Shown here: piece after piece, positions 1 to 64,000 of the stretch | How the letters are laid out: each line of letters starts with the position of its first letter | Numbering within the stretch: the stretch's first letter is position 1 | Source of the DNA: Anaerolineaceae bacterium | GTDB taxonomy: Bacteria > Chloroflexota > Anaerolineae > Anaerolineales > UBA11657 | Length of the DNA: 64,000 nt | Reading direction: 5' to 3' | Assembly: GCA_003569365.1 (NCBI GenBank) | Contig: BGOS01000006.1 | Span: forward strand, 186,001-250,000 | Notes under the pieces: model-generated | Seen by the model: the letters and a program-made list of their open reading frames with translations, nothing else | Database searches by the model: none | What the model was told of the DNA's origin: nothing | Translations under genes and position numbers: made by a program

Positions 1-808
1 ACGGCACATAGTCACTGGGTCCCACGTGTACATTGTCCGGGTCAAGTGCATAGCTCATCTGGCTGGTAACAGAGTTGGTTTTGGATATCTTCTTAGACTC
101 GAGCCGTTCGCGGTCCAGCATGTTGAAAAAATCCATGTTGCCGCCAAAATTCAACTGGTACGTGCGATCCAGATGCACCCCGCGTTCGCGGAACAAATTT
201 GTAAGCACGCGATGCACAATCGTCGCACCCACCTGGCTTTTCATATCGTCGCCCAACACCGGCAAGCCATGCTCCTTGAAGCGGTTGGACCAATATTTCT
301 GGCTGGCAATGAAAACGGGAATGCCATTTACAAGTGCACAGCCGGCCTCAAGGATTTGCTCCACATACCACTTGGTAGCCATCTCCGAGCCCACCGGTAA
401 AAAATTCACCACAACATCTGTCTTGGTGTCCTTCAGGATTTTGGCAATTTCAGCCGTGGCCCCGGGCGCCTTGCGCAGTTTCTTTTGCAACTGCGGGCCC
501 AAGCCATCGTGCGTCATTCCACGCTCCACCTTTACATTGAGTTTTGGAACCTCTGCGAACTTGATGGTGTTGTTTGGCTCAACCAGAATCGCCTCACTCA
601 GATCCAATCCCACTTTGCCTTCAACCACATCAAAGGCAGCCGAGAACTCAATGTCGCGCACGTGATAGCCGCCCAGGTTAACGTGCATCAAACCGGGCAC
701 CTCAATATCTTCGGGCGCATCCTTGTAAAACTGCACGCCCTGCACCAAAGAGGACGCGCAATTCCCGACGCCAATTATGGCAACCCGAACTTTTTTACCT
801 TTGGCCAT
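1..808 (-). CDS. ino1: myo-inositol-1-phosphate synthase (inositol-3-phosphate synthase), partial
   Basis: The enzyme converts glucose 6-phosphate to inositol 1-phosphate with NAD, the first step toward inositol lipids and related solutes. The minus-strand frame reads from ATG at 808 to the window edge, giving about 269 N-terminal residues; the C-terminus lies outside. An N-terminal Rossmann motif ([18 protein letters not shown]) and the archaeal/actinobacterial-type segments [16 protein letters not shown] and [13 protein letters not shown] identify it. An AAGGAG ribosome site lies about 13 bases before the ATG. Substrate and pathway are from family knowledge. Confidence 0.9.
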
Positions 809-895
809 GGATCTATTTGCTCCTTGCAACACCAGTCATTACTAACTATATTTAATCCCGAGTATATCAACCGGCCCACCGCAGTGAAGCATGAT

Positions 896-2371
896 TCAAA
901 ACTTGCGCGTCCACTCCTGCGGCCAGCGCTCCACAACCACTTTCGTCTGGGTGAAAAACTCCACCGCGTGTTTTCCCTGGCCGTGCATGTCGCCAAAAAA
1001 GCTGTCTTTCCAGCCGCTAAACGGGAAAAACGCCATTGGGGCCGCCACCCCGATATTGATGCCGATATTGCCGGTCTGCGCCTCCACCCGGAACTTGCGC
1101 GCAGACGCGCCGCTGGCGGTGAACAAACAAGCCATGTTGCCGTACTTGCCACTATTGATGAAGTCCAGCGCCGCATCCACGCTCTCAACATGAATCAACC
1201 CCAACACGGGCCCAAATATTTCAGCACGCGCAATCTCACCGTCTGGTGAGAGACCATCCATCACAGACGGCCGCATGAAACTGCCCTGCGCATATCCCTC
1301 AACTGCAGCCACGCTGCCATCCACCAGCAGCCGCGCGCCCTCGGCGGTGCCCTGCCGCATCAGCCCTTGGATGCGCGTCTTGCTTTGCGCGGTGATTACC
1401 GGGCCCATTTCAACGCCCGCATCCATCCCGTAGCCCACTACCCGGTTAGTTGCAGCATCGGCAATTGCCTCTACAAACTGGCTGTGCACAGCGCCAACTG
1501 TGATCGCCAATGACGCAGCCAGGCAGCGCTGGCCGGCATTGCCGAATGCAGCATCAGCCACGATGCGGGTGGTCATCTCCAAATCTGCATCGGGCAACAC
1601 CACCACCGGATTCTTTGCACCGCCCTGCGCCTGCACGCGTTTACCGTTGACTGCCGCCCGTGAGTACACATGCCGTGCCACTGCCGTGCTTCCCACAAAT
1701 GTCACCGCACGCACCAGCGGATGATCGAGGATCGCATCGACCGCCACCGGTCCGCCGTTCACCAGATTGACCACGCCCTTGGGCAGCCCAAGCTGGTGCA
1801 GCAGTTCAAACACGCGCTGCATCGTCATCGGGCAGCGCTCAGCCGGCTTCATAATAAATGTGTTGCCACACGCCAACGCGTACGGCAGATACCAGAACGC
1901 AATCATGCCCGGAAAGTTAAACGGCGCAATCGTAGCGCACACGCCTACCGGCTGCCGGATCATGTACTCATCAATGCCGCGCGCAATATCCTCCGAGTAA
2001 TCCCCCTGCATCAGCATTGGAATGCCGCACGCCACCTCCACGTTCTCCACCGCCCGCGCCAGCTCGCCCCGCGCTTCCTCCAGCGTCTTGCCGTTCTCAA
2101 GTGTGATGGTGCGCGCCAGCTCCTCCGTGTTTTCCTCAAGCAAGCGCTTAAGTTTAAATAGAAATTGAATGCGCGCAGTGGCGGGTGTGCGGCGCCAACC
2201 GTCGAACGCGGCCTGGGCTGCGCTGGCTGCCAGCCCCACATCTGCTGCCGTGGAAAGCGGCACCTGCGCCAGCACCTCGCCAGTCGCCGGGTTTGTCACA
2301 GGCATTGTTTCCTGCGCGCCCGCTGCACGCCATTCACCATCAATGTAGTTAGAAAGAGTTTTGGCTGTCAC
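896..2371 (-). CDS. mmsA: methylmalonate-semialdehyde dehydrogenase (CoA-acylating)
   Basis: An aldehyde dehydrogenase superfamily protein of 491 residues that oxidises (methyl)malonate semialdehyde to propionyl-/acetyl-CoA in valine, inositol and pyrimidine breakdown. The catalytic Cys lies in [11 protein letters not shown], and [13 protein letters not shown] and [23 protein letters not shown]-type segments fit MmsA/IolA. I chose GTG at 2371 because a GGAGG site sits 6 bases upstream and the homologous N-terminus ([10 protein letters not shown]) begins just after. It overlaps the end of the upstream methyltransferase gene by 23 bases. Proximity to inositol-phosphate synthase could hint at an IolA role, which is inference. 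Confidence 0.88.
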
Positions 2372-3578
2372 TATGTGCCTCCGCTGTTTGATCCATATTG
2401 AATGCCGAATTAATTGGGCGCGCAATCGCAGCCCAAGGCCGGCCTTCCACATGCGTTAGGAATACAGTGCGCTCCACTTCCGGACTCCCGGATAGCCGCA
2501 GCGCTTTCGTAAATTCATCAACATCCAACGGCGAACCGCGCTTCTTCACCACCACGCTGCCAACTCCGCGCTCGCGCAGCCGGGCGCGAATCGCCTTGAG
2601 GGAAAACGGCAGCGCGTCGTCCACTTCGTACGCCCGCGCAAACACGGTTTGGCGCAGCGAGTCACTGGTGAGGTACGCAATGTCCTCGTCCAATTTGCGC
2701 GCATCAAGCATCACAGCCAGGGTCTGCACCAGGCCAGCGCGCATCACCGCCGGATCCGGCTCGTATAAGTAGCGCAGCAGCGAACCGGTGCCCACGCTTG
2801 CGCCCAGCATTGCTGTCAGCGTGTGCGCACCCGGCAGCAGTGTGGCGCGCGAGTCAGTGGTGCGCAATGCGCCAAACCACAGCACCGCCTCCTTCAACCC
2901 GCCGCCCTCGGAAATAAACTCAACCTCAGCCGGCAGGCCCGCAATCTCGCGCCGCTGCACGCCGGGAGAAAGCTTCACTCCCAGATTTGGCACCCGCCTC
3001 TGCCACTCCAGCACAGTTGGCAGCGCCGGTTGATACTTTCGAACAGAAAAGATGCGCCTGCCATTTTCCCGGCGGGCGGGATCACACCACAGCGCTCCCA
3101 CGTCCGGCCACTCGCACTGCGCAACATCGGCTGCCTGCACACTTGCGTGTCCGATCAACCCGCAAACCCGCAAATTCTCGGCGGCCATTGCCGCCCGCAC
3201 CGCATCGCGTTCAATTCCGGTTGCCTTAGTACGCGCCGCAAGCGCCATCAGGTCACCACCGATGCCGCACCCAAAATCGCCAACACTCGCGTGCTCTGCA
3301 AAGCGCTGCGCGCGATGGCTGCTGATGCGCTCGCCCGATGCCTGCTCAAGCGCGTCCCGCGTAAAGTACATCTCGCGCGCCCGGCTGAACTTCGCTGCCG
3401 CTCGCGTCCGCAGCAGTGCCATCTCCACCGCCGACCGCGCCAGCGCGCTGCCGTACTCTTTGCGCAGCCGCTCCAGATCCGGCAGCAGATTTTTCTCCTG
3501 CAGGCCGGCAGCCATTGCGGCTTGCAGCGCCTGCTGCCCGCGCGACGAAAGCAGGTCCGCAAACGCCTCGCAATCCAC
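2349..3578 (-). CDS. class I SAM-dependent methyltransferase with C-terminal THUMP-like domain
   Basis: About 409 residues. An N-terminal helical region is followed by a Rossmann methyltransferase core with the SAM-binding loop [15 protein letters not shown] and an acidic/catalytic-type segment [16 protein letters not shown]. The C-terminal part (about 320-395) resembles the THUMP-like domain found in an uncharacterised bacterial methyltransferase family. The substrate is unknown; an RNA base is likely for this fold. It starts with GTG at 3578, lies downstream of a small ORF, and its 3' end overlaps mmsA, which suggests co-transcription. Confidence 0.75.
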
Positions 3579-3592
3579 AGCATCCGTTCAGT

Positions 3593-3775
3593 CTACAGAG
3601 ACTGGGTCAACTTCAAAAACTCGTCCCACTCTTCCTGAAAAAAATGCAGCGTCGCCTGCCCCAGTTCTAAATGGTAAGACACTTCGCCATCTGGCTCCTG
3701 CGAAAGCCACGCACTGTAATTTTCCGTCTCCGCCATCAAGCTGGATGTTGAACCGCTTCCGTTTGTGTCGCTCAT
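3593..3775 (-). CDS. small hypothetical protein, 60 residues
   Basis: A short acidic protein with no function I recognise. It has a good ribosome site (AGGAGA about 7 bases before ATG) and sits 14 bases upstream of the methyltransferase gene in the same direction. It contains several aromatic residues (YSAWLSQEPDGEVSYHLELG) and no membrane segment. The pattern resembles small conserved proteins that pack as a beta-hairpin plus helix. It is probably real because of the ribosome site, spacing and codon use, but no role is proposed. Confidence 0.6.
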   Translation of the reverse strand: MSDTNGSGSTSSLMAETENYSAWLSQEPDGEVSYHLELGQATLHFFQEEWDEFLKLTQSL

Positions 3776-3914
3776 AAAGATCTCCTATATCTCTGGGCAG
3801 ACCAGCCCACTATCAATCACTGGTTTTACTAATCCGGCTGCTCTGCCAACCGCTTGCGGAAGCTTGCCAACGCGCCAGACTCCGGGTAAATATTGCGCCG
3901 CCACTATAACTGCA

Positions 3915-3941
3915 GAAGCACCCCGCAAAACGGGGTGCTTC
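3915..3941. terminator. strong 11-bp hairpin downstream of pnp
   Basis: A perfect inverted repeat GAAGCACCCCG / CGGGGTGCTTC with a 5-base loop (CAAAA) lies between the pnp stop (3972) and the next leftward gene (3775). There is no long T-run on the minus strand, so it may act as a terminator or as a 3'-end stabilising structure. Confidence 0.7.
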
Positions 3942-3971
3942 CTTGCATTACGCTGCCACAGAAAAGTTGCG

Positions 3972-6209
3972 CTAACGGCGCGGCGGCCGGCCACCGCGGT
4001 CGCCTCCGCGTCCGCCCCGGTCGCCTCCGCGGTCACCACCGCGTCCGCCCCGATCACCGCCACCACCACTTGGTTTGCGGTCGCGTGAGCGCGCCTCTTC
4101 CGCCGTCCAGCCTTCCAACACCGCTTGCCGCGAGAGGCGGATCTTTCCGCTGTTGTCGACGTCAATCACCATCACCGTCAATTCCTCGCCCAACTTCACC
4201 ACATCTTCCACCTGCTCCACCCGAAAGTCAGCAAGCTGGCTGATGTGCACCAGCCCGTCGGTGCCGGGCATAATTTCCACAAACGCACCAAACGATTCGA
4301 TGCGCACGACGCGGCCGGTGTAAAGCTTGCCGATTTCCGCGGTCTCAATCAGTTCAGAAATGCGCTGCATGGCACGCTGTGCCGCCTCGCCATCAGCTGA
4401 CGCAATTACCACGCGCCCGCCATCGCCAATATCAATCTTCGCGCCGGTCTCCTCTTGAATGGCGCGAATAACTTTTCCGCCTGGTCCGATGATTGCGCCA
4501 ATCTTTGATTCAGGCACCATCATCACGTACAGCCGTGGCGCAAAGGGCGAGAGATCCGCCCGCGGCGCCGCAATGTGCGCAGCCATCTTGCCCAGAATAT
4601 CCAAGCGCGCTTCACGCGCCTGCGCCAGCGCAGATGCCATCACCTTCGGCGTTAGGCCAGTGATCTTAATATCCATTTGCAGCGCGGTGATGCCTTCATC
4701 CGTGCCGGCCACCTTGAAGTCCATATCTCCCAAGTTGTCTTCCATGCCTTGAATGTCGGTGAGGATTACGTATTTGTCATCCTGCTTCACCAGACCCATG
4801 GCAATGCCGGCCACTGGCTTGCGAATGGGCACACCCGCGTCCATCAATGCCAGCGTGGATCCGCACACCGAAGCCATCGAAGTGGAGCCATTGGACGACA
4901 GCGCCTCGGACACCACGCGCAGCGTGTACGAAAACTCTTCCTCCGAGGGCAGCACCGGCAACAGCGCCCGCTCGGCAAGCGCCCCGTGGCCAATCTCCCG
5001 CCGCGATGAGCCGCGCAAGAAACGCGCCTCGCCCGTGGAGTAGGGCGGAAAGTTGTAGTGATGCATGTAGCGCTTGGAGGTTTGGGGCGAAAGTGTATCC
5101 AGCATCTGAGCATCGCGCGGCGTGCCAAGTGTGGCCAGGCTTAGGATTTGCGTCTCACCACGGGTGAACAAGCCGGAGCCATGGGCACGCGGGCTCAGCC
5201 CGGTCTCGATGCTGATTGGCCGAATCTCGCGCAAGCCACGCCCGTCCGGGCGGCGCGAGTGGTCCACAATCTCACGCCGCACTTCAGCCTTGAGCACGCT
5301 GTGGAAACAATCTTTCACCGCATCGCTCGTAACTTCAGTGGTCGCAAGCGCAGCCACTGCCTCAGCTTCAATTGTGTCTAACGCCGCATTGCGATCTTCT
5401 TTGTTGGCCACGTCCTTCAACGCGCTGGCAACGCGTGCGCGGCTGTGCGCTGCAACCCGCTCCAGCAGCGCAGGATCCTGCTTGAAAGACGGGTAGTCTG
5501 TGCGCTTGGCCTTGCCAATCTCCTTTGCCATCTGCACTTGCAAGTCAATCATCGGCGCAATCGATTTGTGCGCCAGCTCGAGCGCAGCAACCAGCTGATC
5601 CTCCGGCACTTCATTGGCAGCGCACTCCACCATCAGCACCGCCTCGCGCGTTCCCGCCAAACGCAGATCCAGTTTGGAAACTGCCATTTGCTCATAGGTG
5701 GGATTGAGCACAAACTCGCCATCAATCAACCCCACGCGCACAGCGCCGATGGGGCCGGAAAACGGCGCAACGCCAAAGGGCACATCCGAAATTGTGAGCG
5801 CAGCACTTGCACCCACAATCGCCAAAATGTCGGGCGGATTAATATGGTCGGCCGAAAGCGCGGTAATGATGATCTGCACTTCATTGCGCAGGTCTTTGGG
5901 AAACAACGGGCGCAGCGGCCGGTCAATCAGCCGCGAGACAAGAATGGCCTCCTCGCTTGGCCGGCCTTCACGCCGGAAGAAGGAGCCGGGGATTTTTCCA
6001 ATTGAATATAGGCGCTCTTCGAAATCGACACTCAGCGGAAAAAAGTCGATGCCAGCCCGGGGCTGCCGCCCCATCGTAGCCGTTGCCAAAAGCATCGTGT
6101 CGCCGCAGCGCACGGTCACCGCACCGCCCGCCAGGTTGGCCAGCTTTCCCGTTTCCACGGTCAGCAGATTGCCACCGACAACCACATTGTATTGTTTTAC
6201 GTTGGACAT
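3972..6209 (-). CDS. pnp: polyribonucleotide nucleotidyltransferase (PNPase)
   Basis: A phosphorolytic 3'-5' exoribonuclease of 745 residues, part of the RNA degradation machinery. It shows the two RNase PH-like halves (about 1-230 and 310-545), a KH domain with [14 protein letters not shown] (about 555-615), an S1 domain (about 620-690, [16 protein letters not shown]) and a C-terminal tail rich in RGG/DRGG units (about 712-745). The tail is a likely RNA-binding extension. It lies downstream of rpsO, the usual bacterial pairing. Start ATG 6209 has a GGAG-like site just upstream. Confidence 0.97.
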
Positions 6210-6374
6210 TGAGAGGACTCCTTGTAGGACTGCTCCGCGTAACCGGATGCAGCCGCCATTACTGCTTGTGGCTGGACAAGGGGGTTAGGGACTGGAAACA
6301 AAGTGGCAGTTGGCCGGGAACGAATTCCCACTCTCTTTCCAATGCCCAACCGGTTGCCTAGCCGATTGTGCCAC

Positions 6375-6407
6375 GGGCACCTGCGCCGCCCCCGGCGCAC
6401 CATGCCC
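6375..6407 (-). promoter_or_regulatory. rpsO-pnp intergenic hairpin
   Basis: Just after the rpsO stop (6419), the minus strand can fold into a stem with outer arms GGGCA/TGCCC and inner arms TGCGCC/GGCGCA around a 6-base loop. No T-run follows. In enterobacteria this interval carries an attenuating terminator and an RNase III processing hairpin that controls pnp; a similar role here is inference. Confidence 0.5.
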
Positions 6408-6418
6408 ACAAAAAAATT

Positions 6419-6691
6419 TTAGCGCCGGCGGATTCCGAGGCGCTCTGTTACTGCGTTATAAGAATCCGGCGCGTGCCGGTTTAAGTATGTGAGGTGCCGG
6501 CGGCGCTTGCTCACCAAACCCAAAAGACCGTGCCGGGAATGCTCGTCCTTCTTGTGCGTGCGCAGATGACCAGTCAATTGCTCAATGCGCCGCGTGAGGA
6601 TTGCGATCTGAACTTCGGGCGAACCAGTGTCGCTGGTGTCGCGTTGAAAATCCTTGATCGCCTGATCTTTGCTTTCTTTTGGCAGTGTCAT
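6419..6691 (-). CDS. rpsO: 30S ribosomal protein S15
   Basis: 90 residues, the normal S15 length. The family signature DTGSPEVQIAILTRRIEQLT is followed by HLRTHKKDEHSRHGLLGLV and a basic C-terminus RLGIRRR. S15 binds 16S rRNA in the central domain. ATG at 6691 is preceded by GGAG. It is immediately upstream of pnp, as in many bacteria. Confidence 0.98.
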   Translation of the reverse strand: MTLPKESKDQAIKDFQRDTSDTGSPEVQIAILTRRIEQLTGHLRTHKKDEHSRHGLLGLVSKRRRHLTYLNRHAPDSYNAVTERLGIRRR

Positions 6692-6892
6692 CCCGCTAAC
6701 TCTCCTTCCAATCCTTCACAGCTTATTAATCGTTATCGTTATTTGCCGGCCGAAGACAGCCCGCAAAGTATACCACCGGCCAAATGAATACAATGCGCTA
6801 GCCGGCACGAAAACTCCCGAGGTTCCGCACCTGAATCTGCCGCACGCTGACAAATACCAGTCAATCCAGCTTTCGCTCGGACGTGCGTCGCC

Positions 6893-8332
6893 CTAGTACG
6901 CCCGCGCAAAATAGGCCTGTTCAGTTGCCGGCTCGCCACAATAAACACACGGCCCGCCACCCGGCACCTGGTCCAGCGGAATGCAGCGATTGGTGGCCTT
7001 GGTCTGTTCCTTGATTGCGGCGTCACATTCCGGCTTTCCGCAGGACCATGCCCGTGCAAACCCATTCACAACTGCCGCAGTCAACGCCGCAAAATCGCGC
7101 GGATGGCTGGTGTTGGCGTCCCTGAACTCAGTTGCCCGGGCCAGCATGTTCTGCTGAATCTCGTCAAGCTTGGCAATGATGGCTGCAGCCAAGCCCGCCA
7201 CCGGTACAAAAGATTTTCCGGCCTTGCCGGGCATATCACGGCGCGCCAGCGCAACGGATTCTTTGGCCACATCTTTCGGTCCAATCTCAATGCGCAGCGG
7301 CACACCGCGCATCTCCCAATCATTAAACTTAAACCCGGGCGAGAGGCCTTCGCGCAAATCCGCAATCACGCGCACACCGGCGTCTGCCAACATGGCGCGC
7401 ACCTGCTGGCACGCCTCCAGCACCAGCGCCTGCTCTGCTTCACTTTTGTAGATCGGAACGATCACAGCTTGATGCGGTGCCAGTCGGGGCGGCAGCACCA
7501 AGCCCTGGTCATCACCATGTGCCATCACAATCGCGCCGATGAAGCGCGTGGAAAGCCCCCATGAGGTTGTCCAGCAATGTTGCAGCTCATTGCCGCGATC
7601 GAGATACTTGATCTCAAACGCCCGTGCAAAGTTTTGCCCGAGATTGTGGGAAGTGGCAGCCTGCAGCGCCTTGCCATCGCCCATCACCGCTTCCAGCGAA
7701 TAGGTCACGTCCGCGCCCGGAAACTTTTCCGATGCGCTCTTGCGGCCAGTGTACGCCGGCAGCGCTGCCTCGTTGCGGGCAAAGTCCAGATATACATCGA
7801 GCATCTGCAGCGTCTCCGCCTGCGCCTCGGCGTGCGTGGCATGCGCCGTATGGCCCTCCTGCCACCAAAACTCCTGTGTGCGCAAAAACAATTTAGTGCG
7901 CAGCTCCCAGCGCACCACGCTGTTCCACAAATTAATCAGCACCGGCAGATCGCGATAGGACTTGATCCACTTTGAGTATGCATACCCGATTATGGTTTCC
8001 GAGGTTGGGCGCACAACAAGCGGCTCTTCAAGCTCTTTGCCGCCGCCCACGGTGACCACTGCCAGCTCGGGAGAAAATCCCTCCACATGTGAAGCTTCCC
8101 GGTCGATGAAGCTGCGCGGGATCAGCATGGGAAACCCGGCGTTCAAGTGGCCGGTTGCCTTAAAGCGCCGGTCCAGCGCCTGCTGCATGTTTTCCCACAG
8201 CGTCCAGCCATAGGGCTTGATGATCATTGTGCCACGCACCGGGCCGTAATCCGCGAGGTCGGCACGCAGCACGAGCGTGTTGTACCACTCGTTGAAGTCT
8301 TCGCTGCGCGAAACGAGCTTGTCTTCAGCCAT
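6893..8332 (-). CDS. proS: prolyl-tRNA synthetase, eukaryote/archaeon-like type
   Basis: 479 residues, charging tRNA-Pro. It is the short form without the editing insertion of the bacterial type. It has class II core motifs (LVVRPTSETIIGYAYSKW; RTQEFWWQEGHTAHAT), an anticodon-binding domain, and a C-terminal domain with Cys pairs (SCGKPEC and CVYCG) likely to bind zinc. This type is found in archaea, eukaryotes and scattered bacteria including Chloroflexota and Deinococcus-Thermus. Start ATG 8332 matches the homologous N-terminus. Confidence 0.96.
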   Translation of the reverse strand: MAEDKLVSRSEDFNEWYNTLVLRADLADYGPVRGTMIIKPYGWTLWENMQQALDRRFKATGHLNAGFPMLIPRSFIDREASHVEGFSPELAVVTVGGGKELEEPLVVRPTSETIIGYAYSKWIKSYRDLPVLINLWNSVVRWELRTKLFLRTQEFWWQEGHTAHATHAEAQAETLQMLDVYLDFARNEAALPAYTGRKSASEKFPGADVTYSLEAVMGDGKALQAATSHNLGQNFARAFEIKYLDRGNELQHCWTTSWGLSTRFIGAIVMAHGDDQGLVLPPRLAPHQAVIVPIYKSEAEQALVLEACQQVRAMLADAGVRVIADLREGLSPGFKFNDWEMRGVPLRIEIGPKDVAKESVALARRDMPGKAGKSFVPVAGLAAAIIAKLDEIQQNMLARATEFRDANTSHPRDFAALTAAVVNGFARAWSCGKPECDAAIKEQTKATNRCIPLDQVPGGGPCVYCGEPATEQAYFARAY

Positions 8333-8368
8333 GATATGCGTTGTGGGAAGCGGCTGCCTGCGGTGCGG

Positions 8369-8929
8369 TCAAGCTGGCCGGCCGGCAGCCAGCTGCGCTT
8401 GAAGGCGCGGCACCACGGCCTCAACGTCCGGCACCACTTCCATCAGGGCGCGGTCCTTGCTGGTAATAAATCCATCCGCGCTTCCCAAAAATGTATTCAT
8501 CACGGCTGCCCAAAGCTCGCCCACCAGCAGCAGCGGCTTTGGCAATACCTCGCTGGTTTGAATCAGACTCCAGGTTAATGCAATCTCGGACAGGGTGCCA
8601 ATGCCGCCGGGCAGCGCGACCGCACCCGCACACTCTGCCACCAAATAATGCACCCGGTCGCGCAGGTTTGCAAAGCGCACTTCTTCAACCACCCAGCGGT
8701 TCATGGTAAGCCCGGGCCGATAGGACTCGATGCGGTCGCAGGTCACGCCGATGACATGGCCGCCATTCTCGCGCGCGCCCTGGCTGGCAGCGCTCATCAA
8801 GCCGCCATATCCGCCGGTAGAGACCACAAAGCCGGCAGCGGCCAACAGCCCGCCAAGGGTGCGCGCTTGTTCATATGCAACGCTGCCCGGCTGCGGATTG
8901 GCGCTGCCAAATACTGAGATTACATTCAT
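8369..8929 (-). CDS. LOG-family protein (cytokinin riboside 5'-monophosphate phosphoribohydrolase-like)
   Basis: About 186 residues with the nucleotide-binding Rossmann-like fold of the LOG/TIGR00725-00730 group. The glycine motif STGGYGGLMSAASQGA and the catalytic signature PGGIGTLSE are both present. Members release free bases or ribose 5-phosphate from nucleoside monophosphates; many are mis-labelled lysine decarboxylases. I chose ATG 8929 because family members begin there (NVISVFGSANP); an in-frame GTG at 8974 would add 15 residues and overlap the upstream gene. Confidence 0.8.
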   Translation of the reverse strand: MNVISVFGSANPQPGSVAYEQARTLGGLLAAAGFVVSTGGYGGLMSAASQGARENGGHVIGVTCDRIESYRPGLTMNRWVVEEVRFANLRDRVHYLVAECAGAVALPGGIGTLSEIALTWSLIQTSEVLPKPLLLVGELWAAVMNTFLGSADGFITSKDRALMEVVPDVEAVVPRLQAQLAAGRPA

Positions 8930-8966
8930 GAACTTATCCGGCGGCAGTTTACCATGCAGGCGTAAA

Positions 8967-9614
8967 TCACCCACCCACCGCTGGGAGATTAATCTCGAGC
9001 AAGCGATACGGATAAATGTTTAGAACGTCAGTGTTGTGAAAGCGCGTGCGCGGCGGCTCGCTTGTGTAGCGCACGTGGCAGTGCCCGTGCAAAAGATAGC
9101 GCGGCTCAAAACGCTGCATAAAAGCCAGGAAGGCGCGGAAACCCACGTGCGCAGGATCCGGCTGATCATGAATGCCAAACGGCGGCGAGTGCGTGAAGAG
9201 CACGTCCAGGCAGCGGCCATGTTGCAGGCGGTTGATCCACAGCTGCAGCGCCATGCGCCACATGCGCACAGTCATCTCCGGCTGCGAATATTGGTTGGGC
9301 GCATCCGGCCGGTAGCGCACGCTGCCACCCAGCCCGCCAAGCAGCAGCCCGCCGTGCTTCGTCAGCCGGCCATCTAGAACCGTGCAGCCTTCAGCACGCT
9401 CCGCCACGCGCCCGTCAGCCTTGTACTGCTTCCCAATATCATGGTTGCCATGCACATAGTACAGCGGCCGGTCCAGCATCGAGACCACATATTCAAGATA
9501 GTAATACGGCACATCGCCGCAGCCCAGAATCAAGTCCACATCGGAAAAATGTTCCCGCACCTGCGGGCTGTAGATCAGGGGCACAACCTCGTCGCTGAGC
9601 GCCAGCACTTTCAT
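8967..9614 (-). CDS. calcineurin-like metallophosphoesterase
   Basis: 215 residues. Metal-binding motifs GCGDVPYYYLEYV, GNHD and HGHCH are present. The first motif, usually DxH, reads SDEVVP, so one canonical metal His appears missing. The start ATG 9614 overlaps the stop of the upstream NUDIX gene by four bases (ATGA), which indicates translational coupling. The substrate is unknown; a phosphodiesterase or phosphatase role is the family expectation. Confidence 0.8.
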   Translation of the reverse strand: MKVLALSDEVVPLIYSPQVREHFSDVDLILGCGDVPYYYLEYVVSMLDRPLYYVHGNHDIGKQYKADGRVAERAEGCTVLDGRLTKHGGLLLGGLGGSVRYRPDAPNQYSQPEMTVRMWRMALQLWINRLQHGRCLDVLFTHSPPFGIHDQPDPAHVGFRAFLAFMQRFEPRYLLHGHCHVRYTSEPPRTRFHNTDVLNIYPYRLLEINLPAVGG

Positions 9615-10171
9615 GGCTGCACGGTGCTGCCGGCCAGCGAGAGCCACCAAAACAGTCCGGCCATCGTCAGGCCGTCGTGATGCGCGTTGCGATGCAGGTT
9701 TGCGCGCACCTCATCCGCAGAAAACCATTGCAACCCCAGCGTCTCGTTTGCATCCACGCTGGAGTTGGCTGCGCTAAGGTCGCGCGCCAGCCATAAATGA
9801 AACTTGAGCGTACTGCTGCCGTTAGCGGGATAGAAGCTGCCCAGCTGCTGCCAGCTGGCAGCATTGTGGCCGGTCTCTTCCAGCAGCTCGCGCCGCGCTG
9901 CCTGCTCCACCGTTTCACCTTCATCCACATGCCCGGCTGGCAATTCCCAGCTGCGCGAGTCAGTCATGAAGCGGTAGTGGTCCACCAGCAGCACGGTGCC
10001 ATCCGTGCCCAGCGCCACCACCCCGACTGCATCCACCGGGTACACCACAACATGATGGTCCGGTATGCGGCTGCCATCGGGCAGGCGCACATCCCATTGT
10101 TCCACACCCACCCACGCGCTCTCATAAACAGAGCGCCGCCCCAGCACTTCCCAGGGCTTACTGCCACTCAC
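9611..10171 (-). CDS. NUDIX hydrolase (ADP-ribose pyrophosphatase-like)
   Basis: 186 residues if GTG 10171 is the start. The Nudix box is complete: G-x5-E-x7-REUxEExGU reads GHVDEGETVEQAARRELLEE followed by TGH. The segment before it (LVDHYRFMTDSRSWELPAG) matches the ADP-ribose pyrophosphatase (NudF-like) subgroup. It overlaps the 3' end of the mazG-like gene by 14 bases and its own end overlaps the phosphoesterase start. A sanitising role for nucleotide diphosphate derivatives is inferred. Confidence 0.85.
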   Translation of the reverse strand: MSGSKPWEVLGRRSVYESAWVGVEQWDVRLPDGSRIPDHHVVVYPVDAVGVVALGTDGTVLLVDHYRFMTDSRSWELPAGHVDEGETVEQAARRELLEETGHNAASWQQLGSFYPANGSSTLKFHLWLARDLSAANSSVDANETLGLQWFSADEVRANLHRNAHHDGLTMAGLFWWLSLAGSTVQP

Positions 10172-10457
10172 GCTTATGGTTCTCTGCCAGCTTGGCAAGG
10201 ATTGCTGCTTGCAAATCCACGCCGCACACGCTCGCAAGCTGCAGCAAGTACAACGCCACATCCGCCAGCTCACCGCCAAATGCTGCGCGATCCAACGGTT
10301 CATCGCGCCACTGCAGCTGCTCCAAGACCTCGGCCGCCTCAATGGAAAGCGACGCCGCAAGATTGCGCGGCGTTTGCGGCCGTGGCGATCCGGGCGCGTT
10401 CCAGCCCTTCGCTTCCACAAACCGCTCCATCTCTTCAGTCAGTTGTTGCAGATTCAT
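10158..10457 (-). CDS. MazG-like nucleotide pyrophosphohydrolase
   Basis: 99 residues with an all-alpha NTP pyrophosphatase fold: the E-x-x-E motif in IEAAEVLEQLQW and the E-x-x-D motif in GELADVALYLLQLA coordinate Mg. It resembles the dCTP pyrophosphatase/RS21-C6 group more than full-length MazG. It is first in a four-gene leftward run (mazG-like, NUDIX, phosphoesterase, LOG) that all act on nucleotides. Confidence 0.87.
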   Translation of the reverse strand: MNLQQLTEEMERFVEAKGWNAPGSPRPQTPRNLAASLSIEAAEVLEQLQWRDEPLDRAAFGGELADVALYLLQLASVCGVDLQAAILAKLAENHKREWQ

Positions 10458-10632
10458 TTAGTGGTGATCATAAATCCGTTCGCCCGGCCAGCTAATGCAG
10501 CACCGGTGCGCCGGATAATAAATATGCGCAATGGGTTGAGCCAGCCCCAAGCTGATTGCGGCGCGGCGGACAATCACTCACCGCCGCACCGTCCCCTCTG
10601 CCGGCACTGCCCGCGCAGCGCAGACTGGCTGC

Positions 10633-11847
10633 CTACTTGATGCCGGCTGCCTTGCGCAGCTCGTCCACTTTGTTGGTGCGCTCCCACGGCAAATCCAAGT
10701 CATCCCGGCCAAAGTGCCCGTAAGCGGCCGTCTGCCGGTAAATGGGGCGCCGCAAATCCAAATCACGGATGATGGCGCCCGGCCGCAGGTCAAAGCATTC
10801 ATTGATCATGCCCGCCAGCTTCAGATCCGGCAGCTTGCCGGTGCCAAACGTTTCGACACAAATACTCAGCGGGCGCGCGACACCAATCGCATAGGCCAGC
10901 TGCAGCTCGCAGCGATCGGCCAGCCCGGCTGCCACAATATTCTTCGCAACCCAGCGCGCAGCGTACGCCGCGCTGCGGTCCACCTTGGTGCAGTCCTTGC
11001 CGGAAAACGCGCCACCGCCATGGCGGCCCATTCCGCCATAGGTGTCCACAATGATCTTGCGGCCGGTGAGGCCGGCATCGCCCATGGGGCCGCCAATCAC
11101 AAACCGGCCAGTGGGGTTGGTAATAATCTTCAGGTTCGCATCGCGCATCGCGGCCGGCACCACCGGGTCAATCACATGCTTGACAAGCTGCTTGCGAATC
11201 TCTTCCTGTGAAATGTCAGGCGAGTGCTGCGTGCTGATCAGCACTGTGTCCACGCGTTTGGGAACGCCAAAGCTGTACTCAATCGTCACTTGGCTCTTGC
11301 CATCCGGGCGCAGCCACGGCAGCGTGCCGTCCCGGCGGGTGGTGGCCAACCGCCGGCTCAGCTTGTGCGCCAGTGAAATCGGCATGGGCATCAACTCCGG
11401 CGTTTCGTTGCACGCATAACCAAACATCATGCCCTGGTCGCCGGCACCTACCGCCTCTATCTGGGCGTCTTTCATTTGGCCGGCCTTGTTCTCCTGGGCG
11501 CTATTCACGCCCATCGCAATATCAGTGCTCTGCGCAGCCACGGCAACCTGTACTCCGCAGGTAGCGCCATCAAAGCCTTTGTCGCTGGAGTCGTAGCCAA
11601 TATCTTTCACGACGCCACGCACCAAATCGTCAAAGTTCACAAAGCAGTTTGTGGTTATTTCGCCCAGCAGCATCACGAAGCCGGTCTTCACCGCCGTCTC
11701 GCACGCCACGCGCGCCATCGGATCCTGCGCCACCAGCGCGTCCAGTACCGCATCGCTGATCTGGTCGCACATCTTGTCCGGATGCCCCTCCGTCACGGAC
11801 TCGGATGTGAACAACAGAGACGGCGCTGCCATAAAAGTTGTACTCAT
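10633..11847 (-). CDS. metK: S-adenosylmethionine synthase
   Basis: 404 residues making SAM from methionine and ATP. The ATP/Mg motif [17 protein letters not shown], the [12 protein letters not shown] hexapeptide region and [19 protein letters not shown] are all present. I chose ATG 11847 ([17 protein letters not shown]) because an AAGGAG site sits 9 bases upstream. An alternative start at 11871 would fall inside the riboswitch terminator. Expression is controlled by the SAM-I riboswitch immediately upstream. Confidence 0.97.
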
Positions 11848-11864
11848 TGTCAATCGCTCCTTAT

Positions 11865-11895
11865 AAAACAAAAACCTCTTCAGGTTCAGAAGAGG
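11865..11895 (-). terminator. riboswitch-controlled intrinsic terminator of metK
   Basis: On the minus strand a 7-bp stem CCTCTTC / GAAGAGG with a 7-base loop is followed by TTTTTGTTTT. It lies between the SAM-I aptamer and the metK ribosome site, the expected place for the OFF-state terminator. Confidence 0.9.
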
Positions 11896-11916
11896 CGCCG
11901 CAAACTGCGTATCAAG

Positions 11917-12016
11917 TCTCTCATCTACCAGAATAATCTGCCGGACTTAGCACCTTGTATTTCACAGGTTGCCGAGGTTTCACAGGGCCGGACCCTCCAC
12001 CTCTCTGGATAAGAAT
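11917..12016 (-). promoter_or_regulatory. SAM-I (S-box) riboswitch aptamer upstream of metK
   Basis: The minus strand carries the S-box conserved core in order: CTTATCCAGAGAGGTGGAGG, the GAAACCTCGGCAACC segment, GGTGCTAAGTCCGGCAGA, and closing GATGAGAG. P1 pairs CTTATC with GATGAG. An intrinsic terminator follows before metK. Binding of SAM should favour termination and repress metK; this is established for the class. Confidence 0.95.
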
Positions 12017-12043
12017 GTAATTTTGTTCGCTTAATTCGATGGA

Positions 12044-12072
12044 AATATACCATGCAGAGCGCTGTTCCGCAA
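12044..12072 (-). promoter_or_regulatory. probable sigma70-type promoter for metK leader
   Basis: On the minus strand TTGCGG (12067-12072) and TATATT (12044-12049) are separated by 17 bases. The predicted transcript start is about 20 bases before the aptamer. The -35 match is only moderate. Confidence 0.45.
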
Positions 12073-12128
12073 TGCCCGGCGGCCGCGTGGATGCGCTGCG
12101 CCACCGTTGGGCCAGCCATCTACCCGGC

Positions 12129-13535
12129 CTAGTAAGCCGCGGTCGTCAATACTTGAAACACCGTCCGGACTAAAATTTTAATGTCAAGCCACAGTGACCA
12201 GTTCTCAACATACCAAAGATCGTATTTTGTACGCTCCTCAATCGAGGTATCGCCGCGCAGCCCGTTCACCTGCGCCCAGCCGGTGATGCCAGCCTTCTCG
12301 CGATGGCGCTCCAGATACCGTGGAATGTGCTGCTGAAATTGCTCCACAAATTGCAGCTGCTCAGGACGCGGTCCCACCAGGCTCATATCGCCCAGCAGCA
12401 CATTAATTAATTGCGGCAGCTCATCAATGGAGTTGCGCCGGATAAAAGTGCCGAGGCGCGTGCGCCGCGGATCATTCTTTATGGTCCATTGGCTGCCAGT
12501 GCCGGCGTCCAGGCGCATCGACCGGAACTTGAGCATCCGAAATGGCTTGCCATCCAAGCCGACCCGCTCCTGTACAAAAAAGGTGGTGCCGCGCTCATCC
12601 AGCCAGATTAGGAGCGCCACAATCACCATGATGGGCGAGAGCAAGACCAAACCAGCCGCCGCAAAACTCACATCCACCACCCGCTTCAGTGAGAGCCGCC
12701 AACCGCGCAACCCTACATCGCGCACAGTTAACACCGGCAGGCCACCCAGGTCATCCACCGTAACTTCCCCCGCCATAATCTCAAACGAATCCGGAATAAC
12801 CTTGATGCTCACATTGCCGCGCTGGCAGCGCGCTATCAGGGCCAGCAGCTGGTCGTGCGTGGCGCCAGCCCGCGAAATAATCACCTCATCTATCTCGTGC
12901 TTCGCAACGATGTCCTGCAGATCTTCATCATCGCCCAACACTGGAACTCCCAGCATTTCACGCGGCCCGTTCTTGCCGTTTACAAGCCCCACCAGCTCGT
13001 AGCCCAGATTTGGCGCCCACTTCACCCGCTGCACCACAATTGCAGCTACCTCGTCAGTGCCAACAACCACCAGCCGCGTGCGGCCTACTCCCTGCTGCAG
13101 CATGTACGCGCGAAACTGCCCGTGCAGCCAGCGCCCCAGCCCAACCAGCACAATACTGAACACCCACGCGTACAGCAATATCGTGCGCGAATAATCGATC
13201 TCGAAAACAGTATTTTGAAACAGCAGTGCCGACAGCGCAATCGAAATCAACGCGCCCATCGAAACTGCATTGAAGATAACGGAAAGTAAATCCACGCGCG
13301 AGACGCCGCGCGCCAGATGGTAAAGCTGGTTGAGGTAAAAGACCAGCTGCACCACGAGCGTTTGAATAAGCATGGACTGTAGATACGAGCGCACAGGCGC
13401 CAAACCAACTGCCGGTGAGGGAAACGCCCACGCAGCGCGCAACGCATACGCCAACAGATAAGCCAGCAGCAGCATGCATCCATCCATTGCAACGAGCAGT
13501 GCAACACTAACAGTCTCAAAGCGGCGTTTTTCCAT
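12129..13535 (-). CDS. undecaprenyl-phosphate sugar phosphotransferase (exopolysaccharide biosynthesis)
   Basis: 468 residues of the WcaJ/WbaP-type polyprenyl glycosylphosphotransferase family. It has four or five N-terminal membrane helices, a CoA-binding-3-like cytosolic domain (about 140-260), then a membrane hairpin and the bacterial sugar transferase domain (about 275-468). That domain carries KFRSMRLDAGTGSQW, RRNSIDELPQLINVL and VGPRPEQ. It loads the first sugar phosphate onto undecaprenyl phosphate. It lies 3 bases after murE, so it is likely co-transcribed with it. Confidence 0.9.
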   Translation of the reverse strand: MEKRRFETVSVALLVAMDGCMLLLAYLLAYALRAAWAFPSPAVGLAPVRSYLQSMLIQTLVVQLVFYLNQLYHLARGVSRVDLLSVIFNAVSMGALISIALSALLFQNTVFEIDYSRTILLYAWVFSIVLVGLGRWLHGQFRAYMLQQGVGRTRLVVVGTDEVAAIVVQRVKWAPNLGYELVGLVNGKNGPREMLGVPVLGDDEDLQDIVAKHEIDEVIISRAGATHDQLLALIARCQRGNVSIKVIPDSFEIMAGEVTVDDLGGLPVLTVRDVGLRGWRLSLKRVVDVSFAAAGLVLLSPIMVIVALLIWLDERGTTFFVQERVGLDGKPFRMLKFRSMRLDAGTGSQWTIKNDPRRTRLGTFIRRNSIDELPQLINVLLGDMSLVGPRPEQLQFVEQFQQHIPRYLERHREKAGITGWAQVNGLRGDTSIEERTKYDLWYVENWSLWLDIKILVRTVFQVLTTAAY

Positions 13536-13538
13536 TAT

Positions 13539-15083
13539 TTATGCGGCGGTGGGCAGCACCGGTGCGGGAATTTCGGGGTGACCAAGGCGCACTGCAAGTG
13601 CGGCGCGCATCACCGTGCGCTCATCCCATGGGAATTCTACCTCGCCAAAACACATGGACTGCTCGTGCGCCTTTCCACACGCCAGCACCACATCATTCGC
13701 TGCCGCGCGCTGCACTGCAAAAGCAATTGCGGCGGCCCGGTCAGCCACGAGCCAATAAGATTTGTCCGGCACACCACCGCTTGCCGCACAACCGGATGCA
13801 ATCTCCTCCATAATTTCCCGCAGCGACTCGGTGCGCGGATCTTCCGCCGTGATCACAACGCAGTCCGCCAACTCACCCGCAATTGCGCCCATCCAACGGC
13901 GCTTGGCCACGTCGCGCAACCCAGCCGCACCGAACACCACCCACAAGCGCCCGCCACACAACTGCCGTGCGGCGCGCAATGCGCTGCGCAACGAGTTGGG
14001 CGTGTGCGCAAAGTCCACAAGCGCCAAAAATTCCTGCCCCGCGTCGATCGGCTCCATGCGCCCGGCCACTGCCGGCACGGAGGCAATGCCGCGCTGTACT
14101 GCCTGCGGCGTAACGCCAGGCAATTGCAGTGCGCAAGCAGCAGCCGCTAGGCAGTTGTGCAAATTGAAATCACCCAGCAGCGGCGTTTGCACAGCAAAGC
14201 AATTTGCGCCTGCCTGCAAATCAAAGCTGGTTCCAGCAGCACCGGATTGCACAGCAGTGGCCCGCACCTGCGCCGCTGCATGCAAGCCATAATCCACATG
14301 CGCCGCCGCGCAGCGCTGCACAAGTGGCATGTAGGCTGCGTCATCCCGGTTGAGCACAGCGGTCTTGCTAACTGCGGGCTTCAACCCGCGCGGAGCAAGC
14401 AGCGCGAGCAACTGCGCCTTTGCAGCAAGATATGCCTCCGGCGTACCGTGAAAATCGATGTGGTCGTGCGTGATATTGGTGAATACAACGGAGTCGAAAT
14501 CGATGCCGGCCACGCGCTGCTGCACCAGCGCATGCGAGGTTACCTCCAGCACGCAGTGCGTGATGCCGGCTGCCAGCATGCGCGCCAGCAATGCCTGCAC
14601 TGCCGGTGCGTTTGGCGTTGTCACATGCAGTCCAGTCTCAATCACGGCATTGCCTATCACAGCATGAATGGTGCTGATCAGGCCAGCCTGAAATCCAGCA
14701 GCTTGCAGAATTGCATGGATTAGCGTGGCCGTGGTCGTCTTGCCATCTGTTCCAGTAACGCCGATCATCACCAGTTGGCGCGCGGGATGGCCATACAGCG
14801 CGGCACTCAGCAACGCCAGCGCCAGCGCCGGATCCGGCACGATCAATTGGGTAGTTGATGCTGCATCGGCATGTGGCGAACCACCCAGTACAACCACAGC
14901 TGCACCAGCTTGCACTGCCGCCGGAATGAACTTGCGCCCGTCAGCTACCGCGCCGCTGCGCGCCACATACACGCATCCCGCAGTGCACTCGCGCGAATCT
15001 TCCACCACCGATGTAATTTCGACATCGGGGGAACCGACCACCCGCACCCCCGGCAAATCCTCAATGAGTTTCGAAAGCTTCAC
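13539..15083 (-). CDS. murE: UDP-N-acetylmuramoyl-tripeptide synthetase (MurE ligase)
   Basis: 514 residues. It is an ATP-dependent ligase adding the third amino acid of the peptidoglycan stem peptide. The P-loop GVTGTDGKTTTATLIHAI, the central-domain motif NITHDHIDFHGTPEAYLAAK and a C-terminal ligase domain are present. Where meso-DAP ligases read DNPR this protein reads EDPR (in ITAEDPRTES), so the added residue cannot be assigned with certainty. Ornithine and DAP are both known in Chloroflexota-like groups. The gene follows the ATP synthase terminator. Confidence 0.92.
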   Translation of the reverse strand: MKLSKLIEDLPGVRVVGSPDVEITSVVEDSRECTAGCVYVARSGAVADGRKFIPAAVQAGAAVVVLGGSPHADAASTTQLIVPDPALALALLSAALYGHPARQLVMIGVTGTDGKTTTATLIHAILQAAGFQAGLISTIHAVIGNAVIETGLHVTTPNAPAVQALLARMLAAGITHCVLEVTSHALVQQRVAGIDFDSVVFTNITHDHIDFHGTPEAYLAAKAQLLALLAPRGLKPAVSKTAVLNRDDAAYMPLVQRCAAAHVDYGLHAAAQVRATAVQSGAAGTSFDLQAGANCFAVQTPLLGDFNLHNCLAAAACALQLPGVTPQAVQRGIASVPAVAGRMEPIDAGQEFLALVDFAHTPNSLRSALRAARQLCGGRLWVVFGAAGLRDVAKRRWMGAIAGELADCVVITAEDPRTESLREIMEEIASGCAASGGVPDKSYWLVADRAAAIAFAVQRAAANDVVLACGKAHEQSMCFGEVEFPWDERTVMRAALAVRLGHPEIPAPVLPTAA

Positions 15084-15154
15084 CAGCGTACCCGGAGCAA
15101 ATTATAAATGTGTCCGCATCTTGTTCAATTCCGGCTGCACAGCTGCCACAAAAT

Positions 15155-15181
15155 AAAACAGCCCCGGTCCGGGGCTGTTTT
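15155..15181. terminator. bidirectional-looking terminator after the ATP synthase genes
   Basis: Perfect palindrome AAAACAGCCCCGG-T-CCGGGGCTGTTTT, with A/T runs on both flanks, lies 20 bases past the stop of the b/delta gene. It ends the nuo-atp block before murE. Confidence 0.88.
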
Positions 15182-15201
15182 AAAAAGAAACCAAACCAAT
15201 G

Positions 15202-15939
15202 CTAGCGCAGGGACTCCTGCAGCTGCGCCAATGTTTGGCGCGCAGAGCCGTTCACCTCGTGGTCTCCCACCCGAATTACAATGCCGCCCAAGATCGACGG
15301 GTCCACCCGAAACGAGACCTTCGCTGAGCCTCCAAGTTTATCGGCCAGCGCCTTCTTGATTTTTTCCTTCTCAGGATCGTTCAAGGTAATCGCACTCGTC
15401 ACAACCGCAGCGGCACCGCTCAAAGCCTCACCCTCGAGGATGGTCACTTTGCCTTCGCGCACCCCGGAGAAGAACGAGTCAATCAACGCATGCTGCCGGG
15501 CATCATCGAGCGCCCCCTGCACAATCCGGCCAGCCGCTGCAATCGCGATCGCAGCAATTTGAGGCCGCAATTCTTCCAAAGCGCCCTGCACCTTGGACTC
15601 AGCCTCGAGATTCGCTGCCGTGAGCAGTTCCTCCCGCTCCTTCTCAGCACCGCGAATTATGTCCGCAGCGCGCTTCTCCGCTTGATAGGTTGCATCCGCA
15701 ACAATCGTTGCGCGCTCAGCGCGTGCCGCAGCCAAGATCTTGGAGGACTCCGCCTCGGTATGCTCGCGCAGCTCTTCCGCCTTGCGTGCGTCTTCCAAAC
15801 TCTTGCTGATCTTCTCGCGCCGCGCTGCCAAAAGCTCCAGCACCGGACCATACACCCAGGCCCGCAACACAACAAACATCACCAGAAAACTGAACATCTG
15901 CACAAGCAGATATCCTAGATTAAGACCTAAAGCTGCCAA
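15202..15939 (-). CDS. atpF: ATP synthase subunit b with C-terminal delta-like (OSCP) domain
   Basis: 245 residues. Residues 1-35 hold one membrane helix (LLVQMFSFLVMFVVL) and residues about 36-155 a charged Ala-rich coiled coil, as in subunit b of the peripheral stalk. The last 90 residues match the C-terminal part of delta/OSCP, including SFRVDPSILGGIVIRVGDHE and a terminal helix. The N-terminal helical bundle of delta, which normally binds subunit alpha, is missing. No separate atpH is nearby. It is last of the atp genes; a terminator follows directly. Confidence 0.88.
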   Translation of the reverse strand: MAALGLNLGYLLVQMFSFLVMFVVLRAWVYGPVLELLAARREKISKSLEDARKAEELREHTEAESSKILAAARAERATIVADATYQAEKRAADIIRGAEKEREELLTAANLEAESKVQGALEELRPQIAAIAIAAAGRIVQGALDDARQHALIDSFFSGVREGKVTILEGEALSGAAAVVTSAITLNDPEKEKIKKALADKLGGSAKVSFRVDPSILGGIVIRVGDHEVNGSARQTLAQLQESLR

Positions 15940-15994
15940 AGCTGCCTCCTAATATATAAACTTACGCCACACCATCACTGCAATCTAGCAAGCG

Positions 15995-16237
15995 CTACGA
16001 GACACCCACAAACAAAATCAAAAGCGCCACCACGAGGCAATAGATTGCGATCGACTCGGCAAATGCGATGCCGAGAATCATATTTGTCTGAATGGTACCC
16101 GCAAAATCTGGATTGCGGCCCATGGCTTGAACGGCACCGCTAACCACAATACCAATGCCGGCACCCGCACCAATCGCGCCCATCATGGCCAAACCGGCGC
16201 CAATCACCTGCCCCATCTGAACGATATTTCCTTCCAT
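15995..16237 (-). CDS. atpE: ATP synthase subunit c (rotor ring)
   Basis: 80 residues, two membrane helices with the polar loop GRNPD between them. Helix 1 has the GAGAGIG packing motif and helix 2 the ion-binding Glu in GIAFAESIAIY. The position equal to Gln32 of the sodium-type ring is Ile and the Thr67 position is Ile, so proton coupling is more likely (inference). It sits between atpB and the b/delta gene. Confidence 0.95.
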   Translation of the reverse strand: MEGNIVQMGQVIGAGLAMMGAIGAGAGIGIVVSGAVQAMGRNPDFAGTIQTNMILGIAFAESIAIYCLVVALLILFVGVS

Positions 16238-16319
16238 CTAACCAATACCTCCGCTAAAATAAAATGAGCTTCAAGACTTGCCGGAAATCGCCGCGTATTG
16301 CGGAAACCGCAAGAACTTC

Positions 16320-17333
16320 CTAATCGTGCGCTGCCGCGCCCTCAGGATCAGCATGTTCATCGCCGTGATGGCTGACCACCGCCTGAGACATAAATACCAT
16401 CGTTAGCATTCCAAATACAACTGCCTGAATCAGGCCGACACCAAACTCCAGCATGAGAAAAATTGTCTGTGCGAAAGAGGGCACAAGATACCCAATTACA
16501 AACAGGAGCACCGAGCCGGCAAACACATTGCCAAACAACCGGAAGCTAAACGAAAGAATTTTTGAAAATTCAGAAACCAGCTCAAGCAAACCAACGCCAA
16601 AATCTATCACGCCGAAAATCGGCTTGGTGAACATAGTGGAGGTGTTCCAGAACTTCTTGAAATACCCAACACCCAGCGCCCGAATACCAAACACCTGCAC
16701 CATAAAAACGGCTATCAGCGCAAGAGCCACGGTAAAGTTTAGGTCAGTAGAGTTGACGCGCACAAGAGGCACCAGTTCAAAAAGACCGCCAGCCTCGTTA
16801 TGAGTTGCGGCGCCCACTATCGTTGTTCCCAGAGCAGTCGCCTGCACCGCGAAACCATGCTCAGCCGCATGCAATATCCCAATGCTATCCACGCCCGGAA
16901 TCAACTCAAGCCAGTTGTTCACAAGCACTACAAGCACGATTGTCGCAAACCACGGGAAAATTTCGCGCGCCCAGCGGCCGGCATTGGTCTCAGTCAGGCC
17001 GTAAAGCGCCTCCAGCAGTGCCTCCACTGCGCCCGAAACACCGCCAATGGCACGGCCACCGGCCGCAAGCGCGGCGCGCGCAGCCCGGCTGAAAGAAAAC
17101 GCGAGCACCAGCAGAATCAAATCAGATATCAGCATCGCCGCCATCGTGTTGGTAAATGCGAACCTTCCCAACAGCGGGAGCTGCACTGCGTGCGTCAGTT
17201 CCTCCGCTGGCAACTGAATACGCATCAAAACTGGCGGCATAATTCTATACGCCACCGCCCACCCAATCAGCAGCACCAGCACCAAATAGCGGTTTTTTAT
17301 ACCAAGAATTCTGTTGTCACTTGAAGCCGTCAA
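16320..17333 (-). CDS. atpB: ATP synthase subunit a
   Basis: About 337 residues. It forms the membrane half-channels of Fo. Helices toward the C-terminus carry the conserved Arg/Glu helix region SFSFRLFGNVFAGSVLLFVIG, with the essential Arg in it, and the final helices FGMLTMVFMSQAV. A start at TTG 17333 is favoured: GGAGG lies 9 bases upstream and it overlaps the atpZ stop by 17 bases. An ATG further upstream would overlap atpZ by 77 bases. Confidence 0.93.
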   Translation of the reverse strand: MTASSDNRILGIKNRYLVLVLLIGWAVAYRIMPPVLMRIQLPAEELTHAVQLPLLGRFAFTNTMAAMLISDLILLVLAFSFSRAARAALAAGGRAIGGVSGAVEALLEALYGLTETNAGRWAREIFPWFATIVLVVLVNNWLELIPGVDSIGILHAAEHGFAVQATALGTTIVGAATHNEAGGLFELVPLVRVNSTDLNFTVALALIAVFMVQVFGIRALGVGYFKKFWNTSTMFTKPIFGVIDFGVGLLELVSEFSKILSFSFRLFGNVFAGSVLLFVIGYLVPSFAQTIFLMLEFGVGLIQAVVFGMLTMVFMSQAVVSHHGDEHADPEGAAAHD

Positions 17334-17616
17334 GTCGATCTTCCTCCAAAGTACCTGAATTGCGCGAGGCAACTGCTTGCTGCGCGCGCGCAAAGCTCAT
17401 CGCTAAAAAATACAGCGCCACAATCGTAACCGGAATACTACCAACAAGCATTCCCACCGTCAGCCAAGGACGCGTGCCCAGTACCTGATCCAGCAAGACC
17501 CCGCCACCCAGTGCCCCAGCAATCACGGCGCAGGTTACCAGTGCAATCTGTAAAACTACGCGCAGCATACTGCTGCGGATTGTGCGTGTCCGAGTGCCTC
17601 TGATTCTTGGCGCCAT
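17317..17616 (-). CDS. AtpZ/AtpI-like small membrane protein
   Basis: 99 residues, two membrane helices. The helix-loop-helix with GALGGGVLLDQVLGTRPWLT resembles the AtpZ/ATPase_gene1 family found ahead of atpB. In some bacteria AtpI/AtpZ aid c-ring assembly or cation uptake. It starts 44 bases after nuoN and overlaps atpB, so it links the two complexes' genes. Confidence 0.8.
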   Translation of the reverse strand: MAPRIRGTRTRTIRSSMLRVVLQIALVTCAVIAGALGGGVLLDQVLGTRPWLTVGMLVGSIPVTIVALYFLAMSFARAQQAVASRNSGTLEEDRLDGFK

Positions 17617-17660
17617 TCCAGTCTAACACAAACACCTGTTATTCGGGCGCTTGTCTAAAG

Positions 17661-19112
17661 TCAATAGATGCCTTGCGCCGATTGCAAGGCAAGATCAAAC
17701 CACGGCCCCGCCACCGTGCCGAGCAAAACGATGCCAATGCACAGTACGGCGAGGGCAAAGCTATAAACCCGCGGAACATCGATGGAAGCCGCACCTTCTG
17801 GCGCCGGAAAAACAAAGACCACCTTGAGCACAATTAGATAGTAATAAATACCAATGATTGCATTAAGCACACCGACAATTGCAAGCCAAATAAGCCCCGC
17901 CTTAACCACAGCCGCAAACACAAACATTTTGCCGAAGAATCCGGCCAGCGGAGGAACACCGGCAAGCGAAAGGAAAGCCACAAGCATGGCCAGCGCCAGA
18001 TACGGCGAGCGCCGGCTTAGCCCGGCGTAATCCGCAATTTCATCGGAGCCGGAGACGCGCGCAAAAATTATTACCACCGCAAAGGCTGCCAGATTTGTGA
18101 CAACATAGGTGAGCAGATAAAACACCACCGCCGCCGTCCCCAAATCTGAAACAGTCACCACCGCCATCAGCACATAACCCGCATGGGCAATGGAAGAGTA
18201 CGCCAGCATGCGCTTAATGTTGCGCTGCGCCAGCGCCGCTAGATTGCCAAGCGTCATCGACAAGACAGAGATTGCAGCCAGCAGCGGCAGCAGATAAGCC
18301 GACGCGGGCACTGTAACGCTCATGATCCTAAACAGCACTGCAAACCCAACAGCCTTCGAAGCAGTTGAAATGAATGCAGTCACCGGCGTGGGCGCGCCCT
18401 CATACACATCCGGCGCCCAGAAGTGAAATGGGACTGCCGCCAGTTTGAAGCCAATGCCCGCTAAGAGCAGCATGTTTATCACAAGCAGCGCTGCCGGAGG
18501 CACCTGCCCGTCCCGCACTGCTGCCGCAATTGCAGCAAGGCTGGTCTCGCCGGTGAAGCCGTACAGCAAGCTGAGGCCGTAAACCAGCAATCCGGAAGTT
18601 GCCGCGCCAAACAAGAAATACTTGAGCCCGGCTTCAGCCGTGCGGTCATCGCCGTGCGCAAAGCCCGCAAGCACATAGCCGGCAATGCTGGTGGTCTCCA
18701 GCGCGAGGTAGAGCATGATGATGTCGGCCGACAGCGCCATGAGATTCATGCCCAGGCACGCGCCAATCAACAGAATGAAGTATTCACCGTGGCGGCTGAC
18801 ACCGCGCACGCCACTGCTAAGCAGCGCGGTCATAACTCCAGCAAAAATCACAAGCATGCGAAATACAAACGCAAACAGGTCCGCGCGCAACATCCCGCCA
18901 AACAGAAGCGTCCGGTCACTGCCGGGCTGCGCAAAAACGATTCCAAGCACGCCTGCAGCCGCAATGCCCAAACCAGCATAGATACCAAGCCCGCCCGTGC
19001 GCCGCAGCTGTGGATACGAGACATCCAGTACGGCCAGCACGACCGCCACAACCACCAGTGCAATTTCCGGCAGTAGTACCAGCCAGTCAGCGGGAGTGTA
19101 CGGCGTGATCAT
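17661..19112 (-). CDS. nuoN: NADH dehydrogenase (complex I) subunit N
   Basis: 483 residues, about 14 membrane helices, an antiporter-like proton-pumping subunit. The conserved amphipathic segment FHFWAPDVYEGAPTPVTAFI and LAYSSIAHAGYVL are present. ATG 19112 overlaps the nuoM2 stop by four bases (ATGA). It is the last nuo gene; atpZ begins 44 bases later. Confidence 0.96.
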   Translation of the reverse strand: MITPYTPADWLVLLPEIALVVVAVVLAVLDVSYPQLRRTGGLGIYAGLGIAAAGVLGIVFAQPGSDRTLLFGGMLRADLFAFVFRMLVIFAGVMTALLSSGVRGVSRHGEYFILLIGACLGMNLMALSADIIMLYLALETTSIAGYVLAGFAHGDDRTAEAGLKYFLFGAATSGLLVYGLSLLYGFTGETSLAAIAAAVRDGQVPPAALLVINMLLLAGIGFKLAAVPFHFWAPDVYEGAPTPVTAFISTASKAVGFAVLFRIMSVTVPASAYLLPLLAAISVLSMTLGNLAALAQRNIKRMLAYSSIAHAGYVLMAVVTVSDLGTAAVVFYLLTYVVTNLAAFAVVIIFARVSGSDEIADYAGLSRRSPYLALAMLVAFLSLAGVPPLAGFFGKMFVFAAVVKAGLIWLAIVGVLNAIIGIYYYLIVLKVVFVFPAPEGAASIDVPRVYSFALAVLCIGIVLLGTVAGPWFDLALQSAQGIY

Positions 19113-20623
19113 CCTGCAGCGCCCTGCAGGATCGCCATCACATTTGCTGCGCCGCTGGCAACGAGGGGCGCCATCCACGCCGGGTACCACCCAAGTGCCA
19201 GCAACACGCTCACCAGCACCCCGAGCGCCACCTTGTCCATAATGGTTACATCGCCCACATGATGCTCAAACTCCGCCGGCAGCTTGGTGAAAAATACCTG
19301 ATGCACTGCACGCAAGATGTAAGCTGCGGTAATCGCTATCGCAATCACCGCCACAAGGTCAATCCAAGAGTATTGCTGGCCCAAATAATACTGGCTGGTA
19401 GTTTGCCCGGCTGCCCACACACCCATGAAAATTGGCTGTTCCGCAATAAAACCGGAAAAACCCGGCATGCCCATGGACACAAGTCCGCCGATGATGAAAG
19501 CCACCGCCACCATTGGCATCTTGGCGCCAAATCCGCCCAGCGAGGGGATGTCGCGCGTATGCGCCTGGTCGTACATCATTCCGACACACGCAAAGAAAAG
19601 AGCCGTCATGGCGCCGTGCGAAAACATTTGCAGGCCGGCACCCGTTATGCCGATGGGCGTTAGCGATGCAACGCCCATCGTTACGAGGCCCATGTGCGAA
19701 ACAGACGAGAAGCCAATCACATACTTAAGGTCGCGCTGCATCATGGCCACAAATGAACCATAGACGATATTGATGAGCGCCAGGAAGACAATCCAAGGCA
19801 TCCAGTAGTGCGCTCCAGCGGGCAGCAGCATCACGCCCACGCGCAGCGCCGCAAAGGCGCCCAGCTTCATCAGCACACCGGCATGAAACATCGAAACGGC
19901 AGTCGGCGCTGCCACGTGTCCATCCGGGCTCCAGTTGTGGAACGGGAAAATACCAGCCAGCACAGCGAAGCCAAAGAAAATAAATGGAAACCAGAAGCGC
20001 TGGAAATCGGCCGGAAAATTCGCATTTTGAAGCGCCAGCATATCAAACGTATTCAAACCAGCCGCAAAATACATTGCCAGCGCACCAACCACCGCCAGCA
20101 CCGAGCCAATGAACAAATAAAGCGTGAGCTTCATCGCAGCGTATTCGCGCGTCACCTTCCAGCCCCAGATAGCAATCAGCAAGTACATCGGAAAGACTGC
20201 GATTTCGTAAAAGAAAAACAGGTGGAACAGGTCCAGCGCAACAAACACGCCGAATACACCGGTGGCAAGCAGAAAAAGAAACGCGAAGAACTCGCGCGGG
20301 CGGTCATCAATCTTCCAAGAAATCAATACGCCAGTGAAGATCACAATTCCGGTAAGCAGCACCATCGGCAAACTCAGTCCATCCACGCCAACGTAATACG
20401 AGATGCCAAGCGCCGGCACCCAGTTCAGGCGCTCAACAAATTGGTAGCCCGCCAGCGAAATGTCATAACTGAAGTACGCCCAGATTGACAAGAAGAGTGT
20501 GAGCGTTGCGCCAGCCAAAGCCGCGATGCGAATCTCCGTATGGCGGTCCGCCGGAAACAGCAGCAGCAGCATACCCACCGTCACCGGCGTAAAAGTAATC
20601 GCAGAGAGCAGCGGAAACGACAT
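19109..20623 (-). CDS. nuoM: NADH dehydrogenase (complex I) subunit M, second copy
   Basis: 504 residues, a Mrp-antiporter-like membrane subunit. Compared with the upstream copy its signature segment diverges: FHNWSPDGHVAAPTAVSMF in place of HTWLPDAHTEAPTAGSM, so a Glu usually kept there is Ala. The helix segments MYLLIAIWGWK and RDLKYVIGFSSVSHMG are preserved. ATG 20623 follows the upstream nuoM stop by 4 bases. The second copy presumably sits as an extra pump module in the membrane arm (inference). Confidence 0.93.
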   Translation of the reverse strand: MSFPLLSAITFTPVTVGMLLLLFPADRHTEIRIAALAGATLTLFLSIWAYFSYDISLAGYQFVERLNWVPALGISYYVGVDGLSLPMVLLTGIVIFTGVLISWKIDDRPREFFAFLFLLATGVFGVFVALDLFHLFFFYEIAVFPMYLLIAIWGWKVTREYAAMKLTLYLFIGSVLAVVGALAMYFAAGLNTFDMLALQNANFPADFQRFWFPFIFFGFAVLAGIFPFHNWSPDGHVAAPTAVSMFHAGVLMKLGAFAALRVGVMLLPAGAHYWMPWIVFLALINIVYGSFVAMMQRDLKYVIGFSSVSHMGLVTMGVASLTPIGITGAGLQMFSHGAMTALFFACVGMMYDQAHTRDIPSLGGFGAKMPMVAVAFIIGGLVSMGMPGFSGFIAEQPIFMGVWAAGQTTSQYYLGQQYSWIDLVAVIAIAITAAYILRAVHQVFFTKLPAEFEHHVGDVTIMDKVALGVLVSVLLALGWYPAWMAPLVASGAANVMAILQGAAG

Positions 20624-20627
20624 CTGG

Positions 20628-22205
20628 TTAACCAACGAGGCGCAGAACGGTCTGATTGATCATGGTTAGCAGCCAGGCCGGCCAGATGCCGGCCAGCAGT
20701 ATAAGCACCATCAGCGGCGCAACAATCAACACCTCGCGCAAACTAATTTCCATCGGGTGATGAGACCATTTTTCATTGCGCGGCCCATGCAAAACCTGCT
20801 GCACGCCCTTGAGAATGTAAGCGCCAGTAAAGAACAAGCCCAGCATGCTGACAGCTGTAGCCAGCGTGAAGACCGGCCATGCGCCGCGCACAATTGCAAA
20901 CTCCGCCACAAATCCGCCCAGCCCGGGCAGCCCCAAAGAGGCCATGCTGCTAAAAATGAGAATGCCGCCATACACCGGGGCAAGCTGCCAGATGCCGCCG
21001 CCCAGTTCATCCAGATCGCGCGTATGAGCGCGCTCATAAACTACACCCACCAGGAAGAACATGGCCGCAGCCGACAAGCCGTGGTTGAACATTTGCAGCA
21101 CAGCGCCGTTGGCAGCGATGGTGGCGCTCATGCGAATGGCCGGGTCAGACACCTGTGCGGCCCAAGCCGCCACAGCAATGCCCAGCACCACGAAGCCCAT
21201 ATGATTGACCGAAGAGTACGCAACCAGGCGCTTGAAATCTGTCTGGCCATATGCCGCCATTGCGCCGAGCACAATCGAGAGTGCGGCAAGCGTAGCCAAA
21301 AGCGGTGACGCAGCAGCCGCCTCCGCTGGAAACAGCGGCAGCACCAGGCGCAAAAATCCGTATGCACCAAGCTTGAGCAGCACGCCCGCCAAAATCATTG
21401 AGCCGGCCGTGGGCGCCTCAGTATGCGCGTCCGGCAGCCAGGTGTGGAACGGCCAAAGTGGAACCTTGATTGCAAAAGCAATCGTGAAGGTCCAAAATGC
21501 AGCAGTTTTCACGGCTCCCATCGAGATGCCGTCAAACACATCCTGGTTGAAAGATGGCCACTGCGCAATCAGCTCCGGCAGGTCAAAAGTGCCCAGCGTC
21601 TGCGCAATCACTTGAATTGCCATCAACAAGCCAAGCGAGCCAGCCAGCGTATACACAAAAAATTTGAATGATGCGTATTGGCGCGCCGGCACTTTCCGCC
21701 CGCCACCCAGATCCCGCTCGCCACTTGGGCTGCCCCAAAGGCTGATCAGGAAATACATGGGCACGAGGCCAACCTCATAAAACAAAAAGAACAGCAGCAA
21801 ATCAAGCGAGACAAAAACGCCGAGCATGCCAACTTCAAGCGCCAGATACAGCACCATGAAAGCCTTGACCCGCTCGTCAATCTTAAAGGACGCCAAAATA
21901 CCGAGCGGCACCAGCAATGCAGTGAGCAGCAGCATGGGCACACTGATTCCATCCACGCCAACGTGATACGAGGAGTGCACAGCGCTGTACCACTCCGCAC
22001 GCTGCTCAAACTGGAAGCCAGGGACTGCCGGGTCGTAGGCTGACCACATCACAACTGTGAACGCCAGCGGCACAAGGCTGCCCAGCAGCGCAGCCCAGCG
22101 GATGGCGCTGTGCATGCTGCTGGGAATTAGCAGCAGGATCAGAATCACCGCCACGGGCGAGAACAAAATCAGGCTCAGAAGATTCTGGTAAATAAAAGTA
22201 GCCAT
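20628..22205 (-). CDS. nuoM: NADH dehydrogenase (complex I) subunit M, first copy
   Basis: 525 residues, about 14 membrane helices. It has the canonical NuoM signature PFHTWLPDAHTEAPTAGSM with the conserved Lys/Glu of an antiporter-like subunit, and DFKRLVAYSSVNHMGFV. A short insertion of Gly/charged residues (SPSGERDLGGGRKVPARQ) lies in a cytosolic or periplasmic loop. It begins 6 bases after the nuoL stop. The tandem pair suggests duplication. Confidence 0.95.
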   Translation of the reverse strand: MATFIYQNLLSLILFSPVAVILILLLIPSSMHSAIRWAALLGSLVPLAFTVVMWSAYDPAVPGFQFEQRAEWYSAVHSSYHVGVDGISVPMLLLTALLVPLGILASFKIDERVKAFMVLYLALEVGMLGVFVSLDLLLFFLFYEVGLVPMYFLISLWGSPSGERDLGGGRKVPARQYASFKFFVYTLAGSLGLLMAIQVIAQTLGTFDLPELIAQWPSFNQDVFDGISMGAVKTAAFWTFTIAFAIKVPLWPFHTWLPDAHTEAPTAGSMILAGVLLKLGAYGFLRLVLPLFPAEAAAASPLLATLAALSIVLGAMAAYGQTDFKRLVAYSSVNHMGFVVLGIAVAAWAAQVSDPAIRMSATIAANGAVLQMFNHGLSAAAMFFLVGVVYERAHTRDLDELGGGIWQLAPVYGGILIFSSMASLGLPGLGGFVAEFAIVRGAWPVFTLATAVSMLGLFFTGAYILKGVQQVLHGPRNEKWSHHPMEISLREVLIVAPLMVLILLAGIWPAWLLTMINQTVLRLVG

Positions 22206-22211
22206 GAAAGT

Positions 22212-24368
22212 CTAGCGGGCTGCTATCAATAGGGTTGCGGTCATGGCCAGCACCGCTACCACCACGCCCAGCAAGTACGTTTGCACCTGCCCGGTTTGCA
22301 CAAAACGCGAGCCATTGCCTGTCGCTTGCACCCCATCCGCCAGCTGATCCGGAACGTAGTTCACGCCCCATTTTTCAAACAGCACCGTGCCACTGCCAAT
22401 GCCCATCATCAGGCGCGCCAGCGAATGCAGCAGGCCGTCAATGATGCCACGGTCCAGAATGCGGGAAACGAAAACCGACGAGATCCATTTGGCCGGCACA
22501 ACAAACGCAGCCTGGTAAAACTCGTCCAGATAATATTTATTGCCGAGCAGCGTGTGCACCGGGCCAAGCGCAGCCTGCACGGGATCGGCAGCGCCCGCAG
22601 CCAGCGGACGGCGGCCATAAATCAGCCAGCCCGCCAGCAGCCCGCCCAAGCCCACCAGCACAGAGAGCATTACCGGAGTCCAGCTGAAGCTAAAGCCCTC
22701 CAGCTCAGCCGGCAAAGCTCCCATCAAAAAGTGCTCGAATGGATTCGAGCCGAGGAGATGGCCAAGCACTGGGAACTCGTGATGCACGCCAACGTAGCCG
22801 GCCGTGACCGCAAAGAACGCCAGAATCACAAGCGGCAGCGTCATTGTCCACGCACTCTCATGCGCATGCGCTGCACTCTCCGTGCGCGGCGCACCCCAAA
22901 AAGTCATTGCAATCTGCCGCATGGTGTAGAAAGCTGTGAGGAAGGCCGCCAGCAGCAACACCACAAGCACGGTAGTGTGGCCATGCGCCAGCGCATCCGC
23001 AAGGATTTCATCCTTGGACCAGAAGCCCGCCGTTACAAACGGAAAGCCCGCCAGCGACAAGCCGCCGATTAGAAACGTCAGGTGGGTTACCGGCATGCGT
23101 GCGGCCAGCCCGCCCATATTGCGCATGTCCTGCGGATCGATGTGCTCATGCGAGTGATGCGCACCGTGTTCCATGCCGTGAATGATGGAGCCGGATCCCA
23201 AGAACAGCAGTGCCTTGAAGAAAGCATGCGTCATCAAATGAAACGCTGCCGCAACGTAAGCACCGATGCCGAGTGCGGTAATCATGAAGCCCAGCTGGCT
23301 GATTGTGGAATACGCCAGCACTTTCTTCACGTCGTTCTGGGCAACTGCAATCGTTGCAGCAAAAAGTGCAGTGAAGGAACCAACCACCGTCATTATGGCC
23401 AGCACCGGGCTGCCACCGTGCCCGGCTCCGGCTGCAAGCAACGGGAAGACCCGGATGACCATGTAAACGCCGGCCGACACCATTGCAGCCGCATGAATCA
23501 TTGCACTCACAGGCGTCGGGCCTTCCATTGCATCCGGCAGCCATGTGTGCAGCGGAAATTGCGCGCTCTTGCCGACTGTGCCGGCAAAAATCAGCAGGCC
23601 GATCATATGCGCTGCGGCCAGCCCGCTAATGTAAGACGGAGTAGCAACCAGCTTCTCCATCAATTCCGGATTGAAGAAAATTTCGCGGAAGTTAAGCGTG
23701 CCGGTTTCTGAATATAGATACGCAATGCCGAGCAGCATGACCACGTCCGCCAAACGCGTAGTGAGGAATGCCTTAACCGCTGCCTGGCGCGGTGTGGTCT
23801 GGTGCGGGTCTGCATAATTGCGCCCGTGCCAAAACCCGATCAGCAGGTATGAGCAGAGCCCCATGATTTCCCAGCCGAAGAAAAGCAGCAGCAGATTGTC
23901 TGCCACCACCAGCAGCAGCATTGCGCCGGCAAACAGGGAGAGAAAGGCGAAGAAGCGCGTATACATAGGCTCCACGCCGTTATGTGGCGGGCTGCCCACC
24001 TCGTCGTGCGCATCCAGCGTCTTGCCAAAATTGGAATAACCGACGCTATAGAGGATGATCAGGGCACACGCCAGCGGCACAAAGAAGAGCATCACAACTG
24101 TAAGCGGATCCACCGCGACGCCCATGCGCAATGCCGTACTGCCGGTCGGCAGCCAGTCAACGCTGGCAGCCAGCGGATGGTCCGCAAAGTGCGGCGTGCC
24201 AAGCGCGCCAAACACCACCGACCAGCCAAGCACCAAAGAGATTCCAGCCGCTACGAGCGCCACCGTGTGGCTCAGCCAGCGGCTGCGGAATGTGAACAGC
24301 AGTATCACCGCCGCGGAAAGCAGCGGGGGAACCGGAATCAGCCAGACTGCAAGGGTGCTTGCGTTCAT
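22212..24368 (-). CDS. nuoL: NADH dehydrogenase (complex I) subunit L
   Basis: 718 residues, clearly longer than the about 613 of E. coli. The distal antiporter-like pump subunit with HTWLPDAMEGPTPVSAMIHA, KKVLAYSTISQLGFM and a long C-terminal part expected to form the lateral helix and last membrane helix. A His-rich loop (HGAHHSHEHID) lies near residue 400. The extra length may serve the larger membrane arm implied by two NuoM copies (inference). It overlaps no neighbour; nuoK ends 4 bases upstream. Confidence 0.95.
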   Translation of the reverse strand: MNASTLAVWLIPVPPLLSAAVILLFTFRSRWLSHTVALVAAGISLVLGWSVVFGALGTPHFADHPLAASVDWLPTGSTALRMGVAVDPLTVVMLFFVPLACALIILYSVGYSNFGKTLDAHDEVGSPPHNGVEPMYTRFFAFLSLFAGAMLLLVVADNLLLLFFGWEIMGLCSYLLIGFWHGRNYADPHQTTPRQAAVKAFLTTRLADVVMLLGIAYLYSETGTLNFREIFFNPELMEKLVATPSYISGLAAAHMIGLLIFAGTVGKSAQFPLHTWLPDAMEGPTPVSAMIHAAAMVSAGVYMVIRVFPLLAAGAGHGGSPVLAIMTVVGSFTALFAATIAVAQNDVKKVLAYSTISQLGFMITALGIGAYVAAAFHLMTHAFFKALLFLGSGSIIHGMEHGAHHSHEHIDPQDMRNMGGLAARMPVTHLTFLIGGLSLAGFPFVTAGFWSKDEILADALAHGHTTVLVVLLLAAFLTAFYTMRQIAMTFWGAPRTESAAHAHESAWTMTLPLVILAFFAVTAGYVGVHHEFPVLGHLLGSNPFEHFLMGALPAELEGFSFSWTPVMLSVLVGLGGLLAGWLIYGRRPLAAGAADPVQAALGPVHTLLGNKYYLDEFYQAAFVVPAKWISSVFVSRILDRGIIDGLLHSLARLMMGIGSGTVLFEKWGVNYVPDQLADGVQATGNGSRFVQTGQVQTYLLGVVVAVLAMTATLLIAAR

Positions 24369-24372
24369 CAGC

Positions 24373-24681
24373 TCACCACTTCAGCAGGCTTACTTCTTCG
24401 GCCACAACTGTGCCCCGGCGCCGGTAAATTGAAATAATGAGCGCGAGACCGACGGCCGCTTCAGCAGCCGCCACCGCAAACACGATGATTGCAAACATCT
24501 GCCCGCTCACCTGCGTGGGGCCACGGTAGCGCCAGAACGCCACAAGGTTAAGAATCACCGCATTCAGCATCAGCTCAAGCGCCATTAAGATGCCAATTGC
24601 GTTGGCGCGCGCCAGCACACCATAAATGCCAATGCTGAAGAGCAGCGCTGCCAGCACAAGATACCAGGAAAGCGGGACCAT
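24373..24681 (-). CDS. nuoK: NADH dehydrogenase (complex I) subunit K
   Basis: 102 residues and three membrane helices, matching NuoK size. The conserved Glu residues lie in ILMALELMLNAVILNLVAF and AAAEAAVGLALII. I chose ATG 24681 by family length; a TTG at 24717 would add 12 residues. No clear ribosome site is visible, consistent with coupling to nuoJ. Confidence 0.95.
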   Translation of the reverse strand: MVPLSWYLVLAALLFSIGIYGVLARANAIGILMALELMLNAVILNLVAFWRYRGPTQVSGQMFAIIVFAVAAAEAAVGLALIISIYRRRGTVVAEEVSLLKW

Positions 24682-24723
24682 TAGATATTCTGGTTGCAGC
24701 AGAAGTGCGCGAGGCAATGGCGC

Positions 24724-25233
24724 CTAATCACTCTCGCGCTCCGGCAATGCCAGGCTGATGGATCCGACAAGTGCCACGAGCAAAAGTATCGTGGCAACCT
24801 CAAACGGAATCACAAACCGGTCTGGGTCCACAAACGCCTCGCCCAGCGCCAGCACCGTGTCACTCACGTCCACATCTGGTGCCAACGGCCACGGCACCTG
24901 CACCAGCAAGTAGGCCAGCCCGCCAAACACCACTAGCGCAACCACTGCAGCCAGCGGCCATTGTGGAATGCGCTGCGGACCAGTGTCCGCCATCACCCGG
25001 CGCGTGAGCATCACAGAAAAAATAATTAGAATTGCAATTGCGCCAATATAGAGGATGACCTGCACCACAGCCAGAAAATCAGCTTCAAGCTGCACATAGA
25101 TTGCCGCCACCGCAGCCAGCGTCATTACCAGCCACAAGCCGGCGTGAATCAGGTTGCGCACCGTGACGACCAGCGCAGCGCTGATCACCGTCACACCGGC
25201 GGTCACCAGAAAAACAATTTGCTGCGCACTCAT
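24724..25233 (-). CDS. nuoJ: NADH dehydrogenase (complex I) subunit J
   Basis: 169 residues, five predicted membrane helices. The conserved helix-3 pattern EADFLAVVQVILYIGAIAIL marks NuoJ, including the conserved Tyr. ATG 25233 (MSAQQIVFLV) lies 10 bases after the nuoH stop. Notably nuoI, usually between nuoH and nuoJ, is absent. Confidence 0.95.
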   Translation of the reverse strand: MSAQQIVFLVTAGVTVISAALVVTVRNLIHAGLWLVMTLAAVAAIYVQLEADFLAVVQVILYIGAIAILIIFSVMLTRRVMADTGPQRIPQWPLAAVVALVVFGGLAYLLVQVPWPLAPDVDVSDTVLALGEAFVDPDRFVIPFEVATILLLVALVGSISLALPERESD

Positions 25234-25243
25234 TGCATTCGCC

Positions 25244-26437
25244 TTAGTGGCCCGCAGCCACTGGCGCCGGCAGTGAAAGGTTTTGAAGGCGCCGCGACTC
25301 GGTGCGCAGCATTCCAAAGACAATGACCATCAAGCCCACATTGCTGGCAAAGTGCGCCCACGCCCGGGCGCTGCCCGCCAGCGATGCCGGCAGCAGCTTG
25401 TCCACCAACGCCACCAGCACCAGCGCTGCCAACGCCAGCGGCACCAGAAACTTCCAATTCAGGTTGTTCATCTGGTCAATGCGGATGCGCGGCACAGTCG
25501 CGCGAATCCACATCGAAATGAAGTAGACAAAATACGTCTTTGCGAGCAAATAGACAATGCCCAAGATGGGATAAAGATCTGCCAGCGGACCGCGCCAGCC
25601 GCCCAGGAACAGCACGGAAACAAGTGCTGAAATTGTAAAGGCGTGCAGAAACTCGCCCAGCTGCCAGATGGCAAACAGGAAGCCAGAGTACTCGACGTGA
25701 TAGCCGGCAACAATTTCGCTTTCGGCTTCGAGGATGTCAAACGGCGCGCGGCCGATCTCCGCCAAGCTGGACACAAAAAAGATTGTGGCCGCAATCGGCG
25801 CATAAACCACAAACCAGGTGTCCTGCGCCAGCACAATATCTTGCATGCCCATGGAGCCGGTGAGCAGCGTTGGTATTAGCAGCGCCAAAATCAGCGGCAC
25901 TTCATACGAAACAAGCTGCGACGCAGCGCGGAATGCACCCAGCAGCGCATATTTGTTGTTGCTTGCCCAGCCACCCATCATGATCGCCAGCGTGCCAATT
26001 CCGCCGATTGCCACACTGTAAAGCACACCAACATTCAGGTTGGCGCCGATCATCGTGGACGCAAAGGGAATGACCACCCAGATTCCAAGCACCGGTGCAA
26101 CGGAGAGGATCGGCCCCACAAAGTACACCACCTTGTCCGCCCCGCTGGGCGTGATGATTTCTTTTGTGAGCAGCTTCAGGATATCTGCGAAGGACTGAAA
26201 CAAACCGTACGGCCCCACACGATTGGGGCCCAGCCGGTCTTGAAACCGCGCTGCTATCTTGCGCTCAAGCCAGATTGTAAATATGGGCGTTAGCAGCGCA
26301 AAGTTAGCCAGCAGAAATGCGGCCAGAAACTTTTGAATGATTACAACCAGCTTGGGGTCAAGGCCATAGGTGACCAGCGCCCACCCGATCATGTCGTAGG
26401 CGTAGACCGCAATGTCGCCAAAAGAAAATTCAGGCAT
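25244..26437 (-). CDS. nuoH: NADH dehydrogenase (complex I) subunit H
   Basis: 397 residues, eight membrane helices, forming the quinone-chamber floor. Signature segments WLERKIAARFQDRLGPNRVG, EIGRAPFDILEAESEIVAGY (acidic E-channel residues) and the loop near the C-terminus with RIRIDQMNNLNWKFLVPLAL are all present. It is separated from nuoA by 103 bases with no nuoB, C, D, E, F or G between them. Confidence 0.97.
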   Translation of the reverse strand: MPEFSFGDIAVYAYDMIGWALVTYGLDPKLVVIIQKFLAAFLLANFALLTPIFTIWLERKIAARFQDRLGPNRVGPYGLFQSFADILKLLTKEIITPSGADKVVYFVGPILSVAPVLGIWVVIPFASTMIGANLNVGVLYSVAIGGIGTLAIMMGGWASNNKYALLGAFRAASQLVSYEVPLILALLIPTLLTGSMGMQDIVLAQDTWFVVYAPIAATIFFVSSLAEIGRAPFDILEAESEIVAGYHVEYSGFLFAIWQLGEFLHAFTISALVSVLFLGGWRGPLADLYPILGIVYLLAKTYFVYFISMWIRATVPRIRIDQMNNLNWKFLVPLALAALVLVALVDKLLPASLAGSARAWAHFASNVGLMVIVFGMLRTESRRLQNLSLPAPVAAGH

Positions 26438-26540
26438 CGCTGGTTTGATTCAGTAGCCGGGGGCTAGACACACAAAACGGCTGATGGCCGGTGCAATCGC
26501 TTGCGGCCACCAGCCAGTACCTGCGCGTGTACGGCGCCGG

Positions 26541-26906
26541 TTACACCCATTCAAGCGCACCCTTGCGCCACATGTAAACAAGGCCGCCAGTCAACAATAA
26601 AATAAATACGAGGCCTTCGAACACGGCAAACAATGCCATCTGCTGGTAAGCAACAGCCCACGGAAACAGAAAGATGCTCTCCACATCGAACACCAAAAAC
26701 AACAATCCAAAAATATAGTACTGAATTTTGAACTGCACCCAGGAGTCACCCACCGTTTGCATGCCACACTCAAAGGTTTCATTCTTGGCCGGATTGGGGC
26801 GATGCGGGCCCAAGATTCGCGCAGCAACCACCGGCACCGCCGGAAACACCAGTGCAATCGCAATGAATAGCGACACAAACAGCCAGTTGGAATCAGTCAT
26901 GCTCAT
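26541..26906 (-). CDS. nuoA: NADH dehydrogenase (complex I) subunit A
   Basis: 121 residues, three membrane helices, with NETFECGMQTVGDSWVQF and FLVFDVESIFLFPWAVAY typical of NuoA (the EC-G loop touches the quinone cavity). It is first in the nuo-atp block, behind a good promoter. Starts at ATG 26906 or 26900 are both possible. Confidence 0.96.
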   Translation of the reverse strand: MSMTDSNWLFVSLFIAIALVFPAVPVVAARILGPHRPNPAKNETFECGMQTVGDSWVQFKIQYYIFGLLFLVFDVESIFLFPWAVAYQQMALFAVFEGLVFILLLTGGLVYMWRKGALEWV

Positions 26907-26961
26907 ATGGAGGGGTCAGCTTACACGAAAGCGCGTGGCTGCGTGTGTGCCAAACGGCACA

Positions 26962-26990
26962 AATATAGCATAGCGCTTTGCCACTGTCAA
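26962..26990 (-). promoter_or_regulatory. sigma70-type promoter of the nuo-atp block
   Basis: On the minus strand a perfect TTGACA (26985-26990) is followed after exactly 17 bases by TATATT (26962-26967). The predicted start lies about 50 bases before nuoA. This is one of the best promoter matches in the window. Confidence 0.75.
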
Positions 26991-27027
26991 CGCATTTTGC
27001 GCCCGCGCGCCACCCGCCGCCGCCCTG

Positions 27028-27882
27028 TCACTGCGGCGCCTGCCCCAAAAAATCCAGCTGATGCGCAACATACACCAGCGCCTGGTTCGCAGCCTGTCCG
27101 TGGCGCTGCGCTGCCCAGGCATCCAGTTCAGCACTGCTCACTTGCGGATTGCCGGCAAGCGCACCCTGCATGGTATGAATGATGTAATGAAGAAAGTACT
27201 CGGCATCGTCAGGATAGGAAGAAGGGGTGGCGTGCACCACCCAGTCCGAACTTCCGCTGGCAAGCAGCGTGACACCAGCGGCGGGCAGCAACATTAACAG
27301 CTGCCGGCCCGTGCGGCTGTGCCCCGCGCGCCGACCGCGCACTACGCGTTGATCCATTGTCTGGTGGTAAATGCGCTCGAGGCGCGCATCCAGCTCTGCA
27401 TCCAGCACCGGCAGCAGCGTGGTCACGCCGTCAAAGTTGAGCGTCAGGTAAAGCAGCCCGCCCGGATGCAGCAGCCGCAGCATGCCGGGCAGCACGCGTT
27501 CAGCATCCACCAAATCCATGAAGGCATGCGCAATCAGTACGTGCCACTTGCGTCCGCTGCGCTCACGCGCAATCATTCCATCCAGGTCAATCGCCTCGAA
27601 GTTAATGCCGGGTTGCGGCAGCTTGTGGCGCGCGCGCGCCTGCTCAACAACGCCGGCATCAGCATCGATGCCCGTGTAATCCAACTCGGCCGGAAATGAC
27701 CACGCGTGCAACCGGTCCAGCATGGTGCCAATGCCCGCGCCAATCTCCAGCACCTGCAAGGGACGCACCGCCGGCAGTGCCGCCAGTAGTGCCTGCCACA
27801 CGTGCAGGTTCAGCGATCGGTCGTCGATGGCGCGCTTGGCCGCAAGATAGCGCTCGAAACTGTATTCAGCTGGCGCAGCCAA
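27028..27882 (-). CDS. class I SAM-dependent methyltransferase of the pterin-like cluster
   Basis: 284 residues. SAM-binding loop VLEIGAGIGTMLDRL, acidic end of strand 2 in YTGIDADAGVVEQA, and a C-terminal lid. It begins 3 bases after the glycosyltransferase stop and is last in the operon that includes a PTPS-like protein and a RibD-type reductase. It may methylate the product of that pathway, either on the base or the sugar; this is inferred from context only. Confidence 0.8.
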   Translation of the reverse strand: MAAPAEYSFERYLAAKRAIDDRSLNLHVWQALLAALPAVRPLQVLEIGAGIGTMLDRLHAWSFPAELDYTGIDADAGVVEQARARHKLPQPGINFEAIDLDGMIARERSGRKWHVLIAHAFMDLVDAERVLPGMLRLLHPGGLLYLTLNFDGVTTLLPVLDAELDARLERIYHQTMDQRVVRGRRAGHSRTGRQLLMLLPAAGVTLLASGSSDWVVHATPSSYPDDAEYFLHYIIHTMQGALAGNPQVSSAELDAWAAQRHGQAANQALVYVAHQLDFLGQAPQ

Positions 27883-27885
27883 AGT

Positions 27886-28965
27886 TCAGCCCGCCAGCTG
27901 CAGTAGATGTGCGCGCACGCGCTGCATGCTCTGTTCCCATGTGGGCTGCAATTCGAATCGCTGACGCGCATTCCGGCTTGCCGTTGCCAGTTGGCTGCGA
28001 TCAGCAGCCAACTGTCTCACTCGATCCGCTAGCTGCCCGGCATCGTCCGGGTCCACGAGCCAGCCATCCACTCCATCAGCTATGAACTCCGCCGCTCCGC
28101 CGGAGCGCGCCGCCAGCGCGGGCACGCCAAAACCCATCCCCTCCAAATACGCAATCCCAAAACCTTCGTGCGCCGCCGGCACCGCCAGCACATGACTTGC
28201 TGCCAGCAGTAATGAAAGCTTGTCATCAGGAAGGCTGCCGTGCCACATGATATTGCGGTCAAGATCGAGCGCGGTTGCTTGCTGGTGCACGCGCCGCGCA
28301 TAACCGGCGTCTGCCGTGGCGCTGCCCACCACATCCAGATGCCAGGCGCTGCGCGGCACTTTCGCCAGCGCAGGCAGCAGGCAGTGCAGGCCCTTGCGCG
28401 CAATCAAGTTGCCCAGAAAAATAATGCGCAACGCACCCGGCTGTTTGCTGCGCGCTGCGATTGCATCAAGTGTGATTGCCGGCGCAAACCGGTCCCCGCC
28501 GGGCGCTGCCACAATGCCGGCAAGATTGCGGCCGACAGTACTGCGCACCGCTGCCAATGTTGCGGCGCTGTTGCAAATGACGCCCGCCACACTGTTCAGG
28601 TAGCGCGCCTCAAGCGCCTGGTAAAGGCGTTGCACTGGCAGCGGCCAGCGCTCCTGGCAGCGCAAGTGGTGCACAATCGCAATCAGCGGATAGCTCACAT
28701 GCTGCCGCAGCCAGTCATTCAAAACCACAAGCGATGGATGGTTGAGCTCATCCTGCAGCAACACGTCGAGGCGCGCAGCTTGCAGCCACCGCCGGAATTG
28801 CGCATCAAAGTTTTGCAGCAGGCAGGCGGCGTACGGCCGGGCGGGCAGTGCAAAGACCTCCACGGCATCGCCTTGGCGCTGCAGGTGCTGCACAAGCATG
28901 CGGTCGTAAAGGTAGCCGCCGGAAACCTGAGCCAGCGAGCCGTAAACCACAAGCCCTACGCGCAC
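27886..28965 (-). CDS. glycosyltransferase family 4 (GT-B)
   Basis: 359 residues. N-terminal GT-B domain with GLVVYGSLAQVSGGYLYDR, then the C-terminal donor-binding domain with IIFLGNLIARKGLHCLLPAL and the E-x7-E-like signature AAHEGFGIAYLEGMGFGVP. These transfer a sugar from a nucleotide donor. It sits between the PTPS-like and methyltransferase genes with gaps of 37 and 3 bases. In this context it may glycosylate a pterin or related small molecule rather than a polysaccharide (inference). Confidence 0.82.
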   Translation of the reverse strand: MRVGLVVYGSLAQVSGGYLYDRMLVQHLQRQGDAVEVFALPARPYAACLLQNFDAQFRRWLQAARLDVLLQDELNHPSLVVLNDWLRQHVSYPLIAIVHHLRCQERWPLPVQRLYQALEARYLNSVAGVICNSAATLAAVRSTVGRNLAGIVAAPGGDRFAPAITLDAIAARSKQPGALRIIFLGNLIARKGLHCLLPALAKVPRSAWHLDVVGSATADAGYARRVHQQATALDLDRNIMWHGSLPDDKLSLLLAASHVLAVPAAHEGFGIAYLEGMGFGVPALAARSGGAAEFIADGVDGWLVDPDDAGQLADRVRQLAADRSQLATASRNARQRFELQPTWEQSMQRVRAHLLQLAG

Positions 28966-29002
28966 GCAAGCGGCCCCGCACGCAGTCCAAGCGGGGCACT
29001 GC

Positions 29003-29398
29003 TCACGCGCGCTCTATCGTGCAGCTGGCCCACGCGATGTCGTTCTCCCACAGCCGCACCTCAAACGCGCGCACGGTGGGCGCCAGCACGCGCCCGGCCA
29101 GCGCGCCGCACAAGATGTGCGCAAAGTTTTCAATGCTGGGATTGAGGCCCGCAAATGGCGCCAGATCGTTGAGCATTTGGTCGCGGTAGACGGCAACCAA
29201 AGACTGCAGCTCACGCTCGACATCGACAATGTCCACCATGTAACCATGCTCATCAAGCTCGCTGCCGTGCAAGCGCAGCTCCAGCACAAAATGGTGCGAG
29301 TGCGGCAGATTTTCCGCGCCCCAGTCACCCCCGATTAAATAATGCTGCGCCACAAAGTCGCGCTGCACACACAGACAATATTTGGGCGGTTTCAACAT
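29003..29398 (-). CDS. 6-pyruvoyl-tetrahydropterin synthase / QueD superfamily protein with Glu at the catalytic Cys site
   Basis: 131 residues, one T-fold unit. The zinc His triad corresponds to H19 (in FVAQHYL), H33 and H35 (in LPHSHHF). The residue four before the first His of the HxH pair, which is the catalytic Cys in QueD and PTPS, is Glu29 here. NPSIENFAHIL and VRLWENDIAW match the base-binding and catalytic Glu regions. A Cys-to-Glu change is known from PTPS-III-type enzymes of folate synthesis. The true substrate is unknown; queuosine synthesis is unlikely without other que genes. Confidence 0.8.
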   Translation of the reverse strand: MLKPPKYCLCVQRDFVAQHYLIGGDWGAENLPHSHHFVLELRLHGSELDEHGYMVDIVDVERELQSLVAVYRDQMLNDLAPFAGLNPSIENFAHILCGALAGRVLAPTVRAFEVRLWENDIAWASCTIERA

Positions 29399-29413
29399 GC
29401 GGCCAGCCTCCCT

Positions 29414-29725
29414 TTATTCTGCGCCAGCCGCCGGCTGCGCTCTGCCCCAGTGCTCCACCTGCGGCGGACTCGCAAAGTACGGCCCGATGATCGCGCGCCA
29501 TTTCGGAAACAGCTCTGACTCTCTAAAGCCAATCGTGTGGTCTGCAAGCGTCTCCCATTGAATTTCAAACATGAAAACATTCTCGCGCTCAACCGATTTG
29601 TAAACCTCGAAGGCGACAAACCCCGTGGCGGTTGCCAACACCTGGGCGACAGCAAGATTGACCGCAGCCAGAAAGTCCGCGCTTTGGCCCGGCAAAATTT
29701 CAACTTGGGCAATTTCTTTTATCAT
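29414..29725 (-). CDS. ABM-domain (antibiotic biosynthesis monooxygenase-like) protein
   Basis: 103 residues with the dimeric ferredoxin-like alpha/beta barrel pattern: IAQVEILPGQSADFLAAV, GFVAFEVYKSVERENVFMFE, WETLADHTIGFRES. Such proteins include cofactor-free monooxygenases, heme-degrading IsdG-like enzymes and isomerases. I chose ATG 29725 by domain start. It lies 15 bases before the PTPS-like gene in the same operon, so it may oxidise an intermediate in that pathway (inference). Confidence 0.75.
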   Translation of the reverse strand: MIKEIAQVEILPGQSADFLAAVNLAVAQVLATATGFVAFEVYKSVERENVFMFEIQWETLADHTIGFRESELFPKWRAIIGPYFASPPQVEHWGRAQPAAGAE

Positions 29726-29753
29726 TTTGCTTCTACTTCGAAAACTGCTGTCT

Positions 29754-30746
29754 TCAATAGGTGAGCAGCACTTGCAGCGCTGCTCCCGGTTCTTTATCAA
29801 GCAGGCGATAGGCCGCTGGCGCATCTTCAAGCGCAAAGCGATGTGTTACGAGGCGCTCGGGCTGCACCAGCGCACACATGCGCCATGCCTCTTGCAAACG
29901 CCGCGCCTTGCTCCAGCGCGCAGAAAGCTGCGCACTAATGCTGCTCACCTGGCTGCTGCTGATAGTCTGGCGCGCACGGTGAAAACGCCCGCCAAGATTT
30001 AGTGGCGCGGTTTTTTGGCCGTACCACGAGCCCACCACCACGCGCCCGAATGCTCCCGTGGCTTGCAGTGCTGCATCCAGCGCCGCGGGGTTGCCGCTCA
30101 ACTCGTACGCCAGGTCCGCGTCCAAGTGCTGCAGTTGCGCATCCTGCGGATCAAGGCTGCGGGTTGCGCCAAAAAGCAGTGCCTGCGCGCGCCGCTCCGG
30201 CAGCACATCAAAAGTTGTCAGGCTGGCAAGCGGCACAAGCGCCAGCAGCGCGGTTGTAAGCAGGCCCACCACCCCCTGCCCAAACACCGCCACGCGCTCG
30301 CCCAGCAGCGGCTGGCCGTCGTGCAGTAGATTTACGGCGGTCTCCATGTTGGGCAGCAGCGCAGCCGCCGCACTGCTGATCGACTCAGGCACCGGCAGCA
30401 AGTCTTGTGGTTGTGCAATGAAATGGCTGGCGTGCGGATGAAACGCCAGCACGCGCCGCCCCTCCCAATCGCGCGCAACCGCACTGCCGCACGCAACCAC
30501 GGTGCCAACCGCTGCGTACCCGTAGCGCAGCGGATAGCGCACGGGGCGCTGCAGCGCCGCAATACTGTCATCCAGCGCCATGTCTGGCGGCAGCTGCCCG
30601 CGGTAGGCCAGCAGCTCCGTGCCGGCGCTGATGGCCGAACATTCGCTTTGCACCAGCACCTCGCCGGCCGCAAGCTGCGGCAGTGCGTCCCGCACCACGC
30701 GCACGTGCAGTGCAGCGCTGAACTCAACGCAGTGCGCCGCCGGCAT
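29754..30746 (-). CDS. zinc-type dehydrogenase, MDR superfamily (BchC-like)
   Basis: 330 residues. GroES-like N-terminal part (SECSAISAGTELLAYRGQLP) and a Rossmann domain with VAVFGQGVVGLLTTALLA. The SAGTE pattern and short catalytic domain are like the bacteriochlorophyllide dehydrogenase (BchC)-like subgroup; the structural zinc Cys cluster of classical alcohol dehydrogenases is not evident. ATG 30746 overlaps the upstream stop (TGATG). No chlorophyll genes are nearby, so another small-molecule alcohol is the likely substrate. Confidence 0.78.
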   Translation of the reverse strand: MPAAHCVEFSAALHVRVVRDALPQLAAGEVLVQSECSAISAGTELLAYRGQLPPDMALDDSIAALQRPVRYPLRYGYAAVGTVVACGSAVARDWEGRRVLAFHPHASHFIAQPQDLLPVPESISSAAAALLPNMETAVNLLHDGQPLLGERVAVFGQGVVGLLTTALLALVPLASLTTFDVLPERRAQALLFGATRSLDPQDAQLQHLDADLAYELSGNPAALDAALQATGAFGRVVVGSWYGQKTAPLNLGGRFHRARQTISSSQVSSISAQLSARWSKARRLQEAWRMCALVQPERLVTHRFALEDAPAAYRLLDKEPGAALQVLLTY

Positions 30747-31504
30747 CACTGCCACGCCAGTTCACCCCACAGCAGCAAGTCCTCGCCCGCGCGGCGCGCT
30801 TGAACTTTGTGCAGCGCGATGCGCGCCTGCGGTGCCAGTGCACCGACCGCGCGGTAGCCGCCCAGCAGGCGCGGCACAATGGTTAACATCAAGTGGTCTG
30901 CAGTGCGCGCGCACAGCATGCTGGTGAGAATCCGCGCGCCGCCCTCTACCATCACACTGTTTATCTCGCGCCGCCCCAGCTCCGCAAGCAGTGCGGCCAA
31001 GCTGACGCGGTGCTGCTCATCCGGCGCGGTCTCCAACACCTGCACCCCGGCCTGCTCCAGCGCAGTGCGGCGCGCCGCATCCACCGGAGCCAGCGCTGCC
31101 ACCCACGGCCGCCGCGCTGCGTTTTGCACCAAAAAAGAATCCAGCGGAAGTTGCAAGTGGCTGTCCACAATTACGGGCTGCGGATCCAAACCGGCACCGT
31201 GGCGAACGTTCAACTGCGGGTTGTCGGCAAGCACGGTGTTGATGCCCACCAGCAGCGCATCATGTGCGCCGCGCAGCTGGTGCGTCAGCCGGCTTGCCTG
31301 CGCACCGCTCAGCGTTAGGGGCCGACCCGGCGCGAGCGCGATGCAGCCATCAATGCTTTGTGCGTAGCTGAGCGTTACCAGTGGCCGCCCGCTGCGCCGC
31401 CGGTGTGCTGCCGCATCCGCCAGCCGGCGCAGCACTTGTGCCGGAAGCCCGCGCTCTATTGCACGCGATCCTGAATGCTGACGGACGCAGTGGCCTGGCG
31501 CCAT
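30746..31504 (-). CDS. RibD C-terminal / dihydrofolate reductase-family reductase
   Basis: About 229-252 residues depending on start. The family core RPLVTLSYAQSIDGCIAL, GAHDALLVGINTVLADNPQL and MVEGGARILTSML matches the reductase half of RibD, which reduces the ribosylamino-pyrimidine of riboflavin synthesis with NADPH. There is no deaminase domain and no other rib gene here. An ATG at 31504 overlaps the upstream gene by 49 bases; GTG 31435 is an alternative. It is first of the six-gene operon. Confidence 0.82.
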   Translation of the reverse strand: MAPGHCVRQHSGSRAIERGLPAQVLRRLADAAAHRRRSGRPLVTLSYAQSIDGCIALAPGRPLTLSGAQASRLTHQLRGAHDALLVGINTVLADNPQLNVRHGAGLDPQPVIVDSHLQLPLDSFLVQNAARRPWVAALAPVDAARRTALEQAGVQVLETAPDEQHRVSLAALLAELGRREINSVMVEGGARILTSMLCARTADHLMLTIVPRLLGGYRAVGALAPQARIALHKVQARRAGEDLLLWGELAWQ

Positions 31505-31827
31505 TCCAAAACCAGCAAAATCACCAGCAGCACTTCCACCAGCTTGTCTGCGTAGGCAAGTAAATTTTGCTCACCAATTAGTAACCACAGCACAATTGTG
31601 AGCAGCGTATAGCCAATCAATAGAATACGCGCCAGCCGCTTCCAGCGTGAAAGCAATGGCAAGTACAGAGCAATAACCAGCGCGATATATCCAGCACCAT
31701 TCAAATAAAAAGCCACCATCGTTTCTGGTATTGCCAGCCAAATGTGAATCAGCGCCGTGGCGAGAGCAAGCACCACGATAGCCACCTGTCCGAGACCAAA
31801 ACGCGATTGGGTGCCTTCAGCAGTCAT
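31456..31827 (-). CDS. small four-helix membrane protein, unknown function
   Basis: 123 residues with about four hydrophobic helices (QVAIVVLALATALIHIWLAI; GAGYIALVIALYLPLL; ILLIGYTLLTIVLWLLIG; LVEVLLVILLVLEW). A GAAGG ribosome site precedes ATG 31827. It overlaps the start of the RibD-like gene, so it may belong to the same transcript. No family role is recognised. Confidence 0.65.
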   Translation of the reverse strand: MTAEGTQSRFGLGQVAIVVLALATALIHIWLAIPETMVAFYLNGAGYIALVIALYLPLLSRWKRLARILLIGYTLLTIVLWLLIGEQNLLAYADKLVEVLLVILLVLEWRQATASVSIQDRVQ

Positions 31828-31887
31828 GATGTGCCTTCAAGATGAGTAAAGTGCATTCGCAGTATCGCACAAAACATACGCTACTCG

Positions 31888-32784
31888 TCAACTTTCGCCA
31901 ACATAACCGCTGGCATGCTGCAACAGCACCCGCGCAGCACTTGCAACGGTGCGCGTGATTGCAGCGGCGCTCGTGCCGCTGCGCGCCAGAGCAGCACCAG
32001 ACAGCGGCGAGCCAAATGCTAGCTGCACCGGTGCGCGCCGGTAGCCCGGCCACAAAACCTGCAGCGCCACTGCAAAGCGCTGCTGGTCGCGCGGCGCACG
32101 GCGCAAGCGCGTAAGTGGATTGCGCAAGCTGGCCGGTGAGATTGCGCCACTAACAATGGCCGGGACAATTTGGGTGTGCGGCGCCATGCGCGCAAACAAC
32201 CCCACGCTTTCAGACCAGCGCGTTAGCGCGGCAGCCGCGCCGGGCAGCGCAGCCGGATCCGGCTCGATCTCGCCGCCCGGAAACGTGAGCAGCGCGCCAC
32301 CCGCCTGCAGGTGGCGCAGCGCACTGCGCACCGCCCGCAGCTGGTCAGTGCCGTCCGCATTGAGCAGAATGAGGTGTTCACTGGAATGGCGCAAGCACTG
32401 CAAAAACGGGCGCGCGCCCGCCAGCACGCGCAGGTCAGTCCGGGCAATGCTTGCCAGCAGTGCCAGCGTATCGGCCATGCCGGGATGGTTGCAAACAATT
32501 AGCAGCGCGCCGCTGCCAGCCACATGCTGCAATCCGGTTACGCGCACGCCGCCGCTGTAATGCGGCAGCAGCCAGTTGGCCGCCGCCCGCAAACCATGCC
32601 GCGCAACTTGCAAGTCAAACTCCAGCATGCGCGCGGCAAAGCCGTCCGCCGGCCACCACAACAAGTTGCGCAGCAGCCCGCTAAACGCAGCGTTCGGCTG
32701 CACGCCGAACGCTGCCAGGCTGTCATCCAGATTAATCCGCGTTAGTGCGGCCCGCACTTGGCGCGCCCGCTCGCGGGCGGGCAT
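31888..32784 (-). CDS. 1-acyl-glycerol-3-phosphate acyltransferase-like protein (PlsC family)
   Basis: 298 residues. The HX4D catalytic motif is in VCNHPGMADTLALL; a later FPGGEIEPD segment resembles the acyltransferase FPEGT motif. The N-terminal half is helical. ATG 32784 overlaps the stop of the heme A synthase gene (TAATG), showing coupling. It likely acylates a glycerophosphate or related lipid. Confidence 0.8.
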   Translation of the reverse strand: MPARERARQVRAALTRINLDDSLAAFGVQPNAAFSGLLRNLLWWPADGFAARMLEFDLQVARHGLRAAANWLLPHYSGGVRVTGLQHVAGSGALLIVCNHPGMADTLALLASIARTDLRVLAGARPFLQCLRHSSEHLILLNADGTDQLRAVRSALRHLQAGGALLTFPGGEIEPDPAALPGAAAALTRWSESVGLFARMAPHTQIVPAIVSGAISPASLRNPLTRLRRAPRDQQRFAVALQVLWPGYRRAPVQLAFGSPLSGAALARSGTSAAAITRTVASAARVLLQHASGYVGES

Positions 32785-33734
32785 TACGCCGGCACGGGCT
32801 GCAGCGGGCTGGCAGCTGCAGCGCGCACTGGGTGCACTGTGGCAACCAGCAGTACCCACAACACCCACAGCACGTCCGCCATTAGAAGATGCGTGATTTG
32901 AATCCACAACGGCGCAAGCAGTACCACGGCCAGCGTGCCGCCCACCCATTGCAATCCCACCACCGCCATCATTGCCCGCGCCGCCCGGCGCACGGCTGCT
33001 GGTGCGCCGTCCAATCCCCAAATGCGCGCCAGCACAATCAAGTACATGCCCGTACCAATTGCCAGCACCGGATGCCAAACGCGCAGGCGCACAAAAAGAT
33101 GCGAGCTTGGATCAAGGTCCTGCTGCAAGCCCTCGGCCAGCGATGCCGCCGGGAAGAGCGTGTCGCCGAGCGCGGTGATGGCGCCACTGCTGCATACCAG
33201 CACCAGCAAGCCTGTGCCCAGCCAGATGGCTGCGGCGCCGGCTCCGTTTGGCAGTTGCACGGGAGCGCCGCCGGCAGCGTGCCACGCGCACAGTGTGAGC
33301 GCGCCCAGCAGCAGTAACGTGTTGGCAAGATGCACCGCTATAACCACGCCGCGCAAAAGTGCGGGGTTGCCAGCCACCAGCTCCAGCAGCACCAGCGCTG
33401 CGCCCACCAACGCTTCCACCAAAATAAAAACCATGGACCACATGGCAGCCACCCGCACCGGCTGGCCCGGCGCATACAGCCGCCGCGCCCACAGCAGCAG
33501 CCCGCCCACCAGCAGCAGCGCCAGCCCGCTGGTGAGGCGGTGCGAAAATTCAATCAGCGTTGCAACTTCCGGCGCGCGCGGCAGCACCTCCCCATTGCAA
33601 AGCGGCCAGTGGCTGCCACAACCCGCGCCCGAGCCGGATGAGCGCACAAACGCGCCCAGCAGAATTACAAAAATGTTGTAGCCCAGCACGGCCCACGCGT
33701 AACGCGCAAAATTATTTAGCTTGCCAGCGTTCAT
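32784..33734 (-). CDS. ctaA: heme A synthase (COX15/CtaA family)
   Basis: 316 residues, eight membrane helices. Conserved SGSGAGCGSHWPLCNGEVLP, with a Cys pair, and His-bearing helices (IEFSHRLTSG; AVHLANTLLLLGAL) mark the family that oxidises heme O to heme A for aa3 oxidases. No cytochrome oxidase genes are in this window. ATG 33734 is chosen (NAGKLNNFARYAW). Confidence 0.88.
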   Translation of the reverse strand: MNAGKLNNFARYAWAVLGYNIFVILLGAFVRSSGSGAGCGSHWPLCNGEVLPRAPEVATLIEFSHRLTSGLALLLVGGLLLWARRLYAPGQPVRVAAMWSMVFILVEALVGAALVLLELVAGNPALLRGVVIAVHLANTLLLLGALTLCAWHAAGGAPVQLPNGAGAAAIWLGTGLLVLVCSSGAITALGDTLFPAASLAEGLQQDLDPSSHLFVRLRVWHPVLAIGTGMYLIVLARIWGLDGAPAAVRRAARAMMAVVGLQWVGGTLAVVLLAPLWIQITHLLMADVLWVLWVLLVATVHPVRAAAASPLQPVPA

Positions 33735-33795
33735 GGTTACCAACGGATTGTATCGAAGATCCCGCGCGAACGAAAATTAGCGCAGGCATTGCAAA

Positions 33796-33824
33796 GGCAG
33801 GCCCGCATTAGCTACAGGCCTGCC
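33796..33824 (-). terminator. hairpin after the feo operon
   Basis: Arms GGCAGGCC / GGCCTGCC (8 bp, perfect) with a 13-base loop lie 25 bases past the feoB membrane-domain stop. The minus strand continues with a short TTT only, so it is a moderate terminator candidate. Confidence 0.55.
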
Positions 33825-33848
33825 CGGAAGGCGGGGCAGCGGACGCTG

Positions 33849-35282
33849 TTAGCCGGCGGCCACCAACCGCCAAACTTGCGCCACCACAAAAGTAACCACA
33901 AAGCCCAACAGCAACGGCATCAAAGCCGCCACCGTGGTCCACTTTGCACTGCGCGTCTCTTTGTAAATGGTGTGGATGGTGGTGCTGCACGGGTTGTGAA
34001 TGAGGCTGAATAGCATCAGGTTCACGGCTGTCAGCAGCGTCCAGCCGCCGGCGGCAAATAACTGCGCCAGCTGCGCATCGGACTCGGCATTGAACATCAC
34101 GCCGGCGCCGGCGCCCACGCCCGCCATCTTGGCCGAGAGTGCGGTCAGCATCAACACAGTTGGAATCACAATCTCATTGGCCGGTATGGCCAGAATGTAA
34201 GCGAGCAGAATTACGCCGTTGAGGCCCAGCACTAGGCCCGCAGGATTCAAAAATCGAATCAGATGCTCGGCAACACTCGCACCGGCGATGTTCACATTGC
34301 CGGCAAGCCAGATGAGCGCACCCGCCGGCAGCGCCCACATCACAGCGCGCCACAATACAATAATCGTGCGGTCGATAATGGAGGTGTAGATCGTCTGCCA
34401 AATTCGCGGCGGGCGATACGGCGGAAGCTCCAAACTAAATGTTGAGACTTCGCCCTTCAGCACGGTGCGCGAAAGCAGAAAGCTGCTGGCAAATGTAAGC
34501 AGGATGCCCAGCACCGCCACACCCACCACCGCCAGGGCGGAGACCAGGCCACCCCAAGCGGGCGGCGCCAGCACGCCAATGAACACGGTGGCAATCATGA
34601 TCTGGGTCGGCCAGCGGCCGTTGCACAATGCAAAGTTATTGGTGATGATCGCAATCAGCCGCTCGCGCGGGCTGTCGATGATGCGCGTTGCAACTACGCC
34701 GGCAGCGTTGCAGCCCCAGCCCATCGCCATGGTGAGCGCCTGCTTGCCATGCGCCCCGCTCTTGCGAAAGATGGCATCCAGATTGAACGCAACGCGCGGC
34801 AGGTAGCCAAAATCTTCCAGCAGTGTGAAGAGCGGGAAGAAGATCATCATCGGCGGCAGCATGACCGCCACCACCCACGCACTGCCCAGATACATTCCAT
34901 CAATCACCAGCCCGTCCAAAAACAACGGGACACCAAGCGCTGCGCTGCCCTGTTTCAAAAGCGGGTGAATGATCCCGATCAGTAAATCTGAAAGCAGGCC
35001 CGAAGGCACGTTCGCGCCCACGATGGTGATATAAAACACGGTTGCCAGCATCAGCAGCATGAGCGGGAAGCCAAACCAGCGGCTCGTGACAAGCTTGTCC
35101 ACCGTGCGGTCAAAATCAAACCGCAGCGGCGCCTCCGGCCGGGTTACGGCGCGGTCCGTGAGGCGCGCCGCGTCCGTGTAGATTGCCTCCACCAGCTGCT
35201 CATGAAAGTTTACGCCGGTGCTCCAGCGCAGCGTCTCTGCGCCCGCAAGAATATCTTCAGCAGTGGGCAAGACAGTGCTCAT
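33849..35282 (-). CDS. feoB: FeoB membrane (transport) domain as a separate protein
   Basis: 477 residues holding the channel part of the ferrous-iron transporter FeoB: two Gate/nucleoside-recognition regions and the core domain. Segments [32 protein letters not shown] and [14 protein letters not shown] match the conserved helices with potential metal-binding Cys. It lacks the G domain, which is encoded by the preceding gene 27 bases upstream. The two proteins presumably assemble into one transporter. Confidence 0.88.
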
Positions 35283-35309
35283 GATTTATCTCCTCGCAGT
35301 TACACATGC

Positions 35310-36167
35310 CTATGCGGGCTCGAACGCCGCTTGCGCGCCCGGCGCCGCCGTCTGGCGCAGGGCAAGGTCGCCCAGCTCGCCGCGCTGCAATGCATCAATG
35401 ATGCGCTGATCGCCATCCAGCAGGCGCATGGCCACCCAGCGCGCATTCGGCAGCCCGGGATACACAGCAGTGATCTGGGTCACAAGCTGCGCCACGGCGC
35501 GCTTGAGGCCGGCCGGCTCACTTTGCAAGCGGTGCGGGTTGCACACGGTTGCGCCGGTGGCCACTTCATGCACGGCACGCAGCAAATCGGTGATGCCCTC
35601 GCCGCGCCGCGCAGACATGGGTACAACCGGAATACCGAGGTCACGCGCCAGGCGGCGGTCATCCACCTGCAGCTGGTGGCGGCGCGCCTCATCCATTAAG
35701 TTCAGTCCCAGCACAGCCCGGTCCGTAATCTCCAGCACCTGCAGCACCAGATTCAGATTGCGCTCCAAGCGCGTGGCATCCACAACCACAACCGTCACAT
35801 CCGGCTGCCCAAACAATATAAAATCACGCGCCACTTCTTCATCCAATGTGGTGGACAGCAGCGAGTAGGTGCCCGGCAGATCAACGATCTTGTAGCGCTT
35901 TTGGCCATAAGAGTAAGCGCCTTCAGCGCGGGTAACGGTCTTGCCCGGCCAGTTGCCGGTATGCTGGCGCAGCCCCGTCAGCGCGTTGAACACCGTGCTC
36001 TTGCCTGTGTTGGGATTGCCCGCCAACGCCACCACATAATCACAATCATTTACATTTACACCCAGCCGCAGCAAGTTGGCGGCGTGATGTGCGGGGCAGG
36101 TTTCACACGCCGCACCGGTTGGTTGAATTACTGGAACTGAATTCACTTGGCTGGACTCCTTTGCCAT
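35310..36167 (-). CDS. feoB: FeoB GTP-binding domain as a separate protein
   Basis: 285 residues. G motifs are complete: G1 [10 protein letters not shown]3 DLPG ([11 protein letters not shown]), G4 NLMD, G5-like SARRGEG. A Cys pair (CETCPAHH) precedes the G domain. It regulates Fe(II) passage through the separate membrane subunit. ATG 36167 follows the regulator gene by 4 bases. In most bacteria these parts are one polypeptide. Confidence 0.9.
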
Positions 36168-36171
36168 GCTG

Positions 36172-37179
36172 TTACTCCACCCGCACCCATTGCGCCTGCG
36201 TGCGGCGCAATGCAATCAGCGTGTCCCGAATGCGGTAGGCGGTCGGGTCGCCGGACGGGCTGCGCAGCTCGGCATATACCATGGTGCCGGGCAGCAGTCC
36301 CAGGTCCAGCAAGCGCCGGCGTTCAAGCCCGCGGCACGCATGCGAGATGCTCACCACGCGGCTGGCCTGCCCGGGCTCGAGGTCGCTCAACGGCCGCTGC
36401 GCAACTTCCTGTGCCAGCACTTCCACCGGCCGCACCGCCACGTTGGCAGCCAGCAATGGCGCCAGCACATGCTCGCAGCCATCGGCCCACACGCGCACGC
36501 GCCGCGCAGAGTTTTCCAGCACGCGCAGCTCCATTTCCGGCTGCAGGCCGCTGGCAACAATTTGGGAAAAAATTGCGACGGGCTCGTCTTCGATATGAAC
36601 AATTCTGCAGGATTGATTTACCGCAACACTGGAAAGCGGCAGGCCATCTTGCGGGCGCAAGCTGCCGGCATGCGAGGGGATCGGGTCGCCGTGCGGATCG
36701 CGCAGCGGGTTGCCCATTTGGGCTGCCAGTTTGTCCGCTTCTTGTGGCGAGAGCTGATGTTCAATGCGATCGGCCTGCGCGTGCCACTCACCCTCAGACA
36801 CGCTGGTGCCCTCAGCGAGATGCTGTTCCCACAAGCGGTGCACACGAATGATGTGCAGTGCGGCTTCCACGCCGCGCGGCTGCAGATGCAGCTGGCCATC
36901 TCGCAATTCTGCCAGTCCAAATTGTGTAAGGCTTTGCGCCACGGTGGCGGCTTCATTGCCGGTCACTTGCAGCGCGCCGGCGAGGCTTTCGAGGGTTGGC
37001 TGCAGGCCGCGCAGGTTGCTGAGATGAATATGCTTTACCGCGTCTTCGGTGCGCACGCGGTCTGTCATTTCCAACTGGGTTTGGCCGCGCCAGTACCAGC
37101 CACTGCCCGGCCGGAATGCCCACAGCGCTCCCACCAGCAGCCCAGCCGCAATTAGAGAAAATAGCAGTGCTTGCGCCAC
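36172..37179 (-). CDS. membrane-anchored DtxR-type metal regulator fused to two FeoA-like domains
   Basis: 335 residues in one frame: an N-terminal membrane helix (about 3-21, [18 protein letters not shown]), a winged-helix domain (about 43-105), a DtxR dimerisation/metal domain (about 105-172) with HRLWE and DRIEH motifs, then two FeoA/SH3-like domains (about 182-255 and 262-335). In the metal site the DtxR Cys102 position is Asp, giving an MntR-like acidic ligand set. It should bind Fe(II) or Mn(II) and regulate the feo operon it heads. The start is GTG 37179 with GGAG 11 bases upstream. Confidence 0.82.
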
Positions 37180-37211
37180 CCTAGATTTGGCTCCGACTTA
37201 TGGTAATTAAA

Positions 37212-37225
37212 TTAGGCATGCCTAA
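37212..37225. promoter_or_regulatory. palindromic metal-repressor operator of the feo operon
   Basis: The perfect 14-bp palindrome TTAGGCATGCCTAA resembles half-sites of IdeR/DtxR boxes (TTAGG...CCTAA). It directly abuts the -10 element of the feo promoter, so binding would block transcription. The adjacent regulator gene suggests autoregulation. Confidence 0.8.
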
Positions 37226-37253
37226 ATTTTACCAGCTGCGCCGGATCTGTCAA
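37226..37253 (-). promoter_or_regulatory. sigma70-type promoter of the feo operon
   Basis: On the minus strand perfect TTGACA (37248-37253) and TAAAAT (37226-37231) are 16 bases apart. The start point would fall within the palindrome next to it. Confidence 0.78.
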
Positions 37254-37363
37254 GCCAGCTTTGGGCTGCCGGCCACACTGGCTGCGGGCTTATAAACTAA
37301 TGTAAAAGCAGACCGCAGCCGATGATTGTGCTATATTGCGCAGTGTCGGCTGGCTGGTGATGC

Positions 37364-37570
37364 GTGACCCAAGTTGCCCTAAATTGTGAAACATCTTTCT
37401 GGCTGCTGACGGCAGCGGCCGTGTTGGGCTACCTTGCGCTCGATGCCCTGCTTGAAATGGAGTGGAGGCTTTTCCTCGTGCGCGAAAATGTGCCGGTAAT
37501 TATTATGCTGGGCGGCGTAGCCGTGTGCCTGGCAATGCTGGTGCCTGCCGGGTATGGCTGCATCATCTAA
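37364..37570 (+). CDS. small two-helix membrane protein, doubtful
   Basis: 68 residues starting with GTG; two hydrophobic helices (FWLLTAAAVLGYLALDALL and VPVIIMLGGVAVCLAMLVP). It overlaps the start of the downstream lipoprotein gene by 17 bases. There is no clear ribosome site. It may be real because of the tight link to the next gene, but the evidence is weak. Confidence 0.4.
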   Translation: MTQVALNCETSFWLLTAAAVLGYLALDALLEMEWRLFLVRENVPVIIMLGGVAVCLAMLVPAGYGCII

Positions 37571-39443
37571 GCCGCGCGCAGCCGGCCCGCCCGGCGCAGA
37601 CCGAAACTCCGGCCGTGAGCATCGGCGACCGGCCGGCGCGCTTTTGGCGGGCGCGTTGTTGCTGCTCGCCAGCATCGCGTGCAACCCGCCCCAGTTTTTG
37701 GTGGATGCAATCGGCAGCCCGCCGCAGGCGCTGGCAGTGATCGTGTTCACACTCACGCCAACTCCATCGCAAACGCTGACCCCGACGCCCACCCCCACTG
37801 CCACGCTTGGCCCGCTGCCCACGCCGGCGCCCACTGGATTTATTGGCCGCATTGCGTTTGTGTCAGACCTGGAAGGCAATGCGGAAATTTACGTTATGGG
37901 ATCCACAGGTGCCGGCCGCTCACGCCTCACCAATAATCCGGCAGCTGACAGCGACCCGGCTTGGTCTCCCAACATCGCCCAAATTGCTTTTGCCACTGAC
38001 CGCGATGGCAACAGCGAAATTTATCTGATGAATTCGGATGGCAGCGAGCAGACCAACCTCAGCAACACTCCCGGCAATGACTACGATCCCACGTGGCAAC
38101 CGGATGGCAAGCGCATCGCATTTGTGTCCTACCGCGATGGCAACGCTGAAATTTATGTGATGAACAGGGATGGCTCGGAGCCAGTGCGCCTCACCAACAA
38201 CGCCGTGCAAGACCTGAGCCCCGCCTGGTCGCGCGACGGCAAGCGCATTGCGTTTGCCTCCATTCGTGACGGGAACTTTGAGATCTACTCGATGAACCCG
38301 GATGGCTCTGACCAGCTGCGCCTGACCGACAGCGGCGGAGAAGATCTGCAGCCGGCCTGGTCGCCAAAGTCTGACCGGATCACATTTGCATCGCGGCGCG
38401 ACGGCAACTACGAAATTTACATGATGGCAGCAGATGGCACGAACCCCGTGCGCATGACGAACTCAGCGGCCGACGAATCTTATCCAACATGGTCGCCGGA
38501 TGGCGTACGGCTGGCGTTCGCCAACAATTCCGTTGGCAAGAACGAACTCTTCTCCATGTATTCGCAGGGCTCAGAAGCGCAAAACATGAGCAATGTCTTC
38601 TCTGCCAATGACGACAATGCGGACTGGTCGCCCAGCCCGGCGCGCCTTGTGATGGCATCCTCCCAACAGGACGGCAACTACGACATGTGGTTAATCAAGT
38701 CCGATGCCCCGGGCGCAGTGCGCGTTTCCGCCAATGCTGCAAGCGACCGCAGCCCGGCGTTCGCGCCCGACGGCAACAAAATTGCAATGTATTCCTTCCG
38801 CGACCAGAATGCGGAGATCTATACGATGAACCTGGATGGCACCGACCAGAAGCGCATCACGGACAGCGTTTATTCTGACAAGCAGCCCACGTGGGCGCCC
38901 GATGCCAGCCGGCTGGCCTTTGTGAGCGAGCGTGGCGGCAATGCTGAGATCTACACCATGAGCCCGCAGGGCACTGAGTTGCAGCGCCTCACGAACACCG
39001 CAGCCAAGGAGGGTTCGCCGGATTGGTCGCCGTTGGGCTCTGAGATCGTTTTTTGGTCTGACCGCGACGGCAATATGGAGCTGTACGTGATGGACGCTTA
39101 CGGACATTTTCAGGCGCGCCTGACGAACGACCCGGCAACCGATATGGACCCCGTGTGGTCGCCACGCGGTGACCAGGTTGCGTTCTCTTCCAACCGCTTT
39201 GGCGATTTTGAGATCATGCTGCTCACCGTCGAGACTCTTGAAACCGTGCGCCTGACGGTTGCCCGTGGCGACGACTTCTCGCCCACCTGGTCCGCAAGCG
39301 GTGACCAGATTGCATTTTCTTCCAATCGCAGCGGCACCTTCAAGATTTACATGATGAGCAGCACCGGCGACGCACAAGTCATGATCAGCAATCCGGAGTC
39401 CATCGGCGATGACATTGAGCCGGACTGGCAGCCGGTGCAATGA
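37554..39443 (+). CDS. surface protein with 12 PD40/TolB-like beta-propeller repeats
   Basis: 629 residues. A signal-like hydrophobic stretch (GALLLAGALLLLASIAC) ends in a Cys that could be lipidated, although the lipobox is atypical. A Thr/Pro-rich linker (about 60-90) follows. The rest is twelve repeats of about 43 residues of the type IAFVSxRDGNxEIYxMNxDG with DPAWSPDG turns, enough for two six-bladed propellers. Such repeats occur in TolB and in secreted binding proteins. No catalytic domain is seen; ligand binding at the cell surface is the likely role. Confidence 0.8.
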   Translation: MAASSKPRAAGPPGADRNSGREHRRPAGALLAGALLLLASIACNPPQFLVDAIGSPPQALAVIVFTLTPTPSQTLTPTPTPTATLGPLPTPAPTGFIGRIAFVSDLEGNAEIYVMGSTGAGRSRLTNNPAADSDPAWSPNIAQIAFATDRDGNSEIYLMNSDGSEQTNLSNTPGNDYDPTWQPDGKRIAFVSYRDGNAEIYVMNRDGSEPVRLTNNAVQDLSPAWSRDGKRIAFASIRDGNFEIYSMNPDGSDQLRLTDSGGEDLQPAWSPKSDRITFASRRDGNYEIYMMAADGTNPVRMTNSAADESYPTWSPDGVRLAFANNSVGKNELFSMYSQGSEAQNMSNVFSANDDNADWSPSPARLVMASSQQDGNYDMWLIKSDAPGAVRVSANAASDRSPAFAPDGNKIAMYSFRDQNAEIYTMNLDGTDQKRITDSVYSDKQPTWAPDASRLAFVSERGGNAEIYTMSPQGTELQRLTNTAAKEGSPDWSPLGSEIVFWSDRDGNMELYVMDAYGHFQARLTNDPATDMDPVWSPRGDQVAFSSNRFGDFEIMLLTVETLETVRLTVARGDDFSPTWSASGDQIAFSSNRSGTFKIYMMSSTGDAQVMISNPESIGDDIEPDWQPVQ

Positions 39444-39570
39444 TGGGCGGCGGGCAGCAGCCCCAAGCCGGCAGCCGCCGCTTCGAAGTGAGTTGAAGCG
39501 CGCTTGCGAAGACAACAGCGCCCGCGCATTTCCATTTTAGCTTCAGCCTCAAACCAAACCTGGCGAAGTT

Positions 39571-39576
39571 TATAAT
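39571..39576 (+). promoter_or_regulatory. -10 element before the LysM lipoprotein gene
   Basis: A consensus TATAAT lies 12 to 15 bases before the candidate TTG (39588) and GTG (39591) starts. No good -35 is visible. The transcript would have almost no leader. Confidence 0.4.
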
Positions 39577-39587
39577 GCCGCGCTCAA

Positions 39588-41126
39588 TTGGTGATCGTGA
39601 TTAATCTGCACCGTGGATATTTTTTTGCAGTGGGTGTGGCGCTGCTGGCCGCGGGCTGCGTAACGGCGCAGGCCGCCATGCCACAGCCGGCCCGCAACGT
39701 GGTGCCAGCTGCGGCAACTGCGGAGCCCACCGCTACAACACCGGCGCCGACGCCGGTGCCCACTTTGCCGCCACCCACACCGACGGTGGCTGCTCCGGCG
39801 GCGGAGAGTGCCACAGATAATTTTTATCGCTCACAGCCGGGGGACACGGTGCCCGCGCTCGCGGGGCGCTTCGGGGTGTCAGAGGGTGATCTGCGCGCAT
39901 CCAACCCAACTCTGCCAATGACCGGCGGGCTGGTGGCGCCCGGATCCAAGTTGCTGGTGACGATGTTTGATTTTGGCATGGCGCCGCAACCGCAGGTCAT
40001 TCCCGACAATGCTTTTGTGTACGGGCCGCTGCAGGATTTGTATCCGGTGACCAATGATGCCGCGCAAGCCAGCCCATGGCTGGCATCCGTGCGGGACAAG
40101 GACGGTGACACCTATCGCGCCGATGGCTGGCAGGTGCTGCAAAAAGCGGCGCGCACCTACTCCATCAATCCGCGTTTGTTGCTGGCTCTGCTGGAATACG
40201 AGTCCGGGTTGTACACCGGCAACACGCCCACCAAGGAACAAGAGGCATATCCGTTTGGATTGAGGGACTGGCAGGATGCAGGTTTTTCAAATCAGGTGCG
40301 CGCCACAGCCCTGTTGTTAAACGAGGGCTACTACGGGTGGCGGGCCGGCACGCTGCGGTCTTTGACGCTGGCAGACGGCTGGGTGTGGCGGCTGGACCCG
40401 CGCTTGAATGCGGGCAGCGTTGCGCTTTATAACCTGCTGGCACAATTCAGCTCACTGCCGGAGTTCGAGCGCGCGGTGGGTCCAATGGGAGTTAAGGCAA
40501 CGCTGCAATCCCTGTTTGGCGAGGCAGCGCCCTACAACGTGGACTTGCTGCCCGCTACCTTGCAGCAGCCCCAATGGCAGCTGCCCTTCACCGATGGCGT
40601 GATTTGGAATTTCACCGGCGGCCCGCACCCCGTAATCGGCGACTCACAACCGTGGGGCGCAATTGACTTTGCGCCCGGCCTCACTTACGCCGGCTGTGAC
40701 ATTTCCGGGGACTGGGTGGTGGCCGTTGCAGACGGCGTAGTGGCGCGGATTAGCGATGGTGTCCTGATGCTGGACCTGGACGGCGATGGCCGGGAAACTA
40801 CGGGTTGGGTGATGATGTATGTTCATATGGAAGTGGACACCGTGAATATCATTGAGGGCAAGCAAGTGCGGGCGGGCACGCGCTTGGGCCATCCCGGCTG
40901 CGCAGGCGAAACGCGCTCTACCAGCACACACGTGCATCTGGCGCGCAAGTACAACGGCGAGTGGATCGCTGCTGATGGCCCGCTGCCATTTGAGCTGGGC
41001 GGTTGGCGCGCCATCGCCGGCGCAAAAATATATCAGGGGAAGCTGGTGAGCGCCCGGCTGGGGTCCGAGTTGGAAGCGTGCATGTGCGTAGCTGACAATC
41101 AAGTGCTGAGCGCGTCTGTGCCGTGA
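39588..41126 (+). CDS. lipoprotein with LysM domain and M23-like (LytM) C-terminal domain
   Basis: About 512 residues. Lipobox LLAAGC near residue 22 and a Thr/Pro-rich linker (about 45-75) precede a LysM domain (about 83-125, QPGDTVPALAGRFGVSEGDL). A helical region with a lysozyme-like look (NPRLLLALLEYESGLYTG) occupies about 170-300. The C-terminal part resembles M23 metallopeptidases with HVHLA (HxH) and MMYVHME, but the first zinc His is replaced: WGAIDFAPG instead of HxGxDFA. It may bind rather than cut peptidoglycan. Confidence 0.78.
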   Translation: MVIVINLHRGYFFAVGVALLAAGCVTAQAAMPQPARNVVPAAATAEPTATTPAPTPVPTLPPPTPTVAAPAAESATDNFYRSQPGDTVPALAGRFGVSEGDLRASNPTLPMTGGLVAPGSKLLVTMFDFGMAPQPQVIPDNAFVYGPLQDLYPVTNDAAQASPWLASVRDKDGDTYRADGWQVLQKAARTYSINPRLLLALLEYESGLYTGNTPTKEQEAYPFGLRDWQDAGFSNQVRATALLLNEGYYGWRAGTLRSLTLADGWVWRLDPRLNAGSVALYNLLAQFSSLPEFERAVGPMGVKATLQSLFGEAAPYNVDLLPATLQQPQWQLPFTDGVIWNFTGGPHPVIGDSQPWGAIDFAPGLTYAGCDISGDWVVAVADGVVARISDGVLMLDLDGDGRETTGWVMMYVHMEVDTVNIIEGKQVRAGTRLGHPGCAGETRSTSTHVHLARKYNGEWIAADGPLPFELGGWRAIAGAKIYQGKLVSARLGSELEACMCVADNQVLSASVP

Positions 41127-41135
41127 GATTGAAGC

Positions 41136-41984
41136 ATGCCGGCCGCTAATTTCATTTTTGGGACGGTTGGCGCACCCACCTCCACGCCGCCAAAACCCGG
41201 CGGCTCCGCCGGGGCAGTGCAGCAAATGAAAGCGCTCGGCCTTGGCACGCTGGAGCTGGGCTGGGTGCAATCCGTGCGCGTTACGCCCGCAACCTGCGCG
41301 CTAATTGCAGCCACCGCCAAACAACACAGCCTGCCGCTCAGTGTGCATGCGCCTTACTTCATTAACTTGAACGCAAAAAAAGATGAGTGGCCCAACAGCC
41401 GCAAGCGCCTGATGGATGCAGCGCACTTTGGCAATCTGGCTGGTGCCACGGACATCATCTTTCACCCGGGCTCCTACTTTGAGCGGCCGCAGGCGGCACT
41501 CAAGCTCGCAATTCAGCGCCTGCGGGGCTGCGTGCGCGAGCTGCGCAAGGCGGGCAACCCCGCAACGCTGCGCCCGGAACTGATGGGCAAGAGCGCCATG
41601 CTGGGCTCACTGGAAGATGTGCTGCAAATGGCGCTGCAGGTGCCGGGCGTGCTGCCCTGCCTCGATATTGCGCACCTGCACGCACGCGGCGGGGACGGCA
41701 GCATCAACACAACGGCGGAGTTCCGCCGTGTACTGCAGCACATGCGCACAGTGCTTGGCGCAGCTGCGCTGGGCAACATGCACATCCACATCTCCGGCAT
41801 TGCCTACGGCCCCAAGGGCGAAGAGAAGCACCTGACATTTGAGGAAGGCGATTTGCGCTACCGCGATTTCCTGAAGGTGCTGGCGGAGCTGGGCTGCAGC
41901 GGGCGCATGCTGGTGGAAAGCCCGATCATGGAAACCGATGCGCTGCATCTGCAGCGCGTTTGGCGGCGCATCAATCGCGCCTGA
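41136..41984 (+). CDS. endonuclease IV-like / xylose isomerase-like TIM barrel protein
   Basis: 282 residues. Motifs LSVHAPYFINLNA, IIFHPGSYFE, RPELMGKSAMLGSLEDVL, LDIAHLHARG and MHIHISGIAYGPKGEEKHL follow the endonuclease IV (Nfo) pattern with His/Glu/Asp zinc ligands. This branch is common in archaea and Chloroflexota and may act on abasic sites in DNA. It begins 9 bases after the lipoprotein stop. Confidence 0.8.
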   Translation: MPAANFIFGTVGAPTSTPPKPGGSAGAVQQMKALGLGTLELGWVQSVRVTPATCALIAATAKQHSLPLSVHAPYFINLNAKKDEWPNSRKRLMDAAHFGNLAGATDIIFHPGSYFERPQAALKLAIQRLRGCVRELRKAGNPATLRPELMGKSAMLGSLEDVLQMALQVPGVLPCLDIAHLHARGGDGSINTTAEFRRVLQHMRTVLGAAALGNMHIHISGIAYGPKGEEKHLTFEEGDLRYRDFLKVLAELGCSGRMLVESPIMETDALHLQRVWRRINRA

Positions 41985-42021
41985 GCCCGGGCATTACGCG
42001 CGCCTCGCGTGCGCCCCGCAC

Positions 42022-43188
42022 TTGCCACAAATTAACCCCGCGCAGGTAACCGAACTGGCACAGCAGCTGGTGCGGCTGCCCGGCGAAGCTGGTGATGAGC
42101 AGCGCGTCAGTGAATTTTTGCTGGCTGCCATGCCCGCGCTCGGCTTTGAGCGCGTGGCCATGGACGCCAATGGCAGCGTCACCGGTGAAATTGCTGGCAC
42201 GCGCGCCGGACCGACGCTGCTCTTTGATGCGCACACTGACACCGTGGGCATTGCGCCGGGCGTGCCGTGGCAACAGGCGCCGCACGGCGCTGCCATTGCC
42301 AACGGCCGACTTTACGGGCGTGGCAGCACGGACATGCGCGGCGCACTGGCTGCCATGCTGGCTGCCGCTGCCGGTGTGGAGCGCAACCGGCTGGCTGGGC
42401 GCGTGGTGGTTTGCGCTTCTGTACTGGAGGAAGTGCTGGAGGGCGTGGCACTGCGTGCCGTGATGGAACGCGCACAGCCGGACTTTGTGGTTATCGGCGA
42501 GCCGAGCAACTTGCGCCTGGTGCACGGCGGCCGCGGCCGCGCAGAAATTAAACTGACCGCGATTGGCCGGCCGGGCCACACCTCCGCACCGCAGCACGCA
42601 TTGAACGCCGTGCTCGCGCTGCTGCCCGCGATGCAGGCCATCGAGGCGCTGCCCATGCCGGTGCACCCCCAGGTTGGTTCCGCAATCATTGCGCTCACAG
42701 ACATCATCTCTGAGCCGTACCCCGGCCACTCCGTGGTGCCCAGCATTTGCCGCGCCACTTATGACCGGCGCCTGCTGCCCGGCGAAACAGAATCAGATGT
42801 ACTGGCTGCGCTGACTGCACTGCAGCTGCCGGGCGGCGCGCAGCTGCAAGTGGCAATTGCAACGGGCGAATACCGTGCGTTCACCGGCAGCGTGCTGGCA
42901 TGCCGCAAGTGGTTCCCGGCGTGGTACATCGAGCGCAGCCATCCATTGGTGGAAGCAGCCGCGCGCGGACTGCAGGCTGCCGGCCTCGCCGTTGAATATG
43001 GCACTTACAACTTTTGCACCAACGGCGCCTATAGTGCCGGCATTGCAGCCGTGCCGACGATTGGCTTTGGGCCTTCGCCGGAAGCACTTGCCCACACTGT
43101 GGACGAGTACGTGGAGCTGGAGCAATTGCACGGCTGCGCCCGCGGCTACCGCGCCATCATCGAGAGCGTGCTGGGCGGCGACGCGTGA
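42022..43188 (+). CDS. M20-family metallopeptidase / deacylase
   Basis: About 388 residues. Metal-binding sites of the M20 clan are present: DAHTDTVG (His and Asp), GRGSTDMRGALAAM, EEVLEG (catalytic Glu pair) and GEPSN. A dimerisation domain with RPGHTSAPQHA sits in the middle. The closest look is to the YgeY/ArgE/DapE-type hydrolases; the substrate is unknown. The start is unclear: TTG 42022 gives a normal N-terminus, and an ATG at 41938 would overlap the preceding gene. Confidence 0.82.
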   Translation: MPQINPAQVTELAQQLVRLPGEAGDEQRVSEFLLAAMPALGFERVAMDANGSVTGEIAGTRAGPTLLFDAHTDTVGIAPGVPWQQAPHGAAIANGRLYGRGSTDMRGALAAMLAAAAGVERNRLAGRVVVCASVLEEVLEGVALRAVMERAQPDFVVIGEPSNLRLVHGGRGRAEIKLTAIGRPGHTSAPQHALNAVLALLPAMQAIEALPMPVHPQVGSAIIALTDIISEPYPGHSVVPSICRATYDRRLLPGETESDVLAALTALQLPGGAQLQVAIATGEYRAFTGSVLACRKWFPAWYIERSHPLVEAAARGLQAAGLAVEYGTYNFCTNGAYSAGIAAVPTIGFGPSPEALAHTVDEYVELEQLHGCARGYRAIIESVLGGDA

Positions 43189-43240
43189 CACAAGCCAGCA
43201 GCCCACCGCCGCGCAATGCTGCAGCGGCACGCCGCGGCGC

Positions 43241-44086
43241 GTGATCCCTTTCATTGCGGCCGGCACAAAAGGCCCGCAACTTTCTTTTGCGCACGCCAAC
43301 GGCTATCCGCCCGCGGCCTACCAGCCGCTGCTCACGCTGCTGGGTGCGCAGCATCGTGTGCGCGCGCTGGCGCAGCGCCCGCTATGGCCCGGCGCCGATC
43401 CGCAGCAGCTCAAAGATTGGAATTTGCTCGCGCATGATCTGCTGCAATTTTTAGACGAGCGCGGCACGCCGCAGGTTGTGGGCATCGGCCACTCACTGGG
43501 TGCAATTGCCACTTTACTGGCAGCGCTGCAGCGGCCGGCTGCCTTTAGCGCAGTTGTACTGCTGGATCCTGTTTTGCAGCCGCCGTTAAGCCCGCTGCAG
43601 TGGGTTGGCGCAAAATTGTTTGGCCTGGCGCGCACCCGCGCGCTTGAAGCCAGCGCGCAGCGCCGCCGCACCAGCTTTGGCAGCACGCAAGAAATGTTTG
43701 CAAACTACCGCACCAAGCCCGCATTTGCGCGCCTGAGCGACGCCGGATTGCAAGCCTATGTGGCCGCCATGGCCACTCCGGGCGCAGCCGGCACAGTGCA
43801 GCTGGCCTACCCCCCGGCTTGGGAGGCAAAAATCTACATCACACTGCCGGGCAACTTGTGGCGCAAGCTGCCACTGCTGCAAGTGCCGCTGCTCGTGGTG
43901 GGCGGCGCCGAGTCGGACACTTTCACCAGCGCAGCAGCGCAGGCAGTGGCGCAGCGCCTGCCGCATACCACCATCCGCATCGTCCCGGATGCCGGGCACC
44001 TTGTGCCGCTGGAGCGGCCGGCGGCCGTGGCCGCGCTGATTTCGGACTTTGTGGCGCAACAGCCGGTACTGGCAACTGCCCCATAG
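43241..44086 (+). CDS. alpha/beta hydrolase
   Basis: 281 residues from GTG 43241. The nucleophile elbow GIGHSLGAIATLL, oxyanion segment SFAHANGYPPAAYQPLL and the catalytic His in PDAGHLVPLERP are present. A lid region with several helices lies between. The frame stays open further upstream, but there it is a shadow of the M20 gene. Substrate unknown. Confidence 0.8.
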   Translation: MIPFIAAGTKGPQLSFAHANGYPPAAYQPLLTLLGAQHRVRALAQRPLWPGADPQQLKDWNLLAHDLLQFLDERGTPQVVGIGHSLGAIATLLAALQRPAAFSAVVLLDPVLQPPLSPLQWVGAKLFGLARTRALEASAQRRRTSFGSTQEMFANYRTKPAFARLSDAGLQAYVAAMATPGAAGTVQLAYPPAWEAKIYITLPGNLWRKLPLLQVPLLVVGGAESDTFTSAAAQAVAQRLPHTTIRIVPDAGHLVPLERPAAVAALISDFVAQQPVLATAP

Positions 44087-44125
44087 TGGCACAGTTGGCA
44101 AGTCTTTTTTTCAGTATCAATCAGC

Positions 44126-44159
44126 TATAATTCCAACGCACATCAGAAATTCAGCAGGA
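44126..44159 (+). promoter_or_regulatory. -10 box and ribosome site ahead of the Lys/Ala-rich ORF
   Basis: A consensus TATAAT lies at 44126-44131 and AGGAG at 44155-44159, 8 bases before ATG 44168. No strong -35 is seen. These signals place initiation at 44168, not at the trpB frame start 44401, which has no ribosome site. Confidence 0.6.
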
Positions 44160-44167
44160 GATAAATC

Positions 44168-44404
44168 ATGGCCACAAAATCCCAAAAAAGCAAGCGCAAG
44201 CCGGGCAGTGCAGCCGCAGCTGCCGCGCGCAAAGTGGCTGCTGCCAAATCCAAAGCGGCTGCAGCGCGCAAACTAGCTGCTGCCAAATCCAAAGCAGCTG
44301 CTGGCCCGCAGCCCGCAAGCTGGCTGCTGCCAAACCGAAAGCCGCTGCCGCCCGCGCAGCGCGCTCCAGCAGCCCGCGCACTCCCCAATTTAAATATTTA
44401 TTGA
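44168..44404 (+). CDS. Lys/Ala-rich histone-H1-like ORF, probable N-terminal extension of TrpB2 broken by a frameshift
   Basis: 78 residues as read. The first 45 are basic and Ala-rich with repeated [12 protein letters not shown] units, like histone H1 tails. After an 8-base insertion at 44304-44311 the frame changes and reads an unrelated Pro/Trp-containing tail. If the 8 bases are removed, the repeat pattern continues ([14 protein letters not shown]) and runs in frame into the TrpB2 domain ([17 protein letters not shown]). The ORF stop overlaps the TTG at 44401 (TTGA). It could also be a separate small DNA- or RNA-binding protein. Confidence 0.55.
44228..44352 (+). repeat. three 39-base tandem repeats in the Lys/Ala-rich coding region
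   Basis: Units at 44228-44266, 44267-44313 and 44314-44352 share the pattern CGCAA-x-TGGCTGCTGCCAAA and encode [14 protein letters not shown]. The middle unit carries an extra GCCCGCAG (44304-44311) next to CCCGCAAG, which looks like a near-duplication. This insertion shifts the reading frame. Confidence 0.85.
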
Positions 44405-45747
44405 ACGAAAACCGCTTGCCAAAGGCTTGGTACAACATCAATCCGGACATGCCGGTGCCTATGAGCCCACCGCTGCATCCCGGCACCAAGCAACCGGCTG
44501 ATCCGGAATTTTTGTCGGCGCTGTTTCCGATGAGCTTGATCATGCAAGAGATGAGCCCGGAGCGCTGGATTGAGATCCCCGAACCCGTGCGCGAAATTTA
44601 CCGCTTGTGGCGCCCGACGCCGATGTTCCGCGCCGTGCGGCTGGAGAAAGCGCTGGGCACGCCGGCGCATATTTATTACAAGTATGAGGGCGTGTCACCG
44701 GCCGGCTCGCACAAACCGAACACTGCAGTGGCGCAGGCTTTTTACAACAAAGAGGCTGGCACCAAGGCGCTCACCACCGAAACCGGCGCGGGCCAGTGGG
44801 GCTCGGCGCTTTCGATGGCGTGCAAATTCTTTGGGCTTGACCTTGAAGTTTATATGGTGCGCGTGTCCTATGACTCCAAGCCGTACCGGCGCTACATTAT
44901 GGAAAGCTTTGGTGCGCAGGTTTACCCCAGCCCCAGCACAAACACCGAATACGGCCGCGGTGTTCTCGCAGCTGACCCGCACTCCAACGGCTCGCTGGGG
45001 ATCGCCATCTCCGAGGCCGTGATTGCAGCCGCCAGCTCGGGCGGCGCCAAAAAGTACAGCCTTGGCTCTGTGCTTGGCCATGTGTTGATGCATCAAACTG
45101 TGATTGGATTGGAAGCGCTGGAGCAAATGGAAATGGCTGGCGAGTATCCAGACATGGTGATTGGCTGCACCGGCGGTGGCTCCAACTTCGCCGGCTTCTG
45201 CTATCCGTTCCTGCACCAGAATCTGACCAAGGGCCACAAGACGCGCATCATTGCGGTGGAGCCGGCTGCCTGCCCCAGCCTTACCAAGGGCCGCTTTGCT
45301 TATGACTACGGCGACACGGCCGCGATGGCGCCGATTGTAAAGATGTTCACGCTTGGCCATACGTTTATGCCGCCGGGCATTCACGCCGGCGGCTTGCGCT
45401 ACCACGGCATGGCGCCCAGCCTCTCCGCGCTGGTGGATGGCGGCTACATTGAGGCGCGCGCGGTTATGCAGCGCCCCACATTTGCTGCGGCGCTCGAGTT
45501 TGCCGCTTCGGAAGGCATTTTGCCCGCGCCGGAAGCTGCGCATGCGGTGCGCGCGGCTATTGATGAAGCGCTACTGTGCAAGCGCGACAATGTGAAGAAG
45601 GTGATTGCGTTCAATCTGTGCGGCCACGGCCACTTTGACATGGCAGCCTATGATGCGTACCACACCGGAAAGCTGCAGGATTACGAATATCCAGCGGCAG
45701 CCGTCAACGAGGCAATGACGCATCTGCCCCAGGTGGACTTTGCCTAG
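44401..45747 (+). CDS. trpB: tryptophan synthase beta-like protein, TrpB2 type
   Basis: About 448 residues from TTG 44401. A PLP enzyme condensing indole with serine. The PLP lysine is in [15 protein letters not shown], the phosphate-binding loop is [10 protein letters not shown], and [15 protein letters not shown] is typical of the TrpB2 (TIGR01415) branch. It lacks a nearby trpA, which is usual for TrpB2, and may salvage indole. The N-terminal KYLL of the family lies upstream of 44401 in frame, supporting an original start further upstream (see the Lys/Ala-rich ORF). Confidence 0.92.
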
Positions 45748-45879
45748 ATCTGGCGCGTATGTTGCGCGCTGCAATGCATGCAGCGCGCAAGATGCGCCGG
45801 GCCAACATCGCGCCGCGCGCCAGCCGGAAGCAGCGGGTTTCCGGGGCTGCGCAAATTTATTCGCACGGGAACTTACAAC

Positions 45880-46812
45880 ATGAGATATGTCGCTTTCTCC
45901 CAAAAGAACACCCCGCACCTCGGCGCAGTGGTGGAGGGCGCGGTGTTTGATGTGGGACGCGCCTGCCGTGGCTACTGGCGCCAGTCTGCCCGGCGCTTGA
46001 ATGGCATTGCCATACCCACCACACTTGACGCGCTGCTGCAGGGCGGTGAGAAAACCTGGACACAGGCAGCGCGTGCGGTGGCGTGGGCCACAAAACGCCA
46101 TGCGCCTGTGGGACGGCTGGACCGCTTGCAGCTGCTGGCACCGCTGCCACACCCCGGAAAGATTCTGTGCGTGGGCCTCAACTACCGGCGGCATGCAGCC
46201 GAGTCCGGAATGGCCGCGCCACTTACGCCGGTGCTCTTCTCCAAATTTAACAACAGCATTGCGGCACCGGACGAGCGCGTGCCGCTGCCGGCCAACGCCG
46301 AGCAATACGACTACGAGGCCGAGCTGGCCGTGGTGATTGGCAAGCGTGCCCGCAATGTATCCAAGCGCGATGCGCTCTCTTATGTGTTTGGTTATTGCAA
46401 CAGCAACGACCTGAGCGCCCGCGATTTGCAGATGCGCACCAGCCAGTGGCTGCTGGGCAAAACCCCGGACAAGTTTCTGCCGCTGGGCCCGTGCATTGTG
46501 TCCGCGGACGAAGTGCCCAACCCGCAAAAGCTGCGCATCCGCTGCTGGGTGAATGGCCAGCAGCGCCAGGACTCAAACACGGCGGACATGATCTTCAGCA
46601 TTGCGCATGTAATCAGCTACGCCAGCCAGTACTTTACGCTTGAGCCCGGCGATGTGATCAGCACCGGCACGCCTGAGGGCGTGATCTTTGGCATGGAGCA
46701 AAAGCAATGGCTGCGCCCCGGCGACAGCGTGGCGGTGGAAGTCGGCGACTTTGGCCGGCTCACCAACCTGATGGTAAATGTGCCGCGGGCTGCCGGCGCC
46801 AAGTTGCGATGA
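45880..46812 (+). CDS. fumarylacetoacetate hydrolase family protein
   Basis: 310 residues from ATG 45880. Family core: KILCVGLNYRRHAAESG, DYEAELAVVIGKRARNVS (acidic metal ligands), GYCNSNDLSARDLQ and DVISTGTPEGVIFGM. Members act as 2-keto-4-pentenoate hydratases, fumarylpyruvate hydrolases or decarboxylases. Its stop overlaps the epimerase start (ATGA), so the two are likely one catabolic unit. Confidence 0.88.
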   Translation: MRYVAFSQKNTPHLGAVVEGAVFDVGRACRGYWRQSARRLNGIAIPTTLDALLQGGEKTWTQAARAVAWATKRHAPVGRLDRLQLLAPLPHPGKILCVGLNYRRHAAESGMAAPLTPVLFSKFNNSIAAPDERVPLPANAEQYDYEAELAVVIGKRARNVSKRDALSYVFGYCNSNDLSARDLQMRTSQWLLGKTPDKFLPLGPCIVSADEVPNPQKLRIRCWVNGQQRQDSNTADMIFSIAHVISYASQYFTLEPGDVISTGTPEGVIFGMEQKQWLRPGDSVAVEVGDFGRLTNLMVNVPRAAGAKLR

Positions 46813-47789
46813 CAGCTGGTGAAAGATTCCTTGTAACCGGCGCACTGGGCTGCATTGGCGCGTGGGTGGTGCGCACGCTGGTGCGCGAGGGCGTGCCCAC
46901 CGTCGTGTTCGATGTGGCCAGCGACCCGCACCGCCTGCGGCTTGTAATGACGAGCACAGAGCTGGCGCGCGTCACATTTGTGACTGGCGACATCACCGAC
47001 CTTGATGCGGTGGAAGCGGTGATGAAGGACAACGGCATCACGCATGTGATCCATCTGGCTGCCCTGCAGGTGCCTTTTTGCAAGGCCGATCCAACACTGG
47101 GTGCGCGCGTGAATGTGGTGGGCACTGTAAACATGTTTACAGCGGCCAAGCGCGCCGGCCTGCGCCAGCTGGCGTACGCCAGCAGCATCGCGGTGTACGG
47201 CCACAGCGAAGACTACCCCGGCGGCCCGCTGGCGCACGATGCCGCGCCGCGGCCGCATGTACTGTACGGCGTTTACAAGCTGGCCAACGAAGGCACAGCC
47301 CGCGTTTACTGGGCCGATGATGGCATTGCCAGCATTGGCCTGCGGCCCTACACCGTGTACGGCCCGGGCCGCGATCAGGGCCTCACCTCAAGCCCGACGC
47401 GCGCCATGCTGGCGGCAGCCGCGGGCGAACCGTTCCATATTCCATTTGGCGGGCGCTGCGTGTATCAGTACACGCACGACACAGCCGCTGCATTCATCAC
47501 TGCAGCGCGCGCACCCGCGAACGGCGCTGCGGTTTACAATCTGGGCGGCAATGCCGTGCACATGCGCGATATTGTGACGGCGATTGAAGCTGCGGCACCA
47601 ACCGCGCGTGGGCGCATCACCTTTGACGACAAGCCGCTGCCCTTTCCGGAGAACATGGATGATACGGCGGCACGCGCTGCGCTGGGCGCGCTGCCCGTCA
47701 CCCCGCTAAAAGCGGGCGTGTTGGAAACTGTGAAAATCTTTGCGGCTGCGCTGGCAAATCAGCAGCTGGTCTACAAGCTGCAGAATTAG
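46809..47789 (+). CDS. NAD-dependent epimerase/dehydratase (extended SDR)
   Basis: 326 residues. Nucleotide-binding FLVTGALGCIGAWVVRTLV, catalytic Tyr and Lys in YGVYKLANEG (YxxxK) and SSIAVYG are present. Such proteins modify nucleotide sugars or act as lactone/aldehyde reductases. Translation coupling to the FAH-family gene suggests a shared sugar-acid or aromatic pathway (inference). Confidence 0.85.
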   Translation: MTAGERFLVTGALGCIGAWVVRTLVREGVPTVVFDVASDPHRLRLVMTSTELARVTFVTGDITDLDAVEAVMKDNGITHVIHLAALQVPFCKADPTLGARVNVVGTVNMFTAAKRAGLRQLAYASSIAVYGHSEDYPGGPLAHDAAPRPHVLYGVYKLANEGTARVYWADDGIASIGLRPYTVYGPGRDQGLTSSPTRAMLAAAAGEPFHIPFGGRCVYQYTHDTAAAFITAARAPANGAAVYNLGGNAVHMRDIVTAIEAAAPTARGRITFDDKPLPFPENMDDTAARAALGALPVTPLKAGVLETVKIFAAALANQQLVYKLQN

Positions 47790-47873
47790 CAGTGCGCCAC
47801 ACATCTGCGCAGTAGTTGCAAGGCGCGCAGTGCAGTTGCTTGCAGTGCAGCGTTAGGCTAACCGGGGGAAAGT

Positions 47874-48635
47874 ATGCGGGAAAAACCCAACGACAGCGTG
47901 GCAGACATCATCGTCTGCCGCGACGTGCACAAGTGGTTTGGAAACTTCGAGGCGCTGCGCGGCATCTCACTGTCCATCAAGACCGGTGAGGTGGTCGTAA
48001 TCATCGGCCCATCCGGCTCTGGCAAATCCACCTTCATCCGCACGCTCAACCACCTCGAGCAGCATGAGCAGGGCCAGATCATGATTGACGGCATCGAGCT
48101 GACGCACGACACACGCAACATTCAAGAAATTCGCGCCGAAGTTGGCATGGTGTTCCAGTCATTCAACCTCTTTCCGCATTTGACCGTGCTGGAGAATATC
48201 ATGCTGGCGCCGCTAAATGTGCGCCGCTGGCCGCGCGAAAAGGCGCAAGCGCTGGCTGTGCAGTGGCTGGAACGCGTGGGCATCCCAGAACAGGGCGGCA
48301 AGTATCCTGGCCAGCTTTCCGGCGGCCAGCAACAGCGCGTGGCAATTGCGCGCGCTCTGGCCATGCAGCCCAAGATCATGCTGTTCGACGAGCCCACTTC
48401 CGCGCTTGATCCGGAGATGATCAAGGAAGTGCTGGATGTCATGCGCGACCTTGCCACCAGCGGCTACACCATCGTTGCGGTGACGCACGAGATGGGTTTC
48501 GCCCGCGAGGTGGCAGACCGCGTGATTTTCTTTGACCAGGGGTTAATTGTGGAACAGAATGCGCCAGCCGAATTCTTTAGCAATCCGCAGCACGAGCGCT
48601 CGCGCCTCTTTCTATCTCAAATTTTGCAGCACTAA
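47874..48635 (+). CDS. amino-acid ABC transporter ATP-binding protein (GlnQ-like)
   Basis: 253 residues. Walker [13 protein letters not shown]-loop [17 protein letters not shown], signature [15 protein letters not shown], Walker [15 protein letters not shown] and H-loop [15 protein letters not shown] are typical of polar amino-acid importers. No permease or binding protein lies next to it, so partners must be elsewhere. Confidence 0.92.
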
Positions 48636-48647
48636 CGCTGCGCATCC

Positions 48648-48665
48648 GGCGGCGGGGACGCCGCC
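48648..48665. terminator. GC-rich hairpin between convergent genes
   Basis: A 7-bp stem GGCGGCG / CGCCGCC with a 4-base loop lies between the GlnQ-like gene and the convergent DUF2237 gene. No T-run is present. Confidence 0.4.
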
Positions 48666-48703
48666 CGCTAACCCGGCGCGCAAGCTGCGCCGCGCTTGTT
48701 TTG

Positions 48704-49117
48704 CTAGTCCGCGATGGCGTGCGCCTTCAAATCCTCCAGCGACATATATTGCAGCGCACTTTCATGCGTTGCCTCCAAATCCACCGGCGCAGCCTGGCCG
48801 GCATCCAGCGCCTCCTTCCAACGCGCGGCACAAACGCACCAGCGGTCCCCGGGCTTCAATCCGGAAAACCCAAACTGCGGCGCCGGCGTGCTTAGGTCGT
48901 TGCCAGTGGCCTTGCTGAACTTTAAAAACTCGGCCGTAACGCGCGTGCACACCACGTGCACGCCGTGGTCATCCGGGCCGGTGTTGCAGCAGCCATCCCG
49001 AAAGAAGCCGGTGAGCGGAGCGCTGCTGCACTCTTTGAGTTTGCCGCCCAGCACATTGCGGGGTACGGGCTTGCGCCCCGAGCCGTTGGAATGGCCGTTG
49101 CCGGAAATTGTGCTCAC
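48704..49117 (-). CDS. DUF2237-family protein
   Basis: 137 residues. The family pattern NVLGGKLKECSSAPLTGFFRDGCC and GDRWCVCAARWKEALDAG with conserved Cys and Trp is clear. The biochemical function of the family is not established. About 20 N-terminal residues (Gly/Ser-rich) precede the domain. Confidence 0.85.
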   Translation of the reverse strand: MSTISGNGHSNGSGRKPVPRNVLGGKLKECSSAPLTGFFRDGCCNTGPDDHGVHVVCTRVTAEFLKFSKATGNDLSTPAPQFGFSGLKPGDRWCVCAARWKEALDAGQAAPVDLEATHESALQYMSLEDLKAHAIAD

Positions 49118-49138
49118 ATATCTGCGCCCCTTGGAAAC

Positions 49139-49873
49139 TCAGGCAGCTGCTATCGCTGCGCGCTTCTCCAGATAGTAATGGCCCATATTTGCATTTGCTT
49201 CAACCTTAGCCGTAAGCACCAATTTTACCGCACCCCACTTGGCAGCCGGGATCGAGAGGTACATCTCCGAGTCGGGCAGGTCACTATTGACGCGATTGCC
49301 TTTGCAGCCAAATGAAGCCGATGCAGTGCCACTCTGTACCGTCAGCGGCAGTACCGCGCAAGCCGGCCGCCCCAGCACATTGGTGAGTGGATTGCCCGCG
49401 CCTGCCAGCAGCGCAGCTTCGTAGAGCAGCATTGCCTGCGCCGGCTGCGCAGCAATTAAAACCACGTCGGCAGCAAAGCCGGGGTTGTCTGCCGGCCCGT
49501 AAGCCACAGCACGCGGCGTGCTGGCCAGCACCGGAATGCCGGCAACTTCTTCCGGCGCTATATAGCCGCAATCCGTCATCAATCCGATGGCCTGCCCCAA
49601 TTCGCCAGCGCGCTCGGGCGACAGTTCAAGCCGGTGGGTATGGCAGCCCACCGCACAATTAAAATGGTCACTGGCCAGCGTGTAGAACGACCGGCCGGCC
49701 ATGGCCTGCGGCCAGAAGCCGCACCCCGCTGCAAGCGCCGGGCCATCCCAGCGCGGCAGCCCCGCCGGCACGCTCTGCAAAAATCCGATTGCAATCGGCG
49801 GCTGGCGCAGCCCCAGCAGCAGTTGAACATCAATCTCAGGGTTTACACGTGGCATTTGTTTTCTCGGGGTCAA
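49139..49873 (-). CDS. DUF169-family protein
   Basis: 244 residues. Segments PPIAIGFLQSVPAG, HFNCAVGCHTHRLEL, GFAADVVLIAAQPAQAMLL and GCKGNRVNSDLPDSEMYLSI match DUF169, with Cys residues that could hold a cofactor. No function is assigned to the family. It is transcribed toward the DUF2237 gene, 21 bases away. Confidence 0.8.
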   Translation of the reverse strand: MTPRKQMPRVNPEIDVQLLLGLRQPPIAIGFLQSVPAGLPRWDGPALAAGCGFWPQAMAGRSFYTLASDHFNCAVGCHTHRLELSPERAGELGQAIGLMTDCGYIAPEEVAGIPVLASTPRAVAYGPADNPGFAADVVLIAAQPAQAMLLYEAALLAGAGNPLTNVLGRPACAVLPLTVQSGTASASFGCKGNRVNSDLPDSEMYLSIPAAKWGAVKLVLTAKVEANANMGHYYLEKRAAIAAA

Positions 49874-49931
49874 AATTTAGTTAGCCAGGATGCTTTGCCG
49901 GTGCGCTGTGGCACGGCAGAGTGTACGGTTG

Positions 49932-50447
49932 TCAGCGCCCCACTTCCCACGCCAGATGCTCAAGCTCCGGCGCAATTAGTTTTTCCCACGCCAGCTTTAC
50001 CGCGGCATGCGAACCCGGTGTGCAAAACACAACAGTGCCGCGATAGACGCCAGCAGTTGCACGCGAGAGCATTGCCGCTGCACCCACCTGCTCAAAGCTA
50101 AGCATGCGAAATAATTCGCCGAAGCCCGGCATGGCCTTTTCCAGGCGCCCGCTGATCACGTCAAAGGTGGTGTCGCGGGGCGCGATGCCCGTGCCGCCGT
50201 TGAAGAGTATCAAGCGCGCACCGCCGGCTGCCATCTCGTCAAGTGCCGCCGCCACCTGGTCCGGCTCATCTTTGATGATGCGATAGCCGGCGCTGGTGTG
50301 GCCGGCAGCAGCTATCTGCGCCCGCAGGTATTGCGCGTTGGTGTCGGTGTCGACCGTGCGGGTGTCGCTCACCGTAACAATGGCAATCGCCACCGCACCG
50401 CGCGCCGCGGCAATCTTCTTGTGCTGTTGTGTGCTTTCGGATGTCAC
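49932..50447 (-). CDS. moaB: molybdenum cofactor biosynthesis protein B (MogA/MoaB family)
   Basis: 171 residues with [37 protein letters not shown] and [20 protein letters not shown], the molybdopterin adenylyltransferase-like fold. It acts on molybdopterin before metal insertion. No other moa or mod gene is in the window. Confidence 0.93.
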
Positions 50448-50608
50448 TGCAATTCTTCAGTTAGTGGCATGTGTGCGGCGGGCGCGCATGCGGCTTGGCT
50501 TTGGTAGCAAGCGCCAATCATACCGTGCAACACCGGGCAGTTACGCGGGCGCACGGAGCGCAGTCATGTCCGTGCGCTTTTTGGTCAGCCGCCGCTTGCT
50601 CAGGCGCA

Positions 50609-51433
50609 TCACCGTGCAGCGCCAGCCTGCCACAGGCTGCGGTACAGCCACGCTGTGCCAAACAGCAGCGCACAGGTGAGCACAATTGCACTGCCCGCCG
50701 CCACAGAAAAATAGTACGAGGCATACAGTCCCACGCTGGCGGAGCATGCAGCCAGCAGTGCGGCAATCGCCATCATGCGCGGCAGCCGGTTGGTGAGCAA
50801 TGCCGCAGCCGCAGCCGGCGTCACAAGCAATGCAGAGGTGAGCACCACGCCGGCCACCTTCAGGCCCGTTACCACCATCAGCGCCAGCAGTGCCAGCAGG
50901 CCATAGCGCACAAGATCGGGATTGAGCCCCATCACCTGCGCATGCAAGGGATCAAATGATGTGAGTTCCAGCTCCTTGTGAAAGAGCGCCAAAACCAGCA
51001 GCACCAGCGCACACATGGCCGAGATCAGCAGCAGGTCTGCGCGCGTGACGCCCAGGATGTTGCCGAACAAAATATGCGTGAAGTCGCGGAAAGAACGCAT
51101 GCCGCTGAGCATCAAAATACCAAGGGCAAACATGGCGGTGAAGAGCACCCCAATCGCAGTATCTTCGCGCACAGTTGCACGCCGTGAGATCCACCCGATG
51201 CCCAGCGCCGTCAGCAGCCCGGCCACCAGCGCACCCACAAAAAGATTCCAGCCGTACAGATAGGCTACCACTACGCCCGGCAGCGCGGTATGCGCCAGCG
51301 CATCCCCGATGAAAGCCATGCGCCGCAGCACCACATACACGCCCAGCACCGCACAAGTGACGCCCACCAGCAGCGCGGCCAGCAGCCCCGTTTGCATGAA
51401 GGTAAATTGGAGCGGGGCAAGCAGCCAGTTCAT
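50609..51433 (-). CDS. zinc/manganese ABC transporter permease
   Basis: 274 residues, about eight membrane helices of the ABC-3 (ZnuB/MntB/TroC) family. Motifs CAVLGVYVVLRRMAFIGDAL and HTALPGVVVAYLYG are typical. Its start overlaps the ATPase stop by 4 bases. The metal specificity (Zn or Mn) cannot be told from this protein alone. Confidence 0.9.
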   Translation of the reverse strand: MNWLLAPLQFTFMQTGLLAALLVGVTCAVLGVYVVLRRMAFIGDALAHTALPGVVVAYLYGWNLFVGALVAGLLTALGIGWISRRATVREDTAIGVLFTAMFALGILMLSGMRSFRDFTHILFGNILGVTRADLLLISAMCALVLLVLALFHKELELTSFDPLHAQVMGLNPDLVRYGLLALLALMVVTGLKVAGVVLTSALLVTPAAAAALLTNRLPRMMAIAALLAACSASVGLYASYYFSVAAGSAIVLTCALLFGTAWLYRSLWQAGAAR

Positions 51434-52185
51434 ACTGCGGGCCCGGCTGCAGTGCGCTGCCGCTGCATTGGTTCGCCGCCTGCGGCTGGCAGCACGCGCC
51501 CCTCACTGAGAAACACGGCGCTGTCAAACTCGGCCGCCAGTCCGCTCACATCGTGCGTCGCAACCAGCAGCGTGCGCCCGCGCGCGCGCAGTTCGTCCAT
51601 CACGGTCGCCAGCACTGTGCGCGTCTCCGCGTCAACTGCAATCAGCGGCTCATCCAGCAGCAGCACCTCTGCCTCTTGCGCCAGCGCCCGCGCTAGCAGC
51701 GCGCGCTGCTGCTGGCCGCCGCTGAGCTGCGCAATCTGGCGCGCGGCCATTTGCGCCAACCCCAGGCGCGCAATCAGCGCGTCACAGATTGCGTAGTCTT
51801 GCAGGCTGGGCCGGCGCAACCAACCCAAATGTACATAACGCCCGGTAAGCACCAGCTTGCGCAGTTCGATGGGGAATTGCCAGTCAATCTCGCCGTGCTG
51901 CGGCAGGTATGCCACACGATGATGGCAGGCGCCGATCGGCCGCCCGCAAATGCGCACCCGCCCGCTAAAAGGCAGCAAGCCGGCAACCGCCTTCAGCAAT
52001 GTGGACTTGCCAGCCCCGTTGTGGCCCACCAGCGCCACGCGCGCACCCACCGGCACGCTCAGCTGCACTTGCTGCAGCGCCGGCGCAGCCGATCCCGGAT
52101 AGCTCACGCTTTCCAAGTCCAGCTCCAGCGCGGGTGCGCCCGCAACCGGGTCAACGTGCCGGCGATTGCCGTAGGGAAACATCAC
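51430..52185 (-). CDS. zinc/manganese ABC transporter ATP-binding protein
   Basis: 251 residues. Walker A VGHNGAGKSTLLKAVAG, Q-loop YLPQHGEIDW typical of metal importers, signature [15 protein letters not shown], Walker B VLLLDEPLIAVD and H-loop VATHDVSG. It is the middle gene of the binding protein-ATPase-permease operon. Confidence 0.92.
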   Translation of the reverse strand: MMFPYGNRRHVDPVAGAPALELDLESVSYPGSAAPALQQVQLSVPVGARVALVGHNGAGKSTLLKAVAGLLPFSGRVRICGRPIGACHHRVAYLPQHGEIDWQFPIELRKLVLTGRYVHLGWLRRPSLQDYAICDALIARLGLAQMAARQIAQLSGGQQQRALLARALAQEAEVLLLDEPLIAVDAETRTVLATVMDELRARGRTLLVATHDVSGLAAEFDSAVFLSEGRVLPAAGGEPMQRQRTAAGPAV

Positions 52186-52191
52186 AATGGG

Positions 52192-53157
52192 TTACTTGCC
52201 TAGCGCCCCGGCAATCACAGCTATGTTGCTGCGCATCAGCTTCAGATAAGTCTCGCCAGCAGAACCGGGTTCGCCAAGTGCGTCAGTATACAGTTCGGGC
52301 GCAAAGCTGATGCCCGCCTCAAGTGCAATCTGGTCCATCAACTGCGAGTTGTGCGTGTTCTCCGTGAAGACTGCCGGCACGCCCGCAGCTTTGATCGCCT
52401 GCACCAAATCCGCCACCTGAGCTGCCGACGGGTCAGATGCCTCAGTGCTGAAGGAGGCCAGCGCGGTGCCTGCCACTGCAAACCCGTAGCGCGCAGCAAA
52501 ATATCCAAGCGCATCGTGCGAAGTGAACAGCACGCGCCGCGCGGCCGGCAGCGCATTTGCCTGCGCAAATATTTCCACATCCAGTTTCTCCAGCTCTGCA
52601 ATGTAAGCCGCGGCGTTGGCCTCATAGGCGCTGGTGTTGGCCGGGTCAGCCTTCACCAGCGCATTGCGCACATTCTTTGCCGCCAGGATCCAGTTGGAAA
52701 CGCTGTGCCAGATGTGCGGATCAACCTCGCCGTGATGGTGGTCGCCCTCCGCGGCGTGATCGTCCGCTGCTGCGCCGGCATGGGCTTCGCCTTCTTCCGC
52801 TGCCGCCAGCGGTTCGATGCCTGCACTCACTTCCACCCGCAACGCCTTGGAGTCTGCGGCGGCAAACGCATCGTCCAGCCAGCCTTCAAACTCGAGGCCG
52901 TTTTCAAACATCAGTCCCGCCTTCGCAATCTGCGCTATATCCTGCGGCGTGGGTTCGAAGGTGTGGGCATCCCCGCCCGCACCCACCAGCACCAGCAGCG
53001 CAATCCTGTCGCCGCCCACATTCTTAACAAGGTCGCCAAGAATGCTGTGCGTGGCGACAACCTGCAGCACGCCGCCCGCCATTGGCACCGCGGGCGCACC
53101 ACAAGCTGCTGCGAGCAGCCCGGCTGCGGCAATCATTGCAAAAAGTTTTCTTATCAT
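52192..53157 (-). CDS. zinc/manganese-binding lipoprotein of the ABC transporter (ZnuA/TroA family)
   Basis: 321 residues from ATG 53157. Lipobox LLAAACGAP, cluster A-I fold with VVATHSILGDLVKNVGG, AHTFEPTPQDIA and SHDALGYFAARYGF (metal His). A His/Asp-rich loop (DDHAAEGDHHHGEVDPHIWH) is common in zinc-specific members, so zinc is favoured. It is first in the operon. Confidence 0.92.
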   Translation of the reverse strand: MIRKLFAMIAAAGLLAAACGAPAVPMAGGVLQVVATHSILGDLVKNVGGDRIALLVLVGAGGDAHTFEPTPQDIAQIAKAGLMFENGLEFEGWLDDAFAAADSKALRVEVSAGIEPLAAAEEGEAHAGAAADDHAAEGDHHHGEVDPHIWHSVSNWILAAKNVRNALVKADPANTSAYEANAAAYIAELEKLDVEIFAQANALPAARRVLFTSHDALGYFAARYGFAVAGTALASFSTEASDPSAAQVADLVQAIKAAGVPAVFTENTHNSQLMDQIALEAGISFAPELYTDALGEPGSAGETYLKLMRSNIAVIAGALGK

Positions 53158-53350
53158 TAAAGTGGCTCTTGCGGAAATTAAATTGGGGTTGCAGGCAACA
53201 ATTTTTGCAGCTGCCCGGCATGCATTGCCAGCCAGTGCGGCTTGGCAATCCTCTGATCCCAAGACGATACTACATTGTGGAGCGGATGGTTGTGTAATTT
53301 GGCACGCCGGTTAGTGTGCGGTTTTACACCGGCGCCCGCGGCGCAAACTA

Positions 53351-53710
53351 TTAGTGACGCAGGAAATGGGAAGAGTGCGCCGGCGCAGCCGTCAGGCAAA
53401 AACGCTCGGCCTCGCCTTTGCCCACCTGCACCAGCTCGCCGCGCGTGCGCAGGTTGCCCAAAGTGCGCGTGATAGTGGTGCGCGTGGCACCGACGGCCGC
53501 AGCCAGCTGGGCATGCGTGATGCGCACATTCACCAGATGGCCGCTGGCATGCGCTTCGCCAAACTGCTCTGCCAGCAGCGCCAGCAGCCCCATAATGCGC
53601 TGGTCCAGATGCGGGCGCGCTTGCATCGCCGCCCACGCTTCCATCTGCTGCATGCGTAAGCGCGGGCGCAATGGTAAATCAGTTTCTAATATGAAGAGAT
53701 ACAGTCCCAA
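53351..53710 (-). CDS. Crp/Fnr-type winged-helix regulator without a cNMP domain
   Basis: 119 residues. The helix-turn-helix (ITHAQLAAAVGATRTTITRTLGNL) and the preceding helix pair match the C-terminal third of Crp/Fnr proteins. The usual N-terminal ligand-binding domain of about 120 residues is missing, and no remnant is visible upstream. It is either a standalone DNA-binding protein or a truncated gene. It starts with TTG 53710, between the Zn transporter operon and the divergent redox genes. Confidence 0.6.
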   Translation of the reverse strand: MGLYLFILETDLPLRPRLRMQQMEAWAAMQARPHLDQRIMGLLALLAEQFGEAHASGHLVNVRITHAQLAAAVGATRTTITRTLGNLRTRGELVQVGKGEAERFCLTAAPAHSSHFLRH

Positions 53711-53848
53711 CCATCACAAAAGCGCGGGCTGAACCCCGGTCTCCACGAATTGCCGGCGGAATCCTTTTGGCGTCAACAGTTGGAAAATGCGGCGAAAGTC
53801 CCTCGGTAAGTTCACCTCACATTTTTCTGCGCCACATCTTTATAAATT

Positions 53849-53871
53849 GCTTGTACAAATATGTGACAAGC
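53849..53871. promoter_or_regulatory. inverted repeat overlapping the -35 box of the redox operon
   Basis: GCTTGT and ACAAGC are separated by 11 bases (53849-53854 and 53866-53871). The right arm overlaps the -35 element, so a bound regulator would affect polymerase. The binder could be the MerR-type fusion itself or the adjacent Crp-type protein. Confidence 0.5.
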
Positions 53872-53891
53872 AGTTTTGATTGCGATATATT
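53863..53891 (+). promoter_or_regulatory. sigma70-type promoter of the MerR-peroxiredoxin operon
   Basis: GTGACA (53863-53868) and TATATT (53886-53891) are 17 bases apart, each one base off consensus. The predicted start is near 53898, which is the GTG chosen as start codon, so the mRNA may be leaderless. Confidence 0.65.
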
Positions 53892-53897
53892 CCGCGG

Positions 53898-54767
53898 GTG
53901 GACTTCCAGCATGGTCAATCCAGCGGGCGCTTGCCCCACTACAATGTGAAAGCAGTTGCCAATCTGGTGGGAATTGCTCCGGTTACTTTGCGAGCGTGGG
54001 AGCGGCGCTACGGCCTGCCGACACCGCTGCGCGGCAGCCAAGGATACAGGCTTTACTCGGATCACGATGTGCGCACGCTGCTTTGGCTGAAGGCCCGCAC
54101 TGCTGAGGGCATGTCCATCAGCCGGGCTGCTGAGCAGCTACTGCACATGCGTAGCACTGGCGCGGACCCGGCTGGCGATGCCGCACTGGTTGAACGCCGG
54201 GAAGGCGCATTGTTGCTTGCCGGCATGCCGGCACCCGGTCTCACACTGCATGACGCGCATGGGGAGCCGGTGGAACTTGCATCCATGTGGGGCACGTCAA
54301 ACATTGTTATCAGCCTCATGCGCCATTTTGGCTGCATCTTTTGCCGCGAGTGGCTGCACAAGCTGGAGACCTGTGTGCCGGCACTGCGGGCTGCCAATAT
54401 CCTTCCAATCGTAGTGGGGCTGGGAGACACCGACCATGCACTGCCCGTTGCGTCACAACTGGCTCCCAGCGCACTGTGCCTGATGTCGCAGGGCGCCAAT
54501 GCCCACTTCACTTACGGACTAAAACGCGGCAGCCTCTTGCAATTGGCGGGGCCCGCGGTAATTTCTTCCGTGGTGCGCGCGGCACGCTCCGGCCAGATGC
54601 AGGGTGAAACCACGGGGGACATATCCATGCTCAGTGGCGTCTTTGCCATCGATATGGCCGGCATGGTGCGCTATTCATTTTACGGAAGCCACGCCGGTGA
54701 TCATCCGTCGCCCGACACATTCGTCGCTACGGTGCGCAGCGCCTTTCAAGCAGCCCAGCCCGCCTGA
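53898..54767 (+). CDS. MerR-type DNA-binding domain fused to a peroxiredoxin-like (AhpC/TSA_2) domain
   Basis: 289 residues from GTG 53898. Residues about 12-80 form a MerR winged helix of the CarH/BldC kind (TLRAWERRYGLPTP; GYRLYSDHDVRTLLWL). Residues about 105-285 form a thioredoxin-fold domain with the redox motif FGCIFCREW (C146 and C149). The cobalamin or effector domain usual after this DNA-binding part is replaced by the redox domain. It likely senses peroxide or thiol state and controls its own operon, including the paralogous candidate selenoprotein gene 10 bases downstream (inference). Confidence 0.82.
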   Translation: MDFQHGQSSGRLPHYNVKAVANLVGIAPVTLRAWERRYGLPTPLRGSQGYRLYSDHDVRTLLWLKARTAEGMSISRAAEQLLHMRSTGADPAGDAALVERREGALLLAGMPAPGLTLHDAHGEPVELASMWGTSNIVISLMRHFGCIFCREWLHKLETCVPALRAANILPIVVGLGDTDHALPVASQLAPSALCLMSQGANAHFTYGLKRGSLLQLAGPAVISSVVRAARSGQMQGETTGDISMLSGVFAIDMAGMVRYSFYGSHAGDHPSPDTFVATVRSAFQAAQPA

Positions 54768-54777
54768 CCCAAACACA

Positions 54778-55359
54778 ATGACTGAATTAAAATATACGAG
54801 CGCGGATTCCCTGCGAGTTGGGAGCGTTGCGCCCAGTCTCACCTTGCTGGATGCTGCGGGCGCGCCCGCCGTGCTTTCGGAGCTGTGGGCGGCGGGTCCG
54901 CTGTTGCTTACATTTTTGCGTCACTTTGGCTGAATATTCTGCCGCGAGTGGCTGGCCCAGTTGGGCCGGCATCAAGCCGAAATCGAAGCCGCCGGCCTGC
55001 GCGTGGTCGCCGTCGGCATTGGCGAACCAAAGCATGCCCAACATTTCTGCCCAACCTTAGCGCCGCACGCAACGTGCATTTCCCTGCCAGAGCCGCTGGC
55101 ACACCACGCTTACGGGCTGCGGGTGGCGTCGCTTTCAAACCTGGTGAATGTGCAAACTCTTAAACACGGGTGGCGCGCCATGCGCGAAGGGCACATGCAA
55201 ACCCGGGCCACTGGCGACGAGCGGCAGCTCGGCGGCACCTTTGTGGTCTCCCGTTCGGGCATTGTGGAGTTCGCTCAAGTTAGCGCTATTGCCGGCGATC
55301 ATGCGGATATTCCAACCGTGCTTGCCGCGCATCGGGCGTGGGAAGCGCACAACTTGTGA
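54778..55359 (+). CDS. candidate selenoprotein: peroxiredoxin-like (AhpC/TSA_2, SelL-like) with UxxC motif
   Basis: 193 residues if TGA at 54931-54933 is read as selenocysteine (Sec52). The frame is intact before and for 142 codons after the TGA. The TGA falls exactly at the first Cys of the motif FG(C)IFCREW seen in the upstream paralogue, giving U-I-F-C. A SECIS-like hairpin follows at 54951-54970. Later segments (LVNVQTLKHGWRAMREG; ERQLGGTFVVSRSGIVEF) match the family. It has no clear ribosome site and is likely translated after the regulator gene. If the TGA is a true stop, only 51 residues are made. Confidence 0.78.
54951..54970 (+). promoter_or_regulatory. bacterial SECIS-like hairpin
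   Basis: GCTGGCCC pairs with GGGCCGGC (8 bp, one G-U) around the loop AGTT, with G as the second loop base. The loop begins 25 bases after the TGA, in the range known for bacterial SECIS elements. The Cys paralogue upstream lacks this hairpin at the equal place. Confidence 0.72.
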
Positions 55360-55562
55360 GCGCCCGCTGTATGCTTCTCACTGCCAGCCGGTTACTAATG
55401 CGCGCCATGCGGCTGCGCATCGCAACAAGCCAGGCTGGCAACACGGACGGCAGATCCAGTAAGGCGCCCCGTTGCACAACCGGACCATTGCCCCACACAT
55501 CCAAACGGCCAACACACTTCACACTGCGCTTTGCGCTAAAAAATTCAGACTGAGGTTTACAA

Positions 55563-56759
55563 ATGAATAAACGCTTAATTCCAATCTTTTTGGTTGTATT
55601 TATAGATTTGGTGGGCTTTGGAATAATCATCCCGTTGCTGCCTACTTTTGCAACTTCGTTCGGCGCCAGTCCGCTTGCAATCGGGCTGCTAACCGCATCG
55701 TATTCGGCGATGCAGCTGATTGGTGCGCCAGTGCTGGGCCGGTTGTCCGACCGCTTTGGCCGCAAGCCGCTCCTGATCATTTCGCAGTTGGGCACCTTTG
55801 CGGGCTTTGTGCTGATGGGTTTTGCAAACAGCCTGGCGATGCTGTTTGCCGCAAGAATTTTGGATGGCTTCACCGGCGGCAACCTGTCCATCGCGCAGGC
55901 AGCCATTGCAGATGTGACCGAAGAAAAAGACCGCGCCAAATCCTACGGATTGATTGGCGCTGCATTTGGGCTGGGCTTCATTCTGGGACCAGCGATTGGC
56001 GGGCTGCTTTCGCGCTGGGGCAACTCCGTGCCGGCGTTTGCCGCAGCAGCAATTTCCGCCGGCTCGATTGCACTGACGATTGCATTGCTGCCAGAGACGC
56101 GCCAGGCCAGCGCCGCGCCCGTCGCGCGGCGCGCTTTTACGCTGGCTGCGCTGCGCCAAACCCTTTCTAACTCGGTGCTAACGCGCCTGCTGGGCTACGG
56201 CCTTGTGTTCAATATCGGCTTTGCAATTTTCCAAACCACCTTCGCGTTGTTTGCCAAAGAAAAGTTTGGCTTCAATGTGGAACAAACCGGCTACATGCTT
56301 GGCTACGTGGGCATTCTGGTTGTCATTGCACAGGTGGTGATTCTGCCGCGCATGGTAAAGCTTGTGGGCGAGCAGCGCCTGATTTTTCTTGGCTCGGCCA
56401 CGCTTGGGCTGGGGCTGCTGGGTGTGGGCATGCTTACGCCATGGTGGGCGCTTTTTGGCACGCTGATGCTCACGGCCTTCGGCGGCGGAGTGGTGAATCC
56501 CTCGCTTCAGAGCCTTTACACGCGCACGGTCAGTGCAGAAGAACGCGGTGGCGTGCTGGGCTTGTCCGCATCGGTGGATGCCTTTTCGCGCATCGTTGCA
56601 CCCATTTGGGGCGGCTGGATCCTGGGCGTGGCGGGCGCAGCTTGGCCGGCACTGAGCGGTGCACTGCTCATGCTGATCGTGCTCATCTACGGTGCGGCGG
56701 CGCTGGGCGGGGCAGCTGCCGGAGTGCCGGCTGCACAGGAGGCTGCGGTTCTGCCGTGA
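55563..56759 (+). CDS. MFS transporter, TetA/multidrug type
   Basis: 398 residues, 12 membrane helices. Motif A GRLSDRFGRKPLLI between helices 2 and 3 and the antiporter motif C-like region GAAFGLGFILGPAIGG fit drug:proton antiporters of the TCR/Tet group. The start is at ATG 55563 with a TGAGG site upstream. Its stop overlaps the next gene (GTGA). Confidence 0.9.
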   Translation: MNKRLIPIFLVVFIDLVGFGIIIPLLPTFATSFGASPLAIGLLTASYSAMQLIGAPVLGRLSDRFGRKPLLIISQLGTFAGFVLMGFANSLAMLFAARILDGFTGGNLSIAQAAIADVTEEKDRAKSYGLIGAAFGLGFILGPAIGGLLSRWGNSVPAFAAAAISAGSIALTIALLPETRQASAAPVARRAFTLAALRQTLSNSVLTRLLGYGLVFNIGFAIFQTTFALFAKEKFGFNVEQTGYMLGYVGILVVIAQVVILPRMVKLVGEQRLIFLGSATLGLGLLGVGMLTPWWALFGTLMLTAFGGGVVNPSLQSLYTRTVSAEERGGVLGLSASVDAFSRIVAPIWGGWILGVAGAAWPALSGALLMLIVLIYGAAALGGAAAGVPAAQEAAVLP

Positions 56760-57196
56760 TTTTTGATTACGCCTTTACTGTGCGCGCGTCACTGGCTGCA
56801 GTGGCAGACTTTCACCACGATGCGCGCGCGCTGAAGCTGCTTTCACCGCCGCCAATTGTGGTGCAGCTGCATTTGGTGGAGCCCATGGCCAATGGCTCGA
56901 TTGCGGAGTTCACACTTTGGTTTGGCCCGCTGCCGGTGCGCTGGCGCGCTGTGCACAGCCAGGTGGCGGCGCAGCGCGGCTTTACAGACACGCAAGCGCG
57001 CGGCCCGCTGCGCGCGTGGCAGCACACGCACAGCTTTGACGAGGTTGCCGGCGGCGTGCGCGTGCAAGAGCATGTGGAATACGAGCACGACAGCGGCTGG
57101 CGCGGCGTGCTGAGCCGCTTGCTCTTCAACCCGCCCGCGCTGGGCTTTCTGTTTTGGTACCGGGGCTGGGCCACGCGCCGCGCGCTGGAGAAATGA
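56756..57196 (+). CDS. SRPBCC (polyketide cyclase/START-like) protein
   Basis: 146 residues starting with GTG 56756, overlapping the MFS stop; AGGAGG lies about 12 bases upstream. The pattern of a ligand-binding helix-grip fold (FTVRASLAAVADFHHDARAL; QEHVEYEHDSGWRGVLSRLL; LFNPPALGFLFWYR) fits coenzyme Q-binding/START proteins in Chloroflexota and cyanobacteria. It likely binds a lipid or pigment. Confidence 0.7.
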   Translation: MIFDYAFTVRASLAAVADFHHDARALKLLSPPPIVVQLHLVEPMANGSIAEFTLWFGPLPVRWRAVHSQVAAQRGFTDTQARGPLRAWQHTHSFDEVAGGVRVQEHVEYEHDSGWRGVLSRLLFNPPALGFLFWYRGWATRRALEK

Positions 57197-57211
57197 GCAG
57201 CGCTGCCCAAG

Positions 57212-58756
57212 ATGCGTAGCGCAGACGGCCGCCGCATTGTAGTGGTCGGCGCCGGTGTCGGCGGCCTCACCACGGCTGCACTCCTCGCGCGCAGCGGCTA
57301 TCAGGTTACGGTGCTCGAGGCGCACGTATATGCTGGCGGCTGTGCCGGCACCTTCTATCACAAGGGCTATCGCTTTGATTCGGGCGCTACGCTGGCCGGC
57401 GGATTTTCCGGTGGCGGGCCGCACGCCCAGGTGGCAGCTGCGCTGGACCTGCAATGGCCAGTGAGCCCGGTGGATCCGGCCTGGGTGGTGCACTTGCCCG
57501 GGCGCACCGTAACGCAATGGGCTGATGCCGAACGCTGGCGGGCCGAAAGCGAAGCTGCGTTTCCGGGCAGTGCCGGGTTTTGGCGCGCGCAAGAACAACT
57601 CGCCGATGTATCGTGGGATATTGCGTCACGGCCATTCCCATGGCCGCCAGAAAGCGCGCGCGACTTGTTTACTGTGGCAGCCGCGTTGCGGCCGCGCACA
57701 CTGCTGGCGCTGCCGCACTTGCTGCGCACGGTGGCGCAGCTGGCCAGTGCGCACGGAGCCAGCACAGAGCTGCGCACCTTCCTGGATGCGCAGCTGCTGA
57801 TTGCCGCGCAAACTGTAAGCCGCAATGCGCATGCGCTGTACGGCAGTGCCGCACTGGATTTGCCGCGGCGCGGCGTGAACCATGTGCACGGCGGCATCGG
57901 TGCGCTGGCCACAACTCTGGCAGACTGGCTGCGCGCCAATGGCGGCGAAGTGTTGTATCGCCAAACGGTGGAAAAAATTGAGGTGCGCAGCGGCAGCGCG
58001 GTTGCCGTGCACACCAGCCAGGGCTTGCGCGTGCCATGCGATTACCTGGTGGCCAACCTCACGCCATGGTCATTGCGGGAATTGCTGGGAGCGCAGGCGC
58101 CCGCCGCACTGACGCGCGAAGTGCAGCGGCGGCCAGCCACATGGGGCGCCTTCACGCTGTACCTTGGCCTTGATGCGCAGGCACTGCCAGCCGGCCTGGC
58201 AGACCACCATCAAGTGGTGGTGGACGCCAGCCAGCCGCTGGGCGAGGGCAACTCTGTTTTTGTTTCACTCTCTGCTGCGGGGGATGCGCGCCGCGCGCCA
58301 GCGGGCATGCGCGCCGCCACCCTTTCCACGCACACCGCAATTGCGCCATGGTGGCAGCTGCACAATGCCGGTGGCAGCGCTTATGCAGACCGCAAGGCAG
58401 CCTACACTGCGCAGCTGCTGGCAGCGGCCGAGCGCGCCGTGCCCGGCATTGGGCGCGCCACGCGCCTTTGCCTGGCCGGCACACCGCTCACATTTGAGTT
58501 TTACACCGGGCGGGCGCAGGGCATGGTTGGCGGCTTTGCGCAAACATCGCTCTTCAATGTGCGCGGGCCGCACACCGGGCTGGCCAACGCCTGGCTGGTG
58601 GGCGACTCGGTGTTCCCGGGACAATCCACCGCGGGAGTTACACTGGGCGGCATGCGCGTGGCGCGCGCCGTCATGACGGCAGCCGGCCCGGCAACCAGGC
58701 AGCTGCCGCAAAGCAAGCAGACAGCTGCCGGCTTGCACGCCACTTCCGCGCAGTAA
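57212..58756 (+). CDS. FAD-dependent oxidoreductase, phytoene desaturase (CrtI/CrtD) family
   Basis: 514 residues. FAD-binding VVVGAGVGGLTTAALLARSG and the CrtI-type E-x3-GG segment (LEAHVYAGGCAGTF) are present; the C-terminal motif GDSVFPGQSTAGVTLGGMRV matches the family. Members desaturate or isomerise carotenoids, but many Chloroflexota copies are uncharacterised. No other crt gene is here; an SRPBCC protein precedes it and a protein of unknown family follows. Confidence 0.85.
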   Translation: MRSADGRRIVVVGAGVGGLTTAALLARSGYQVTVLEAHVYAGGCAGTFYHKGYRFDSGATLAGGFSGGGPHAQVAAALDLQWPVSPVDPAWVVHLPGRTVTQWADAERWRAESEAAFPGSAGFWRAQEQLADVSWDIASRPFPWPPESARDLFTVAAALRPRTLLALPHLLRTVAQLASAHGASTELRTFLDAQLLIAAQTVSRNAHALYGSAALDLPRRGVNHVHGGIGALATTLADWLRANGGEVLYRQTVEKIEVRSGSAVAVHTSQGLRVPCDYLVANLTPWSLRELLGAQAPAALTREVQRRPATWGAFTLYLGLDAQALPAGLADHHQVVVDASQPLGEGNSVFVSLSAAGDARRAPAGMRAATLSTHTAIAPWWQLHNAGGSAYADRKAAYTAQLLAAAERAVPGIGRATRLCLAGTPLTFEFYTGRAQGMVGGFAQTSLFNVRGPHTGLANAWLVGDSVFPGQSTAGVTLGGMRVARAVMTAAGPATRQLPQSKQTAAGLHATSAQ

Positions 58757-58769
58757 CCGGAGCACACGC

Positions 58770-59426
58770 ATGCCCAATTCCAACAACACCAGCAGCGCCA
58801 CACGCTACGAGCTGCCGCCGGAAGGCATTTCACTTTTGGGCTATGTGGTGCGCCGCATGCACAAGACCAGCCGGCTGCAGGCGGCCGGCGCGCTGCTGGC
58901 GCAGCATTTGTATGCGGAGGCGCTGGCGCAGATTGCGCAATACGCTGCGGGTGCGTCTGCTTCTTACGGGCCGGCTTATTACCAGCCGCGCTTTAACCGC
59001 GCAGGCGAGAGCGTGGCCGAGGCCGACCCGCACACCGGTGCGTTGGTGAATGCGCATCTGGAGGCGGAGCGTCCACATCTGCGCATCTCTTACACGGCCA
59101 GCCTGCCGGCGCTTGGAAAGTTTAGCGGCACGGAAGAAATCACTGGAACCACCGTCAGCTTGTTTGGGCTGGGCATGCCGGCGCCGTCACGCTTTGAGTT
59201 TGCAAGCGCCGATGGCAGCTACAGCGCGCGCCTGTCCGGCATTATTGTGAGCGAGTTGTTGCCGGGCTTTCTGCGCCAATCGCGCATTCGGGCGCACGGC
59301 AGCCTGCAGCTGGAAGACAACATGCACAACCGCGGCAAGCTTGTGCTGCGCCGCAACGGCAGCAGTGAAGCCAGCATTGGGCGCGCGGACGGCAGCCGCC
59401 ACACACTGGCTGTGGCGTGGGCCTAA
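58770..59426 (+). CDS. hypothetical protein, 218 residues
   Basis: No family recognised. It starts 13 bases after the CrtI-like gene, so it is probably in the same transcript. The N-terminal 60 residues are helical and basic; the rest looks like a beta-rich ligand-binding domain (LGKFSGTEEITGTTVSLFG; SYSARLSGIIVSELLPG; GSLQLEDNMHNRGKLVLRR). There is no signal peptide or membrane helix. Confidence 0.65.
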   Translation: MPNSNNTSSATRYELPPEGISLLGYVVRRMHKTSRLQAAGALLAQHLYAEALAQIAQYAAGASASYGPAYYQPRFNRAGESVAEADPHTGALVNAHLEAERPHLRISYTASLPALGKFSGTEEITGTTVSLFGLGMPAPSRFEFASADGSYSARLSGIIVSELLPGFLRQSRIRAHGSLQLEDNMHNRGKLVLRRNGSSEASIGRADGSRHTLAVAWA

Positions 59427-59441
59427 GCTGCGCCAGCGCGC

Positions 59442-60185
59442 ATGCGCAAACTAGTGCGCCGGATTCTGCTGGGCTGCGCCGCCGCTGTGGGGCTGGCAGT
59501 GGCCGCAGCCGTGGTGTGGCTGGCAGTGCCGGCGCCGCTGCTGCCGCAAGCCGCTGCTGCGCTGCAGTCCAGTGCAGCCGTCAGCGTCAAGCAAACCGCG
59601 CAGTGGATTGAGTTTCTGCCGCTGCAAGCGCCGGCAGACACAGCGCTGATTTTTTATCCCGGCGGACGCGTGCCAGCTGCGGCTTATGCGCCCGCAGCGG
59701 CGGCGATTGCCGCGCAGAACTTTGCGGTGTTCGTGGTGTCTATGCCTCTGAACCTGGCTGTGTTTGGCAAAGAGCGCGCAGCTGCAGTGCAAGCTGCCCA
59801 CCCGCAGATTGTGCACTGGGTGATTGGCGGGCACTCGCTGGGCGGCAGCATGGCAGCGCAATTTGCAGCCGAGCATGCGGGCGCAGTTGCAGGCATGGTG
59901 TTGTGGGCCAGCTATTCACCGGCGGATCTTGCAGAGCAAGACCTGCAGGTGCTTTCAATTTATGGCGAGCTCGAGACAGGCGCGCCCACGTTCACATCTG
60001 CCGCAGCGCGCGCACTGCTTCCGCCTGGCGCGCGCTTTATTGCACTGGCCGGCGGCAATCATGAACAGTTTGGCTACTACACGGGCCAGCTGGCAGACCC
60101 GCCCGCCAGCATTGCCCGCGCAGACCAACAAGCCCAAATTGTGGCAGCCACTGTTGCATTGATGCGCAGCGTGGCGAACAACTAG
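59442..60185 (+). CDS. membrane-anchored alpha/beta hydrolase
   Basis: 247 residues. An N-terminal membrane helix or signal anchor (ILLGCAAAVGLAVAAAVVWLAV) is followed by a hydrolase with IFYPGGRVPAAAY, nucleophile GGHSLGGSMAAQF and His in AGGNHEQFGYY. It matches the hydrolase_5 (dienelactone-like) group. It lies 6 bases before another hydrolase gene. Confidence 0.8.
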   Translation: MRKLVRRILLGCAAAVGLAVAAAVVWLAVPAPLLPQAAAALQSSAAVSVKQTAQWIEFLPLQAPADTALIFYPGGRVPAAAYAPAAAAIAAQNFAVFVVSMPLNLAVFGKERAAAVQAAHPQIVHWVIGGHSLGGSMAAQFAAEHAGAVAGMVLWASYSPADLAEQDLQVLSIYGELETGAPTFTSAAARALLPPGARFIALAGGNHEQFGYYTGQLADPPASIARADQQAQIVAATVALMRSVANN

Positions 60186-60191
60186 CACAGC

Positions 60192-61160
60192 ATGCAGCGC
60201 CGCGGCCGCTTATGGGTCAGCCTGATTTTTTTTGTACTGGTGGTGCTGCCGTTTGCGCTGCCACTGCCGCCCCAGCCAGACAAAACTGCTGACGATCTGC
60301 TGCCGGCTGGCGGCCGCTTCATCAAAGTTGGCGGCCTGCGCACAGTGCTCATCGAAGTTGGCAGCGCTGGCCAGCCCGCAGTTGTGCTGGTGCATGGGCT
60401 GGAAGGCTCCACATTTTCATGGCGCCACACACTGCCCGCGCTGCAAGCCGCCGGCTACCACGCCATTGCGTTTGATCTTAAAGGCTTTGGCCTAGCAGAC
60501 AAAACTCTTAATACTGATTACGGGCATGCGGCCCAGGCGGATTTTGTTGCGGATGTGATGACTGCCGCCGGCATCGAGCGCGCCACGCTGGTGGGCCACA
60601 GCCTGGGCGGCAGCGTGATTGCGCACTTTGCCATGCGCCATGCGCAGCGCGTGGACCGGCTGGTGTTTGTGGCTGGCGCCATTCTCGACCGCGCTCAATC
60701 CCCGGCGCTGCTGCAGCGCTTGGTGCCACTGCTGCTAAACCTGCAGCCCGCGCAGCGCTGGGGGCAGCTGGTTCTGCGCAGCCTGGTAACCCCAGCGCGC
60801 GCTGCGGCAATTGCGCGCAGCATGTACTACAACCCCGCATTGCTGACCCCCGAAATTGAGCAGGCGTATCTGATGCCGCAAACACTGCGCGGCTGGGACC
60901 TGGCGCAGTTGGGTGTATTGCGCGACACGATGCGCAGCACGCTGCCGGCTGCCCTGCAAAGCATTACCGCGCCCGCGTTGGTGATCTGGGGCGAACACGA
61001 CATCTTGATTCCACTTGCAGCCGGCGAACACCTGCGCAAGCTGCTGCCCGGTTCCGCGTGGGCTGTGGTGCCGGCAGCCGGCCACCTGCCCATGGAGGAG
61101 CAGCCGGATGCGTTCAACACAATCCTGCTGAATTTTCTGGGCACCAGTCCGCACCGCTAG
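60192..61160 (+). CDS. alpha/beta hydrolase with N-terminal membrane anchor
   Basis: 322 residues. Hydrophobic start (VSLIFFVLVVLPFALPLP), then LVHGLEGSTFSWRHTLPAL, nucleophile VGHSLGGSVIAHF, acid in IWGEHDILIPLAA and His in PAAGHLPMEEQP. It resembles epoxide hydrolase/MhpC-type enzymes. Substrate unknown. Confidence 0.83.
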   Translation: MQRRGRLWVSLIFFVLVVLPFALPLPPQPDKTADDLLPAGGRFIKVGGLRTVLIEVGSAGQPAVVLVHGLEGSTFSWRHTLPALQAAGYHAIAFDLKGFGLADKTLNTDYGHAAQADFVADVMTAAGIERATLVGHSLGGSVIAHFAMRHAQRVDRLVFVAGAILDRAQSPALLQRLVPLLLNLQPAQRWGQLVLRSLVTPARAAAIARSMYYNPALLTPEIEQAYLMPQTLRGWDLAQLGVLRDTMRSTLPAALQSITAPALVIWGEHDILIPLAAGEHLRKLLPGSAWAVVPAAGHLPMEEQPDAFNTILLNFLGTSPHR

Positions 61161-61196
61161 GAACACGGGTGGCCCAACCGGGTTCGCGCCCGAATT

Positions 61197-61234
61197 CTTA
61201 ACACTTCTTGCCAAGCGCTTAACCGCGTATTAAA
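61197..61234 (+). promoter_or_regulatory. Pho-box-like direct repeats before the response regulator
   Basis: CTTAAC (61197), CTTGCC (61207), CTTAAC (61218) and ATTAAA (61229) recur every 10-11 bases, one helix turn, 20-60 bases before ATG 61256. Such arrays are bound by PhoB/PhoP dimers, so autoregulation is possible. Confidence 0.45.
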
Positions 61235-61255
61235 CTGGCACGATTAGACTTTAAT

Positions 61256-61936
61256 ATGCAAAAAATATTAGTGATCGAAGACGAACCAACTGTGCGCGAG
61301 ATGCTGGTGCTTAACCTGCAAGCGGAGGGATTTGAGGTGCTGGAAACCGGCGACGGGGTGGACGGCCTGAATCTGGCGCGCGAGCAGCTGCCGGACTTGC
61401 TGCTGCTGGACCTGATGCTCCCCAGCCTGGACGGCATCTCCGTCTGCCGCATGCTGCGGCGCAGCTCGCAAGTACCCATCATCATGCTCACTGCGCGTGG
61501 CGCAGAGCTGGACCGCATCATGGGGCTGGAGAGCGGCGCCGATGATTACGTGGTGAAACCCTTTAGCCTCGGCGAGCTGCTGGCGCGTGTGCGCGCCCTG
61601 CTGCGGCGCGCCGACCCCGCGCAGCGCGACAGCGGCACCAAACTGCAAAGCGGCGACCTGCACCTGGATCTGCTGGCACAGCGTGCGCAACTGGGCGCGC
61701 AAGAGCTGCGCCTCACACACCGCGAGTTCACGCTGCTGGCAGAGCTGATGCGCCACGCCAACACGGCCCTCACCCGCGAAGGCCTGCTCTCAAGCGTCTG
61801 GGGCTACGACTTCCCCGGTGACACGCACACTGTGGATGTGCACATCCACTGGCTGCGAGAAAAAATTGAACCGGACCCCACGAGTCCGCGGCGCATCGCC
61901 ACAGTGCGCGGCGTTGGCTACCGCTTTGAGGGCTGA
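61256..61936 (+). CDS. OmpR/PhoB-family response regulator
   Basis: 226 residues. Receiver domain (1-120) with the acidic pair IEDEP, phospho-Asp in LLLDLMLPSLDG and switch Lys in YVVKPFS. The C-terminal winged helix (130-226) has LTHREFTLLAELM, DFPGDTHTVDVHIHWLREKI and the usual end TVRGVGYRFEG. It pairs with the histidine kinase downstream; low-phosphate or envelope sensing is typical. Confidence 0.95.
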   Translation: MQKILVIEDEPTVREMLVLNLQAEGFEVLETGDGVDGLNLAREQLPDLLLLDLMLPSLDGISVCRMLRRSSQVPIIMLTARGAELDRIMGLESGADDYVVKPFSLGELLARVRALLRRADPAQRDSGTKLQSGDLHLDLLAQRAQLGAQELRLTHREFTLLAELMRHANTALTREGLLSSVWGYDFPGDTHTVDVHIHWLREKIEPDPTSPRRIATVRGVGYRFEG

Positions 61937-61993
61937 GCCGCCATCAACGCAGCTGCCAGCCCGCTAACCCTTGCCTGCGCAGCGGCTGCGCTT

Positions 61994-63103
61994 GTGCTGG
62001 CTGCGCTGTGGTGGAGCGCCCGCCGCGCACACGCTGCAGCGCTGCAACAACTGCAACGCGCGCAAAGCACTGCAGCCGCAACCGCGCTGCTAAGCGCCCA
62101 AAACGCAGCGCACCTGCAAGCAGTTGCCAGCGCAGAAACCGCGGCCATCTTGCTGCTTGCGCCAAATGGCACCGTGCTGCAACTTAACCAGCCGGCGCAG
62201 GCCCTGTTTGCCCGCGCAGCTGCCGGGCACACCCTGCTGCAAGCCACGCACATGCCGCAATTGGATGAGCTGCTAACGCAAGCCCTGGCGGCTGGCGCAC
62301 CAGCAGACCGGCACTTGCAAATTAACGGGCAACCGCATCACGCCTTTGTGGCGCTTGCCGGCCCGGCGGGCCAACATGGCGCCGTGCTGCTGGTGCACGA
62401 TCTAACGCAACTGGAACGGCTAGGCCGCGCCCGCCGCGACTTTGTGGCAAACATCTCACACGAGCTGCGCACGCCAATTACTTCCATCCGCCTCATTGCC
62501 GACACACTGCGCCACCTGCCAGACTTGGACAGCCAGCGCCAGCACAGCCTGCTGGAAAAAATTGCAATTGAGACGGAGGCGCTCGGCCAGCTGTCTGGCG
62601 AGCTGCTGGACCTGGCGCAAATTGAATCCGGGCAGGTGCAGCCCAACTACGAGCTTGTTGCCGCGCGCGATCTGCTTGCCACAGTGCAACAGCGCCTGCA
62701 GGCGCAAGCGAACGGAAAAACGCTGCGCATCCAGATTGAAGCCAGCCCCGTGCTGCGCGTGCGCACTGACCCGCTGCTCTTGGAGCGCACGCTGGTAAAC
62801 CTGCTGCACAACGCTGTGAAATTCACGCCCGCCGGCGGCGCCATCACATTGCTGGCGCGCGTTGAAGAACCGCAGCTCGTGTTGGGTGTAATCGACAGCG
62901 GCAATGGCATTCCACCCCTTGAGTTGCCGCGCATCTTTGAGCGCTTCTATCGCGGGGATCCAGCGCGCAGCAAGGGCGGCACCGGCTTGGGTTTGGCAAT
63001 TGCAAAACATGCGGTGGAGCTGCTGGGCGGCAGCATTTGGGCGGAGAGCAGCGGCGCACCGGGGGCCGGCGCAGCGTTCTACATCAAACTGCCGTTCCCA
63101 TAA
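61994..63103 (+). CDS. sensor histidine kinase (PhoR-like)
   Basis: 369 residues from GTG 61994. A PAS-like region (about 50-140) precedes HisKA with the phospho-His in FVANISHELRTPITSI, then the ATPase boxes NLLHNAVKFTP (N), DSGNGIPPLELPRIFERFYR (G1/F) and GGTGLGLAIAKHAVELLGG (G2). The frame is open back to 61937 and the extra residues form a full membrane helix, but no ATG/GTG/TTG exists there; the start could be ATC 61943. Confidence 0.9.
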   Translation: MLAALWWSARRAHAAALQQLQRAQSTAAATALLSAQNAAHLQAVASAETAAILLLAPNGTVLQLNQPAQALFARAAAGHTLLQATHMPQLDELLTQALAAGAPADRHLQINGQPHHAFVALAGPAGQHGAVLLVHDLTQLERLGRARRDFVANISHELRTPITSIRLIADTLRHLPDLDSQRQHSLLEKIAIETEALGQLSGELLDLAQIESGQVQPNYELVAARDLLATVQQRLQAQANGKTLRIQIEASPVLRVRTDPLLLERTLVNLLHNAVKFTPAGGAITLLARVEEPQLVLGVIDSGNGIPPLELPRIFERFYRGDPARSKGGTGLGLAIAKHAVELLGGSIWAESSGAPGAGAAFYIKLPFP

Positions 63104-63457
63104 ACTAAGCTTAAACAATGCTGGCCTGCCACCGCACAAGTTGCGCAGCGCCAACACCCGCTGTGCTCCATCGCTTGTAATCGTAACCGTCCAGCTGCGC
63201 CCGAGCGCCGGCAAGCGAAACCGATCCAAAACTAACCTTTGACTTGCAGGAGCCGGTGTTGAGGCGACAATAAAGCTGGGCGCATTTCTGAGGTCAAGCT
63301 CCGCGACTTTTGATGCTTAGGTACCCAAAGCAACAGCTATAAAACGAACAAGCTTCAAATCTAGGGCGTCTGTAGTGAAGGTTTCCACCTGGTGAGAAGT
63401 TTTATTTTTTGCATGCGTCCGCTTAGGTGATCAACACTGAGGAGTACCCTAACCATC
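63104..63457. other. intergenic region without a gene
   Basis: About 350 bases between the kinase and the DinB gene. I see no tRNA, repeat or strong hairpin. A GAGGAG ribosome site lies about 13 bases before ATG 63458. A short minus-strand frame near 63110-63237 continues from the kinase shadow and is not supported. Confidence 0.5.
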
Positions 63458-63988
63458 ATGAAGCACCTCGACCAACTCCTGCACGATGTAGCATCGGCCC
63501 GGAAGCGTTACACCAGCGCCGTAGAAACGCTCACCGATGAGCAGGCCCACTGGAAGCCATCAACCGATGACTGGAGTGTCGCAGAGAATACCGAGCACCT
63601 TTATTGGGCTGGGCACGGAGGAATCTGGGGGATGTGGCGGGCGCTACTCGCAAAACAGAACGGCAAACCTGTTTGGGAGGGCGAATTGACTCACAGGGGC
63701 TTACCAATCTAGACAATAATTGAACGGACCTGGCAGCTCAAAGAGAACGCCCCGGCCATTGCAATTCCGCGCATGGGTGGCCCACTTGCCTTCTGGCTGT
63801 CGGCACTTAACAGCCTGCAACAACCCCTGACCGACCTGGCAACTGCTTTGGCTGAAGAAGAGCCCGAATCCATTATTCATCCGCACCCTATTTCTGGCCC
63901 GTTAGACATCTGGCAGCGCTATCAATTCTTGCGTTACCACATAGACTTGCATCGAAATCAGGTCTTGGCGTTGGGGTTGAAGCAATAA
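63458..63988 (+). pseudogene. DinB-family protein gene interrupted by an in-frame amber codon
   Basis: The frame codes for a DinB_2-like four-helix protein of 176 residues (KHLDQLLHDVASARKRYTSA; DDWSVAENTEHLYWAGHGG; then IIERTWQLKENAPAIAIPRM and a C-terminal RYHIDLHRNQVLAL with His ligands). A TAG at 63710-63712 splits it after LTHRGLPI. The family usually has Glu here (GAG), so a single G-to-T change would explain it. Either the gene is broken or the base is a sequencing error. Confidence 0.7.
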
Positions 63989-64000
63989 GAATCTCCGCCG

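Follow-up and report, generated by a model that had tools for sequence, protein, structure and literature searches.

The window, i.e. the whole stretch of 64,000 nucleotides that was analyzed, carries a set of F0 genes that end a complex I operon, and the last of them encodes a single protein in which a b subunit is followed by the C-terminal domain (CTD) of delta/OSCP (Table 1). The plus strand of this gene contains internal stops, and the b-delta frame is that of the minus strand. The earlier note had described the 245-residue product as a full b combined with only the C-terminal half of delta/OSCP, and this description was borne out by the Pfam searches, in which ATP-synt_B matched residues 11-140 (63.6 bits) and OSCP matched residues 176-244 (60.6 bits), the latter through profile positions 103-172 of 172 only. 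In agreement with a complete b part, TIGR01144 spans residues 14-157, and in a comparison with PDB chains residues 1-158 of Chloroflexus aurantiacus b align with residues 1-158 of b-delta. Because the alignment with PDB b chains extends over about 158 residues, b is not shortened and the protein has no space for the N-terminal domain (NTD) of delta. The predicted model of b-delta contains helices at 8-139 and 146-158 followed by the order E-H-E-E-E-H, and its residues 174-245 superpose at 1.3-1.8 A (70-72 residues) on the CTDs of delta/OSCP from E. coli, cattle, human and C. aurantiacus; the OSCP-like nature of the C-terminal part is thus confirmed by homologues and by structural superposition. 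The AlphaFold model gave the CTD a pLDDT of about 53-67 (pTM 0.28), and the CTD predicted by itself from 54 sequences yielded a poorer model (mean pLDDT 52.7), so that its assignment rests mainly on sequence.

Table 1. Features at the b-delta locus, in positions of the window
Feature	Position	Strand	Details and basis
Intrinsic terminator, 13-bp stem	15154..15182	-	directly 3' of b-delta
b-delta(CTD) fusion gene	15202..15939	-	245 aa, TTG start; ORF, Pfam and homologues
Delta/OSCP C-terminal domain, residues 174-245	15205..15420	-	Pfam OSCP; structural superposition
Linker, residues 159-173	15421..15465	-	low confidence in predicted model; homologue alignment
Complete b part (residues 1-158) with membrane helix, coiled coil and C-terminal end of b	15466..15939	-	Pfam, TIGR01144, alignment, predicted helices
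Shine-Dalgarno-like AGGAGG	15945..15950	-	5 bases upstream of the b-delta TTG start
atpE, subunit c, 80 aa	15995..16237	-	profile match
atpB, subunit a, 357 aa, extended	16320..17393	-	profile match; top PDB match is C. aurantiacus a
ATPase_gene1 (AtpZ/AtpI-like) small protein	17317..17616	-	weak match, below cut-off
nuoL, nuoM, second nuoM-like, nuoN (complex I)	17661..24368	-	upstream, same direction; named from sequence

The claim that the delta NTD is missing also stood, since neither a full atpH nor a separate NTD was found in the genome. When the OSCP profile was run over the entire genome at E<=10, only the b-delta gene was recovered, and the same gene alone exceeded the ATP-synt_B cut-off. 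An NTD profile (A1), built from delta residues 1-105 of 17 full deltas of the phylum, was searched in 59 Anaerolineae genomes, 27 with a full delta and 32, the window genome included, with a short one. A1 matched 27 of the 27 full-delta genomes at E<=1e-21, a positive control that is partly circular because 15 of its 17 rows come from among these genomes; the 12 full-delta genomes that are not in A1 were still matched, at 1e-21 to 2e-32. In the 32 short-delta genomes no match surpassed E 0.017, and the top two fall within frames of 827 and 1201 aa at other places. Outside Anaerolineae the profile is less sensitive, and it gave no match for the deltas of two genomes (G042 and G205) that align with OSCP from position 2-3. 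HMM alignments of some fused proteins extend N-terminally as far as delta positions 5-60; these were taken as coiled-coil matches, A1 leaving them unconfirmed in the 32 short-delta genomes. At 95.5% completeness (2.63 Mb in 30 contigs) a missing gene is not fully excludable; yet the absence recurs in 31 other short-delta genomes. Judged from sequence, the delta NTD has been lost and the CTD has been joined to the C-terminal end of b.

The F1 genes alpha, gamma, beta and epsilon are clustered on the same contig as b-delta (C6:72.9-77.4 kb, with b-delta at about 201 kb), between a sigma factor gene and an mreB-like gene (both named from sequence) and about 124 kb from the a, c and b-delta genes. 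As the remaining PF00006 matches in the genome are, by sequence and context, FliI in the flagellar cluster and Rho, no second rotary ATP synthase was seen. A gene that is FliH-like by sequence and context (L015:5895-6836) adjoins fliI in that flagellar cluster and offers an internal comparison for the b-delta stalk. The a subunit matches that of C. aurantiacus at E 1e-41, the next PDB match being 1e-12. The c subunit keeps the ES...Y residues of Na+ sites and has Ile at the ligand position that is Gln in Na+ rings; this replacement makes H+ likelier than Na+, and H+ is probably the ion of the c ring. The nuoL and nuoN genes are separated by two nuoM-like genes (19109-22205), an arrangement also present in type-C loci, and these predict a complex I with four antiporter-like subunits that recalls the '2M' complex I with extra proton pumping. 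The alpha subunit of locus L014 (7699-9354) has an insertion of about 45 residues after residue about 308, before the GGSLTALP motif, and similar lengths were observed in most, not all, window-type alphas and in the alpha of full-delta locus L135. A plasmid search gave no match. The named relatives are metagenome assemblies of Anaerolineales and other Chloroflexi.

Going beyond the earlier note, a survey of 150 sampled Anaerolineae genomes, the window's own included, showed that a short delta is common across the class. OSCP was matched in 143 of these genomes; the best match was at least 94 bits and covered most of the profile in 68 of them (full-length delta), and at most 75 bits in the other 75 (short or weak matches only), a gap separating the two score groups. 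The NTD profile was applied to 32 of these 75. Since the loci chosen for gene maps were picked for diversity, their proportions are not frequencies: 25 were of the window type, i.e. a-c-b(delta) with no F1 adjoining (two of them representing the same contig), and nuoN lay directly upstream of the F0 genes in 22 of these; 10 encoded the delta CTD in a gene of its own, with lengths of 84-125 aa except in L082 (167); and 10 were N-like, with the order beta-epsilon-..-a-c-b(delta)-alpha-gamma, some ending at a contig edge. Locus L012, which reaches a contig end, was left out of the counts. The separate mini-delta genes touch or overlap b, with alpha as the other neighbor in most cases, and nine of the ten are located inside an otherwise canonical a-c-b-delta-alpha-gamma-beta-epsilon cluster. 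The shortest ones, of 84 aa (L080:9887-10141 and L081:9897-10151), comprise the CTD alone and overlap the end of b, with alpha following. In one genome (G262), two very similar a-c-b(delta) copies (L106 and L107) lie on two contigs (C13 and C14), which may reflect a duplication or a strain mixture.

Strong OSCP matches were obtained in most sampled genomes of the rest of Chloroflexota. Among 20 non-Anaerolineae genomes, nearly all picked for weak OSCP matches, delta was aligned only from position 37-71 on in 12 and only from 103-105 on in two. The NTD profile gave no match in G034, G043, G070 and G150 (aligned from 69-71, frames of 125-141 aa), nor in G011 and in the two genomes, G042 and G205, mentioned above. 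Four loci outside Anaerolineae (L203, L210, L211 and L212, families f65 and f36), whose deltas occupy frames of 125-141 aa and are matched only from profile position 69-71, appear to mark a second region of NTD erosion. A literature search, mostly without subscription journals, found no paper on an NTD-less b-delta in Anaerolineae.

Short b-delta fusions have already been described for N-type ATPases (ProAD, PMC11738941), in which delta is either lacking or joined to b, as it is joined in the window, and the window could accordingly be read as the F0 half of such an enzyme. TIGR03321 (alternate F0 b) matches nearly the whole b-delta (residues 12-243), but its 87.6 bits fall far short of the cut-off of 224.7. 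The F1 subunits gave a consistent answer, with alpha scoring 740 bits on the canonical TIGR00962 (cut-off 484) and 591 on the N-type TIGR03324 (cut-off 750.5), beta 777 on TIGR01039 (cut-off 463) and 586 on the N-type TIGR03305 (cut-off 752), and gamma 270 on TIGR01146 (cut-off 194) and 79 on the N-type gamma model; alpha, beta and gamma are classed by these models as canonical F-type subunits. The N-type operon order beta-epsilon-X-X-a-c-b(delta)-alpha-gamma (ProAD, PMC11738941) also differs from that of the window genome, where nuoL-M-M-N-a-c-b(delta)-terminator is found with alpha-gamma-beta-epsilon elsewhere. An alpha tree of 59 rows placed the window type among canonical Anaerolineae, apart from the N-like group and from one N-type alpha (99/97), and a joint clade of window-type and N-like loci was rejected (p-AU 0.012); in a 38-row a+c tree the two were split at 100/100 and their joint clade was again rejected (p-AU 0.010). 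Only on the delta CTD (83 columns) was a joint clade not rejected (p-AU 0.31), which leaves open a common origin of the delta CTD alone in both fusions. N-type membership was rejected on model scores, gene order and the alpha and a+c trees, and we regard it as very improbable. What distinguishes the Anaerolineae fusion from those of N-type ATPases is that it belongs to a canonical F-type enzyme, as in 12 of the 12 window-type alphas in the tree. Because a canonical F-type enzyme has a delta with both NTD and CTD, the window enzyme is classed as a variant of the F-type and not as a textbook one.

Other explanations of the short delta were weighed as well. That b-delta is an assembly or annotation artefact might be thought of in a genome of 30 contigs whose named relatives are metagenome assemblies, but the same architecture is shared by the 25 window-type loci, the present one included (two from the same contig and one 94% identical), and is collinear in a homologue of 93-94% identity (L008) from a different metagenome assembly, so that b-delta is neither a frameshift nor an assembly artefact; with a Shine-Dalgarno-like site and a terminator also present, this explanation is refuted. 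It is unlikely that the role of the delta NTD is filled by some other gene product, either unrelated or diverged beyond recognition. Extreme divergence can escape profiles, as the misses in G042 and G205 illustrate, and the conserved alpha N-terminal helix (see below) still needs a partner; however, no NTD was matched in the 32 short-delta genomes searched and OSCP at E<=10 gave no further match in the window genome, the close packing of mini-delta genes between b and alpha leaves no room for an extra gene there, and in the window genome the F1 cluster is flanked by the sigma factor and mreB-like genes. We consider it quite improbable that the fused protein coexists with a free CTD or a free b, produced from an internal start or by cleavage of the linker, restoring the b2-delta ratio: the linker is the least ordered stretch of the model and mini-delta relatives keep b and CTD as separate chains, but residues 159-173 are conserved among many window-type relatives (G-K-V-V-V-L/V-E-like).

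The fused window-type delta domains formed one clade of 20 rows (100/98) in the delta-CTD tree, and a single origin of the window-type fusion was not rejected by the alpha tree (p-AU 0.26); the window-type fusion thus appears to have arisen once. The unfused locus L105 groups with fused window-type loci in the alpha and a+c trees. The mini-delta label, on the other hand, requires at least six changes forced by the starred branches of the alpha tree, and one NTD loss for mini-delta and window type together was disfavored (p-AU 0.030). From living relatives, we infer that NTD loss came first and fusion later: a canonical delta would have lost its NTD to become a small separate gene, which would then have been fused to b, the fusion being accompanied by the splitting of the F0 and F1 operons. 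In PMC5706428, b and delta are proposed to have arisen by the splitting of a longer ancestral stalk protein, and the Anaerolineae b-delta would be an example in the opposite direction.

The window-type enzyme must be held together in a way that is not the textbook one, perhaps with more than one stalk. The delta NTD of textbook enzymes covers the top of F1 and is regarded as a cap by which the stator is anchored there. In E. coli the N-terminal helices of all three alpha subunits touch the stalk (PMC5214741), and in PS3 the delta C-terminal region meets one alpha and the N-terminal region two (PMC12229609). We found that the four hydrophobic positions of the alpha N-terminal helix are all hydrophobic in 12/12 window-type alphas and in 15/15 full-delta Anaerolineae alphas, and that the pattern is lost in N-like alphas, where a large hydrophobic residue occupies the third position in three of nine. 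Seven N-like alphas (L085, L088, L091, L092, L094, L111 and L119) in which the amphipathic pattern is lost have N-terminal extensions, with about 58-103 residues upstream of the VG motif, counted from putative starts, versus about 25. Retention of this pattern suggests that the helix probably still has a partner, for which the delta CTD is the only candidate in sight.

As a single b gene is present, the stalk should be a b-delta homodimer with two CTDs rather than one. Most likely in the manner of FliH of the flagellar ATPase, one CTD would bind the amphipathic helix at the N-terminus of an alpha subunit while its partner would pack at another site of the stalk or crown, and alpha would in this way be tied to subunit a without an N-terminal cap. 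According to PMC9114704, the FliH CTDs bind FliI in two ways, one of them on the FliI N-terminal helix. A collinear match of the window-type profile to the A/V-type E subunit covers residues 65-242 (E 1.3e-10), and the model compares with FliH at Z 6.6, a range also reached by a merely common arrangement. Engineers of an NTD-less enzyme feared instability and tied the CTD to alpha (PMC12229609); in the window enzyme, attachment through b alone would have to suffice. A FliH-like working of the stalk appears most likely by analogy, and we consider it probable that b-delta constitutes the whole peripheral stalk of the only rotary ATP synthase detected in this genome and ties alpha to a in this manner without an NTD.

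The number of stalks is a separate question. As stated in PMC12229609, the delta NTD, located on the three-fold axis, limits the enzyme to one stalk, and a PS3 enzyme from which the NTD was removed and whose CTD was fused to alpha contained up to three stalks, its H+/ATP ratio rising from 3.0 to 5.8; Acidaminococcus fermentans is given there as a natural delta-alpha case, and the text contains no mention of Chloroflex or Anaerolin. In the PDB 9itj series of C. aurantiacus structures, alpha (18 chains) and delta (12) were tallied over 6 entries and a (36), b (72) and c (180) over 18 entries, which gives for every 3 alpha 2 a, 4 b, 2 delta and 10 c; these chain counts point to two stalks and two a subunits in that enzyme. 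The extended a subunit common to the window and C. aurantiacus was considered as a multi-stalk mark and discarded, because full-delta Anaerolineae have it too and it does not discriminate. By its loss of the delta NTD, the window enzyme carries the change that is permissive for multiple stalks. By analogy, NTD loss in Anaerolineae could have led to natural multi-stalk enzymes, the window enzyme among them, with two to three b-delta homodimers per F1, every one paired with a separate a subunit, a high H+/ATP ratio and the ability to make ATP when the proton-motive force is low; we propose this only tentatively and hold it to be somewhat doubtful. If true, evolution would have joined the CTD to b where the engineers joined it to alpha, and a multi-stalk enzyme would be encoded together with a complex I having an extra NuoM-like subunit. 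With 75 of the 143 Anaerolineae genomes showing a short or weak delta, and with living intermediates, how F1 is held without the cap becomes testable in natural enzymes, as does whether NTD loss multiplies stalks and changes the H+/ATP ratio.

The window enzyme can be set beside several known systems. The mycobacterial F-type enzyme also has b and delta in one chain, and the earlier note was right that this chain is much longer (445-448 aa in 7jg5_d and 9vkp_d versus 245 aa). Mycobacterial b-delta keeps the whole delta, whereas the window protein carries the CTD only, and the mycobacterial structures contain a second b chain. N-type ATPases likewise have a short b joined to the C-terminal part of delta (TIGR03321) and no separate delta, but they possess an N-type F1 and their own operon order and are usually the second enzyme of the cell, in contrast with the canonical F1, the nuo-linked F0 and the lack of any other enzyme seen here. 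Like FliH/SctL and the A/V-type E subunit, b-delta combines in one chain a coiled coil and then a delta-like CTD, and FliH is a homodimer; these proteins are not known to have a b-type membrane helix and belong to other ATPase complexes. The engineered delta-deltaN-alpha PS3 enzyme and that of Acidaminococcus also miss the NTD and keep a fused CTD, which is attached to alpha in those enzymes and to b in the window enzyme. Finally, C. aurantiacus, of the same phylum, provides the best PDB match for the extended a and a delta CTD close to that of the window, but its delta is a separate, unfused chain of 157 aa whose NTD is still partly recognizable, the NTD profile weakly matching residues 41-86 only, whereas in the window enzyme delta is fused to b and the NTD is absent.

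Follow-up and report, generated by a model that had tools for sequence, protein, structure and literature searches.

A SelL-related UxxC gene with a conserved in-frame UGA, very probably read as selenocysteine, beside a CarH-type fusion regulator in Anaerolineae

Identity of the UGA-containing gene

Is the UGA codon that interrupts a peroxiredoxin-like gene of an Anaerolineaceae bacterium, exactly at its catalytic site, read as selenocysteine (Sec) or as a stop? The window analysed here (64,000 nt of contig BGOS01000006.1) contains this gene directly downstream of a Cys-containing paralogue and upstream of a carotenoid desaturase-like gene (Table 1). The original prediction, of a candidate new selenoprotein, described one frame broken by this TGA alone and continuing for 142 codons, and translation agrees: the frame contains only two TGAs, codon 52 and the terminator (55357–55359), with 141 sense codons plus the stop downstream of the first. 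The TGA lies at the first Cys of the paralogue's FGCIFCREW, as had been proposed (HFG-U-IFCREW here versus HFGCIFCREW upstream), and a misread TGC or TGT, raised at the time as a counter-explanation, is at odds with the assembled codon, which is TGA in three congeneric genomes. The active-site stretch (FLRHFGUIFC) does not contain PxxxTxxU and hence does not conform to the typical-peroxiredoxin motif PxxxTxxC.

Table 1 Features of the SelL-related locus in the window.
Feature	Position	Strand	Details
CarH-type MerR DNA-binding domain + Cys (CxxC) SelL-related domain (paralogue)	53880..54767	+	PF13411 47.1 bits; NF052513; NF040769 93.7 bits
SelL-related UxxC selenoprotein gene (probable)	54778..55359	+	193 residues with U52; ATG start, TGA stop; matches to NF040769, PF13911 and PF00578
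In-frame TGA (U52 of the UxxC motif)	54931..54933	+	TGA kept in G001, G002, G056, G066, G012 and G050, and also found at this motif in many members of the class
C55 codon (resolving cysteine of UxxC)	54940..54942	+	Invariant in homologue alignment A3
Putative bSECIS hairpin	54951..54970	+	8-bp stem, AGUU loop, G at loop position 2, loop 25 nt after UGA
MFS transporter	55563..56759	+	PF07690 184.6 bits; occupies this position in the genus but not in L031 and L032
Small conserved protein (start approximate)	56759..57196	+	Nothing above cut-off in Pfam or NCBIfam; in L031 and L032 lies directly 3′ of the UGA gene
Carotenoid desaturase-like FAD protein (CrtD type)	57212..58756	+	TIGR02733 375 bits, below the 549.7 cut-off

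Protein family and fold

Searched against Pfam and NCBIfam with Cys placed at the TGA, the product matches NF040769 (‘SelL-related redox protein’) with 128.4 bits (curated cut-off 120) over residues 18–184, which places it in this family, and all 15 homologues tested match the same model at E < 0.001. PF13911 (AhpC-TSA_2; 36.1 bits) and PF00578 (AhpC-TSA; 33.5 bits) also pass their cut-offs, so that the proposed AhpC/TSA_2-type, SelL-like nature of the protein is upheld. In the AlphaFold model (pLDDT 90.9) U52 immediately precedes helix 53–64, a predicted placement that is the one seen in thioredoxin-fold oxidoreductases. The top fold match in the PDB is 9usa (human prostamide/PGF synthase, a CxxC peroxiredoxin-like protein; 24% identity), and further matches of the model are AhpE, Bcp and ResA.

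The PRXL2/AhpC-TSA_2 (PF13911) proteins, among which vertebrate SelU is counted, include prostamide/PGF synthase; the product resembles them in its PF13911 score and in having a CxxC member as closest structure, but it is bacterial, identity is only 24%, and the resemblance does not imply that it shares the substrate of the eukaryotic enzymes. SelL selenoproteins, described from aquatic animals and bacteria, have a UxxU motif and form a diselenide. Like SelL, the product has a peroxiredoxin-like fold and a motif that begins with Sec, but its UxxC motif has a single Sec and can form no diselenide, and the product is thus not a SelL in the strict (UxxU) sense. Two-Sec (UxxU, SelL-type) homologues with TGA at both motif positions were observed at four loci within the same order (L042, L046, L047 and L049). 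With the NF040769 family it has in common the near full-length match above cut-off, the thioredoxin fold and U/CxxC at the equivalent place; it differs in having UGA-encoded Sec first and in its carotenoid/CarH-type setting, although the model may already include Sec-containing members. Peroxiredoxin-like thiol:disulfide oxidoreductase selenoproteins (PF00578; UxxC or UxxU) are catalogued in the tables of PMC13188914 and PMC9312934, and domain, motif and Sec count fit here, as likened by catalogue entry and not by the sequence of the representative WP_010940744.1. The bacterial AhpC/TSA-type selenoprotein in a review's list carries UxxS, not UxxC. What stands of the ‘new selenoprotein’ is therefore that a Sec-containing member has been newly recorded; the family was already named and UxxC peroxiredoxin-like selenoproteins already catalogued, and the product is a Sec-containing member of NF040769 rather than the founder of a new selenoprotein family.

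A candidate bSECIS element

The hairpin downstream of the TGA (20 nt; GCTGGCCC-AGTT-GGGCCGGC) starts 17 nt after this codon, and folding reproduced the stem, loop and distances originally proposed. The published bSECIS model comprises a loop of 3–9 nt with G in its first two positions, a stem of 4–16 bp, a spacing of 16–37 nt and a minimum free energy (MFE) of ≤ −7.5 kcal/mol (PMC13188914). The hairpin agrees with the model in all four of these respects (4 nt with G at position 2, 8 bp, 25 nt and −16.1 kcal/mol), which answers the bSECIS check suggested with the prediction. The hairpin is missing from the equivalent place of the Cys paralogue, also as claimed (shuffle z of +0.58, versus −1.5 to −1.8 for the UGA gene). 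The z-score of the hairpin alone is unremarkable; of the 1629 TGAs in the window 172, about a tenth, have a model-conforming hairpin at ≤ −7.5 kcal/mol, and seven, target included, have one at ≤ −16.1 kcal/mol. Considered by itself, the fold stands out only moderately and constitutes weak evidence.

It is raised above chance by the TGA in homologues from many genera, by covariation of the stem and by stem codons free of differences. Across 20 UGA genes, 82.9% of stem cells are paired (63.5% when shuffled) and 31 are changed on both sides (12.2 when shuffled), and none of 500 shuffles reached the observed pairing, both-side changes or covariation score; sliding the stem register lowered pairing to 30–56%. 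Both-side changes affect six of seven stem pairs, a count also reached by 101 of the 500 shuffles. A second subset of genes (93.1% of stem cells paired) agrees in cells paired, both-side changes and covariation score but disagrees in how many pairs and pair types are counted. A one-base shift of the SECIS register, giving a 4- or 5-nt loop, occurs in some homologues. The stem codons (WLAQLGRHQ) show no base difference among three congeners, the only such nine-codon window of 122 (median 8), making the hairpin the gene's most conserved DNA.

Selenocysteine machinery in the genome

Two components of Sec decoding are encoded in the genome, SelB (310.6 bits, over cut-off) and SelD, as expected where a selenoprotein is encoded, and a complete absence of machinery, which would have spoken against the prediction, does not apply. 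In selD itself, TGA occupies the codon where Sec usually lies (CAG-U-ASK; L022:1531-1533, on G000 contig C23), the frame is otherwise intact and a hairpin of its own follows downstream; selD is thus a second selenoprotein gene in this genome. The search for the Sec genes, proposed as a check, gave a partial answer: selA is frameshifted and tRNA-Sec was not found in the assembly. Relative to G001 and G002, selA is split by a one-base deletion (L020:6610-6650, G000 contig C11, about 46650), which may be a sequencing difficulty or a recent mutation; the G001 contig breaks at the same spot, suggesting sequence that is difficult there. For tRNA-Sec, the only hits of Rfam RF01852, all scoring below the gathering threshold, were tRNA-Ser, tRNA-Leu and further tRNAs, and a TTCAA...GTTCRANTC pattern matched at chance level (5 matches, versus 8 in the reversed control). 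Neither BLAST with the G007 cluster nor a model built from eight related tRNA-Sec sequences found it in this assembly or in two congeners, while the same model did recover a contig-edge copy in G005.

These gaps could mean that Sec decoding disappeared from the lineage recently, with selA broken and selC gone, the UGA being conserved for historical reasons and the product now truncated in this species, and the one-base frameshift and the lack of tRNA-Sec from three congeneric assemblies are what such a loss would leave. However, congener G002 and G003–G007 have an intact selA, the contig break in G001 points to difficult sequence at the frameshift site, and SelD retains its in-frame TGA in an intact frame. 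Outside the genus, G004 and G007 of the same family have tRNA-Sec, and five genomes of the order carry it divergently beside tRNA-Phe, tRNA-Gly(GCC) and tRNA-Cys. None of these three is among the 40 tRNAs detected in this assembly. As tRNA-Phe and tRNA-Cys are indispensable to any cell, the stretch with the tRNA-Sec cluster is most likely missing from the assembly, and we consider recent loss of decoding very improbable.

Conservation of the UGA and selection beyond it

The closest homologues, drawn from 101 related genomes, each contain exactly one TGA, and in seven of seven close homologues, from four genera in three families, it occupies the same column of the codon alignment. Homologues sampled across the class share the motif FLRHFGU..C, most of them with TGA at this codon and a few with TGT, which is the outcome of the homologue alignment called for by the prediction; Sec is thus commoner than Cys in the branch of Anaerolineae sampled, and the in-frame UGA aligns with Cys or UGA in homologues, as is characteristic of bacterial selenoprotein genes. 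Within the genus, dN/dS among three species is 0.10–0.14 after the TGA and 0.07–0.18 before it. The two sides of the codon are under equally strong purifying selection (dN/dS about 0.1), so the region beyond it is as constrained as that preceding it.

A true premature stop in a decaying SelL-related pseudogene, which Sec-unaware annotation would report as a truncated ORF and to which the frameshifted selA might lend some credit, is refuted by dN/dS of about 0.1 across the 141 codons following the TGA in three species. Decay, here or in relatives, is also contradicted by the recurrence of this TGA in several genera, by the lack of any other stop or frameshift and by the covariation of the stem, and we regard it as highly improbable. 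Reading of TGA as Trp, Gly or Cys through a reassigned code or suppressor tRNA, which would likewise leave the frame open, has next to no probability and was rejected on TGA usage, as the UGA gene and its paralogue both terminate in TGA, only tRNA-Trp(CCA) and no TCA-anticodon tRNA was found, the genome has SelB, SelA and SelD, and the TGA stands precisely where the catalytic Cys would be.

In a tree of 37 sequences at least four Sec/Cys changes are needed. The Cys domain of the upstream paralogue falls next to UGA genes from another family (support 86/77), within a mostly Sec clade, a position which suggests, but does not prove, that its Cys replaced a Sec. A plasmid search returned distant relatives only (<30% identity), and no paper naming the Anaerolineae branch was found in a search of open-licence literature.

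The CarH-type fusion and the gene neighbourhood

The paralogue ends 10 nt upstream of the ATG of the UGA gene. Its CarH match (NF052513) covers the HTH part only and its NF040769 score is below cut-off, the SelL-related CxxC domain standing where CarH has its B12-binding half. The fusion is conserved in L058:545-1432 and L059:3091-3951 and, among 396 genomes of the class, is found at full length in the window's genus only; G138, considered as a fusion outside the genus, was rejected, its frame having no MerR fusion. Congener G002 retains a complete CarH-like gene just upstream. The fusion is possibly a thiol-redox-sensing transcription regulator. A sensor-effector pair, in which a CarH-type repressor would have exchanged its B12 light half for a Cys version of the selenoenzyme's redox domain, bringing the locus from control by light and B12 under that of thiol redox state, while the Sec twin performs the chemistry or passes oxidation on to the regulator, is conceivable, though we think it rather unlikely.

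In two genomes of another family, a CarH-like regulator (MerR plus B12-binding) is followed by the UGA gene, the small protein and a CrtD-like gene; the UGA gene precedes the CrtD-like carotenoid desaturase in L031 and L032, and in G050 a CarH-like gene lies ahead of the UGA gene. UGA-containing SelL-related genes behind CarH-like MerR plus B12-binding regulators were seen at L032:299-2052, L034:509-1980, L059:1973-4549 and L031 (minus strand). This arrangement is a possible light- or B12-controlled selenoenzyme locus. In the stretches read around the UGA homologues of other families no carotenoid or CarH-type neighbours were present, and the link is thus not general; the carotenoid-desaturase/CarH-type setting, together with the fusion, is the more unusual aspect of the locus. 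Elsewhere in the window, a SAM riboswitch was observed at 11918–12015 on the minus strand (RF00162, 84.8 bits).

Proposed mechanism and role

The conserved TGA, purifying selection after it, the co-varying bSECIS, selB and the UGA-containing selD together support the original proposal of Sec insertion, which is slightly weakened by the absence of selC from the assembly and the frameshift in selA there. From these features we infer that the UGA is very probably decoded by SECIS-dependent Sec insertion, giving a UxxC oxidoreductase of the SelL-related family. The hairpin would act as a bacterial SECIS at which SelB delivers Sec-tRNA instead of termination, while the terminal TGA, which has no SECIS element, would stop translation. 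Judging by fold and motif, U52, at the N-terminus of helix α1, would be the attacking selenolate, resolved by C55 as a selenenylsulfide and re-reduced by cellular thiols or thioredoxin. As read from fold, motif and neighbours, the protein probably serves to reduce peroxides or disulfides during oxidative stress, perhaps photo-oxidative given that the UGA gene adjoins carotenoid and CarH-type regulator genes.

Significance

Gene calling that treats TGA as a stop, as is standard, would truncate the SelL-related gene described here. Its recognition adds a well-supported Sec branch, in Anaerolineae, to the SelL-related family, and with the HTH-redox fusion beside it the locus offers a natural comparison of Sec and Cys in one domain within one genome. 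That a selenoenzyme gene lies among carotenoid and CarH-type genes suggests a role in photo-oxidative stress.
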